55,114 bases of DNA from Gammaproteobacteria bacterium (GTDB lineage: Bacteria > Pseudomonadota > Gammaproteobacteria > S144-34), in contig JALSJE010000094.1 in assembly GCA_026989495.1 (NCBI GenBank), forward strand, positions 1 through 55,114, read 5' to 3'. The notes under the pieces were generated by a model. It ran no database searches. It was not told the DNA's origin and worked only from the letters and a program-made list of their open reading frames with translations. Each line of letters starts with the position of its first letter. The first letter of the stretch is position 1. Made by a program: the position numbers and the translations under genes. Below are positions 1-55,114 of the stretch, piece after piece.

Positions 1-187
1 GGACGTCGCCCTCCTGTGTCATCGTCTGTCGATCTGCGCCACACCGGGCGCGTGACCCCTCACAGGATGCCACCGCCCGGAAGGAATGGGAGGGCGGCGT
101 CCATACCATCTGAAAAATCGGATTTTTTAGGCCTTTCACTCGTTTTCTACGAAAAGGCCTGAAAGGCCAGGTTTTTTGGAGCTGCGG
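1..187. other. Left-edge intergenic region with hairpins
   Basis: No convincing gene lies here. An ATG on the minus strand at 20-22 could begin a gene running off the left edge, but only seven codons are visible and no Shine-Dalgarno is clear. Positions 110-130 (CTGAAAAATC, then GATTTTTTAG) match the terminal palindrome of the dispersed repeat seen in full at 4418, 19780 and 50170, so this is probably a partial copy. Positions 129-160 form an AGGCCTTT/AAAAGGCCT hairpin, and a second GGCC stem is followed by six T at 172-177. This could be a plus-strand terminator for a gene left of the window. Confidence 0.4.
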
Positions 188-217
188 GCAAAAAGACGGG
201 CGCCAGAGGCGCCCGAC
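188..217 (-). terminator. Rho-independent terminator after the DsrE-like lipoprotein gene
   Basis: An 8-bp GC stem (CGGGCGCC at 197-204, GGCGCCCG at 208-215, loop AGA) is followed on the minus strand by GTCTTTTTG. It lies about 40 bp past the stop codon of the lipoprotein gene. On the plus strand the stem is followed by A-rich sequence, so termination is directional. Confidence 0.75.
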
Positions 218-254
218 AAAACGCATGAAGTCGCTTTCGGCCGTCGCTGCGGCT

Positions 255-722
255 TCAGGGCTTCACGTACATGTAGCCCATCTGCTGCAGGTGGGCGACC
301 TGAGCGACTCCAGACGGCACCACCTGTGCAACGAGGTTGATCCTGTCCTTCGGTATCTTCTTGCCCCGGATGGTGTTGGCGCAGATCTGGAACTTCACGC
401 CGCGGTTGGCGAGCTCCTGCACCTTGGCCTCGAAGGTGTGGCCTTTCTTGTCCTTCGCGCCGTCCACCAGTGTGAAGGCACCCGAGCTGTGGGTCACGAC
501 GATGATCTCGACGTTCTCATCGCCGAGGGCGTTGAGATGGTTTCGGACGTTGCGCAGTGCACCCCAGGCCTTGTTGATGTCGTTGATGTGGTAGACCACC
601 TTCTGCTGGTAGTAGCCGTTCTTCGCCGGCTTCAGGTTCGCCTGCTGCTGGCCGCAGGCCGCCAGCCCAAGACCCAAGGCCGCCGCAGCCGCCAGCGTGA
701 CGGTACGTCTTGTTCGAAGCAT
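255..722 (-). CDS. DsrE/DsrF-like (DUF1791-type) lipoprotein
   Basis: 155 residues. Residues 1-23 form a lipoprotein signal peptide: an RTRR charged start, an alanine/leucine core and the lipobox LAAC with Cys23. Gly at +2 suggests outer-membrane sorting. The mature part resembles the DsrE-like family: a VVYHINDINKAW start, IIVVTHSSGA near residue 73 and FQICANTIRGK around Cys114, the cysteine usually found in this family. Cytoplasmic DsrE proteins transfer sulfur from cysteine persulfides. A lipid-anchored version would act in the periplasm; its substrate is unknown. The start has a strong AGGAGGAG Shine-Dalgarno. The gene is monocistronic, with its own sigma-54 promoter at 828-843 and terminator at 188-217. 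It lies directly downstream of a sigma-54 two-component system that probably controls it. Confidence 0.8.
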   Translation of the reverse strand: MLRTRRTVTLAAAAALGLGLAACGQQQANLKPAKNGYYQQKVVYHINDINKAWGALRNVRNHLNALGDENVEIIVVTHSSGAFTLVDGAKDKKGHTFEAKVQELANRGVKFQICANTIRGKKIPKDRINLVAQVVPSGVAQVAHLQQMGYMYVKP

Positions 723-827
723 GCCTGACTCCTCCTGTAAGAACGTATGGCTCGATGGCCAGAGCTCCGGTGCCGTGTCCTTCCGCTCCCTGTCCTTCTG
801 GTTCTTGATCGCACCCTCAAGCCCTTC

Positions 828-843
828 TGCAAGCCGGGTGCCA
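828..843 (-). promoter_or_regulatory. Sigma-54 (-24/-12) promoter of the DsrE-like lipoprotein gene
   Basis: The minus strand reads TGGCACCCGGCTTGCA. Against the RpoN consensus TGGCACG-N4-TTGCA only one base differs, and the GG and GC dinucleotides are exactly 10 bp apart. Predicted transcription start is near 817, giving a leader of about 95 nt before the ATG at 722. Confidence 0.85.
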
Positions 844-913
844 ACCTGCCCCGAACCGGCCGCCTTGCTTTACAGAAGGTTACGTGCGCGCCCGGCGGCG
901 GACGGCGCGGGAT

Positions 914-930
914 TGGTGCATTTTGCACCA
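914..930. promoter_or_regulatory. Palindromic enhancer-like site upstream of the sigma-54 promoter
   Basis: TGGTGCA-TTT-TGCACCA is a perfect 7-bp-arm inverted repeat centred about 105 bp upstream of the predicted sigma-54 start, a normal enhancer distance. The adjacent NtrC-family regulator is the obvious candidate binder. The half-site order is opposite to the classical NtrC site, so it may belong to a different regulator. Confidence 0.55.
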
Positions 931-971
931 GGCTCCCGTTCCGGTGGGGTGGAAGCTGCAACCCTGCAAGT

Positions 972-2409
<1,438 letters not shown>

Positions 2410-2420
<11 letters not shown>

Positions 2421-4374
2421 GGCGCAACGCCTCCACGGGCTCCCCTTGCAGGGCGTCGGCGGCGACGGCGGCGCGCCGCAGCGGAAGGCGGATCACGGCC
2501 CGGGCCCCGCCGCCCGCACGCTCGCGCAGGTCGATCTCGCCGCCGTGCTGCTTGACGATGCCGTAGCTGACCGAGAGCCCCAGGCCGGTCCCCTGCCCCA
2601 CCGGCTTGGTGGTGAAGAAGGGGTCGAAGACCTTGTCGCGCGTGCCCGGGTCGAGGCCGTGGCCGCGGTCCAGCACCTCCACCACGGCGTCTCCACCCTC
2701 GCGGCGCGCCCGCACCGTGACCGTGGCGCCCTCGGGCGAGGCATGGATGGCGTTGAGAAGCACGTTGACCAGCACCTGCTGGATCTGGTTCGGGTCGCCC
2801 TCCATCTCGAGGGGACGTTCGAGCTCGGTGCGCACCGCGAGCCCCGCCGCTTCGAGGCGATGATGGAGCAGGTCCACGCTCTCATCCAGCAGGCCGGCCA
2901 GGTCGAAACGGCGGTATACGGGCTCGGACTCGCGCGCGAAGTTGAGGATTCCCTGCACGATGCGCGCGCATCGGCGCCCCTCGGCCTGCAGGAGGGCGAG
3001 GTCCTCCTTGACCTCGGGATCGGCGTCGCCCACCGAGGCCTCGATCAGCTTCGCGAGCGACATGATGTTCATGAGGGGGTTGTTGATCTCATGGCCGATG
3101 CCGGCCGCCATCTCGCCGATGGCCGCGAGCCGCTCGGCCCTGCGCGCGGCCCGCTCGGCCTCGGCGCGCTCGCGCTCGGCCCGTTCCAGCGAGTCGGCCA
3201 GCTTGTTGAAGGCGCGGCCGGCGGTGCCGATCTCGTCGCGGCTGCGCTCGCGGTAGCGCGCCGTCTTGTCGCCCTTTTCGTAGCGCGTGATGATCTCGGC
3301 CAGCTCGTGCACCGGGCGTGCGAGCCGCGCCGCCGCCACCCGCGCCACGATCAGCGACAGCAGCAGCACCACCGCCATCAGCCCCCAGATCCAGCTCCGC
3401 AGCCCCGCCACGGGGGCGAGCACCGTGGCGCGGTCGGTCTCGATCACCAGCAGCCACTGGGAGAGGCGGTCACGGTAGGGCTCGTAGCGGCGGTAGAAAT
3501 ACATGCGCCCGTCGTCGGTGACCACCGTGCCCGCATCGGCGCCGGCGCGGATCCGATCCCACACTTCGGGACCGACGTCGACGGGGAAGCGGTAGGGGGT
3601 GCCGAGCTGGTTGGCGAAGCGCTTGTCGGCGTCGCGGTGGTACAGGTAGATGCCGTCACGCGCGGGATCCTGGTCGTTCATCTCCACCAGGTACACCTGT
3701 CCGGGATAGCCGCCCAGGGCCGCCACCACCACGTCGTCCACGCGCCGTCCCCACATGTTCACCACCAGCAGGCCGAGCAGCCCACCCTCACCGTCGCGCA
3801 CCGGCACCGAGTAGCGCACCATGGCAGGGCAGAACTCCACCTCGCCCGCCACCTTGCCGCGCTCGAAGTTGGAGACCGAGACCTCGTCCCCGCTCGCGAG
3901 CGCACGCTGGAAGAAGGGCTTGTAGCTTATGTCCTCCACATAGCGCCGCCCGAGCGCGTCCACGTGCAGACGCGGCACCTCGTGCCCCTCCTTGACCTTG
4001 ACCAGCGTCTTGCCCGTGGGATCGGTGAAGCGGATGGCCTGGATGCTGGGGACCGTGGTCTGGTAGTTGAGGAAGAACGACTCCAGCGCCTCGGCGCGCG
4101 CCTCATACGCCTCGGGGCGGTAGCGATCGGGCGGGGCCACGGCGGCGAAGGCCTCCAGCACCGGCACCTGGGCCAGGCCCCGGGCGAGGGCCTTCTGCGT
4201 GTCCATGAGGCTGCGCAACTCGCGCTCCATCTTCTTCAAGGTCTCTTGCAGCTCGGCCTCCACCCGCGCCTCCAGCGCGCGCTCGGCCCGGTCCACGACC
4301 CCGAAGAGGAGCACGAGCAGCGGCACGGTGGCCATACCGGCCAGCACCAGGAACAGCTTGCGCCTGAGCTCCAT
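2410..4374 (-). CDS. Cache-domain sensor histidine kinase
   Basis: 654 residues from the ATG at 4374 (MELRRKLFLVL). An in-frame ATG at 4410 would add 12 residues but has no Shine-Dalgarno and abuts the repeat. Numbered from 4410, a membrane helix spans about 17-38 and a long periplasmic sensor region about 40-335, with SIQAIRF, GRRYVEDISYKPFF and YSVPV typical of double-Cache folds. A second helix lies at about 340-362, then HAMP. The dimerisation/phosphoacceptor helix has His440 in GIGHEINNPL. The HATPase domain has the N box around Asn553, then DRGHGL and GQGTGLGLS. It belongs to the NtrB/DctB-like class that pairs with sigma-54 regulators, and its partner is encoded immediately downstream. 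The ligand cannot be read from the sequence. The upstream region is a full copy of the 150-170 bp repeat. Confidence 0.9.
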
Positions 4375-4417
4375 GCCCACGATGCTAGCACAGGCCCTGC
4401 CGAAGCCCATTTATTCA

Positions 4418-4570
4418 GGAAGCTCTGAAAAATCCGATTTTTCAGGGCTTCCCCGCGGCCAGGGACGGCCCATGCACATGGAAGTGCATGACGATACGAA
4501 AAAAATCGAAAATGGGCCGCGAAGCACCAAAGCGCTGATCAATCCGCGCAGCGGATTGATCAGAGTTTCC
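4418..4570 (-). repeat. Composite hairpin repeat R1, copy A
   Basis: A 153-bp copy on the minus strand, with related copies at 19780-19946 and 50170-50331. Read on the minus strand it holds: stem 1, CTGATCAATCCG pairing with CGGATTGATCAG (4535-4563); a central stretch; stem 2, ATGCAC/GTGCAT; a GGCCGCGGGG block; and a terminal palindrome at 4420-4450 centred on CTGAAAAATC-G-GATTTTTCAG. Stem 1 here has A-T where copies B and C have G-C, a compensatory change. Unlike in B and C, the terminal palindrome has one mismatch. The right end (CTTCCTGAATAAAT) lies immediately before the histidine-kinase gene. Confidence 0.85.
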
Positions 4571-4916
4571 TTCAGAAGTTCATGAACCAATGATGCCTCA
4601 CGTGGCGCCGACCACAGCGCCCAGCCCGCATGTTGCATCAAGGGCTCCGGATGATTGCGCCCTTTGCAGCCGCGCTCGCGACGGGCTGGAGCCCAGGCCG
4701 TAGCAGGAACCACGGCCTGGGCGGAGAGACGAACCACCGAGCAGACTGTAGGTGGCAGCGGCAAGCTTTCGCTGCAGCCCACAGCCAAGAAGGGCACCCG
4801 CTCGCCGAGCCGGGGCAGGTTGGCCACCACCAGGGCGGCGGGGCCCGAGGGATTCCTTCGTCCGGGAAAGCTCGCCTCACGGTGAGACGGCAGCCGAGCC
4901 TGCCCCCTCTCCGATG
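4571..4916. other. Intergenic region between nuoN and the histidine-kinase gene
   Basis: No gene is supported. The part nearest the kinase gene holds repeat R1 copy A, and 4623-4722 holds repeat R2 copy 1. From 4723 to 4916 no gene-like reading frame, strong promoter or clear terminator is visible. A weak hairpin around 4870-4905 lies just beyond the nuoN stop codon and ends in CTTTCCC, which is not a convincing terminator. Confidence 0.5.
4623..4722 (+). repeat. Repeat R2 copy 1 with a covarying hairpin
   Basis: About 100 bp, aligning without gaps to 24709-24810 on the other strand. It begins with GCCCGCATGTTGCATCAAGG, continues through a conserved stretch and ends in a hairpin with 10-bp arms CCCAGGCCGT and ACGGCCTGGG. 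The second copy has CGCAAGCCGT and ACGGCTTGCG at the same place, so two base pairs changed on both sides. That suggests selection on structure. The element lies 52 bp from R1 copy A. Confidence 0.75.
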
Positions 4917-6347
4917 TCAGCCCACCACCTGCAGGCACAGCGCCAGCAGCGCGCCCGGGAGCAGCCCCAGCCCCAGCACCGCCAGCCCGTTGGCGCTCAG
5001 CACCGTGCCCGCCTGCAGCCCCGCGCGCACCGCCGCCTCCTCCGGCGGCTCGTCGAAGTACATGAGCTTGACCACGCGCAGGTAGTAGAAGGCCCCGACG
5101 ATGGAGAAGGCCACGGCCACCACGGCGAGCCACAGGGCGCCCACGTCGATGACCGCCTTGAGCACCGTCAGCTTGGCGTAGAAGCCCACCGTGGGCGGCA
5201 CCCCGGCCATGGAGAACATGAGGATCAGCATCATGAAGGCGAGCCAGGGGTTGCGGGCGTTGAGGCCGCGGTAGTCATCGAGCAGCTCAGCCTCGCTCCG
5301 ACGGCTCATGATGGCCACCACGCCGAAGGCGCCAGCCGCCATGAGCGCATAGGTGAGCGCATAGAACATGGCCGCCCCGTAGCCGTCGCGGGTGCCGGCG
5401 ATCAGCCCCAGCAGCAGGAAGCCGATATGGGAGATGGTGGAATAGCCCAGCATGCGCTTGATGTTGGTCTGGGCGATGGCCACCACGTTGCCGATGGCGA
5501 TCGAAAGCACCGCCAGCACCACCAGCATGTCGGCCCACTCGGCCTGCAGGCCCCCCAGGCCCTCCACCAGCAGGCGCATTGCGAGCGCGAAGCCCGCGAT
5601 CTTGGGCGCCGCGCCCACGTAGAGGGCGACCGCCGCGGGCGCTCCGTGGTACACGTCCGGGATCCACATGTGGAAGGGGACCGCCCCGAGCTTGAAGGCC
5701 ACCCCCACGATCACGAAGGCGAGCGCGAGCAGCATCACCGGATCGGAGGCGTCGGCGGCCGCGGCGCGCGCCACCACGTCCAGCGCGAGCGACCCCGTCA
5801 CGCCGTAGAGCAGGGAGATGCCGTAGAGCATCATTCCCGAGGCGAGCGCCCCCAGCACGAAGTACTTCATGGCGGCTTCCGATGCCTCCAGCGAGTCGCG
5901 GTGCAGGGCCACCATGGCGTAGAGGGAAAGCGCCAGCAGCTCGAGCCCCAGGTAGAGGGTGAGCAGGTTGCCTGCCGAGATCAGGACCATCATGCCGAGC
6001 ACGCCGAACAGACCAAGCACGTAGTACTCGCCACGGTCCAGCCCCCGGCCCTGCAGGTAGCCACGCGCGTAGGCGAACACGGCCACCGTGAGCACGAGCA
6101 CGGCCGCCTTGAGCACGTCCGCGAGGGGATCGCGCAGGAAGGCGCCGCCGAAGAGCGCCTCGGGCGCGGGCACGGCGTCGGCGAGCAGCAGCCACATACC
6201 GCCGAGCAGGGCGAGCTGCGCGAGCAGATAGGCCACGGTGCCGCGACCCCCGCCCGCGTAGACATCGGCCACCAGCACCACGCAGGCCATGGCAGCGAGC
6301 CACAGCTCGGGGGCCATCAGGGTGAGGTCCGACAGCGTGCTCAGCAT
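4917..6347 (-). CDS. nuoN: NADH-quinone oxidoreductase subunit N
   Basis: 476 residues, the usual length. An antiporter-like membrane subunit of complex I with about 14 predicted helices. The proton-channel core is recognisable: a conserved Glu in [16 protein letters not shown], a Lys in [14 protein letters not shown], and [22 protein letters not shown] with the broken-helix lysine. It contributes to proton pumping coupled to ubiquinone reduction. Last gene of the 14-gene nuo operon, 22 bp after nuoM. The ATG at 6347 is preceded by a GGAGG-like sequence. Confidence 0.96.
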
Positions 6348-6369
6348 CAGCCTCCCTCTTCCTTCGCGA

Positions 6370-7905
6370 TCACGGATGCGCGGCCAGCATCTGGAGCTTG
6401 GAGGTCGTGGCCTGCTGCACCAGGTTCTCCACAGACGCGTGCATCACCTCGACCAGCGGGTCAGGCCACACGCCCACCGCCAGCACGGCCAGCGCCAGCG
6501 CGCCCAGCACCACGTACTCGCGCGCGTCGAGGTCCTTGAGGGCCGCGACCTGCTCGTTGCGCACGGGCCCGAAGATCACGCGCTTGACCATCCACAGGGT
6601 GTAGGCCGCACCCAGGATAAGGGTGGTCGCGGCCAGGAAGGAGAACCAGGGATTGGCCTTGAAGCTGGCCAGGATCACCATGAACTCGCCCACGAAGCCC
6701 GAGGTGCCGGGGAGCCCTGCGTTGGCCATGGCGAAGAGCACGGCGAAGGCGGCGAAGGCCGGCATGGTGTTCGCCACGCCGCCGTAGTCACGGATGAGGC
6801 GCGAGTGCATGCGATCGTAGAGCACACCCACGCACAGGAAGAGCGCAGCCGAGACGAAGCCGTGCGAGACCATCTGCACCAGGGCGCCCTCGATGCCGAG
6901 GACCGCCCCCTGCAGGCCGCCGTTGCGCTCGGCGATGGTGTAGACGATGAAGAAGCCCAGGGTGACGAAGCCCATGTGGGCGATGGAGGAGTAGGCGATG
7001 AGCTTCTTCATGTCCGCCTGCACCAGGGCCACGAAGCCGATGTAGACCACGGCGATCAGCGAGAGCGCGATCATGAGCCAGTCGAGGGCGGCGCTCGCGT
7101 CGGGCGTGATGGGGAGGCTGAAGCGCAGGAAGCCGTAGGCCCCGATCTTGAGCATGATGGCGGCCAGGATCACCGAGCCGCCCGTGGGGGCCTCCACGTG
7201 CGCGTCCGGCAGCCAGGTGTGCACCGGCCACATGGGCACCTTCACCGCGAAGGCCACCAGGAAGGCGAGGAAGATCAGGAGCTGCTCGCGCATCCCGAGC
7301 GGCACCTGGTGGTAGTCCAGGATCGAGAAGCTGCCGGACTTGTGATAGAGGTAGATCAGCGCCACCAGCATCAGCACCGACCCGAGGAAGGTGTAAAGGA
7401 AGAACTTGATGGTGGCGTAGACGCGCCGCGGTCCGCCCCACATGCCGATCACCAGGAACATGGGAATCAGCATGCCTTCCCAGAAGACGTAGAACAGGGC
7501 CGCGTCCAGCGCCGAGAAGACGCCCACCATCAGCCCCTCCATGATCAGGAAGGCGGCCATGTACTGGGCCGGGCGCCGCTGTATCACCTCCCACCCCGCG
7601 AGCACCACCAGCACCGTAGCGAAGGTGGTGAGCACGATGAGCGGCATGGAGATGCCGTCCACCCCCAGGTGGTAGTAGATGTCGAAGGCGGCGATCCAGG
7701 GCACGCGCTCCTGGAACTGCATCAGTGCGGTGCCCCGGTCGAACTCCGTGAACAGCGGTATGCTGAGGGCGAAGGTGGCGAGCGAGAAGGCGAGCGCGAT
7801 GCGCTTGGGGCCGGCGCCCCCGCGGTCGCCGGCGAGCAGCACCAGCACGCCGCCCACGATGGGCGTCCAGATCAGCAGGCTCAGCAGCGGCCAGTCGGCG
7901 AGCAT
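6370..7905 (-). CDS. nuoM: NADH-quinone oxidoreductase subunit M
   Basis: 511 residues, typical NuoM/ND4 length. Antiporter-like proton-pumping subunit with 13-14 helices. Visible hallmarks are [17 protein letters not shown] with the conserved Glu, [20 protein letters not shown] with Lys and His, and [21 protein letters not shown] in the broken helix. It lies between nuoL (19 bp upstream) and nuoN (22 bp downstream) in canonical order. ATG start at 7905. Confidence 0.97.
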
Positions 7906-7924
7906 AGGCGGCGCCCCTCCCCCG

Positions 7925-9892
7925 TCAGCGCATCAGGCCCAGGAGCCAGCTCGTCATGGCGAGCAGGCCGATGAGCATGGCGAAGGCGTAGTGGTACAGG
8001 TAGCCCGTCTGCACGTGGCGCGCCACCGCGGCCACCATGCCCACCAGGCGCGCGGTGCCGTTCACCATGGCCCCGTCGATCACCAGCACGTCGCCCACCT
8101 GCCACAGCAGGCGCCCGAGCCGGCGTGCGCCGCCGGCAAGGACGATCTCATTGAAGTCGTCCGCCCAATACTTGTGCACCAGCGCGAGATACAGCGGCCG
8201 GGCCACGCGGACGGCGAGCCCCGCCAGGGCCGGCCGCCACAGGTAGACCACGGCGGCCGTGAGCACGCCGGCGGCGGCCAGCCAGAAGGGCGGCGTCCGC
8301 ACCGCGTGCAGCGCATAGGCCCAGGCCCCGTGGAAATGGGCGGCGAGCCCGGCGAGCACGTCGTGCTCGGGGGCCACACGGATGGCCTCGCCGAACCAGC
8401 CGCCGAAGAGCAGCGGCTCGATGGTGAGGGCGCCGACGGCGACCGAAGGGATGGCGAGCAGCACCAACGGCACCGTCACCACCTTGGGCGACTCGCGCAG
8501 GTGCGCGCGCGCGTGCTCGTCCATGCGCTCGCGGCCGTGGAAGACCAGGAAGAACATGCGGAAGGTATAGAGGGCCGTGACGAACACGCCCGCGAGCACC
8601 GCCCAGTAGGCGAGCTCGGCGCCCCAGCGGCTGGCCCCGTGGGCGGCCTCGATGATGTGCTCCTTGGAGTAGAAGCCGGAGAAGCCGGGGGTACCGATGA
8701 GGGCGAGCGAGCCGATGAGCGCGGTCCAGTAGGTGACGGGCATGTAGCGCCGCAACCCGCCCATCTTGCGCATGTCCTGCTCGTGGTGCAGGGCGATGAT
8801 GACCGAGCCGGCGGCGAGGAAGAGCAGCGCCTTGAAGAAGGCGTGGGTCATGAGGTGGAAGATGGCCGCGGCGTAGGCGGAGGCCCCCAGGGCGACCGTC
8901 ATGTAGCCGAGCTGCGAGAGCGTGGAGTAGGCGATGACGCGCTTGATGTCATGCTGCACCAGGCCCAGCAGGCCCGTGGCGAAGGCGGTCACCGCCCCGA
9001 TCACCAGCACCACCGAAAGCGCCGTCTCCGACAGCTCGTAGAGCGGCGACATGCGCGCGACCATGAAGATGCCGGCGGTGACCATGGTGGCGGCGTGGAT
9101 CAGGGCCGAGATGGGCGTGGGGCCCTCCATGGAGTCCGGGAGCCACACGTGCAGGGGGACCTGGGCCGACTTGCCCATGGCGCCCACGAAGAGCAGCAGG
9201 CAGATGAGCGTGATCACCGGCCACTCCAAGCCTGGCAGCACCTCGATGGTGAGGTCGCGCGCCATGGGCGCGGCGGTGAAGACGTCGGCGTAGTCCAGGC
9301 TGTGGAAGTAGGCGAGAATGGCCGCGATGCCCAGCACGAAGCCGAAGTCGCCCACCCGGTTGACCAGGAAGGCCTTGAGGTTGGCGTAGATCGCCGTCTC
9401 GCGCTTGAACCAGAATCCGATCAGCAGGTAGGAGACGAGACCCACCGCCTCCCAGCCGAAGAAGAGCTGGAGGAAGTTGTTGCTCATGACCAGCATGAGC
9501 ATGGAGAAGGTGAAGAGCGCGATGTAGGCGAAGAAGCGCCGGTAGCCCGGGTCGTCGTGCATGTAGCCGATGGTGTAGATGTGCACCATCAGGGAGACGA
9601 AGGTGACCGTGGTCACCATGAGCGCGGTGAGCCGGTCGACGAGGAAGCCGATCTCGAAGCGGATGCCATCGCTCACCATCCAGGTGTAGATCGCCCCGTT
9701 CCAGGGCTCGCCGCCGCCCAGGGTCTGCTCCCACAGCACCACCAGCGACAGCGCGAAGGCCACCGCCACGCCGAGGATCGCGGCCCAGTGGCAGGCAGCA
9801 CGCCCCAGACGCGGCCAGAAGGCCCCGAACAGGCCCGCGACGATGGCGCCCGCGAGCGGCGCCAGCGGTATGCCCAGATAGACGTAGCGCAT
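7925..9892 (-). CDS. nuoL: NADH-quinone oxidoreductase subunit L
   Basis: 655 residues, within the range for NuoL/ND5, with about 16 helices including the long lateral helix region near the C terminus. Motifs include FFGWEAVGLVSYLLIGFW, KSAQVPLHVWLPDSMEGPTPISALIHAATMVTAG and QHDIKRVIAYSTLSQLGYM, the conserved Glu, Lys and His residues of the distal proton channel. It starts 3 bp after nuoK ends. The C-terminal segment (KYWADDFNEIVLAGG) is also conserved in the family. Confidence 0.97.
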   Translation of the reverse strand: MRYVYLGIPLAPLAGAIVAGLFGAFWPRLGRAACHWAAILGVAVAFALSLVVLWEQTLGGGEPWNGAIYTWMVSDGIRFEIGFLVDRLTALMVTTVTFVSLMVHIYTIGYMHDDPGYRRFFAYIALFTFSMLMLVMSNNFLQLFFGWEAVGLVSYLLIGFWFKRETAIYANLKAFLVNRVGDFGFVLGIAAILAYFHSLDYADVFTAAPMARDLTIEVLPGLEWPVITLICLLLFVGAMGKSAQVPLHVWLPDSMEGPTPISALIHAATMVTAGIFMVARMSPLYELSETALSVVLVIGAVTAFATGLLGLVQHDIKRVIAYSTLSQLGYMTVALGASAYAAAIFHLMTHAFFKALLFLAAGSVIIALHHEQDMRKMGGLRRYMPVTYWTALIGSLALIGTPGFSGFYSKEHIIEAAHGASRWGAELAYWAVLAGVFVTALYTFRMFFLVFHGRERMDEHARAHLRESPKVVTVPLVLLAIPSVAVGALTIEPLLFGGWFGEAIRVAPEHDVLAGLAAHFHGAWAYALHAVRTPPFWLAAAGVLTAAVVYLWRPALAGLAVRVARPLYLALVHKYWADDFNEIVLAGGARRLGRLLWQVGDVLVIDGAMVNGTARLVGMVAAVARHVQTGYLYHYAFAMLIGLLAMTSWLLGLMR

Positions 9893-9895
9893 CCC

Positions 9896-10201
9896 TCAGC
9901 CCTTCATCCGGTCGAGGTCGTCCACGTTGATGGAGCGGCGGTTGCGGAACAGCACCACCAGGATGGCGAGCCCGATGGCGGCCTCCGCCGCGGCCACCGT
10001 GAGCACGAAGAAGACGAAGACCTGTCCCGTGGTGTCACCCAGGTAGCGGGAGAAGGCCACGAAGTTGGTGTTGACCGCGAGCAGCATGAGCTCGATGGCC
10101 ATGAGCAGCACGATGACGTTCTTGCGGTTGAGGAAGACGCCCGCCACCGCGATGCAGAACAGCACCGCGCTCAGGATCAGGTAGTGCGACAGCGGCACCA
10201 T
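9896..10201 (-). CDS. nuoK: NADH-quinone oxidoreductase subunit K
   Basis: 101 residues, exactly the usual NuoK/ND4L size, with three transmembrane helices. The membrane-embedded glutamates that form part of the E-channel are visible in [19 protein letters not shown] and [14 protein letters not shown]. It lies 4 bp after nuoJ and 3 bp before nuoL, so translation is probably coupled. Confidence 0.97.
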
Positions 10202-10205
10202 GCCC

Positions 10206-10865
10206 TCAGGCCTCCTCCGTCCCGGTCCGCCCCCCCGGCTCGGAGGCCGCGGGGGCGGGACGCCGCTCGGGCGCCATCCTGACCAGGCGCACGCGATCGC
10301 GCCGTCGCACGCGCACCTGGCGCGCCGGATCCTGGCGCCTGGTGTCGGGCCGGCGCCGCAGGGTGAGCGCGATCGCCGCCACGATCGCCACCAGCAGGAT
10401 CAGGGCGGCGACCTCGAAGGCGTAGAGATGCTGGGTGTAGAGGGTCTCGCCCAGCGCCTTGGTGTTGCTGTAGCCGGCGCCGTGCGGCGCCGGGGCGGCC
10501 ACGCGCCCGGGGCCGAAGCGCGCCGGGCCCAGCACCGAGGCCATCTCCCAGACGATGAGCGCGGCCACCACGAGCCCCAGCGGCAGGTAGCGCGTGAAAC
10601 CGGCGCGCAGGGCGGCGAGGTCGATGTCCAGCATCATCACCACGAACAGGAACAGCACCATCACCGCGCCCACGTAGACCAGCACCAGGGTGAGCGCGAG
10701 GAACTCGGCTTCCATCAGCAGCCACAGGGCGGCGCTGGTGAAGAAGGCGAGCACCAGGTACAGCACCGAGTGCACCGGATTGCGCGCGGTGATGACGCCC
10801 AGCGCCGCGCCGACCAGCACGGCGGCGAATGCGTAGAACAGGAACTGCTGGAAGGTCAGCGCCAC
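10206..10865 (-). CDS. nuoJ: NADH-quinone oxidoreductase subunit J
   Basis: 219 residues, longer than many NuoJ because of a charged Arg/Pro-rich C-terminal tail (from about residue 165). Five membrane helices, with the conserved [18 protein letters not shown] segment containing the pi-bulge helix that changes shape during complex I turnover. It follows nuoI by 18 bp and precedes nuoK by 4 bp. The basic tail is probably cytoplasmic and has no assigned role. Confidence 0.95.
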
Positions 10866-10883
10866 GTGCCCCTCCCGGTCGCC

Positions 10884-11372
10884 TCAGCGGTAGCGCGCAT
10901 CGGCCGCGCGATCGGCGGCGATCTGCGCCTCGAAGCGGTCGCCGATCGCGAGCAGCTTCTCCTTGGTCATGATCTGCTCGCCGCGGCGCTCGAAATGGTA
11001 TTCGTAGATGCGCGTCTCCACGATGGAGTCCACGGGGCAGGCCTCCTCGCAGAAGCCGCAGAATATGCACTTGAAGAGGTCGATGTCGTAGCGCGTGGTG
11101 CGGCGGGTGCCGTCCTCGCGCGGGGCCGATTCGATCGTGATGGCGAGCGCCGGGCACACCGCCTCGCACAGCTTGCAGGCGATGCAGCGCTCCTCCCCAT
11201 TGGGGTAGCGGCGAAGCGCATGCAGGCCGCGGAAGCGCGGCGACTGCGGTGTCTTCTCCTCCGGGTACTGGACCGTGATCTTGCGGGCGAAGAGGTACCT
11301 GCCCGTAAGCCTCAGGCCCATGAGCAGCTCCCACAGGAGGAAGCTCTTGACGTAGTCCACGAGCGCTCTCAT
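10884..11372 (-). CDS. nuoI: NADH-quinone oxidoreductase subunit I
   Basis: 162 residues, full length. Peripheral-arm ferredoxin-like subunit carrying clusters N6a and N6b. Two [4Fe-4S] motifs are visible: [12 protein letters not shown] near residue 63 and [12 protein letters not shown] near residue 102. The N-terminal amphipathic helix ([14 protein letters not shown]) anchors it at the membrane. It starts 12 bp after nuoH ends. Confidence 0.97.
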
Positions 11373-11384
11373 GGCGGCACCTCC

Positions 11385-12461
11385 TCAGGCGAACCAGGGC
11401 CCGATCCGGAAGTACTGCGCCAGCCCCTCCACGAACAGCCACACGATGGTGAGCGGGAGGAACACCTTCCAGCCCAGCCGCATGATCTGGTCATAGCGGT
11501 AGCGCGGGAAGGTGGCGCGGAACCACAGGAAGCAGAACAGGAAGAAGGCGGTCTTGGCCAGCAGCCAGTGGATGCCGCTCGCGAGCAGCGTCCCCAGCAC
11601 CGGGACGGCGAACCAGCTCTCCGGCGCCCAGCCCTCGAAGGGCGAGAGCCAGCCGCCCAGGAACATGAGCGATGCGAGCGTGGAGATCAGAATCATGTTG
11701 GCGTACTCGGCGAGGAAGAAGACGCCGAAGGCGATGCCCGAGTACTCCACATGGAAGCCGGCGACGATCTCCGACTCGCCCTCGGCCACGTCGAAGGGGG
11801 CGCGGTTGGTCTCGGCCACGCCCGAGACGAAATAAACGACGAACAGCGGCAGCAGCGGCCACACGAACCAATGGAGCGGGCTGCCTGCCTGGCGCAGCAC
11901 GATCTCGCGCAGGTTGAGGCTGTCGCCCACCATGAGCACGCCCACCAGGGCGAAGCCCATGGCGATCTCGTAGGCCACCATCTGCGCCGCCGAGCGCATG
12001 GCGCCGAGCAGGGCGTACTTCGAGTTGGAGGCCCAGCCGGCGATGATGATGCCGTAGACCGCGAGCGAGGTGAGCGCCAGCACGTAGAGCAGCGCGGCGT
12101 CGATGTCGGCGAGCAGCAGCCCCTCGTCGAAGGGCACCACCGCCCAGGCCGCGAGCGCCGGCCCGATGGCGAGCACCGGGGCGATGAGGAAGAGGAAGCG
12201 GCTGGCGTTGGCCGGGAGGACGATCTCCTTGGTGAGGAGCTTGACCGCGTCCGCGATGGGCTGGAGCCAGCCCCGCGGGCCCACGCGGTTGGGGCCGATG
12301 CGCACCTGGATGTAGCCGATGATCTTGCGCTCGGCGAAGGTCAGGTAGGCCACCGCCCCCATCAGGGGCAGCACGATCACCAGGATCTTGACGACGATGA
12401 GGACCGGTATCTGCACCGGCTCCGGCACCGCCGCCCACAGGCTCTGGATGGTCTCGATCAT
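11385..12461 (-). CDS. nuoH: NADH-quinone oxidoreductase subunit H
   Basis: 358 residues with eight membrane helices. It forms the quinone-binding chamber with NuoB and NuoD. Conserved segments include [21 protein letters not shown] in the first loop, [25 protein letters not shown] with the acidic E-channel entrance, and [21 protein letters not shown] near the C terminus. It lies 21 bp after nuoG. Confidence 0.97.
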
Positions 12462-12482
12462 GCCCGCCCGTCCCCGCGCGCC

Positions 12483-14861
12483 TCAGCCGCGCACCACCTC
12501 CATCGGCCCCACCGCCGGACCCAGGGCCTCGCTGCCCGGGACCGCGGCGTGGATGAGGGCGCAGCCCTCGGCCACCCGCGGCTCGATCACCACCTCCATC
12601 TCCGCCATGGTGCCGTCCTGGCGCACGCGCACGCGCTCGCCGGCCGCGAGCCCGAGCCGTGCCGCGGTGGCGGGCGCGACCCGCAGGGCCGCATCCACCG
12701 CGTGCACGGTGCGCTGGAGCGGCCCGGACCGGCGTACGAGCGCGTCCACGGCGTAGATGGGCACGTCGCCCACCCGCCACAGGCCGCCGCCCGCCCCCTC
12801 GGGCAGCGCCACGGCCGCCACGGCGCCGGCGGGCTCGCCTGCCTCGGCCACCGCCTCGCGCACCTCGGCCCGGACCTGCTCCGGATCGTCGTAGTCGAAG
12901 CCCGCGAGATCGAGGAGCGTCGCCAGCACGCGCAGGATCTTCCAGGCCGGCCGGGCCTCGCCCACCGGGCGCGCCGCGCCCGCGAAAGCCTGCCAGCGCC
13001 CGTCGGCGTTGACGAAGGTGCCCGAGGTCTCGGCGAAGGCGGCCGCGGGCAGCGCCACGTGCGCCCAACGCCGCCCCGCCTCCGACAGCCACGGAGCGAT
13101 ATGGATCACGAGCTCGGCCTCGCCCAGGGCGCGCGCGGCCGCCGCCGGGTTCCAGGCGTCACGCTCGGGCTCCACGCCCAGCAGGATGTAGGCCTTGCGC
13201 GGCTGCTCCAGCATGGCGCGCGCATCGAGCCCGGCGGGCTCGGCCGGCCTGCCGCCCGGGCCGCGATGCGGGACCGCGCCCGCGAGCCAGGCCCCGGCCG
13301 GGTTGGCCCCGAAGGGCAGCTCGGCGAGCGTCGCCTCCGCAGCCTGGGCCACGTAGCCCGCCAGCAGGCGCAGGGCGCCGAACCAGGGCGAGGCGTGGGC
13401 CTGCGCACCCACGATGACCACGGCGCTTCCGGCGCGCCGCAGGCTCTCGGCCACCGCCTCGTGCTCCGGCGGCCCGGCCTTGGCGGCGGCCACCAGGCCC
13501 GCCACGGCGGGCGGCGGCGCCATGTCGCTGTGGCGCGCGAGCGCCGCCGCCACCGCGGCGAGCCCGCGCACCATGCCCGGCGGATCGGCGATGAGGCGCC
13601 GCGCGACCGGGAAGTGGAAATCGTAATCCACGGGGTTGAGGACCATGATCTCGGCGCCGCGCATGCCCGCCTTGCGCAGGCGCAGGCCGAGAAGCGGCTG
13701 GTCCATGCGGATGTTGGAGCCGACCAGCAGCGCCGCCTCCACCCGCTCGAGCTCCGGGATCGGCATGCCCAGCCCGGGAGCGAGCGGCATGGCCGCGTCG
13801 GCGCCGAAATCGCCCTGGCGCAGGCGGTGGTCCACGTTGCCGCTGCCGAGCGCGCGCACGAGCTTCTGCAGGAGATAGAGCTCCTCCACGGTGGCGCTCG
13901 GCGAGGCGAGCGCCCCCACCGCCTCGGGACCATGGGCTGCGACGACCGCCTTCAGGCGCTCGGCGGCCTGCTCCAGGGCCGTCTCCCACTCGACCTCCTG
14001 CAGCACGGCACCCTCACGCAGCTGCGGCCGCTCGAGGCGATCGGGCGCGTAGAGCCCCTCGTAGCTGAAGCGGTCGCGGTCCGAGAGCCAGGTCTCGTTG
14101 ATCTCCTCGTTGTCGTGCGGCACCACGCGCAGCACCCGCCCGCGCAGGGTGTGGAGGTGGATGTTGGAGCCGACCACGTCGTGGGGCGCGATGCCCTCGT
14201 GCTGGATCAGCTCCCAGGGGCGGGCGCGGAAGCGGAATGGCTTGGAGGTGAGCGCGCCCACGGGGCAAAGATCGATCACGTTGCCCGACAGCTCCGAGGT
14301 GAGCGCGTGCTGGACGTAGGTGCCGATGCGCATGTCCTCGCCGCGTCCCGTGGCGCCCAGCTCCTTGATGCCCGCGATCTCCTCGCCGAAGCGAACGCAG
14401 CGCGTGCAGTGGATGCAACGGGTCATGTCGGTGGCCACGAGCGGGCCCAGGTCCGGATCGGGCACCACGCGCTTGCGCTCGGCAAAGCGCGAGACGTCGC
14501 GCCCGTAGCCCATGGCGAGGTCCTGCAGCTCGCACTCGCCGCCCTGGTCGCAGATGGGGCAGTCGAGCGGGTGGTTGATGAGCAGGAATTCCATGGTGGC
14601 CTTCTGGGCGGCGAGCGCCTTGGGCGAGCGGGTGTATACCTTCATCCCGTCCGCGACCGGCGTGGCGCAGGCCGGCAGCGGCTTGGGCGCCTTCTCCACC
14701 TCCACCAGGCACATGCGGCAATTGGCCGCCACCGAGAGCTTGGGGTGGTAGCAGAAGCGCGGGATGCGGATGCCGTGGGCGTCCGCCACCTCGATGAGCA
14801 TCTGCCCCTTGCGCGCCTTGAGGGGGCGGCCGTCGATCTCGATGGTGATCTCGTCGCTCAT
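12483..14861 (-). CDS. nuoG: NADH-quinone oxidoreductase subunit G
   Basis: 792 residues from the ATG at 14861 (MSDEITIEIDGRP). Upstream in-frame codons back to 14996 overlap nuoF and have no family similarity. The N-terminal ferredoxin-like domain binds [2Fe-2S] N1b (CYHPKLSVAANCRMC). HPLDCPICDQGGECELQD supplies the His-Cys3 ligands of N5, and CIHCTRCVRFGEE the ligands of N4. The large molybdopterin-oxidoreductase-like C-terminal domain (about 215-790) is structural in complex I. I did not see the extra N7 ligands found in some lineages. It starts 19 bp after nuoF. Confidence 0.95.
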   Translation of the reverse strand: MSDEITIEIDGRPLKARKGQMLIEVADAHGIRIPRFCYHPKLSVAANCRMCLVEVEKAPKPLPACATPVADGMKVYTRSPKALAAQKATMEFLLINHPLDCPICDQGGECELQDLAMGYGRDVSRFAERKRVVPDPDLGPLVATDMTRCIHCTRCVRFGEEIAGIKELGATGRGEDMRIGTYVQHALTSELSGNVIDLCPVGALTSKPFRFRARPWELIQHEGIAPHDVVGSNIHLHTLRGRVLRVVPHDNEEINETWLSDRDRFSYEGLYAPDRLERPQLREGAVLQEVEWETALEQAAERLKAVVAAHGPEAVGALASPSATVEELYLLQKLVRALGSGNVDHRLRQGDFGADAAMPLAPGLGMPIPELERVEAALLVGSNIRMDQPLLGLRLRKAGMRGAEIMVLNPVDYDFHFPVARRLIADPPGMVRGLAAVAAALARHSDMAPPPAVAGLVAAAKAGPPEHEAVAESLRRAGSAVVIVGAQAHASPWFGALRLLAGYVAQAAEATLAELPFGANPAGAWLAGAVPHRGPGGRPAEPAGLDARAMLEQPRKAYILLGVEPERDAWNPAAAARALGEAELVIHIAPWLSEAGRRWAHVALPAAAFAETSGTFVNADGRWQAFAGAARPVGEARPAWKILRVLATLLDLAGFDYDDPEQVRAEVREAVAEAGEPAGAVAAVALPEGAGGGLWRVGDVPIYAVDALVRRSGPLQRTVHAVDAALRVAPATAARLGLAAGERVRVRQDGTMAEMEVVIEPRVAEGCALIHAAVPGSEALGPAVGPMEVVRG

Positions 14862-14880
14862 GGCCTCGCGTCCCCGCCCC

Positions 14881-16168
<1,288 letters not shown>

Positions 16169-16176
<8 letters not shown>

Positions 16177-16702
16177 CGCCGCGCTCCAGCCGGTCGAGGA
16201 TCTCGTCCACCTTCTCGGGGGTGAGGTTCTCGTAGTAGACGTGGTCGATCTGCATCATGGGCGCCCCGCAGCAGGCCGCGAGGCACTCCTCCTCGCGCTT
16301 GAGGTAGAACCTGCCGTCCGGCGTGCTCTCGCCCACCTTGATGCCCAGGCGCCGCTCGATGTGGCGCAGGATCTCCTCGCCCCCGCGCAGCATGCAGGAG
16401 ACGTTGGTGCAGACCGAGATGTGGTGCCGGCCGACGGGCCGGGTCTCGAGCATGGAATAGAAGGTGGCCACCTCGTAGACCGAGATGGGCTCGATGCCGA
16501 GGTAGTCGGCCACCGCGTCCATGAGCGGCACGGTGAGGTGGCCGCCGTTGTGGTGCTGGACGATGCGCAGCGCCGACAGCACCGCCGAGCGCTTGCGCTC
16601 CGGCGGGAAGCGCCGCACCCAGTCGTCGATCTCGGCGCGCACCTTCTCGTCCAGCAGCGCCCTGCCCGAGGCCGCTGCCGTGCCCTGCCCCGCAGCGCTC
16701 AC
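16169..16702 (-). CDS. nuoE: NADH-quinone oxidoreductase subunit E
   Basis: 177 residues from the GTG at 16702, which overlaps the nuoD stop codon as GTGA. The open frame continues upstream to 17059 but only as antisense-like sequence inside nuoD. Thioredoxin-fold [2Fe-2S] subunit carrying N1a, with ligands in CTNVSCML and [10 protein letters not shown]. The preceding [24 protein letters not shown] and [10 protein letters not shown] are typical of the family. It forms the NADH dehydrogenase module with NuoF and NuoG. Confidence 0.95.
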
Positions 16703-17961
16703 CGGTCGATCTCCCCGAAGACGATGTCCTGGGTGCCGATGATGGCCACCACGTCGGCCAGCATGTGCCCGCGCGCCATCTCGTCCATGGCCGAGAGATG
16801 GGCGAAGCCGGGCGCGCGGATCTTGACGCGGTAGGGCTTGTTCGCGCCGTCGGAGACCAGGTAGATGCCGAACTCGCCCTTGGGATGCTCCACCGCCGCG
16901 TAGACCTCGCCCTCGGGCACGCAATAGCCCTCGGTGAACAGCTTGAAGTGGTGGATGAGGGCCTCCATGTCGCGCTTCATCTCCTCGCGCGGCGGCGGGG
17001 CGACCTTGTGGTCGTCGACCATCACCGGGCCGGGATTCCTGCGCAGCCAGTCGATGCACTGGCGGATGATGCGGTTGGACTGGCGCATCTCCTCGATGCG
17101 CACCAGGTAGCGGTCGTAGCAGTCGCCGTTGGTGCCGACAGGGATGTCGAAGTCGAGGCGGTCGTAGACCTCATAGGGCTGCTTCTTGCGCAGGTCCCAG
17201 GCGATGCCGGAGCCGCGCAGCATGGGCCCGGTGAAGCCCAGCGCGAGCGCCCGCTCGGGCGGCACCACGCCGATGCCCACCGTACGCTGCTTCCAGATGC
17301 GGTTGTCCGTGAGCAGCGTCTCGTACTCGTCCACACGCTTGGGGAAGCGCTCGGTGAAGCGCTCGAGAAAGTCGAGCAGCGAGCCCTCGCGCGCCTCGTT
17401 GAGCTTGCGCACCTCGCGCTCGCTGCGCCACCTCGACGGCTCGTACTTGGGCATCTCCTCCGGGAGATCCCGGTAGACGCCGCCCGGACGGTAGTAGGTG
17501 GCGTGCATGCGCGCGCCCGAGACCGCCTCGTAGCAGTCCATGAGATCCTCGCGCTCACGGAAGCAGTACAGAAAGACCGTCATGGCGCCGATGTCGAGCG
17601 CGTGCGAGCCCAGCCACAGCAGGTGGTTGAGGATGCGGGTGACCTCGTCGAACATCACCCGGATGTACTGGGCCCGGATAGGCGGCTCGACGCCGAGCAG
17701 CTTCTCGATGGCGAGCACGTAGGCGTGCTCGTTGCACATCATCGAGACGTAGTCGAGGCGGTCCATGTAGCCGATGGACTGGTTGAAGGGCTTGCTCTCG
17801 GCGAGCTTCTCGGTCGCCCGGTGCAGCAGGCCGATGTGGGGATCGGCGCGCTGGACCACCTCGCCGTCCATCTCCAGCACCAGCCGCAGCACCCCGTGCG
17901 CCGAGGGGTGCTGCGGCCCGAAGTTGAGCGTGAAGTTGCGGATCTCGGGCATCGGCCTCAT
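16699..17961 (-). CDS. nuoD: NADH-quinone oxidoreductase subunit D
   Basis: 420 residues. 49-kDa-type subunit forming most of the quinone-binding cavity with NuoB. Visible motifs are [15 protein letters not shown] at the N terminus (quinone-contacting His), [15 protein letters not shown], and [15 protein letters not shown]. NuoC and NuoD are separate genes here rather than the fused form of E. coli. The ATG at 17961 overlaps the nuoC stop as ATGA; a second ATG nine bases later is possible. Confidence 0.96.
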
Positions 17962-18647
17962 TCACCGGTCGCGCTGGACGGATCAGCCTCGTAGCGGGCG
18001 TCATGCCGGATGACGCGCGGGACGTTGTTGCGCGGCTCGATGCTCACCGGCTCGTAGACCACGCGCCCGCGCTCGGGGTCGTAGCGCACCTCCACGTGAC
18101 CGCTGAGCGGGAAGTCCTTGCGGAAGGGATGGCCCACGAAGCCGTAGTCGGTGAGGATGCGGCGCAGGTCCGGATGGCCCTCGAAGACGATGCCGAAGAG
18201 ATCGAAGGCCTCGCGCTCGTACCAGTTGGCCGATGGCCAGATGCCGGTGACCGTGTCCACCACCGGGAACTCGGTGTCCTCCGGGAAGGTGCGCACGCGC
18301 AGCCGGTGGTTGTGGGTCACCGAGAGCAGGTGGTAGACCACCGCGAAGCGCGGCCCCTTCCACACGGGGCCCTCATGCTCGCGCGCGCGGCCGCGGCTGA
18401 AGCCGGTCGCGGTGGCCTCGTCGGTATCCCAGTCGGCCTCGCCATAGGTGAGATAGTCCACCCCGCACAGGTCCATGAGCTGCTCGAAGCGGAACGGCTC
18501 CTCGTCACGCAGCGCCGTGCACACCTCCACCAGCCGCGCCGGCGGCACCTCGATGGTCACCTCGCCCAGCGCCACCTTGCAGGCGCCGAGGGCATCGCCG
18601 AAGCGCCCGCGGAGGCGCTCGGCCAGCGTTTCGGGTGCTGTGGCCAT
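17958..18647 (-). CDS. nuoC: NADH-quinone oxidoreductase subunit C
   Basis: 229 residues. 30-kDa subunit of the hydrophilic arm. The signature [19 protein letters not shown] followed by [19 protein letters not shown] is near residues 134-165. The acidic/proline C terminus is short. It lies 7 bp after nuoB and overlaps nuoD by 4 bp. ATG start at 18647. Confidence 0.96.
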
Positions 18648-18654
18648 GGTCGCT

Positions 18655-19143
18655 CTACCCTCGGGCCCGCTCGAGCGTCTTGCGACGACGGATCTTGTTC
18701 TGGAGCTGCAGGATGCCGTAGAGCAGGGCCTCCGCCGTGGGGGGGCATCCGGGCACGTAGATGTCCACGGGCACGATGCGGTCGCAGCCGCGCACGACCG
18801 AGTAGGAATAGTGGTAGTAGCCGCCGCCGTTGGCGCACGAGCCCATGGAGATCACCCACCGGGGCTCGGCCATCTGGTCGTAGACCTTGCGCAGGGCCGG
18901 CGCCATCTTGTTGCACAGGGTGCCGGCGACGATCATCACGTCCGACTGGCGCGGGCTCGGGCGGAAGACCACGCCGAAGCGGTCCAGGTCGTAGCGCGAG
19001 GCCGCCGCGTGCATCATCTCCACCGCGCAGCAGGCGAGCCCGAAGGTCATGGGCCAGAGCGAGCCCGTGCGTGCCCAGCTCAGCAGATGATCCGCCGTGG
19101 TGGTGGTGACGCCGCCTTCCTGGAGCAGGTGCTCTACTCCCAT
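18655..19143 (-). CDS. nuoB: NADH-quinone oxidoreductase subunit B
   Basis: 162 residues from the ATG at 19143, which overlaps the end of nuoA by 10 bp; upstream codons in this frame are inside nuoA. It holds the terminal [4Fe-4S] cluster N2 that reduces quinone. The ligands are visible as the tandem cysteines in [12 protein letters not shown], the cysteine in [14 protein letters not shown] and the one in [14 protein letters not shown]. The expected GTLCNKM motif is also present. Confidence 0.97.
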
Positions 19144-19490
19144 TCCAGCGCCCCCTTCTTCCATTCGTATACGAAGCCGACCACCAGGATCGCCAGGAAG
19201 ATCCCCATCGCCACCAGGCCCGCGGTGCCGATGCGATCCAGCACCACGGCCCAGGGGAAGAGGAAGGCGATCTCCAGATCGAAGATGATGAAGAGGATGG
19301 CCACGAGGTAGTAGCGGACGTCGAACTTCATCCGCGCGTCCTCGAAGGCCTCGAAGCCGCACTCGTAAGGGGAGAGCTTCTCGGGGTCCGGCCGGCGCGG
19401 CCCGAGAACGAAACCGGCCATCAGGGGCAGCACCCCGAAGGCGGCGCCGATCGCCAGGAACAGCAGGATCGGCAGGTAGTTTTCGAGCAT
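19134..19490 (-). CDS. nuoA: NADH-quinone oxidoreductase subunit A
   Basis: 118 residues from the ATG at 19490, which has a GGGGGAGTGGAG Shine-Dalgarno. The longer open frame back to 19604 runs into the promoter. Three membrane helices. The conserved loop [21 protein letters not shown] and [15 protein letters not shown] are both present. First gene of the nuo operon. Confidence 0.96.
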
Positions 19491-19575
19491 CTCCACTCCC
19501 CCGGGCCGCAGCGCTCTTGCTTCTCGTTTTATGCGCAGCCTTGGGCCGATGGCTGCCAGGGCGCCGATTCGGGGC

Positions 19576-19604
19576 AGTCTACGGGCCGGCGCGCGTGCGG
19601 TCAA
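19576..19604 (-). promoter_or_regulatory. Sigma-70 promoter of the nuo operon
   Basis: On the minus strand TTGACC (19604-19599), a 17-bp spacer and TAGACT (19581-19576). Predicted start is near 19569, about 78 nt before nuoA. The AT-rich stretch 19620-19680 upstream may hold regulator sites, but I see no clear operator. Confidence 0.7.
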
Positions 19605-19779
19605 GCCGCCACTGCCCGAAAAATTCTTTCAGATTCATATGGATATATGGCTTCTACCCTCATAAGGAGATTCGTTCCAGGTGGCGGGCCCGCGGGCGGC
19701 CGATCGCGGGCGGGAAGGCCACGCGCTGCGCGCACGCCGCGCGGGACGGCGGGCTCAACGCCTGCGCGCGAAGGCTCTA

Positions 19780-19946
19780 GGAAACTCTGATCGATCCGCT
19801 GCGCGGATCGATCAGCGCGATAGTGCTTCGCGTTCAATTCCGATTTTCCGTCGCATCGTCATGCACTTCCCTGTGCATGGGGGCCGTCCCGCGGCCATCC
19901 CTGGCCGCGGGGAAGGCCTGAAAAATCGCGATTTTTCAGGCCTTCC
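19780..19946 (+). repeat. Composite hairpin repeat R1, copy B
   Basis: A 167-bp plus-strand copy. Order: stem 1 (CTGATCGATCCG with CGGATCGATCAG, 19786-19814); a central stretch; ATGCAC/GTGCAT hairpin (19861-19878); CCCGCGGCCA with TGGCCGCGGG; and a perfect 32-bp palindrome at 19913-19944 with arms AAGGCCTGAAAAATCG and the reverse complement. The outer arm differs from copy C by a paired G-C/C-G swap. TATCAT at 19949-19954 follows, 7 bp before the dehydrogenase ATG. Confidence 0.85.
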
Positions 19947-19961
19947 TCTATCATCCCGCCC

Positions 19962-20717
19962 ATGCCGGAACCGCGCATCGCCTTCGTCACCGGGACGAGC
20001 TCCGGCCTCGGCCGGGGGCTGGCGCGCGTGCTGCTCGACGAGGGCTGGCGCGTGCACGGATGCAGCCGGCGGCCCTCGGACCTGGAAGGGCTGCATCACG
20101 TGCGCGTCGACCTCGCCGACCACGCCGCCGTCTGCCCCGCGCTCGATGCGCTGCTCGGCGGGCTGCCCCGGCTCGACCTCGTCGTGCTCAACGCGGGCGT
20201 GCTCGGCCGCATCCGCCACCTCACGGAGACCCCGCTCGAGGACCTGCGCGCGATCTTCGAGGTCAACGTCTGGGCCAACAAGACGATCATGGACTGGCTG
20301 CACCGCTGGGGGCGGCCGGTGCGGCAGGTGGTGATGATCTCCTCCGGGGCCGCCGTGCTCGGCAACAAGGGCTGGGGCGGCTACGCCCTCTCCAAGGCCG
20401 CGCTCAACATGCTCGCCCGCCTCTACGCGCACGAGTTCCCCGACACGCACATCACGGCGCTCGCCCCCGGCATCATCGACACCGCGATGATGGAGCACCT
20501 GTGCGAGGAGGCCGACGCCGAAACCTTCCCGGCGCTCCGGCGCCTGCGCGCCGCGCGGGGCACGCCCGCCATGCCAACGCCCGAGGAGGCCGCCCGGCGC
20601 GTGGTCTCCGTGCTCGAGGCGCTGCGCGAGCGCCCCAGCGGCAGCTTCGTGGACATCCGCGAGATCCTCGACCCCGAAGCCTACGCGGCGCTCTACGGCC
20701 GCCCCGCCGGCCGCTAG
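19962..20717 (+). CDS. Short-chain dehydrogenase/reductase (SDR)
   Basis: 251 residues, classical SDR length. Rossmann cofactor motif TGTSSGLG at 10-17, NAG at 77-79, the structural Asn in FEVNVWANK, catalytic serines at 127-128 and YALSK with Tyr141 and Lys145. The Arg36/Arg37 cluster after beta-2 favours NADP(H). The substrate is not evident; PGIIDTAMM near residue 173 is the usual C-terminal SDR element. No Shine-Dalgarno precedes the ATG, and the end of repeat R1 copy B supplies a -10-like TATCAT only 7 bp upstream, so the mRNA may be leaderless. It converges with a TusA-like reading frame. Confidence 0.88.
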   Translation: MPEPRIAFVTGTSSGLGRGLARVLLDEGWRVHGCSRRPSDLEGLHHVRVDLADHAAVCPALDALLGGLPRLDLVVLNAGVLGRIRHLTETPLEDLRAIFEVNVWANKTIMDWLHRWGRPVRQVVMISSGAAVLGNKGWGGYALSKAALNMLARLYAHEFPDTHITALAPGIIDTAMMEHLCEEADAETFPALRRLRAARGTPAMPTPEEAARRVVSVLEALRERPSGSFVDIREILDPEAYAALYGRPAGR

Positions 20718-20967
20718 CGATCACCCGGCCGCCGGGGCCCGGCGCCACCCCGGCGAGCGCCACCCCACGCGCCCGGCACCAGGCCGCCACGTCCTCGCCG
20801 CAGGGGGGATAGCTCGTCAGCAGCCGCGCCCGCGTCCCCGGCGCGAGCCCCGCCACCGCCTCGTTGATGGCGAGCAGGCAGCCCGGACAGGTCAACCCCC
20901 GCACGTCCACCACTGCGACCCCGTCCTCCACCGTCACCGCCCGCGCCCGCACCCCCGAGCCCGGCAC
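20473..20967 (-). CDS. TusA-family sulfur-carrier-like protein, boundaries disturbed
   Basis: The frame from the GTG at 20967 encodes a TusA-like domain over its first ~80 residues: VVDVRGLTCPGCLLAINEAV, then TSYPPCGEDVAAWC and a final RVIASG strand. TusA proteins carry CPxP; here it is CPGC, with extra cysteines in PPC and WC. After about 20725 the frame runs on for some 85 residues antisense to the dehydrogenase, with no similarity. A TAG in the neighbouring frame at 20714 would end the domain where TusA normally ends. That same neighbouring frame also has the best start: an ATG at 21019 with a perfect AGGAGG. A lost or gained base, a decaying gene or an assembly error are all possible. Confidence 0.5.
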   Translation of the reverse strand: MPGSGVRARAVTVEDGVAVVDVRGLTCPGCLLAINEAVAGLAPGTRARLLTSYPPCGEDVAAWCRARGVALAGVAPGPGGRVIASGRRGGRRAPRRLRGRGSRGCPRSCRWGARAAPRARRPRAGRPPRALAWRACPARRAGAGAPGRFRRRPPRTGAPSSRCR

Positions 20968-21088
20968 TTCGCCGGCACAGCGATCGCAGCAAACTGTTCA
21001 TCCATCCTAGGATCTCCATGACCGAACCCTCCTGGGTGCGCCATGCGGCAGCCGTCCGTGAATCTCGGCAGATTCGAATGTTGGCAGC

Positions 21089-21117
21089 TTGCGTACCGGT
21101 GCCGCGGGGTCTATAGG
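21089..21117 (+). promoter_or_regulatory. Putative promoter of the DsrC paralogue
   Basis: TTGCGT (21089-21094), a 17-bp spacer and TATAGG (21112-21117). A better -35 (TTGGCA, 21081-21086) is badly spaced. Moderate support only. Confidence 0.45.
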
Positions 21118-21132
21118 GTAAGTACGGCTTTT

Positions 21133-21145
21133 CTGACCCGGTCAG
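21133..21145. promoter_or_regulatory. Palindrome in the DsrC-paralogue leader
   Basis: CTGACC-C-GGTCAG, 6-bp arms, lies between the -10 element and the Shine-Dalgarno. Its position suits a repressor operator or a small leader hairpin. The binder is unknown. Confidence 0.45.
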
Positions 21146-21177
21146 ATTTCGGCGCTCGCCGAGAAAGGAGGACCGCC

Positions 21178-21552
21178 ATGGCCGAGATCCCTGCCACCGA
21201 GATGATGGGCGAGGCGATGCCGGAGGCGCCGCCGCCGGCGGATCCGGACTTCCCGCACGCGCCGCCGGGCTGGACCCGCAGCCGGGCGGAGGAGATGGCC
21301 CGCCGCGAGGGGCTCGCGCTCGGCCCCGACCATTGGGAGCTGGTCCGCGCGCTGCAGAAGTGGCACGCGCGGCACGAGGACTGGCGCGTGCGGGCGCTGA
21401 CCGACGCGCTCGAGGAGCACTTCCACCTGAAGGGCGGGATGCGCTACCTGCGCACCCTGTTCCCGGGCGGGCCCATCACCCAGGGCTGCCGCCTGGCGGG
21501 CCTGGAGCCGCCGCCCGGGAGCGTGGACCCCGGCTTCGGCACCGCGCTCTGA
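21178..21552 (+). CDS. DsrC/TusE-family protein lacking the C-terminal cysteine
   Basis: 124 residues from the ATG at 21178, set by a strong AAAGGAGG; upstream codons lie in the leader. The DsrC fold is clear: HWELVRALQKWHARHEDWRVRALTDALE, then HLKGGMRYLRTLFPGGPITQGCRLAGL. DsrC proteins end in a flexible arm with two cysteines, CysB about ten residues before the penultimate CysA. Here CysB is Cys104, but CysA is replaced by Ser115 and nine residues follow (VDPGFGTAL). A disulfide or trisulfide between the arm cysteines is therefore impossible. The N terminus has an acidic/proline-rich 30-residue extension. It may be a regulatory or binding paralogue rather than a sulfur shuttle. The TusA-like gene lies divergently upstream. 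Confidence 0.85.
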   Translation: MAEIPATEMMGEAMPEAPPPADPDFPHAPPGWTRSRAEEMARREGLALGPDHWELVRALQKWHARHEDWRVRALTDALEEHFHLKGGMRYLRTLFPGGPITQGCRLAGLEPPPGSVDPGFGTAL

Positions 21553-21641
21553 ACGACCGGCGCAGCAGAGGCGCGCTGGCGGAACAACCAGCACGCCGTG
21601 CCGCCTCCCGCTGACGCGGCATTCATGCGGTCGGATCTCCG

Positions 21642-21674
21642 AAAAAGGAAAGGGCGCCGCGAGGCGCCCTTTCC
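21642..21674 (-). terminator. Terminator of the secG-tRNA-Leu transcript
   Basis: A perfect 12-bp stem (21647-21658 with 21663-21674, loop GCGA) followed on the minus strand by TTTTTCGG. It lies 12 bp beyond the tRNA 3' end. On the plus strand it could also end the DsrC-paralogue transcript, though only TTCTG follows there. Confidence 0.85.
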
Positions 21675-21685
21675 TTCTGTCACGT

Positions 21686-21770
21686 TGGTGCCGAAGGTGG
21701 GATTCGAACCCACACGGCTTTCGCCACCGCCCCCTCAAGACGGCGTGTCTACCAGTTCCACCACTTCGGC
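21686..21770 (-). tRNA. tRNA-Leu (anticodon GAG)
   Basis: 85 nt including an encoded CCA. The acceptor arms GCCGAAG and CTTCGGC pair. The anticodon stem CCGTC/GGCGG encloses TTGAGGG, giving GAG. A variable arm (GGCGAAAGCC) and the T arm GTGGG-TTCGAAT-CCCAC are present. It follows secG on the same strand, the arrangement seen as secG-leuU in E. coli. Confidence 0.96.
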
Positions 21771-21825
21771 TGCATGTCTTCGGGCTGCTAATTTTCGGCC
21801 AAAGCGCGGCCCGCGCCAAGGGGCC

Positions 21826-22281
21826 TCAGGAGCCGCCGCCGGACGCGGGCACCGTGGGGACGTCGGCCGGCACGTCCGCCGGGGCCTTGGCCCCGCCCGC
21901 GGCGCCACCGGCACCGCCCGATTTCGCGGGCACCGGCGGCAGGTCCTGGGGCACGGCCTCCTCCGGGGCCGGCGTCTTCGGCTTTGCCGGCGCGGCCTGC
22001 CCGCCCGCCGCCGGGGCCACCTTCTCCAGCACGCTCGCGGGCTCGGCCCGGTGCGCCGAGAGGTAGGCGAGCGTGAGGCTGGTCAGGAAGAACAGCGTGG
22101 CCAGCACCGCCGTCGTGCGCGTGAGGAAGGAGGCCGAGCCGCGGGCGCCGAAGACCGTCCCCGAGGCGCCCGCCCCGAAGGCGGCGCCCACGTCGGCGCC
22201 GCGTCCGTGCTGGATCAGCACCAGGCCGATGAGGGCCACGGCGAGCAGGACGTGGACGACCAGCAAGATGCTTTCCAGCAC
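21826..22281 (-). CDS. secG: Preprotein translocase subunit SecG
   Basis: 151 residues from the GTG at 22281, preceded by GGGAG and 20 bp after tpiA. Two membrane helices: about 3-22 (SILLVVHVLLAVALIGLVLIQ) and 55-75. Between them is the SecG signature QHGRGADVGAAFGAGASGTVFGARGS. SecG assists the SecYE channel during SecA-driven export. The C-terminal 65 residues are an Ala/Pro-rich low-complexity tail, probably disordered. Confidence 0.95.
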   Translation of the reverse strand: MLESILLVVHVLLAVALIGLVLIQHGRGADVGAAFGAGASGTVFGARGSASFLTRTTAVLATLFFLTSLTLAYLSAHRAEPASVLEKVAPAAGGQAAPAKPKTPAPEEAVPQDLPPVPAKSGGAGGAAGGAKAPADVPADVPTVPASGGGS

Positions 22282-22301
22282 GTGCGCCGCTCCCGGCGGC
22301 C

Positions 22302-23054
22302 TCAGGCCGCCCGGCAGATGGTAAGGAACTCGTCGGCCTTGAGGGAGGCGCCGCCGATCAGGCCCCCGTCGATGTCCGGTTGGGCGAAGAGGTCGGCCGC
22401 GTTCGAGCCCTTGACGCTGCCCCCGTAGAGGATGCGGGCGGCTTCGGCCACGCCCGCGTCGTGCTCGGCCAGCCTCCTGCGGATGAAGGCGTGCACCTCC
22501 TGGGCCTGCTCGGGGGTGGCGGTGCGGCCGGTGCCGATGGCCCAGACGGGCTCGTAGGCGATCACCGCCTCGCGGAAGGCCGCTGCGCCCTCGAGCGCCA
22601 GCACGGCGTCGAGCTGGCGTGCCACCACGGCCTCGGTCTCGCCGCGCTCGCGCTCCTCCAGCAGCTCGCCCACGCACAGGATGGGCGCCAGCCCCGCCTT
22701 GCGGGCGGCGGCGAAGCGGCGGGCGACGAGCTCGTCGCTCTCCCCGTAGAGGTTGCGCCGTTCGGAATGGCCCACGATCACGTAGCGGCAACCGAGCTCG
22801 GCGAGCATGGAGCCGGCCACCTCGCCCGTGTAGGCCCCTTCCTCGGCGTGGTCGCAGACGTTCTGGGCGCCGAGCGCGATCCCCGTCCCTTCCAGCAGCC
22901 CCGCCACCTGGGGGATGTAGACGAAGGGCGGGCAGACGGCCACCTCGGCCCGCTCCACCGAGCCCATGCCGGCCTTGATGCCCTCGACGAGCGCGGCCAC
23001 CCGCTCGCGGGAGCCATTCATCTTCCAGTTGCCTGCGACCAGCGGACGACGCAT
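22302..23054 (-). CDS. tpiA: Triosephosphate isomerase
   Basis: 250 residues from the ATG at 23054 (MRRPLVAGNWKMNGS), with GGGAGGTG upstream; the frame extends to 23111 without similarity. Interconverts dihydroxyacetone phosphate and glyceraldehyde 3-phosphate. Catalytic residues are visible: Asn and Lys in GNWKMN, His in VIVGHSERR, and Glu in IAYEPVWAIGTG. The phosphate-binding ILYGGSV is near residue 208. Cytoplasmic. Expressed with secG and probably glmM. Confidence 0.97.
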   Translation of the reverse strand: MRRPLVAGNWKMNGSRERVAALVEGIKAGMGSVERAEVAVCPPFVYIPQVAGLLEGTGIALGAQNVCDHAEEGAYTGEVAGSMLAELGCRYVIVGHSERRNLYGESDELVARRFAAARKAGLAPILCVGELLEERERGETEAVVARQLDAVLALEGAAAFREAVIAYEPVWAIGTGRTATPEQAQEVHAFIRRRLAEHDAGVAEAARILYGGSVKGSNAADLFAQPDIDGGLIGGASLKADEFLTICRAA

Positions 23055-23142
23055 GAAACACCTCCCTTCTGAGCCGCGCGGAAGCTTACCGGCCGGCCCG
23101 GGGGAAATCAAACGGCCGCAACCACGGCGGTGTGCCTTCGGC

Positions 23143-23170
23143 GGCGCGGCTGGAAGCCGCGCCCACGGGG
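23143..23170. repeat. REP-like hairpin
   Basis: GGCGCGGCT-GGA-AGCCGCGCC at 23143-23163, followed by CACGGGGG. The same hairpin with the same trailing CAC-G-rich tail recurs at 24958 and 35165. It lies in the 134-bp gap between glmM and tpiA; nothing else is seen in that gap. Confidence 0.65.
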
Positions 23171-23188
23171 GTGGATGAGGCGTGGGCG

Positions 23189-24535
23189 TCAGGGCGCGGC
23201 GGCGCGGGCCACCACCTCGGCCACCTGCCGGGCCAGGGCCTCGACCTCGGCCGGATCCGGCCCCTCCACCATCACCCGCACCACGGGCTCCGTGCCCGAG
23301 GGCCGCAGCAGCACCCGCCCGCGCCCGGCGAGCGCGGCCTCGGCCTCGCGCACGGCCGCGCGCACTGGGTCCGCCTCGACAACCGTGCGGTCGCCGGCCT
23401 CGAGGGGCACATTGACCATGTGCTGGGGGAGCTTGCGCATGCCCTGCTTGAGCTCGTGCAGGCCCTTTCCGGCGAGCACCAGCTCCTCGAGGACCTGCAG
23501 CGCGGAGACGATCCCGTCCCCGGTCGTGACCCGGTCGAGGCAGATGAGGTGTCCGGAGGTCTCCCCGCCGAGCACGGCCTCGCGCGCGCGCATGCGCTCG
23601 AGCACGTAGCGGTCGCCCACGGCCGCCCGCTCCAGCCCGATGCCCAGCCCCTCCAGGGCCTGCTCCAGGCCGTAGTTGGTCATCAGGGTGCCGACCACCG
23701 GCCCGCGCAGCCGCTCACGCCGCTGCCAGCCGCGGGCGAGGATCCACAGCAGCTCATCGCCGTCCACCACCTCGCCGCGCTCGTCCACCATCACCACGCG
23801 GTCGCCGTCGCCGTCGAAGGCGATGCCGAGATCGGCGCCGCGCTCACGCACGGCCGCCTGCAGCGCCTGGGGCTGGGTGGAGCCGCAGCCGGCGTTGATG
23901 TTGAGCCCGTCGGGCTCGACACCGATGGCGTGGACGCGCGCGCCGAGCTCGTCGAAGACGGCCGGGGCCACGTGGTAGGTCGCGCCATGCGCGCAGTCCA
24001 CCACGACGCTCAGCCCCTGGAGGCTGCGGACCTCGGAGAGCGTGCTCTTGCAGAACTCGATGTAGCGGCCGGCGGCGTCCTCGACACGCTCGGCCTTGCC
24101 GAGGCCGACGGCCTCGACGGTCTCGAAGGGGCGCTCGAGCTCGGCCTCGATGGCCTCCTCCACCGCGTCCGGCAGCTTGGTGCCCTCCGCCGAGAAGAAC
24201 TTGATGCCGTTGTCGTAGTAGGGGTTGTGCGAGGCGGAGATGACTATTCCTGCGTCGGCGTGGAGCGTGCGCGTGAGATAGGCGATGGCGGGCGTCGGCA
24301 TCGGCCCGAGCAGGCGGATGTCGACCCCGGCGGCCGAGAGCCCCGCCTCGAGGGCGGACTCGAACATGTAGCCCGAGATGCGCGTGTCCTTGCCGATGAG
24401 CACCCGCCCGGTGCCGCCGCCGCGTGAGAGCACGCGCCCCGCCGCCCAGCCCAGCCTGAGGACGAACTCGGCGGTGATGGGCGGCCGGCCGACCCGGCCG
24501 CGAATGCCGTCCGTGCCGAAGTAGCGCCTTGGCAT
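23189..24535 (-). CDS. glmM: Phosphoglucosamine mutase
   Basis: 448 residues, full length. Converts glucosamine 6-phosphate to glucosamine 1-phosphate for peptidoglycan and LPS precursors. Active-site Ser102 lies in [15 protein letters not shown]. The metal-binding DGDGDR loop is present as [14 protein letters not shown] near residue 240, the substrate-specificity GGETSGH near 325 and the phosphate-binding [15 protein letters not shown] near 415. ATG start at 24535 with GGGAGGGAAGG upstream. It belongs to the ftsH-folP-glmM cluster but is separated from folP by a 540-bp repeat-rich insertion. Confidence 0.97.
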
Positions 24536-24708
24536 CCCCTTCCCTCCCTAGCCCGCATATTGCACCAAGACGGGGGCGGGCGGTAAAGCGGGTCAATGTG
24601 CCACAATGGCTTGCAGCCGCATCCCTGCTATCTCGCCTGGGTGCACGCTGTACCCGCCCGCCCCCTGCTCCGGCCCTTGCGCCTTTTCGCTCGCGCTCGC
24701 TGGGTCTT

Positions 24709-24810
24709 CGCGCAAGCCGTAGTCCCCGCTACGGCTTGCGCTCCAGACCGACGCGAGCGCGGCTGCAAAGAACGCAATCATCCGGAGCCCTTGATGCAAC
24801 ATGCGGGCTT
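24709..24810 (-). repeat. Repeat R2 copy 2 with an extended hairpin
   Basis: Minus-strand copy aligning without gaps to 4623-4722. The hairpin arms CGCAAGCCGTAG and CTACGGCTTGCG (12 bp) carry two paired substitutions relative to copy 1. The symmetry extends outward to about 30 bp per arm (24680-24765), including CGCGCTCGC and GGTCT on both sides. Confidence 0.75.
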
Positions 24811-24915
24811 GTGCCTCCGTGGATACCCCGGCAAGTATAAGGCTCTTCTGCTGTTCTCGTGGGTATCTCCCCATTCGTCGGGGCGCATCGCGGCCGGAAC
24901 CCGCCGCTTTATTCC

Positions 24916-24985
24916 GTAGGGCCGGCTTCCAGCCGGCCCTCGCTCGGTGCGGGCATCGGCGCGGCAGGATGCCGCGCCCACGGGG
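24916..24985. repeat. GTAG-type REP-like hairpin pair
   Basis: GTAG at 24916 is followed by GGGCCGGCT-TCC-AGCCGGCCC (24919-24939), then 18 bp, then GGCGCGGCA-GGA-TGCCGCGCC (24958-24978) and CACGGGG. The pair is arranged like a BIME unit. A similar pair lies at 35127-35187. GTAG plus a GC-rich hairpin is the form of REP sequences mobilised by RAYT transposases; no such transposase is in this window. Confidence 0.65.
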
Positions 24986-25077
24986 GGGCACCTGCGGCCA
25001 GAAACGACGTCTCCTGTCCGATCCCGCAAGCGGGGGGAGGGTGCGGGAGGGACAGCCGTCCTGGTGCAATATCCGGC

Positions 25078-25920
25078 TCAGTCCCGGCAGAGGGGGAAGG
25101 CAACGCGCAGCGCCTCCACCGTGGGCGCCACGTCGTGGACGCGGACGATGGCGGCCCCCTTGCAGGCGGCCACCACCGCCGCCGCCACGCTGCCGTGGAG
25201 CCGCCGCTCCACCGCCGCGCCGCCCGCGAGCGCCCCGATCATGGACTTGCGCGAGACGCCGACCAGCACCGGAAAGCCGGTCCCGACGAAGGCCTCCAGC
25301 CGGCGCATGAGGGCCAGGTTGTGCTCGAGCGTCTTGCCGAAGCCGAAGCCCGGGTCGATGAGGATGCGCCCGCGCGGGATGCCGGCCGCCTCGCAGGCGG
25401 CGGCGCGCTCCAGCAGGAAGGCCCGCACCTCGGCCACCACGTCCCCGTAGGCGGGCGCCTCCTGCATGGTGCGCGGCTCGCCCCGCATGTGCATGAGGCA
25501 CACAGGCACGCCCGCCTCCGCCGCCGCCTCCAGCGCTCCGGGGGCGCGCAGCGCACGCACGTCGTTGATGAGGCTCGCCCCCGCCGCCACCGCGGCGCGC
25601 ATCACCTCCGGCTTGCTCGTGTCCACCGACACCGGCACCGGCAGCTCCGTCGCGATGGCCTCGATCACCGGCACCACCCGCCGCAGCTCCTCGGCCGCCG
25701 GCACCGGCTCGGCCCCCGGGCGGGTGGACTCGCCGCCGACGTCGACGAGGTCGGCGCCCTCCTCGACCATGCGCCGCGCGCGCGCCAGCGCCGCGGCCGG
25801 GTCCAGGTAGCGCCCGCCGTCCGAGAAGGAGTCCGGGGTGACGTTGAGGATGCCCATCACCCGCGGCCGGTCGAGCACCAGCCGCCGCCCGCCGCAATCC
25901 AGCACGGTCCTCGTCGCCAT
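25078..25920 (-). CDS. folP: Dihydropteroate synthase
   Basis: 280 residues from the ATG at 25920 (MATRTVLDCGG), preceded by GAGGAAG; the frame extends to 25977 over a non-conserved stretch. Condenses 4-aminobenzoate with the pterin pyrophosphate in folate synthesis. Pterin-binding motifs are visible: MGILNVTPDSFSDGG near residue 21, VDVGGESTRPGA near 55, DPGFGFGKTLEHN near 200 and VGVSRKSMIG near 230. Downstream of ftsH as in other gammaproteobacteria, but after a terminator-like hairpin. Confidence 0.96.
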   Translation of the reverse strand: MATRTVLDCGGRRLVLDRPRVMGILNVTPDSFSDGGRYLDPAAALARARRMVEEGADLVDVGGESTRPGAEPVPAAEELRRVVPVIEAIATELPVPVSVDTSKPEVMRAAVAAGASLINDVRALRAPGALEAAAEAGVPVCLMHMRGEPRTMQEAPAYGDVVAEVRAFLLERAAACEAAGIPRGRILIDPGFGFGKTLEHNLALMRRLEAFVGTGFPVLVGVSRKSMIGALAGGAAVERRLHGSVAAAVVAACKGAAIVRVHDVAPTVEALRVAFPLCRD

Positions 25921-26025
25921 GGCGCTTCCTCGAGCGGTGCCCCAGGGGACCCATGACCATACGGAAAAGCCCCCCACGCGCCAACGGCCTCGCCTGCTCC
26001 TCCCGGGGCCGGCTCCCGCCGTCCC

Positions 26026-26060
26026 GAAAAAGGCGAAGGGCCGGCATCGCCGGCCCTTCG
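26026..26060 (-). terminator. Terminator-like hairpin after ftsH
   Basis: A 12-bp stem (26034-26045 with 26049-26060, loop ATC) followed on the minus strand by CCTTTTTCGGG. It lies 30 bp past the ftsH stop and 106 bp before folP, so folP may depend on read-through or a separate promoter. Confidence 0.8.
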
Positions 26061-26089
26061 CGCGCCATGGCAGCGGCCCGCCGCGCGTC

Positions 26090-28021
<1,932 letters not shown>

Positions 28022-28079
28022 ATCGTAACCCTCTGAATCCTGAAGGATATCTGCCCTCGTGGGCCTCCTTCGTTAGACC

Positions 28080-28703
28080 TTACACCATCCGGTGGTTCCC
28101 CGCCACCAGATAGGCCTCGCGCGAGCGGGCGCGCGAGGCGGGGGGCTTGCGCAGCCTCACCCGCGCGAAGCGCTGCCGGACCCGCGCCACGAAGGCGTCC
28201 AGCCCCTCGCCGTGGAAGACCTTGACCACCAGGCCGCCGCCCGGCCGCAGCACCTGCTCGGCGAGCTCCAGCGCCAGCTCGGCGAGCGCCATGGCACGGG
28301 GCTGGTCCACGGAGGCCACACCGGACAAGTTGGGGGCCATGTCCGAGAGCACAAGGTCCACCGGCTCGCCCTGGAGCGCAGCGAGCACCCGCTCCAGGGT
28401 ATCGGCCTCGGCGAAGTCGCCTTGAACGAAGACCACGCCCGGGACGGGCTCCATGGGCAGCCGGTCCACCGCCACCACCCTTCCGCGGGGACCCACGCGG
28501 CGGGCGGCATAGGCCGACCAGCCGCCGGGGGCGGCGCCGAGGTCCACCACCCGCATCCCGGGCTGGAGCAGGCCCTCGCGCCGGTCCAGCGCCTCCAGCT
28601 TGAACACGGCGCGCGACCGCTCGCCCGTCTCCCGGGCCCTGCGCACGTAAGGGTCGGCGGCGTGCTCGGCCACCCAGCGGCGGCTGCGGCGGCGCCGGCT
28701 CAC
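28080..28703 (-). CDS. rlmE: 23S rRNA 2'-O-ribose methyltransferase RlmE
   Basis: 207 residues from the GTG at 28703, confirmed by its GTGA overlap with the upstream gene. Methylates U2552 of 23S rRNA at a late step of 50S assembly. The catalytic K-D-K tetrad context is visible: [18 protein letters not shown] and [10 protein letters not shown], with the SREAYLVA element near the end. SAM-binding [12 protein letters not shown] is near residue 52. It precedes ftsH by 58 bp. Confidence 0.96.
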
Positions 28704-28939
28704 GGGCCCGGGTCCCCGCGGCGCCGCGCCGCCAGCACCCGGCGCGTGCGCCAGACCAGCCACGCCGCCGCGCCCACGCCGTAGCCGCCCAGCAGCAGGA
28801 GCTGGCCGGCCGCCCCGTCCACCAGACGCGGGTGGACCAGCAGCAGGAGCAGCCCCACCGCGAACAGCACCCCCAGCTCGAGCTTGACCGGGTTCAGGGG
28901 GCTCGGCCCCACGCGGAATCCGCCCCGTCGAGCGCCCAT
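28700..28939 (-). CDS. Small two-helix membrane protein
   Basis: 79 residues from the ATG at 28939. Two predicted membrane helices (about 21-40 and 46-64) with a basic C-terminal end ([12 protein letters not shown]), suggesting a cytoplasmic tail. Not recognised as a named family. It overlaps rlmE by GTGA, so it is the first gene of that transcript, and it shares a 61-bp divergent promoter region with yhbY. Confidence 0.65.
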
Positions 28940-29000
28940 GGCTGCCACCCGCGCCTCTCCCGCGCTAGACTGCGCCCCCGCAGACGGAGACCCCGCCGCG

Positions 29001-29297
29001 ATGCCCGTCACGCTGACCGAGAAGGAGAAGAAGGCCCTGCGCCGGCTGGCGCACCACCGCAGGCCCGTGGTGATCGTGGGGGCGGCGGGCGTCACGGACG
29101 CCCTGGTGGCGGAGCTGGACCGGGCGCTCGCCCACCACGAGCTGCTCAAGGTGCGGGTCAACGCCCCGGACCGCAAGGCCCGCGACGCCATGATCGCCGA
29201 GCTCTGCGCGCGGACCGACGCCGCACTGGTGCAGCGCGTGGGCCATGTGGCCGTCCTCTATCGCCCCAATCCGGAAAAAAGTAGCAAGGACCCGTAA
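29001..29297 (+). CDS. yhbY: YhbY family RNA-binding protein (CRM domain)
   Basis: 98 residues from the ATG at 29001 (MPVTLTEKEKKALRR), with GGAGA upstream. The single CRM domain contains the signature GAAGVTDALVAELDRAL and the basic HELLKVRVNAPDRK. Associates with pre-50S particles and works near RlmE, its divergent neighbour. The last codons (SSKDP) lie inside the hairpin that terminates the opposing greA transcript. Confidence 0.93.
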   Translation: MPVTLTEKEKKALRRLAHHRRPVVIVGAAGVTDALVAELDRALAHHELLKVRVNAPDRKARDAMIAELCARTDAALVQRVGHVAVLYRPNPEKSSKDP

Positions 29298-29314
29298 GGC
29301 CCCCTCCTTGCTAC
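29275..29314 (-). terminator. Terminator of the carAB-greA-DUF4149 transcript
   Basis: Stem GTAGCAAGGA (29281-29290) with TCCTTGCTAC (29305-29314), followed on the minus strand by TTTTTT. The hairpin contains the stop codons of both convergent genes. Confidence 0.85.
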
Positions 29315-29784
29315 TTGCCACTCTCCTCCACCACGAGCGCCCACAGGCCGAGCACGGCGGTGGCCACGTGCAGCGCCGAGGCGATGCCGTGCAGCCGCCC
29401 GAAGCGGACGGCCTCGGCGCTGCCCGGCTCCAGCCCGCCCGCGCGCAGCCCCTCCATCACGGGCGCGAGGCCGAAGTGGCCCACGGCCACGAGGCCGGCC
29501 ATGAGGAGCACGAGCCGGATCCGGCGCCGCGCCAGCGCCCGCCTTCCGTCGCGCCACAGGGCCCCGGCCAGGATCAGGGCCGCGGCCGCGAGCCCCATGC
29601 GGGCGGTCGTGGCGAAGAGGTGCGAGGCGAGCTCGCCGGCCAGCCGCCGGTCGTCGAGGACGGCGAAGGCCGCGGGCGCGGCGATGAAGCCGATGGCCCA
29701 CACCGCCCCCACCCACAGGGCGAGCAGGACGCGCTCCGCAGGCGGCCACCAGGCGGCGCGGGCCGGCACGGGCCGCGGCCTCAC
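29311..29784 (-). CDS. DUF4149 family membrane protein
   Basis: 157 residues with four predicted membrane helices (about 16-40, 62-80, 88-105, 130-150). Start GTG overlaps the greA stop as GTGA. The [20 protein letters not shown] and [12 protein letters not shown] segments fit the DUF4149 family, which commonly sits between greA and yhbY in gammaproteobacteria. No biochemical role is known. Confidence 0.8.
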
Positions 29785-30253
29785 TCGTAGCGGACGGCGA
29801 CGATCTCGTAGCGGCGCTCGCCCGCCGGGGCCTTCACCGTGACCACGTCGCCCTCCTCGCGACCGATGAGCGCGCGGGCGATAGGGGAGTTGACGGAGAT
29901 GAGGCCCTCGCCGATGTCGGCCTCGTCCTCGCCCACGATCTGGTAGGTCACCTCCTCGCCCGTGTCCTCGTCGATGAGCTCGACGGTGGCGCCGAAGACG
30001 ACCTTGCCGTTGGCGTTGATCTGGCGCACGTCGATGATCTGGGCGTTGGCGAGCTTGGCCTCGATCTCGCGGATGCGCCCCTCGATGAAGCCCTGCTGCT
30101 CCTTGGCCGCGGCGTACTCGGCGTTCTCGCGCAGGTCGCCGTGGGCCCGGGCCTCGGCGATGGCCTGGATGACGCGCGGCCGCTCCACCTGCTTGAGCCG
30201 CGCGAGCTCCTGGCGCAGCTTCTCCGCGCCGCGCACCGTCATGGGTGTCTTGC

Positions 30254-30257
<4 letters not shown>
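29781..30257 (-). CDS. greA: Transcription elongation factor GreA
   Basis: 158 residues, the standard length, from the ATG at 30257 which overlaps the carB stop as ATGA. Stimulates transcript cleavage by backtracked RNA polymerase. The N-terminal coiled coil (10-75) carries the acidic tip [20 protein letters not shown] (residues 37-56). The C-terminal FKBP-like domain has [25 protein letters not shown]. Confidence 0.97.
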
Positions 30258-33475
<3,218 letters not shown>

Positions 33476-33486
33476 CGAAACCGGTG

Positions 33487-33521
33487 TACGGTCTGCGGTC
33501 TGCGGTCTACGGTCTGCGGCT
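33487..33521. repeat. 7-bp tandem repeat in the carA-carB gap
   Basis: Units of the form T(A/G)CGGTC repeat four times in a row (33487-33514) with a degenerate fifth. It lies between the carA stop and the carB start. Copy number may vary between strains. Confidence 0.8.
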
Positions 33522-33535
33522 GCCTGCGGCCGCGC

Positions 33536-34663
33536 TCACGTGGCCGCTTCCATGAGGTGGACGAAGCGATCGAAGAGGCCCGCCACGTCGTGGGGGCCGG
33601 GGCTCGCCTCGGGGTGGCCCTGGAAGCCGAAGGCGGGCCGGTCCGTGCGCTCGATGCCCTGGAGGGTGCCGTCGAAGAGCGAGCGGTGCGTGGCCCGGAG
33701 CGTCTCCGGCAGGCTCGCCTCGTCCACGGCGAAGCCGTGGTTCTGCGAGCTGATCATGACCCGCCCCGTGGCGAGCTCGACCACGGGGTGGTTGGCCCCG
33801 TGGTGGCCGAACTTCATCTTGACCGTGCGCGCCCCGCTCGCCAGCCCCAGGAGCTGGTGGCCGAGGCAGATGCCGAAAGTGGGATAGCCCGCCTCCACCA
33901 GCTCGCGGATGGCCCCGATGGCGTAGGCGCAGGGCTCGGGGTCGCCGGGGCCGTTGGAGAGGAACACGCCGTCGGGCTGGCGCTTACGCACCTCGGCCGC
34001 CGGGGTGGTGGCCGGGACCACCGTCACGCGGCAGCCGCGGTCGACGAGCAGGCGCAGGATGTTGCGCTTGACGCCGAAGTCGTAGGCCACCACGTGGAAG
34101 CGCGGCTCCGGCCGGCGGGGGGACCCGTCTCCCAGCCAGTCCAGGCTGCCCTCGGTCCACTCGTAGGGCTCGGCCACCGTCACCTCGCGGGCGAGGTCCA
34201 TGCCGGCGAGCCCCGGGAAGGCGCGGGCGGCCTCCACCGCCGCCTCCGGGTCGGGGTCGGGGCCTGCCACGATGCAGCCCGCCTGGGCGCCCTTCTCGCG
34301 CAGGATGCGCGTCAGCCGCCGGGTGTCGATGCCGGCGATGGCCACCACGGCGTGGTCGCGCAGGTAGGACGGGAGGTCCTGGCGCGCGCGCCAGCTGCTG
34401 AGGCGCGCGGGGACGTCGCGCACCACGAGACCTGCCACGTGGACGGCGCCCGACTCCTCGTCCTGGGGATTGACCCCCACGTTGCCGATGTGGGGGTAGG
34501 TCAGGGTGACGATCTGGCGCCGGTAGGAGGGGTCGGTGAGGATCTCCTGGTAGCCGGTGATGGCGGTGTTGAAGACCACCTCCCCCACCGCCTGCCCCTC
34601 GGCGCCAATGGCGACGCCACGGAAGAGGCTTCCGTCGGCGAGGGCCAGAAGGGCGGGCGTGGT
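33536..34663 (-). CDS. carA: Carbamoyl-phosphate synthase small subunit
   Basis: 375 residues from a TTG at 34663. The start follows from alignment with CarA ([16 protein letters not shown] matches the family start), a GGAG nine bases upstream, and a promoter whose -10 covers the alternative ATG at 34741. Class I glutamine amidotransferase that feeds ammonia to CarB. The nucleophile Cys is in [13 protein letters not shown], and His and Glu lie in [11 protein letters not shown]. The upstream half has [26 protein letters not shown]. Confidence 0.94.
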
Positions 34664-34739
34664 CAAGGCTCGGCTCTCGGCTCCGGCAGGGCACACACAA
34701 AGCGGGACGGGCCCGCCGGCCCCTCCCGCTGGCCGCGGC

Positions 34740-34768
34740 ATTTTAAGGGAAATCGGGGCGCCTCAAAA
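34740..34768 (-). promoter_or_regulatory. carAB promoter with a leader hairpin
   Basis: TTTTGA (34768-34763), 17 bp, then TAAAAT (34745-34740); predicted start is near 34733. The first bases of the mRNA can fold into a hairpin (GCGGGA at 34729-34724 with TCCCGC at 34707-34702) followed by TTTGTGTGTG, which could be an attenuator. Confidence 0.6.
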
Positions 34769-34831
34769 GGGGCACGCGCCCGGCGCTGAACCCGGGGGAC
34801 GCCAGGTCCGGCGCCGGGGCCCGGGCCCGGT

Positions 34832-34897
34832 CCTGCGGCCCGACGCAGCCGCGCGATGGAGGCGGAGTGGACGTTCTCGTCCGCCAGCCACCTCAAC
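34832..34897 (-). pseudogene. DUF5615 (PIN-like) toxin remnant
   Basis: Starts at TTG 34897 overlapping the upstream TGA. LRWLADENVHSASIARLRRAAG matches the N-terminal strand-helix of DUF5615 proteins, including the acidic LADEN. Similarity stops after 22 residues and the frame continues into Gly/Pro-rich sequence near the carA promoter, so the protein is truncated. Confidence 0.55.
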
Positions 34898-35045
34898 CGA
34901 GCTTCCTCAAGGCTGCCTCGGCCTCGTCGGCCAGGCAGGTCTGTGCGCATGCGAACACGGCCCTGAGGTCATCGGGCTCCAGCTCGGGATAGTTCTCGAG
35001 GATCTGGGCCTCGTTCCAGCCCTTGGCGAGGAGGGACACGAAGGG
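34893..35045 (-). pseudogene. DUF433 antitoxin remnant
   Basis: The last 50 or so residues of a DUF433 protein remain: SLLAKGWNEAQILENYPELEPDDLRAVFACAQ, then LADEAEAALRKLG and a TGA. The N-terminal half (the usual PxxxGGxPCIxGTRV part) is missing, and upstream sequence is REP-like hairpins. DUF433 and DUF5615 normally form an antitoxin-toxin operon; here both partners are broken. Confidence 0.6.
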
Positions 35046-35126
35046 CGATGGGGCATCGGGAGAGGTGGGAGAGACGTCACCCGAACGGCACCAGCCGCTC
35101 CGGATGGGTCGTCGCCCGGCCCCGCG

Positions 35127-35195
35127 GGGCCGGCTTCCAGCCGGCCCGCCACGCCCGGCACCCCGGGCGCGGCTGGAAGCCGCGCCCACAGGGGA
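35127..35195. repeat. REP-like hairpin pair
   Basis: GGGCCGGCT-TCC-AGCCGGCCC at 35127-35147 and GGGCGCGGCT-GGA-AGCCGCGCCC at 35165-35187, followed by ACAGGGG. Same architecture as 24916-24985, without the GTAG lead. It lies in the 222-bp gap between the DUF433 remnant and dapB; from 35196 to 35266 nothing else is visible. Confidence 0.7.
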
Positions 35196-35266
35196 GCGGG
35201 GTCCGGCCCAGGGGGGCGGACCAGACCGTGCCTTCCGCCTCCCGTCGCCCGTTGCGGCCGTCCTTC

Positions 35267-37259
<1,993 letters not shown>

Positions 37260-37293
37260 GGTCTGCGATGCGCTGCCACGCCTCCCCTGCCGG

Positions 37294-37341
37294 AAAAAAC
37301 CACGGGGGCCACGGGGGCGTGGGCCCCGTGATCCCCGTGGT
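37294..37341 (-). terminator. Terminator or attenuator between dnaK and dnaJ
   Basis: Outer stem ACCACGGGG with CCCCGTGGT (37299-37307/37333-37341) and an inner CACGGGG/CCCCGTG stem, followed on the minus strand by TTTTTT. No promoter fits between it and dnaJ. Confidence 0.75.
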
Positions 37342-37407
37342 CGGTGCGGCGGCTATTCTAGCCGAGCCCCATGACGCGGGCGCGCAACGGGGCGCGTCCG
37401 CGCGGCC

Positions 37408-39345
<1,938 letters not shown>

Positions 39346-39417
39346 CTTCCTTCTCCGTTCTCCGGTTTCGTTTCGCTACGCGGTCCGGCCGGCCGCTGCC
39401 GGCCCTGCTGCTGGCAT

Positions 39418-39445
39418 AAGTGGGCGCGCCGGCGGAGGTTTCAAG
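39418..39445 (-). promoter_or_regulatory. Sigma-32-type heat-shock promoter of dnaK
   Basis: CTTGAAA (39445-39439), 13 bp, then GCCCACTT (39425-39418), against the consensus CTTGAAA-N11-16-CCCCATNT. The -35 contains the grpE stop codon. Predicted start about 65 nt before dnaK. Confidence 0.65.
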
Positions 39446-40208
39446 CCCCGCCCGTCTGCCCGGCCGCCCGGCCGCCGTCCTCCCCGCCGCTGCGCGGGCG
39501 GGCGACGATCACCATGGCGGGCCGCAGGAGCCGGTCGTGGAGCCGATAGCCCTTCTGCACCACGTGCAGGATGGTGTTGGCGGGCCTGTCCGACTCCTGG
39601 GTGGCCATGGCCTCGTGGAGCTGGGGATCGAAGGGCGTGCCCGGTTCCGGGCAGACCTCCTTCACGCCGAACTTCTCCAGGGCCTGGGTGAGAAGCTTGA
39701 GTGTGAGCTCGGTGCCCTCGACCAGCTTGTCCAGCAGCGCGGCCACGTCGCTGTGGTCCTGGCGGGCGGCCTGCAGCCCCAGCTCGAGGCTGTCGCGCAC
39801 GGGCAGCAGCGCCTCGACGAACCGCTCCAGCGCGTAGCGCCGGGCCTGCTCCACGTCGCGCTCGGCGCGCCGGCGCACGTTCTCCGCCTCGGCCCGCGCG
39901 CGCAGGTACTCGTCCCAGTGCTCGTCGGCCTTGCGGCGCGCGGCCTCGAGCTCGCGGCGCAGGGCCTCCACGTCCTCGGGCGGCGCCGTGTCCGCGCCAG
40001 CCGCCTTGCCGGGGCCGGGCGTCGCGGACCCGGGATCGGGACCAGTGCCGGTGGCGCTCCATCCCGCCTGCGGCTGCTGCGAAGCGCCCCGCGACTGCGC
40101 GCTGCGCGCGCCCGTGTCCGCGCCGCCCGCATTGCCGGCGCTCCCGGCCTCCGCCCCAGCGGCCTCCGCGGCCTCGGGGAGCGTCTCCGTCTTCTCCTGC
40201 TCTGCCAT
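39441..40208 (-). CDS. grpE: Nucleotide exchange factor GrpE
   Basis: 255 residues from the ATG at 40208 (MAEQEKTETL), with AGGAGGT upstream. Longer than typical GrpE because of an Ala/Gly-rich N-terminal extension of about 85 residues, probably disordered. A long coiled coil (about 95-150) follows, then the beta domain with PFDPQLHEAMATQES and ILHVVQKGYRLHDRLLRPAMVIVA. Exchanges ADP on DnaK. Second gene after hrcA; a 10-bp-stem hairpin (40228-40260) lies in the 72-bp gap. Confidence 0.95.
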   Translation of the reverse strand: MAEQEKTETLPEAAEAAGAEAGSAGNAGGADTGARSAQSRGASQQPQAGWSATGTGPDPGSATPGPGKAAGADTAPPEDVEALRRELEAARRKADEHWDEYLRARAEAENVRRRAERDVEQARRYALERFVEALLPVRDSLELGLQAARQDHSDVAALLDKLVEGTELTLKLLTQALEKFGVKEVCPEPGTPFDPQLHEAMATQESDRPANTILHVVQKGYRLHDRLLRPAMVIVARPRSGGEDGGRAAGQTGGA

Positions 40209-40280
40209 CGTCTGCCTACCTCCTGCGGCGCCCGCGCACGGCAAAGGCCCGCGCGGGCGCGGTCAGTCGCGATATGGGGC

Positions 40281-41348
40281 TCAGGCCCGGGGATTCAAGG
40301 CCGCGCCCAGGAGGCGGGCGGTGACGTCCACGATGGGGATGACCCGGTCATAGGCCATGCGCGTGGGGCCGATCACGCCGAGCACCCCCACCACGCGGCC
40401 GTCCACCCGGTAGGGCGCGCTCACCACGCTGCACTCGCCCAGCGGCTCGTAGCCGGACTCCTCGCCGATGAAGATGCGCACGCCGTCGGCACGCACGCAG
40501 CGGTCGAGGAGGCCGAGCAGCTCGCGCTTGTGCTCGAAGGCCTCGAAGAGCTGGCGCAGCTTGTCCACGTCGGAGAGCTCGCGGAAGCCCATGAGCTGTG
40601 TCTCGCCGGAGACGACACAGTCCTCCTCGCTCTCCGGCGGTGCCGCCAGCGCGCGCCGCCCCATCTCGATGGCCTCCTCCATGAGGCGGCTCATGTGGGC
40701 GCGCGTCTCCTCCATGTCCTGCACCAGGCGGTTGCGGATCTCCTCCAGGGTGAGCCCCGCGAAGTGCTCGTTGAGGTAGTTGCTGATGCGCTGGAGCTCC
40801 TCCGCCCCGTAGGGGCGCCCGGTCTCGATGACGCGGTTCTGCACCTCGCGCTCGTCCACCACGAGGATCGCCAGCGCCCGGTTGCCCGACAGCGGCAGGA
40901 ACTCCACCTGGCGCAGCGAGCGGAACTCCGTGCGCGGCACGGTCACCACGCCCGCCATGCGCGTGACCTCGCTCAGGATCCCGGAGGCGCGCTCGGCGAG
41001 CTCGTGCGGATCGGACCCCGCGGCGGCCTCCTCGATCTCGGCCTGGAGGCGGCGCACCTGGCCCGGCGCCAGCGGCTCGACCTTGAGCAGGCTGTCGATG
41101 AAGAAGCGGTAGCCCCGCACGGTGGGGACGCGGCCGGCGGAGGTGTGGGGCGAGCGCACCAGCCCCATCTCCTCCAGGTCCGCCATGACGTTGCGCACGG
41201 TGGCGGCGCTGATGTCCAGGCCCGACTCGCGCGCGAGCGTGCGCGAGCCCACCGGCTCGCCCTCGCGGATGTAGCGTTCCACGAGGACCTTGAGCAGGTG
41301 CTGGGCCCGCTCGGAGAGGGGATACTGGAGCTCGCCGTGGACGCCCAT
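40281..41348 (-). CDS. hrcA: Heat-inducible transcription repressor HrcA
   Basis: 355 residues. The N-terminal winged helix contains GSRTLARESGLDISAATVRNVMADLEEMGLV and SPHTSAGRVPTVRGYRFFID. The C-terminal GAF-like domain ends IGPTRMAYDRVIPIVDVTARLL. It binds the CIRCE operator, a perfect copy of which sits 16 bp upstream of its own start, so it represses itself and probably grpE and dnaK by read-through. HrcA/CIRCE together with a sigma-32-like dnaK promoter implies dual heat-shock control. Confidence 0.96.
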   Translation of the reverse strand: MGVHGELQYPLSERAQHLLKVLVERYIREGEPVGSRTLARESGLDISAATVRNVMADLEEMGLVRSPHTSAGRVPTVRGYRFFIDSLLKVEPLAPGQVRRLQAEIEEAAAGSDPHELAERASGILSEVTRMAGVVTVPRTEFRSLRQVEFLPLSGNRALAILVVDEREVQNRVIETGRPYGAEELQRISNYLNEHFAGLTLEEIRNRLVQDMEETRAHMSRLMEEAIEMGRRALAAPPESEEDCVVSGETQLMGFRELSDVDKLRQLFEAFEHKRELLGLLDRCVRADGVRIFIGEESGYEPLGECSVVSAPYRVDGRVVGVLGVIGPTRMAYDRVIPIVDVTARLLGAALNPRA

Positions 41349-41363
41349 GCCGCCGCCCTGCTG

Positions 41364-41390
41364 TTAGCACTCCGATCTTCCGAGTGCTAA
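41364..41390. promoter_or_regulatory. CIRCE operator
   Basis: Perfect TTAGCACTC-N9-GAGTGCTAA. It overlaps the predicted transcription start of hrcA. Confidence 0.97.
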
Positions 41391-41394
41391 TCGC

Positions 41395-41424
41395 ACGATA
41401 GCAGCGCAGACGGCGCGCTGTCAA
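41395..41424 (-). promoter_or_regulatory. hrcA promoter
   Basis: TTGACA (41424-41419), 18 bp, TATCGT (41400-41395); predicted start near 41388, the first bases of CIRCE. Confidence 0.75.
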
Positions 41425-41494
41425 GCGAATCTCCTGGCACAGGAGCACGCAACGTGCTAAGTTTGATCGACTTTTTCCTCCAGGGGGAGCGGGC

Positions 41495-42370
41495 ATGGCC
41501 GCCGGGGGGTTCCGCCGCATCGGCCTCATCGCCAAGCGCGACGATCCCGCCGTGCCGAAGACGCTGGCGCGGGTGGCGGACTTCCTGCGTGCATGCGGCT
41601 GCGAGCTCCTCGCCGACGAGGCCACCGCCGCCCAGGCGCCGGACCTGGCGGTCACGGTCTGCCCGCCGGGCCGCCTCGGCTGCGAGGCCGACCTCGTGGT
41701 GGTGGTGGGCGGCGACGGCACCTTCCTCCACGCCGCGCGCGCGGTGGCCGACGCCGGGGTGCCCCTTGTCGGCGTGAACCTGGGCCGCCTCGGCTTCCTG
41801 GTGGACGTCTCGCCGGAGGAGATCCCGGAGCGGCTGGGCGAGGTGCTCGCGGGCCACTACGTCGAGGACCGCCGCGCCCTCCTCCATGCCCGGGTGGTGC
41901 GCGCGGGCCAGCTTCTGCACGAGTCCGATGCCCTCAACGACGTGGTGGTCCACAAGGCGGACGTGGCCCGCATGCTCGAGGTGGAGACCTATATCGACGG
42001 CCGCTTTGTCTGCGCCCAGCGGGCCGACGGGCTCATCGTCTCCACCCCCACGGGCTCCACCGCCTACGCCCTCTCCGGCGGAGGACCCATCCTGCACCCG
42101 GCCCTCGACGCCCTGGTGCTGGTGCCGATCTGCCCCCACACCCTCAGCAACCGGCCCATCGTGGTGAACGGAGCAAGCCGCGTGGAGATCGTGGTCGGAG
42201 GGTGGCACCACCCGGACGCGGCCGTGACCTGCGACGGGCAGGACCTCTACCACCTCCAGCCGGGCGACCGCATCGAGGTGGCCCGCCGCGACCCGCCGGT
42301 GCGGCTGATCCACCCGCCGGGCTACGATCCCTTCGAGATCCTGCGGCGCAAGCTCGGCTGGGCGCGCTGA
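41495..42370 (+). CDS. nadK: NAD kinase
   Basis: 291 residues. Phosphorylates NAD to NADP. The GGDGT motif is at 72-76, the NxE-type segment appears as ALNDVVVHK near residue 150, and TPTGSTAYALSGGGPI near residue 188 completes the NAD/ATP site. ATG at 41495 with AGGGGGAG upstream. The divergent neighbour hrcA shares the 146-bp intergenic region, which holds CIRCE and an AGCACG-CAA-CGTGCT inverted repeat at 41444-41458. Confidence 0.96.
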   Translation: MAAGGFRRIGLIAKRDDPAVPKTLARVADFLRACGCELLADEATAAQAPDLAVTVCPPGRLGCEADLVVVVGGDGTFLHAARAVADAGVPLVGVNLGRLGFLVDVSPEEIPERLGEVLAGHYVEDRRALLHARVVRAGQLLHESDALNDVVVHKADVARMLEVETYIDGRFVCAQRADGLIVSTPTGSTAYALSGGGPILHPALDALVLVPICPHTLSNRPIVVNGASRVEIVVGGWHHPDAAVTCDGQDLYHLQPGDRIEVARRDPPVRLIHPPGYDPFEILRRKLGWAR

Positions 42371-42417
42371 GCCGGATGCCCTCTTGCGCTTCGCGCGCGG
42401 GCCTCTACCATCAGGGC

Positions 42418-44118
42418 GTGCTCACTCATCTCAGCCTGCGCGACCTCGCCATCGTCGAGCGCCTGGAGCTCGACCTCGCCCCGGGCATGACGGCCATCAC
42501 CGGTGAGACCGGGGCGGGGAAATCCATCCTGGTGGACGCGGTGGGCCTGGCCCTGGGCGACCGGGCCGGGGCGGGGCTGGTGCGCGCCGGGGCCGAGCGC
42601 GCCGAGGTGAGCCTGGTCTTCGACCTCGCCGCCGCGCCCGAGGCCCGGGCGTGGCTCGCCGAGCAGGCGCTGGACGAGGGCGACGAGCTCGTCATCCGCC
42701 GCACGGTGGGCGCCGACGGGCGCTCGCGGGGCTGGATCAACGGGCGCCCTGCCACCATGCAGCTCCTCCAGGCCCTGGGCGAGCGGCTGGTGGACATCCA
42801 CGGCCAGCACGCCCACCAGTCCCTCGCGCGCGCCGACACCCAGCGCGAGCTGCTCGACGCCCACGGCGGCCATGGGGCGTTGCGCGCGGAAGTGGCCGAG
42901 GCCTGGGACCGCTGGCAGGCCGCCCGCCGCGCGCTCGCGGCCCTCGAGGGGGCCGGCGGGAGCCGGGACGAGCGCCTCGACCTGCTCCGCTACCAGGTCC
43001 AGGAGCTGGACGGAATCGGGCTGGACGCCGAAGGCATCGCCGCCCTGGAGGCCGAGCACAGGCGCCTGGCTCATGCGGGCCGGCTGCTGGCGGGCGCGCA
43101 GGCCGCGCTGGAGCGCCTCTACGAGGCCGACGAGGCCAGCGCCCACGCGCTGCTCGCCCGCGCCGCCGCCGAGATCGAGGCCCTCGCCGGCCTGGACCCG
43201 GCGCTCGCGCCCGTGCGCGAGCTTCTCGAAGAGGCCCTGATCCGGGTGGGGGAGGCGGCGGACTCCCTGCGGGACTACGCCGAGGGCCTCGAGCTCGACC
43301 CGGCGGCGCTGGCCGAGGCCGAGCGGCGGCTGGGCGAGCTCCACGACCTCGCACGCAAGCACCGCGTGCAGCCCGCGGAGCTCCCGGCGGTGCTGGAGCG
43401 GCTGCGGTCCGAGCTGGCGGAGCTCGAGTCCGCCGGTGAGCGCCTCTCGGCCCTGCGGGCGGAGACGGCCGCGGCGGAGGCGGCCTGGCGCGAAGCGGCG
43501 GCTCGGCTCACCGAGGCGCGGCGGCGCACGGCCACGACGCTCTCGGAGGCGGTCAGCGCCGCCATGGGAGAGCTCGGCATGCCCGGCGGGCGCTTCGAGG
43601 TGACGGTCTCGCCCGCCCGGACCCCCGCGCGCCACGGGGCCGACACGGTGGTCTTCCTCGTCACCGCCAACCCGGGCCAGCCGGCCCGGCCGCTGGCGCG
43701 GGTGGCCTCCGGCGGCGAGCTCGCCCGCATCGCGCTCGCCTTCCAGATGATCGCGGCCGAGGCGAGCCCCATCCCCTGCCTGATCTTCGACGAGGTGGAC
43801 AGCGGCGTGGGCGGGCGCGTGGCCGAGATCGTCGGGCGTGAGCTCCGGCGCCTGGGCGAGCGGCGGCAGGTGCTGTGCGTGACGCACCTGCCCCAGGTGG
43901 CCGCCTGCGCCCATCACCAGGTGCGGGTGGAGAAGACGGTCGTGGGGGAGCGGACCCGCGTCGCCGTGGCCCCGCTGGCAGGCGAGGGCCGCGTGGAGGA
44001 GATCGCCCGCATGCTGGGGGGCGTGGAGATCACCGAGCGCACCCGCGCCCACGCGCGCGAGATGCTGGAGCGGGCCGCCGCCGGCCCGGGAGACGGGCGC
44101 GGCCGCCGCCGCGCCTAG
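42418..44118 (+). CDS. recN: DNA repair protein RecN
   Basis: 566 residues from the GTG at 42418, where the N terminus (VLTHLSLRDLAIVERLEL) aligns with RecN. An in-frame ATG at 42376, 5 bp after nadK, would add 14 unrelated residues. SMC-like ATPase for double-strand-break repair. Walker A GETGAGKS at 29-36, long coiled-coil arms (about 150-350), signature RVASGGELARIALAFQ and Walker B CLIFDEVDSGVGG. Its TAG overlaps the convergent fur stop in a shared CTAG. Confidence 0.95.
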   Translation: MLTHLSLRDLAIVERLELDLAPGMTAITGETGAGKSILVDAVGLALGDRAGAGLVRAGAERAEVSLVFDLAAAPEARAWLAEQALDEGDELVIRRTVGADGRSRGWINGRPATMQLLQALGERLVDIHGQHAHQSLARADTQRELLDAHGGHGALRAEVAEAWDRWQAARRALAALEGAGGSRDERLDLLRYQVQELDGIGLDAEGIAALEAEHRRLAHAGRLLAGAQAALERLYEADEASAHALLARAAAEIEALAGLDPALAPVRELLEEALIRVGEAADSLRDYAEGLELDPAALAEAERRLGELHDLARKHRVQPAELPAVLERLRSELAELESAGERLSALRAETAAAEAAWREAAARLTEARRRTATTLSEAVSAAMGELGMPGGRFEVTVSPARTPARHGADTVVFLVTANPGQPARPLARVASGGELARIALAFQMIAAEASPIPCLIFDEVDSGVGGRVAEIVGRELRRLGERRQVLCVTHLPQVAACAHHQVRVEKTVVGERTRVAVAPLAGEGRVEEIARMLGGVEITERTRAHAREMLERAAAGPGDGRGRRRA

Positions 44119-44549
44119 CCTTCCTCCGCCCGGGCGCGGCAGTCGGGGCAGATGCCGTAGATGTAGAGGCAGTGGTCGGTCATCTCGTAGCCGGCCTTCT
44201 CGGCGATGGCCCGCTGGCGTGCCTCGATGGTCTCGTCCACGAACTCGTCCACACGCCCGCAGCGCACGCACACGATGTGGTCGTGGTGGCCGCCGGCGTT
44301 GAGCTCGAAGACCGAGTGTCCGCCCTCGAAATGATGGCGCGTGACCAGTCCCGCCTGCTCGAACTGGGTGAGCACCCGGTAGACCGTGGCCAGCCCGATC
44401 TCCTCGCCCGCGTCCATGAGGGCCTTGTAGACGTCCTCGGCGCTCATGTGCCGCTGCTCTTCCTGCGCGCAGCGCTCGAGGATCTCGAGGATCTTCATCC
44501 GCGGCAGGGTGACCTTGAGCCCCGCCTTGCGCAGATCCTGTGACTCCAC
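44115..44549 (-). CDS. fur: Ferric uptake regulator
   Basis: 144 residues from the GTG at 44549 with GGGGGAG upstream. Iron-responsive repressor. The winged helix includes GLKVTLPRMKILEIL and GLATVYRVLTQFEQAGLV. Metal sites are visible in HFEGGHSVFELN, HHDHIVCVRCGRVDEF and the C-terminal YGICPDCRA with its CxxC. Divergent from bamE, an arrangement common in gammaproteobacteria. Confidence 0.96.
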   Translation of the reverse strand: MESQDLRKAGLKVTLPRMKILEILERCAQEEQRHMSAEDVYKALMDAGEEIGLATVYRVLTQFEQAGLVTRHHFEGGHSVFELNAGGHHDHIVCVRCGRVDEFVDETIEARQRAIAEKAGYEMTDHCLYIYGICPDCRARAEEG

Positions 44550-44629
44550 GGCTCCCCCTCCTCCGCCTCTGCGACGGCGCGCCGGTTCTGCTAACATGCG
44601 CGGCCGATGCGAACCGCACACCCCTTCAA

Positions 44630-45058
44630 ATGAAAAAGCTTCTCATTGCTCTCGCCATCTTTGCAAGCGTAGCGGGATGCTCGGTCTACAGGATCGACGT
44701 CGCCCAGGGGAATATCCTCACCCAGGAGATGGTCGACCGGCTCGAGCCGGGCATGACCCGGCGCCAGGTGCGGGCCATCATGGGCACGCCGGTCCTGCGC
44801 GATCCCTTCCACGCCGACCGCTGGGACTACGTCTACTGGTTCCAGCCGGGCGGAGGCGAGCCCGAGCGGCGCCGCGTGGCGCTCTTCTTCGAAAACGACC
44901 GTCTGGTGCGCATCGAGGGCGATCTCCGGCCGAGGCCGGAAGGGGAGGCCGAGCCCGTGCCTGCCCCGACCGAGCACAAGGTGGAAGGGCCGGCGAAGGA
45001 GGAGAAGGGATGGCTGCGGCGCCTGTGGGAGCGCATCCGGCCCGGCGGCGGGGACTGA
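44630..45058 (+). CDS. bamE: Outer membrane protein assembly factor BamE
   Basis: 142 residues from the ATG at 44630. Lipoprotein signal with lipobox SVAGC (Cys18). Family signature YRIDVAQGNILTQEMVDRLEPGMTRRQVRAIMGTP, then DPFHADRWDYVYWF. It stabilises the BAM complex that inserts outer-membrane beta-barrels. The C-terminal 40 residues are charged and Pro-rich. No clear Shine-Dalgarno; a possible -10 (TAACAT, 44592-44597) gives a short leader. Confidence 0.93.
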   Translation: MKKLLIALAIFASVAGCSVYRIDVAQGNILTQEMVDRLEPGMTRRQVRAIMGTPVLRDPFHADRWDYVYWFQPGGGEPERRRVALFFENDRLVRIEGDLRPRPEGEAEPVPAPTEHKVEGPAKEEKGWLRRLWERIRPGGGD

Positions 45059-45210
45059 GCCACGGCGCAGCACAGGCCGCCGACGAGCGCGAGCGTCGGT
45101 CCTCGCGTCCCGCGCAGACCGCCTCCCCGGCCTCGATCCCACCGCGCGCAGCGCTGCCTCCCTCGCAGAGGTTGCACGTCACCGGATAGGGCTCGGGCGC
45201 CCGGGCCGGG

Positions 45211-45525
45211 CTAGCCTGTCGGGCGGCCGCCCCTGGCCGCGGCGCGCTGGCGGCGCACCTCCTTGGGGTCGGCGATGAGGGGGCGGTAGATCTCGACCCG
45301 GTCGCCGTCGCGCAGGGGCTGGTTCAGCCTGGTGACCCTGCCCCAGATCCCGACCTTGTTGCGCCCGCCCAGGTCGATCTCGGGGAAGCGCTCCAGCACC
45401 CCCGAGCGGCGGACGGCTTCCTCCACCGTGGCCCCCGCCTCCAGCTCCACCGGCAGCAGCACCTGCACGTCGGGGCGCGCATAGGCCACCTCCACATGGA
45501 TGCGCTCAGGCGACGGGCTGTCCAT
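45211..45525 (-). CDS. rnfH: RnfH family (UPF0125) protein
   Basis: 104 residues from the ATG at 45525, overlapping ratA by 20 bp. Ubiquitin-like beta-grasp protein: [62 protein letters not shown]. Also called RatB. Function is not settled. From 45059 to 45210, between this gene and bamE, I see nothing. Confidence 0.9.
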
Positions 45526-45949
45526 AGACCCGCTCCGCGCGGCGGCAGAAGGCATCCACCAGCGAATTGGCGATCTGCTGGAAGACCGGCCCCACCAGCA
45601 GCGAGAGGGCGGCGCTGGCGAACTCGAAGTCCAGGTCCAGGGCCACCCGGCAGCCCTGGTCGTCGATGGGATCGAAGCGCCAGAAGCCCTCCAGGTGCCG
45701 GAAGGGCCCCTCCAGCAGACGCATCTCGATCATCTTGTGGCGCTGGAGGCGGTTGAGCGTGGTGAAGGACTTGCGCACCCCTCCCTTGGCGATCTCGATG
45801 GTGGCGCGCACCTCGTCCTCCGTACGCGAGTGCACCCTGGTCGAGGCGCACCATGGCAGGAAGTCCGGATAGGACTCGATGTCGTCCACCAGCGCGAACA
45901 TCTGCGCTGGAGTATAGGGCACGAGGGCGCTGCGGTTGATGGTTGGCAT
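45506..45949 (-). CDS. ratA: RatA/Coq10-type START-domain protein
   Basis: 147 residues. Polyketide-cyclase/START-like fold: [29 protein letters not shown] near the N terminus, then [36 protein letters not shown]. In E. coli RatA was described as blocking 70S assembly; the family also resembles Coq10 ubiquinone-binding proteins. It starts 3 bp after the NSS transporter stop. Confidence 0.92.
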
Positions 45950-45952
45950 GCT

Positions 45953-47308
45953 TCAGCCGAAGACGCCGATCACGTTCAGGAACACGAGCACGATGCCCGC
46001 CGGGGCCACATAGCGCAGCACCACGTGCCAGAGGCGGAAAGGCCCGCCTGCGAGCTCGATCTCCTCGCGCAGGCTCGCCTCGCGCATCACCCAGGCGGCG
46101 AAGAGCGCGATGGCGAGCCCGCCGAGCGGCAGCATGATGTTGGAGGTGAGGTAGTCGAGCAGGTCGAAGAAGGTACGGCCCCAGAGCGTGATTTCGCTCC
46201 AGGCGTTGAAAGAGAGTATGGTGCCGATGCCGAGCAGCCAGGCCACCGTGCCGGCCCACACCGCCGCCTCCACCCGGCGCATACTGCGGTTCTCGACGAG
46301 CCAGGCCACCGCCGGCTCGATGAGCGAAATGGCCGAGGTCCAGGCCGCGAACACCAGCAGCAGGAAGAAGAGGCTGCCGAAGAAGGCGCCTGCGGGCATG
46401 TGGCCGAAGGCGAGCGCCAGGGTCTTGAAGATGAGGCTCGGGCCCTGGTCCGGCGCGAGCCCCTCGCCGAAGACGATGGGGAAGATGGCGAGCCCCGCGA
46501 GCAGCGCCACCAGCGTGTCCGACATGGCCACCGTGAAGGTGGTGCGCGGAATGGAGGCGTGCTGCGGCAGGTAGGAGCCATACATCATGATGGCCCCCAT
46601 CCCCAGGCTGAGGCTGAAGAAGGCCTGGCCCATGGCCGCGAGCACGGCCTCGCCGGTGAGCTTCGAGAAGTCCGGCCGGAACAGGAAGGCGACCGCCCGA
46701 CCGAACTGGCCCTGGGCCATGGCATAGCCCACGAGCAGGAGCAGCAGCAGGAAGAGGGCCGGCATGAGGAAGCGCACGGCGCGCTCGAGGCCGTGCTCCA
46801 CACCGCGGGCCACCACCACCATGGTGAGCGCCATGAAGAGGGTGTGCCAGGCGAGCAGCCGCTCGGGATCGGCCACCAGCGCGCCGAAGACCTCGGCCAC
46901 GCCCTCCGGCGTGATGCCGTCGAAGACGCCCACCGCCGCGCGCACCGTGTAGGCCAGCGTCCAGCCGGCGATGACGCTGTAGTAGGAGAGGATCAGGAAG
47001 CCGGCGACGATGCCGGCCCAGCCGATCAGGGTCCAGAAGCGGCTGCTGCGCTCCTCCTCGCACAGGATGCGCATGGTGTTGACCGGGCTGTGGCGTCCGC
47101 GGCGGCCCAGCATCACCTCGGCCATCATCACCGGCCAGCCGATCACCAGCACGCACAGCAGGTAGACGAGGACGAAGGCCCCGCCTCCGTTCTCGCCCGC
47201 CATGTACGGGAACTTCCAGACGTTGCCGAGGCCGACCGCCGAGCCCGTGGCCGCCAGCACGAAGGCGATCCGCGAGGACCAGTGGCCATGCATGGAGGCG
47301 CGAGCCAT
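45953..47308 (-). CDS. Sodium-dependent transporter, NSS (SNF) family
   Basis: 451 residues, 11-12 membrane helices, LeuT fold. The N terminus has the family signature [36 protein letters not shown], including the sodium-binding backbone of helix 1. Helix 6 has [21 protein letters not shown] small amino acid is the expected substrate. Its usual neighbours smpB and ratA are normally adjacent; here the transporter lies between and probably leads the ratA-rnfH transcript. Confidence 0.93.
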
Positions 47309-47454
47309 GGGCGTACCCCCCTTGCCGCTTCTTGTGCTTCTCCCCGGGCGCAGGGCCTGCGCCGCCGCAGGCGACCCGACCGTGGGCGGCCGCCATTCTG
47401 AGGCAAATCAGCCACCTGCTCAACTTCACGCGGCCCCGCCCGCGCACCGGCCGC

Positions 47455-47460
47455 TATAAT
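47455..47460 (+). promoter_or_regulatory. -10 element of smpB
   Basis: Perfect TATAAT ending 6 bp before the smpB ATG, so transcription should start at or next to the start codon. No good -35 was found. Confidence 0.55.
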
Positions 47461-47466
47461 GGGCCG

Positions 47467-47958
47467 ATGAGCAGAAAGGGGAAGCAGAAGAAGGGCAAGG
47501 GCGAGCCCTCCGCCACCATCGCCGTCAACCGCAAGGCACGCCACGACTTCTCCATCGAGGAGCGGCTCGAGGCGGGCATCGTGCTGGAGGGCTGGGAGGT
47601 GAAGGCGCTGCGCGCGGGCCGCGTGCAGCTCAAGGAGAGCTACGTGCTCCTCAAGGACGGCGAGGCCTGGCTGTTCGGCGCCCACATCTCGCCCCTGCCC
47701 TCGGCCTCCACCCACGTGCAGCCCGATCCCACCCGCACGCGCAAGCTCCTGCTCCACCGCAGTGAGATCGCGCGTCTCACGGGCGCGGTGGAGCGGCGCG
47801 GCTACACGGTGGTGCCGCTCTCCATGTACTGGAAGCGGGGCAAGGCCAAGGTGGAGATCGCCCTGGCCCGCGGCCGCAAGCAGCACGACAAGCGGGCCGT
47901 GGCCAAGGAGCGCGACTGGCAGCGGGAGAAGGCACGGCTGCTCAAGTCCGGCGCCTGA
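47467..47958 (+). CDS. smpB: SsrA-binding protein SmpB
   Basis: 163 residues from the ATG at 47467. Binds tmRNA for trans-translation. Motifs: [47 protein letters not shown] and the C-terminal basic [24 protein letters not shown]. The upstream frame back to 47332 is non-coding. The closely placed TATAAT predicts a leaderless mRNA. Confidence 0.96.
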
Positions 47959-47982
47959 CCGCCACGCGCCGCAGCCCCGGCA

Positions 47983-48017
47983 GGACTCTGGATCGCTCCG
48001 CTGCGCGGATCGGCCAG
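47983..48017 (+). repeat. Partial copy of repeat R1 (left stem only)
   Basis: GGACTCTGGATC, then CTCCGCTGCGCGGATCGGCCAG: a degenerate match to the first stem of R1, between the convergent smpB and uvrB genes. The rest of the element is absent. Confidence 0.55.
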
Positions 48018-48069
48018 GTCGGTGTGCGGACGCGGCCATGCGGCGGATCGGCGCGGAACCCCCCGGGAC

Positions 48070-50121
48070 TCACGCCGCGCCGGCGGCGGGCGCTCCGTCG
48101 GCCAGGCCGAGGGCGTGGCGGCGGATGGCGCGGATCTCGTCGCGCAGCCGGGCCGCCTCCTCGAACTCCAGGTCGCGGGCATGACGGTACATCCGTTCCT
48201 CGAGCTCGCGGATGCGCCGCAGCGCGGCCTCGGGCGAGAGGGTGGCATAGTCCGCCCGCGCCTCGGCCACCCCGGCTGCCGCCTCGCCGCGCCGTCCCCG
48301 GCGCGCCTGGCCGGGGGCGGCGCGGGCCCCCTCCATGATGTCGGCCACGGCCTTGCGGATGGTGCGCGGGGTGATGCCGTGGGCCTCGTTGTAGGCCATC
48401 TGCTTGCGCCGGCGGCGCTCGGTCTCCTCGATCGCGCGCCGCATGGACTCGGTGACGGTGTCGGCGTAGAGGATGGCCTTGCCGCGGGCGTTGCGCGCCG
48501 CGCGCCCGATGGTCTGGATCAGCGCCCCCTCCGAGCGCAGAAAGCCTTCCTTGTCGGCGTCGAGGATGGCCACCAGCGAGACCTCGGGCATGTCGAGGCC
48601 CTCGCGCAGGAGGTTGATGCCCACCAGCACGTCGAACTTCCCGAGCCGGAGGTCGCGGATGATCTCCACGCGCTCGACGGTGTCGATATCGGAGTGCAGA
48701 TAGCGCACGCGCACCCCGTGCTCGGCCAGGTACTCCGTGAGGTCCTCGGCCATGCGCTTGGTGAGCGTGGTGACCAGCACCCGCTCGTCGGCGGCCACAC
48801 GCCGGCGGATCTCCGAGAGCAGGTCGTCCACCTGCGTGGTGGCGGGGCGCACCTCCACCTCCGGATCCACCAGGCCCGTGGGCCGCACCACCTGCTCCAC
48901 CACCTGGGCGCTCCGTTCGAGCTCGTAGGGGCCGGGGGTGGCCGAGACGTAGATGGTCTGGGGCGCCAGCCGCTCGAACTCGTCGAAGCGCAGGGGGCGG
49001 TTGTCCAGCGCCGAGGGCAGCCGGAAGCCATGCTCGACCAGTGTCTCCTTGCGCGAGCGGTCGCCGCGGTACATGCCCCCGAGCTGCGGGATGGTGATAT
49101 GGGATTCGTCGACGACCAGCAGGGCATCGGCGGGCAGGTAGTCGAAGAGCGTGGGCGGCGGCTCGCCCGGGCGCCGGCCCGACAGGTGCCGGGAGTAGTT
49201 CTCGATGCCGGGGCAGTGGCCGAGCTCGGCCAGCATCTCGAGATCGTAGAGGGTGCGCTGCTCGAGCCGCTGGGCCTCGACCAGCTTGCCCGCCGCGCGC
49301 AGCTCCTTCAGGCGCTCGGCGAGCTCGGCCTTGATGGCGTCGATCGCCTGGAGGATGGTGCGGCGCGGGGTGACATAATGGCTCTTGGGGTAGACCGTGT
49401 AGCGCGGCACGCGGCGCAGCACCTCGCCCGTGAGGGGATCGAAGAGGCTCAGGCTCTCGATCTCGTCATCGAAAAGCTCGATGCGCAGGGCCTCGCGCTC
49501 GGACTCGGCCGGGTGGACGTCGATCACCTCGCCACGCACGCGGTAGGTGGCGCGCCTGAGCTCGAGGTCGTTGCGCGTATACTGCAGCTCGGCCAGCCGC
49601 CGGAGCAGGGTGCGCTGGTCGATGATGTCGCCGCGGCGCAGGTGCAGCACCATGCTGAGGTAGGCGCGCGGATCGCCGAGGCCGTAGATGGAGGAGACCG
49701 TGGCGACGATGATGGTGTCCTCGCGCTCGAGCAGGGCCTTGGTGGCCGACAGCCGCATCTGCTCGATGTGCTCGTTGATGGAGGCGTCCTTCTCGATATA
49801 GGTGTCGGTGGCGGGGACGTAGGCCTCCGGCTGGTAATAGTCGTAGTAGGAGACGAAGTATTCCACCGCATTGCGCGGGAAGAACTCGCGGAACTCGCCA
49901 TAGAGCTGGGCCGCGAGTGTCTTGTTCGGCGCCAGCACCAGCGTCGGCCGCTGCACCCGCTCGACGACCGCAGCGATGGTGTAGGTCTTGCCGGAGCCCG
50001 TGACCCCGAGCAGGGTCTGGTGGGCCAGCCCCGCCTCGAGGCCCTCCACCAGGCGGCGGATGGCCTCCGGCTGGTCGCCGGCCGGCCGGAACCGGGACTC
50101 GAGCTTGAAGCGGCGGCTCAC
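48070..50121 (-). CDS. uvrB: Excinuclease ABC subunit B
   Basis: 683 residues, starting at GTG 50121. Damage-verification helicase of nucleotide excision repair. Walker A GVTGSGKT at 39-46, the beta-hairpin [12 protein letters not shown] near residue 92, [12 protein letters not shown], and helicase motifs V-VI in [31 protein letters not shown] and QTIGRAARN. The C-terminal UVR domain ([25 protein letters not shown]) binds UvrC. No clear Shine-Dalgarno. Divergent from the aminotransferase, with R1 copy C between. Confidence 0.97.
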
Positions 50122-50169
50122 GGGGGCGGGGATTCTGGTGGGGGCGTACCTTCGCTAAGAAACCCTGAT

Positions 50170-50331
50170 GAAACTCTGATCGATCCGCTGCGCGGATCGA
50201 TCAGCGCGACAGCGCTTCGCGGTCCATTTCGATTTTTCGTCGTATCGTCATGCACTTCCCTGTGCATGGCCGTCCCGCGGCCAAGCTTGCCGCGGGGAAG
50301 GGCTGAAAAATCGCGATTTTTCAGCCCTTCC
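50170..50331 (+). repeat. Composite hairpin repeat R1, copy C
   Basis: A 162-bp plus-strand copy: stem 1 (CTGATCGATCCG with CGGATCGATCAG, 50176-50204), ATGCAC/GTGCAT hairpin, CCCGCGGC with GCCGCGGG, and a perfect 32-bp palindrome at 50298-50329 with arms AAGGGCTGAAAAATCG and the reverse complement. TATTAT follows at 50334-50339, then the aminotransferase gene at 50376. Confidence 0.85.
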
Positions 50332-50375
50332 GCTATTATACGGCGGCTTCCGGCCCCCTTCTCCAAGGAGAAGCC

Positions 50376-51563
<1,188 letters not shown>

Positions 51564-51674
51564 ATGTCATAAACCGGCCCGGGGCACGGCCGATCAAGGG
51601 GGCGGGCTGCTCTCCCCAGGGGGCGTCTTCAGCCGGGGGCGGGCCCCCTTCGAAGGGAAGCGGCGAACCGGGGC

Positions 51675-51704
51675 TTGAGCGGCGAACGTACGTTCGCCTA
51701 TGCT
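51675..51704 (+). promoter_or_regulatory. Promoter and operator of the LexA/UmuD hybrid cassette
   Basis: -35 TTGAGC (51675-51680), -10 TATGCT (51699-51704). The 18-bp spacer is exactly the perfect palindrome GGCGAACGTACGTTCGCC (51681-51698). Its core GAAC-GTAC-GTTC matches the Gram-positive-type LexA box GAACN4GTTC. A bound repressor would block polymerase completely. Confidence 0.85.
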
Positions 51705-51711
51705 GATACCC

Positions 51712-52287
51712 ATGGAGCAGGACCTCGAGCGCATCGGCCGGATCCAGGACTACGCCCGCCGGCACGGGGCCCTGCCCTCCTACGCCGAGCTCGCGCGGCT
51801 GGCCGGCTTCCGCTCCAAGGCCTCGGCCGCCAAGTTTGTGCGGCGTATGGAGGCGGCGGGCTTCCTGCGCCGCGGCCCCGGCGGGCGGCTCGTCCCCGGC
51901 CCCCGTTTCCGCGCGCGCCCCTGGGCGGGGGCGGCGCCGGCGGGCTTTCCCTCGCCCGGCGACGAGCCGCTCGAGGACGCCCTCTCCATCGACGAGTACC
52001 TGGTGCGCCATCCCTCGCGCACCTTCCTCGTGCAGGTGCGCGGCCACTCGATGACGGGTGCGGGCATCCTGGACGGCGACTTCGTGGTGGTCGAGCGCGC
52101 GGCGCGCGCCCGCCCGGGGCAGATCGTGGTCGCGCGCGTGGACGGGGAGTTCACGGTCAAGTATCTCGACCGCGACGCCGAGGGCTGGGTGCTGCGCCCG
52201 GCCAACCCCCGCTACCCGGAGATCCATCCCGAGGGGGAGCTGGCGCTGGTGGGCATCGTGGTCGGCGTGTTCCGGAGGTGCACATGA
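51712..52287 (+). CDS. LexA/UmuD hybrid: winged-helix, self-cleaving S24 repressor
   Basis: 191 residues from the ATG at 51712; an ATG at 51700 lies inside the -10. Residues 1-62 resemble the LexA winged helix (LPSYAELARLAGFRSKASAAKFVRRMEAAGFL). Residues 78-190 are UmuD-like: AGFPSPGDE, RGHSMTGAGILDGD, VDGEFTVKYL. Predicted cleavage Ala77-Gly78, catalytic Ser113 and Lys150. The cleavage-Ser and Ser-Lys spacings (36 and 37) equal those of E. coli UmuD. So it should act both as an SOS-inducible repressor of its own operon and, once cleaved, as polymerase accessory. Overlaps the Y-polymerase gene by ATGA. Similar in idea to Acinetobacter UmuDAb. Confidence 0.88.
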   Translation: MEQDLERIGRIQDYARRHGALPSYAELARLAGFRSKASAAKFVRRMEAAGFLRRGPGGRLVPGPRFRARPWAGAAPAGFPSPGDEPLEDALSIDEYLVRHPSRTFLVQVRGHSMTGAGILDGDFVVVERAARARPGQIVVARVDGEFTVKYLDRDAEGWVLRPANPRYPEIHPEGELALVGIVVGVFRRCT

Positions 52288-53513
52288 TCCCCACGGACTG
52301 GCCCCGCGCGGTGGCGCACGTGGACGCCGACTGCTTCTACGCCGCCTGCGAGCTCGCGCGTCGCCCGGCGCTCGCGGGGCACCCGCTGGCGGTGATGTCG
52401 AGCCAGGACGCCTGCGTGGTGGCCAAGACCTACGAGGCCAGGGCCCGCGGCGTGCGCACCGGCATGCCCGTGTGGGAGGCGCGGCGCCTGGTCCCGGATC
52501 TGGTGCTGCTGCCGGCGGACTTCCGCCACTACGGCCTGGTCTCGGAGCGGCTGTTCCGCATCCTGCGGCGCTTCTCGCCCCAGGTGGAGCGCTACTCCAT
52601 CGACGAGGCCTTCCTCGACCTGGACGGTCTGTGCGGCTACTTCCGCTGCAGCCACGGCGAGTTGGCCGACCGCATCCGCCGGACGGTGCGCGAGGAGGTG
52701 GGAATCACGGTCTCGGTGGGCGTCTCGACGGGCAAGGTGCTCGCCAAGATGGCTTCCGAGTCGTGCAAGCCCGACGGGACGCGGGTGGTGCCGGGGCGCG
52801 CCATCGGGTCCTTCCTCGCCTCCCAGCCGGTGGAGGCGGTGCCCGGCATCGGGCCGCGGCGCGCGGCGCTCGCGCGCAAGTTCGGCATCGCCACGGCGGC
52901 CGCGCTCGCGCGCCTCGATCCGCGCCGCGTGGACCGCCTGCTGGGCAAGGCCGGCGTGGACCTGTGGCGGGAGCTGCGCGGCGGGCAGGCCTTCCCGGTG
53001 ACGGTCGAGCCGCCCGTGCCGAAATCGGTGCAGCGCGGCGCGAGCCTCGGCCGGCGCACGCGCGATGCGCGCCGGGTGCGTGCACAGCTTGCGCACCACG
53101 CCTTCCGCCTCGCCCTGGACCTCACGGCGCGCGGCCTGCGCGCGCGGCGGCTGCGCGTCTTCCTGCGCCTCGGCGACTTCCGCCACGTCGAGGCCGAGGT
53201 GCCGCTGGAAGAAGCGCCCACGGCCGACTACGGGCGCATCGCGCGCGCCGCCCGGCGCGGCCTGGCGCGCCTGTGGCGACCCGGGCTCGTGGCGAGCGGC
53301 TGCGGCGTGGCGGCGCTGGGGGTCGAGCCGGCCGATGCGCCGCAGCGCAGCCTGCTGCCGGACGCGGACGCGGAGACGCTTCCCCTGTGGCGCGCGGTGG
53401 CGGCGATCCGCCGGCGCCACGGGGCCGGCGCGATCGCCCCCGCCTGCACCGTCCGCCCCGCCGGCACGCGTCCCGAGCACCGGTTCCGCTATCCCCTCCT
53501 CCACGCTCGCTGA
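52284..53513 (+). CDS. Y-family DNA polymerase (UmuC/DinB type)
   Basis: 409 residues from the ATG at 52284 with GGAGG upstream; start overlaps the previous stop. Translesion polymerase. Catalytic HVDADCFYAACE (metal Asp14, steric gate Tyr19), YSIDEAFLDLDG, little-finger domain after the helix-hairpin-helix VEAVPGIGPRRAALARKFG. C-terminal QRSLL resembles a beta-clamp-binding pentapeptide. SSQDACVVAKTYEARARGVRTGMP and the UmuD-like partner suggest the UmuC role. Very GC-rich third positions, like its neighbours. Confidence 0.92.
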   Translation: MIPTDWPRAVAHVDADCFYAACELARRPALAGHPLAVMSSQDACVVAKTYEARARGVRTGMPVWEARRLVPDLVLLPADFRHYGLVSERLFRILRRFSPQVERYSIDEAFLDLDGLCGYFRCSHGELADRIRRTVREEVGITVSVGVSTGKVLAKMASESCKPDGTRVVPGRAIGSFLASQPVEAVPGIGPRRAALARKFGIATAAALARLDPRRVDRLLGKAGVDLWRELRGGQAFPVTVEPPVPKSVQRGASLGRRTRDARRVRAQLAHHAFRLALDLTARGLRARRLRVFLRLGDFRHVEAEVPLEEAPTADYGRIARAARRGLARLWRPGLVASGCGVAALGVEPADAPQRSLLPDADAETLPLWRAVAAIRRRHGAGAIAPACTVRPAGTRPEHRFRYPLLHAR

Positions 53514-53564
53514 CATCCGTCCCCCCGCAGCGTGGGTACCGCACCCCTGTCGACCTCGCGACGA

Positions 53565-54182
53565 TCATGGCCTGCCGGGGGAGAAACGGTCCGTGAGCAC
53601 CACCTCGTCGAAGGGGAGCCTCCCGCCGCGCGGCCACGGCGTCTCGGCGCCACGGCCTATGGCCACGAACAGGGCGATCAGGTGATCTTCCGGGAGGCCG
53701 ATCAGATCGGCCACGGCATCGAAGTCCGAAAGGTCCATGGGGCAGCTCTCGTAGCCCATGGCGGTGGCCGCGAGCATCAGGCTCTGCGCCGCGATGCCGC
53801 AGGAGCGCAGGGCCTCGTCCCGCTGCCGCCGGGGATCGCCCTCGTAGTACGTGCGGATCGCCTCGAGGATACCCTCCCGCTGCGCCTCGGGCACGTGGGA
53901 CCAGTAGCGCGCCGGGTCCCTGCGCCAGGCCTGCACGTCCGCGCAGATCACCACCAGGAGCGATGCCTCCGTGATCTGGGGCTGCCCCCAGGTGACGGCG
54001 CGGATCCGTTCCCTCAGCCCGCGGTCGCGCACGACCACGAAGCGCCAGTGCTGGATGTTGAACGCCGTGGGCGACAGCATCGCCAGCTCGAGCAGCCGCC
54101 GCTCGTCCTCCGGGGGAATGACGAAGTCCGGGTCGAAGCGCTTGACCGCACGCCGACGCTCGATCGCCTCCGCCACGTCCAT
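53565..54182 (-). CDS. Nitroreductase family protein
   Basis: 205 residues. FMN-dependent NAD(P)H oxidoreductase fold. MDVAEAIERRRAVKRFD is the FMN phosphate-binding start, SPTAFNIQHWRFVVVRD near residue 37 and the C-terminal IALFVAIGRG complete the family pattern. Natural substrate unknown; relatives reduce nitroaromatics or quinones. Divergent from an HxlR-type regulator, which probably controls it. Confidence 0.9.
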   Translation of the reverse strand: MDVAEAIERRRAVKRFDPDFVIPPEDERRLLELAMLSPTAFNIQHWRFVVVRDRGLRERIRAVTWGQPQITEASLLVVICADVQAWRRDPARYWSHVPEAQREGILEAIRTYYEGDPRRQRDEALRSCGIAAQSLMLAATAMGYESCPMDLSDFDAVADLIGLPEDHLIALFVAIGRGAETPWPRGGRLPFDEVVLTDRFSPGRP

Positions 54183-54293
54183 CTTCCGGCACCTCCCTCC
54201 GTTTCCCGAGACGGACCGGATGCTACGCTAGCCGCGGGTGCGGCGTAAGAACGCACACCCGCGTCACCTGGTCACGGGGAGGATACCGGCCAC

Positions 54294-54707
54294 ATGCGGC
54301 ACGAGCGCTACGACTGTGATCCCGGCTGCCCCCTCGAGGCCGCGCTGGAGGCCCTGGGCGGCAAGTGGAAGGGGCTCATCCTGTTCCATCTCAAGGACGG
54401 CACCAGACGGTTCAACGAGCTGCGTCGCCTGATGCCCGCCATCACCCAACGGACCCTGGCGAGGCAGCTGCGCGAGCTGGAGGCCGACCGGATCGTCTCG
54501 CGCACCGTCCATGCCGAGGTGCCGCCACGGGTGGAATACCGGCTCACAGACTTCGGCAGGACGCTGGTCCCGATCCTCGACGCCCTGCGCGAGTGGGGGC
54601 AGAAATACCTCGACGACCGGCTCGCCGAGCATCGCTCGCCCCCCACCGGGCGCCCCGATGGCGCAGACGAGGCCCGGGGAACGGAAAGACCCGGCACCCA
54701 CGGTTGA
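54294..54707 (+). CDS. HxlR family transcriptional regulator
   Basis: 137 residues. Winged-helix: CPLEAALEALGGKWKGLILFHL, RRFNELRRLMPAITQRTLARQLRELEADRIVSRTVHAEVPPRVEYRLTDFG. Cys residues at 8 and 12 (YDCDPGCPLE) fit redox- or electrophile-sensing relatives. It faces the nitroreductase across 111 bp. GTGCG-N9-CGCAC (54239-54257) in that gap is a candidate operator. The last 30 residues are hydrophilic and not conserved. Confidence 0.92.
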   Translation: MRHERYDCDPGCPLEAALEALGGKWKGLILFHLKDGTRRFNELRRLMPAITQRTLARQLRELEADRIVSRTVHAEVPPRVEYRLTDFGRTLVPILDALREWGQKYLDDRLAEHRSPPTGRPDGADEARGTERPGTHG

Positions 54708-54770
54708 GCCCGCCCGGCGCCGACAGGGTGCAGCCGCCCCGGAACGGGCGGCGCGGCACCGCGCGGGCCG

Positions 54771-54799
54771 TTGAATCCCGCGGGTGGGGGCAGTATCCT
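54771..54799 (+). promoter_or_regulatory. Promoter of tRNA-Asn
   Basis: TTGAAT (54771-54776), 17 bp, TATCCT (54794-54799). A CGGGCGCCC/GGGCGCCCG hairpin lies in the leader, just before the tRNA. Confidence 0.7.
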
Positions 54800-54836
54800 T
54801 TGCCCCTGCGGGCGCCCCCAGGGCGCCCGACTGCGT

Positions 54837-54912
<76 letters not shown>

Positions 54913-54921
54913 GATTTCAAT

Positions 54922-54990
54922 CCGCCAACTCTGGCGGTTCTTGGTTAACGCGAGACCCCGTCGGGATGACCCTGCGGGGTCTTTGCTTTT
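54922..54990 (+). terminator. Terminators after tRNA-Asn
   Basis: CCGCCA-ACTC-TGGCGG (54922-54937) followed by TTCTT, then a stronger stem AGACCCCG/CGGGGTCT (54953-54960/54975-54982) followed by TTGCTTTTCT. From 54991 to the end no gene is visible. Confidence 0.75.
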
Positions 54991-55114
54991 CTCCTTGATT
55001 CACGCGGACTTACGACCCCGCGTACATCCCCCTTGATTCTCCGGTTCGAGATGAAGCGCGTGGGGTCCAAGCGCAACCCCCACGGTTGCGGGCGCAACCC
55101 ACGCATATCCTCTT

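Follow-up and report, generated by a model that had tools for sequence, protein, structure and literature searches.

S24-family proteins that take the place of LexA have already been described (UmuDAb of Acinetobacter, the non-canonical LexA of Bacteroidetes, and FddR of Francisella; PMC11332147, PMC8565304, PMC13148647), and LexA-polY operons are also known (PMC6511836). UmuDAb, from a LexA-less genus, has a DNA-binding domain at the N-terminus of an S24 core of UmuD type (PMC4807011, PMC11332147); it represses itself and error-prone polymerase genes, and in several species forms an operon with umuC. BLASTp does not pick up its helix-turn-helix (HTH); the box is TTGAN4GTWACN4TCAA, and DdrR is required as a corepressor. 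UmuDAb reportedly groups with the UmuD of Moraxellaceae (PMC8565304), and it represses but failed tests of UmuD function (PMC4807011). FddR, a lambdoid CI-type repressor with the box GTG-N11-CAC and a divergent target gene, makes up a self-contained S24 damage-response unit in a genus without canonical LexA, with dinB as its target in some species (PMC13148647). The Bacteroidetes LexA, a replacement SOS repressor where LexA is missing, has a CI-like N-terminal domain and is not of the UmuD lineage (PMC8565304). In the LexA-polY and lexA2-imuA-imuB-dnaE2 cassettes (Geobacter, Pseudomonas, Rhodanobacter plasmids), a LexA-type repressor is co-transcribed with a Y-family protein. In the umuDC operon of DNA polymerase V (Pol V), UmuD has no DNA-binding domain and the operon is repressed by LexA.

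The locus described here lies in the window (the whole stretch of DNA that was analysed, 55,114 nucleotides from a Gammaproteobacteria bacterium) and consists of two intact reading frames that overlap by ATGA, one for a 191-aa hybrid repressor and one for a 409-aa Y-family polymerase. The listed reading frame of the hybrid begins at ATG 51700; because this codon falls within the −10 hexamer and homologues begin at the second ATG, the true start is almost certainly ATG 51712. The features of the cassette are as follows.

51675-51680, forward strand: −35 hexamer TTGAGC, 4/6 consensus positions; TTG-type at the equivalent spot in homologues.
51681-51698, no strand assigned: proposed operator GGCGAACGTACGTTCGCC, a perfect 18-bp palindrome; a palindrome stands at the equivalent position family-wide.
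51699-51704, forward strand: −10 hexamer TATGCT, 4/6 consensus positions, 7 nt upstream of the ATG.
51712-52287, forward strand: hybrid repressor gene (191 aa), LexA-type winged helix plus S24 peptidase core of UmuD lineage.
51817-51858, forward strand: recognition helix, model residues 36-49 by AlphaFold2 (AF2) secondary structure; surrounding sequence FRSKASAAKFVRRM.
51940-51945, forward strand: predicted self-cleavage site Ala77-Gly78 in PAGFPSP (compare CGFPSP of UmuD); A-G is invariant in 19 aligned hybrids.
52048-52050, forward strand: catalytic Ser113, invariant in the aligned hybrids.
52159-52161, forward strand: catalytic Lys150, invariant in the aligned hybrids.
52284-53513, forward strand: Y-family polymerase gene (409 aa), IMS 162.9 bits, IMS_C 62.4 bits.
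53343-53363, forward strand: degenerate beta-clamp-binding motif QRSLLPD, from an alignment of the 15-member clade; relatives have QGxLF-type motifs.
53379-53444, forward strand: RecA-NT-like (DUF4113-type) motif LPLWRAVAAIRRRHGAGAIAPA, aligning with the pattern in relatives; model helix 366-379.
53478-53510, forward strand: conserved C-terminal tail HRFRYPLLHAR, a candidate UmuD'-like partner site; FxYP in 15/15 aligned members.

UmuDAb, which the earlier note had named as the nearest concept, is indeed the nearest studied analogue, but the likeness does not extend to the HTH or the box. The HTH of the window hybrid is recognisable, and hybrids of this type have compact palindromes of 16-18 bp that fill the −35/−10 spacer. 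No match to the UmuDAb box was found in 358 loci, and nothing resembling ddrR was noticed in passing within the cassette. UmuDAb was compared by its published description; in the S24-core tree (see below), window-type hybrids form a clade of their own (support 96/99). With umuDC, the cassette shares the two-gene operon, the UmuD-type spacings and core, a polymerase sister to UmuC, a RecA-NT-like motif, and the C-terminal tail; in the window, however, the small subunit would repress itself. The LexA-polY repressors that were tested group with LexA in the tree, and the polymerases they accompany belong to a different clade from the window's; the S24 protein of the Rhodanobacter plasmid is a long branch without placement. 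In contrast to the imuA-imuB-dnaE2 cassette, whose imuB is catalytically dead, the cassette of the window has no imuA, imuB, or dnaE2, and the active-site residues of its one polymerase gene are intact. FddR and the Bacteroidetes LexA resemble the hybrid as regulators found where LexA is missing, and differ from it in their CI-type or CI-like character and, for FddR, in the box and in the divergent orientation of its target gene.

As had been claimed, the operator fills the spacer between TTGAGC and TATGCT exactly. ATG 51712 stands 7 nt past the −10 hexamer, a geometry shared across relatives (6-7 nt), so that transcription from this promoter should yield an mRNA without a leader. The counterpart of the −35 hexamer is TTGCAT in locus L097 and mostly TTGC.. 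in Zetaproteobacteria, while TATGCT recurs in L097 and L102, and CATACT or CATGCT is found 6-7 nt before the ATG in many Zetaproteobacteria. The window hexamers match 8/12 consensus positions, and a standard promoter scan called no promoter here. A perfect 18-bp palindrome is not rare by itself in the GC-rich window, which holds four; CGAACN4GTTCG is expected 0.04 times per window. With hexamers this weak and four palindromes present, the operator claim needs support from relatives. A survey of genomes for the gene pair and the operator, as the earlier note had proposed, found both recurring over dozens of genomes, with the hybrid head, the palindrome in the hybrid's own promoter, the leaderless geometry, and the Y-family partner.

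The reading of the first protein as a LexA-like winged helix on a UmuD core is borne out by family models, by the AF2 model, and by the S24-core tree. The spacings are those of UmuD: 36 from A77-G78 to S113, and 37 from S113 to K150. UmuD (C24/S60/K97) has 36 and 37, and E. coli LexA (A84/S119/K156) would have 35 and 37 in textbook numbering. The core scores 100.8 bits against the S24 family model, and the N-terminus scores 22.0 bits against Pfam LexA_DNA_bind, below the cut-off of 23.7. The hybrid passes the UmuD model NF007621 (116 bits, cut-off 110), falls just under the LexA equivalog TIGR00498 (108.5 bits, cut-off 110.95), and in profile comparison matches full-length LexA and UmuD structures. 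The AF2 model, built from 19 sequences (pLDDT 84, pTM 0.77), has a LexA-type winged helix, a beta-rich core, and a low-confidence linker near the cleavage site. The elements of the head (helices 2-18, 24-31, and 36-49; strands 52-54 and 60-62) are modelled with a pLDDT of ~85-92 in the helix and wing blocks. The top PDB match of the model in Foldseek is full-length Thermotoga LexA (3k2z, E 5e-15), with UmuD' ranking lower. In a tree of S24 cores with the head removed (77 rows, including 28 LexA rows), hybrids and UmuD are split from LexA with a support of 100/99, and the hybrid clade contains 20 members. By this placement, the S24 core is of the UmuD lineage and carries a LexA-type head; the hybrids may be either sister to UmuD or nested within it, since the S24 trees fit both arrangements. 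Two other UmuD homologues upstream of umuC (L209 and L211) have a basic N-terminal extension (GARPGAGRPR...VMRVPxS) with a ribbon-helix-helix-like start.

The active-site motifs of the polymerase are intact (DxD with D14 and D16; SIDE with D107 and E108). Among NCBIfam models, it scores best as DinB, yet under every cut-off, and reaches 145.6 bits against the UmuC model, where the cut-off is 431. In a 40-row tree, cassette polymerases form a clade (100/98) that is sister to UmuC rather than inside it, and is separate from DinB-like and LexA-linked polymerases. Three C-terminal blocks align with relatives, namely the clamp-like motif, the RecA-NT-like motif (which was compared with ALAAALTQIERQFGKGSVMR of the RecA from the same genome), and the FxYP tail. 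Weak DUF4113 matches in relatives support the middle block; a domain search did not detect DUF4113 in the window polymerase itself. The AF2 model of the polymerase is poor (pTM 0.48). In UmuC, C-terminal regions bind RecA (as modelled) and UmuD' (through the C-tail) (PMC6511836).

The 32 homologues gathered by protein similarity include 21 in which GAACN4GTTC lies no more than 60 bp ahead of the start codon, in every case at −23 to −30; dinucleotide shuffles gave an expectation of 0.06. Beyond the 21 counted, the same motif lies at −63 in the Gastranaerophilales hybrid L106. Of the 27 hybrid loci scored in the Zetaproteobacteria-like family, 23 have a palindromic 16-mer (at least 6/8 pairs symmetric) at −34 to −24, mostly at −28 to −30, and three palindrome types could be distinguished there: GTATCCN4GGATAC, GTGTACGN2CGTACAC with its relatives, and GAACGN2CGTTC. 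Symmetry and position are thus kept as the sequence shifts, which is the pattern that would be expected of a repressor binding at its own promoter. The type of recognition helix agrees with the type of operator in 41/41 loci (SKR/SKQ with GTAC/GTATCC; SKA/SKS/SKN with GAAC). This agreement reflects one switch of each on the tree, so that it counts as one event and not as a statistical test; an independent-contrast test had a single contrast and no power. In two genomes (G024 and G062), a canonical LexA gene has the CTGTN8ACAG box and the hybrid gene does not, and the two regulators appear orthogonal there. One of these genomes (G024) also contains a likely remnant (L194), a hybrid gene with an early in-frame stop, no polymerase downstream, and an intact GAACN4GTTC box. 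Two hybrids of the same clade (L103 and L104) lie directly upstream of DNA methyltransferase/restriction-like genes, with TCGAG-type palindromes upstream. The bare operator 14-mer was rejected as a diagnostic: it was found in 58 viral-contig stretches, none of them next to a hybrid gene or polymerase.

The genome of the window (2.54 Mb, 99.98% complete) encodes one RecA and one Y-family polymerase, that of the cassette. The LexA type of a genome of the same class points to Gammaproteobacteria as the class of the window. No LexA was found in the genus (this genome and two congeners, drafts 99.98, 98, and 88% complete). Independence from a housekeeping LexA, as the earlier note had put it, agrees with the different boxes seen where both regulators occur, but is too weak a wording for a genus in which no LexA was found. 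The S24 proteins of the genome are the hybrid and an HTH-less one; the congeners have only the HTH-less one, a match to which thus occurs in 3/3 genomes. In the window's genome, this short protein (L002, C113:34015-34266) has Arg at the position of the expected catalytic Lys (GGEYIFRQL). Neither congener was found to have a LexA, a hybrid, or a Y-family polymerase, and RecA is present in both. No operator was found at recA of the window's genome. Five other GAACN4GTTC sites in this genome appear to be coding by inspection of reading frames, and the regulon is therefore probably the cassette alone.

Between aspC and tRNA-Asn, the window contains the cassette, a nitroreductase, and an HxlR-type regulator, while in a congener (G002, L314) the stretch from aspC to the same tRNA-Asn is taken up by genes that look PIN/VapBC-like on inspection. 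This interval is a variable slot, and the cassette is either an accessory gain or a remnant that the congeners lost. Its GC and GC3 match those of the neighbours, so that composition shows no sign of recent transfer, and no integrase was seen adjoining it. A dispersed repeat of ~170 bp, which holds a 36-bp perfect palindrome (GGAAGGGCTGAAAAATCGCGATTTTTCAGCCCTTCC) and is MITE- or REP-like, occurs in the window at 50170-50336, 19781-19951, and 4418-4569, and also in L002 and L066.

A phylum-wide search with a polymerase profile revealed 28 further genomes of one family, with scores of 520-786 bits apart from partial matches. Among the sampled genomes, the polymerase clade is otherwise limited to this family and one alphaproteobacterial MAG. 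We infer that the family is Zetaproteobacteria, since it includes Ghiorsea (the hybrids of L359 and L101 match). In four Ghiorsea-type genomes (G057-G060), hybrids are present and no canonical LexA was found. Six polymerase genes of the clade are orphans without an adjacent hybrid, and five of the six (L371, L374, L380, L381, and L383, but not L373) have a GTGTACG-N2-CGTACAC-type box at −28 from the ATG. In the orphan-bearing genomes, the regulator thus probably acts beyond its own operon. Plasmid searches turned up HTH-less UmuD and distant S24 genes, such as that of an S24-imuA-imuB cluster in Rhodanobacter, but nothing closely related to the cassette. The L106 hybrid, from a Gastranaerophilales (Melainabacteria) MAG, is accompanied by a UmuC-like gene; in smaller trees the pair lies near the base of UmuD and UmuC, and is a possible deep intermediate. 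Viral contigs (L221-L243) encode full-length LexA/UmuD hybrids with GAACN4GTTC boxes and no polymerase, mostly preceding a ~416-aa ORF (MKIFNPxHFLRHISMPTLREF...) to which no function was assigned. In them, the same regulator forms a branch that belongs to phages or mobile elements.

Together, these data make it likely that the cassette is an autonomous, autoregulated, RecA-triggered, Pol V-like mutagenesis operon. The hybrid dimer would bind the −35/−10 palindrome and repress its own leaderless operon, a step strongly suggested by the data. Since A77-G78, S113, and K150 are intact, RecA filaments would then trigger self-cleavage at Ala77/Gly78, parting the DNA-binding head from a UmuD'-like body and inducing both genes. 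With moderate support, the freed body, the co-translated UmuC-sister polymerase, and RecA would form a Pol V-like complex; no other UmuD-like protein whose cleavage and catalytic residues are intact was found in the genome. Repression and induction by the hybrid would seem well supported by inference, and the use of the cleaved repressor as a polymerase subunit less surely so. Caution on the latter comes from the analogue UmuDAb, which represses and is cleaved, yet did not replace UmuD (PMC4807011). Horizontal transfer is the most likely origin of the cassette here, with the cassette-bearing lineage of Zetaproteobacteria as donor and a gammaproteobacterial genome without LexA or another Y-family polymerase as recipient.

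The alternatives concern mostly the role of the hybrid. It could be a repressor only, switching the polymerase on and off, with a cleaved body that has no role in polymerase function and a polymerase that acts alone or with RecA. By analogy, this is quite possible, if on balance doubtful: UmuDAb shares an operon with umuC in several species and is cleaved without complementing UmuD (PMC4807011), in many LexA-polY operons LexA is a repressor alone (PMC6511836), and orphan polymerases occur without a neighbouring hybrid. However, the S24 tree puts the hybrid core with UmuD, the polymerase belongs to the sister clade of UmuC and has the conserved tail, and no separate functional UmuD was found in this genome, whereas Acinetobacter has other UmuDs. 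The converse arrangement, a polymerase subunit with a vestigial N-terminal domain and a palindrome used by another regulator, could draw on the LexA_DNA_bind score just short of its cut-off, but we consider it very improbable given the confident winged-helix model, the operator type that follows the helix type, the genus with no LexA found to use the box, and the CTGTN8ACAG boxes that set LexA genes apart from hybrid genes in G024 and G062.

A captured phage or mobile-element repressor that came to lie beside a polymerase, an origin of the kind suggested for FddR of Francisella (PMC13148647), would fit the abundance of polymerase-free hybrids with GAACN4GTTC in viral contigs. It is nevertheless unlikely, because the window groups with polymerase-linked hybrids in a larger S24 tree and in the polymerase phylogeny, most viral hybrids form a clade of their own (the exception, L225, is an unstable long branch), a viral scan with the polymerase gave no relative, and no integrase was seen beside the cassette. 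That the palindrome is due to chance or is unrelated, for example a weak stem-loop, is suggested by the four such palindromes in the window, but is scarcely credible in view of its recurrence at a fixed distance in relatives, far above expectation, and of the symmetry that is retained while the sequence changes. A wider form of the autoregulated mutagenesis operon is also conceivable, and we hold it only tentatively: the pair may be a surviving sister lineage of umuDC that retained the LexA-type head, with one protein that acts as SOS repressor, senses damage, and serves as a subunit of Pol V, and in Zetaproteobacteria the hybrid may govern the SOS response, alone or as one of its main regulators, and control unlinked polymerases as well.

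In the open-access literature searched, we found no description of a clade in which LexA-headed UmuD cores are paired with polymerases sister to UmuC to form the usual cassette of a single bacterial family, with operators that switch type and orphan polymerases as targets, and no paper joining Zetaproteobacteria with LexA and the SOS response. The cassette provides a testable candidate for the control of damage-induced mutagenesis in LexA-less bacteria, Zetaproteobacteria included, and the repressors with their operator types are a natural series for the study of DNA recognition by the LexA fold. The origin of Pol V also becomes testable, as the question whether the ancestor of UmuD was a repressor in control of its own polymerase. 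If the sister-lineage reading is true, classical UmuD would be the form that lost its head and came under the control of LexA.
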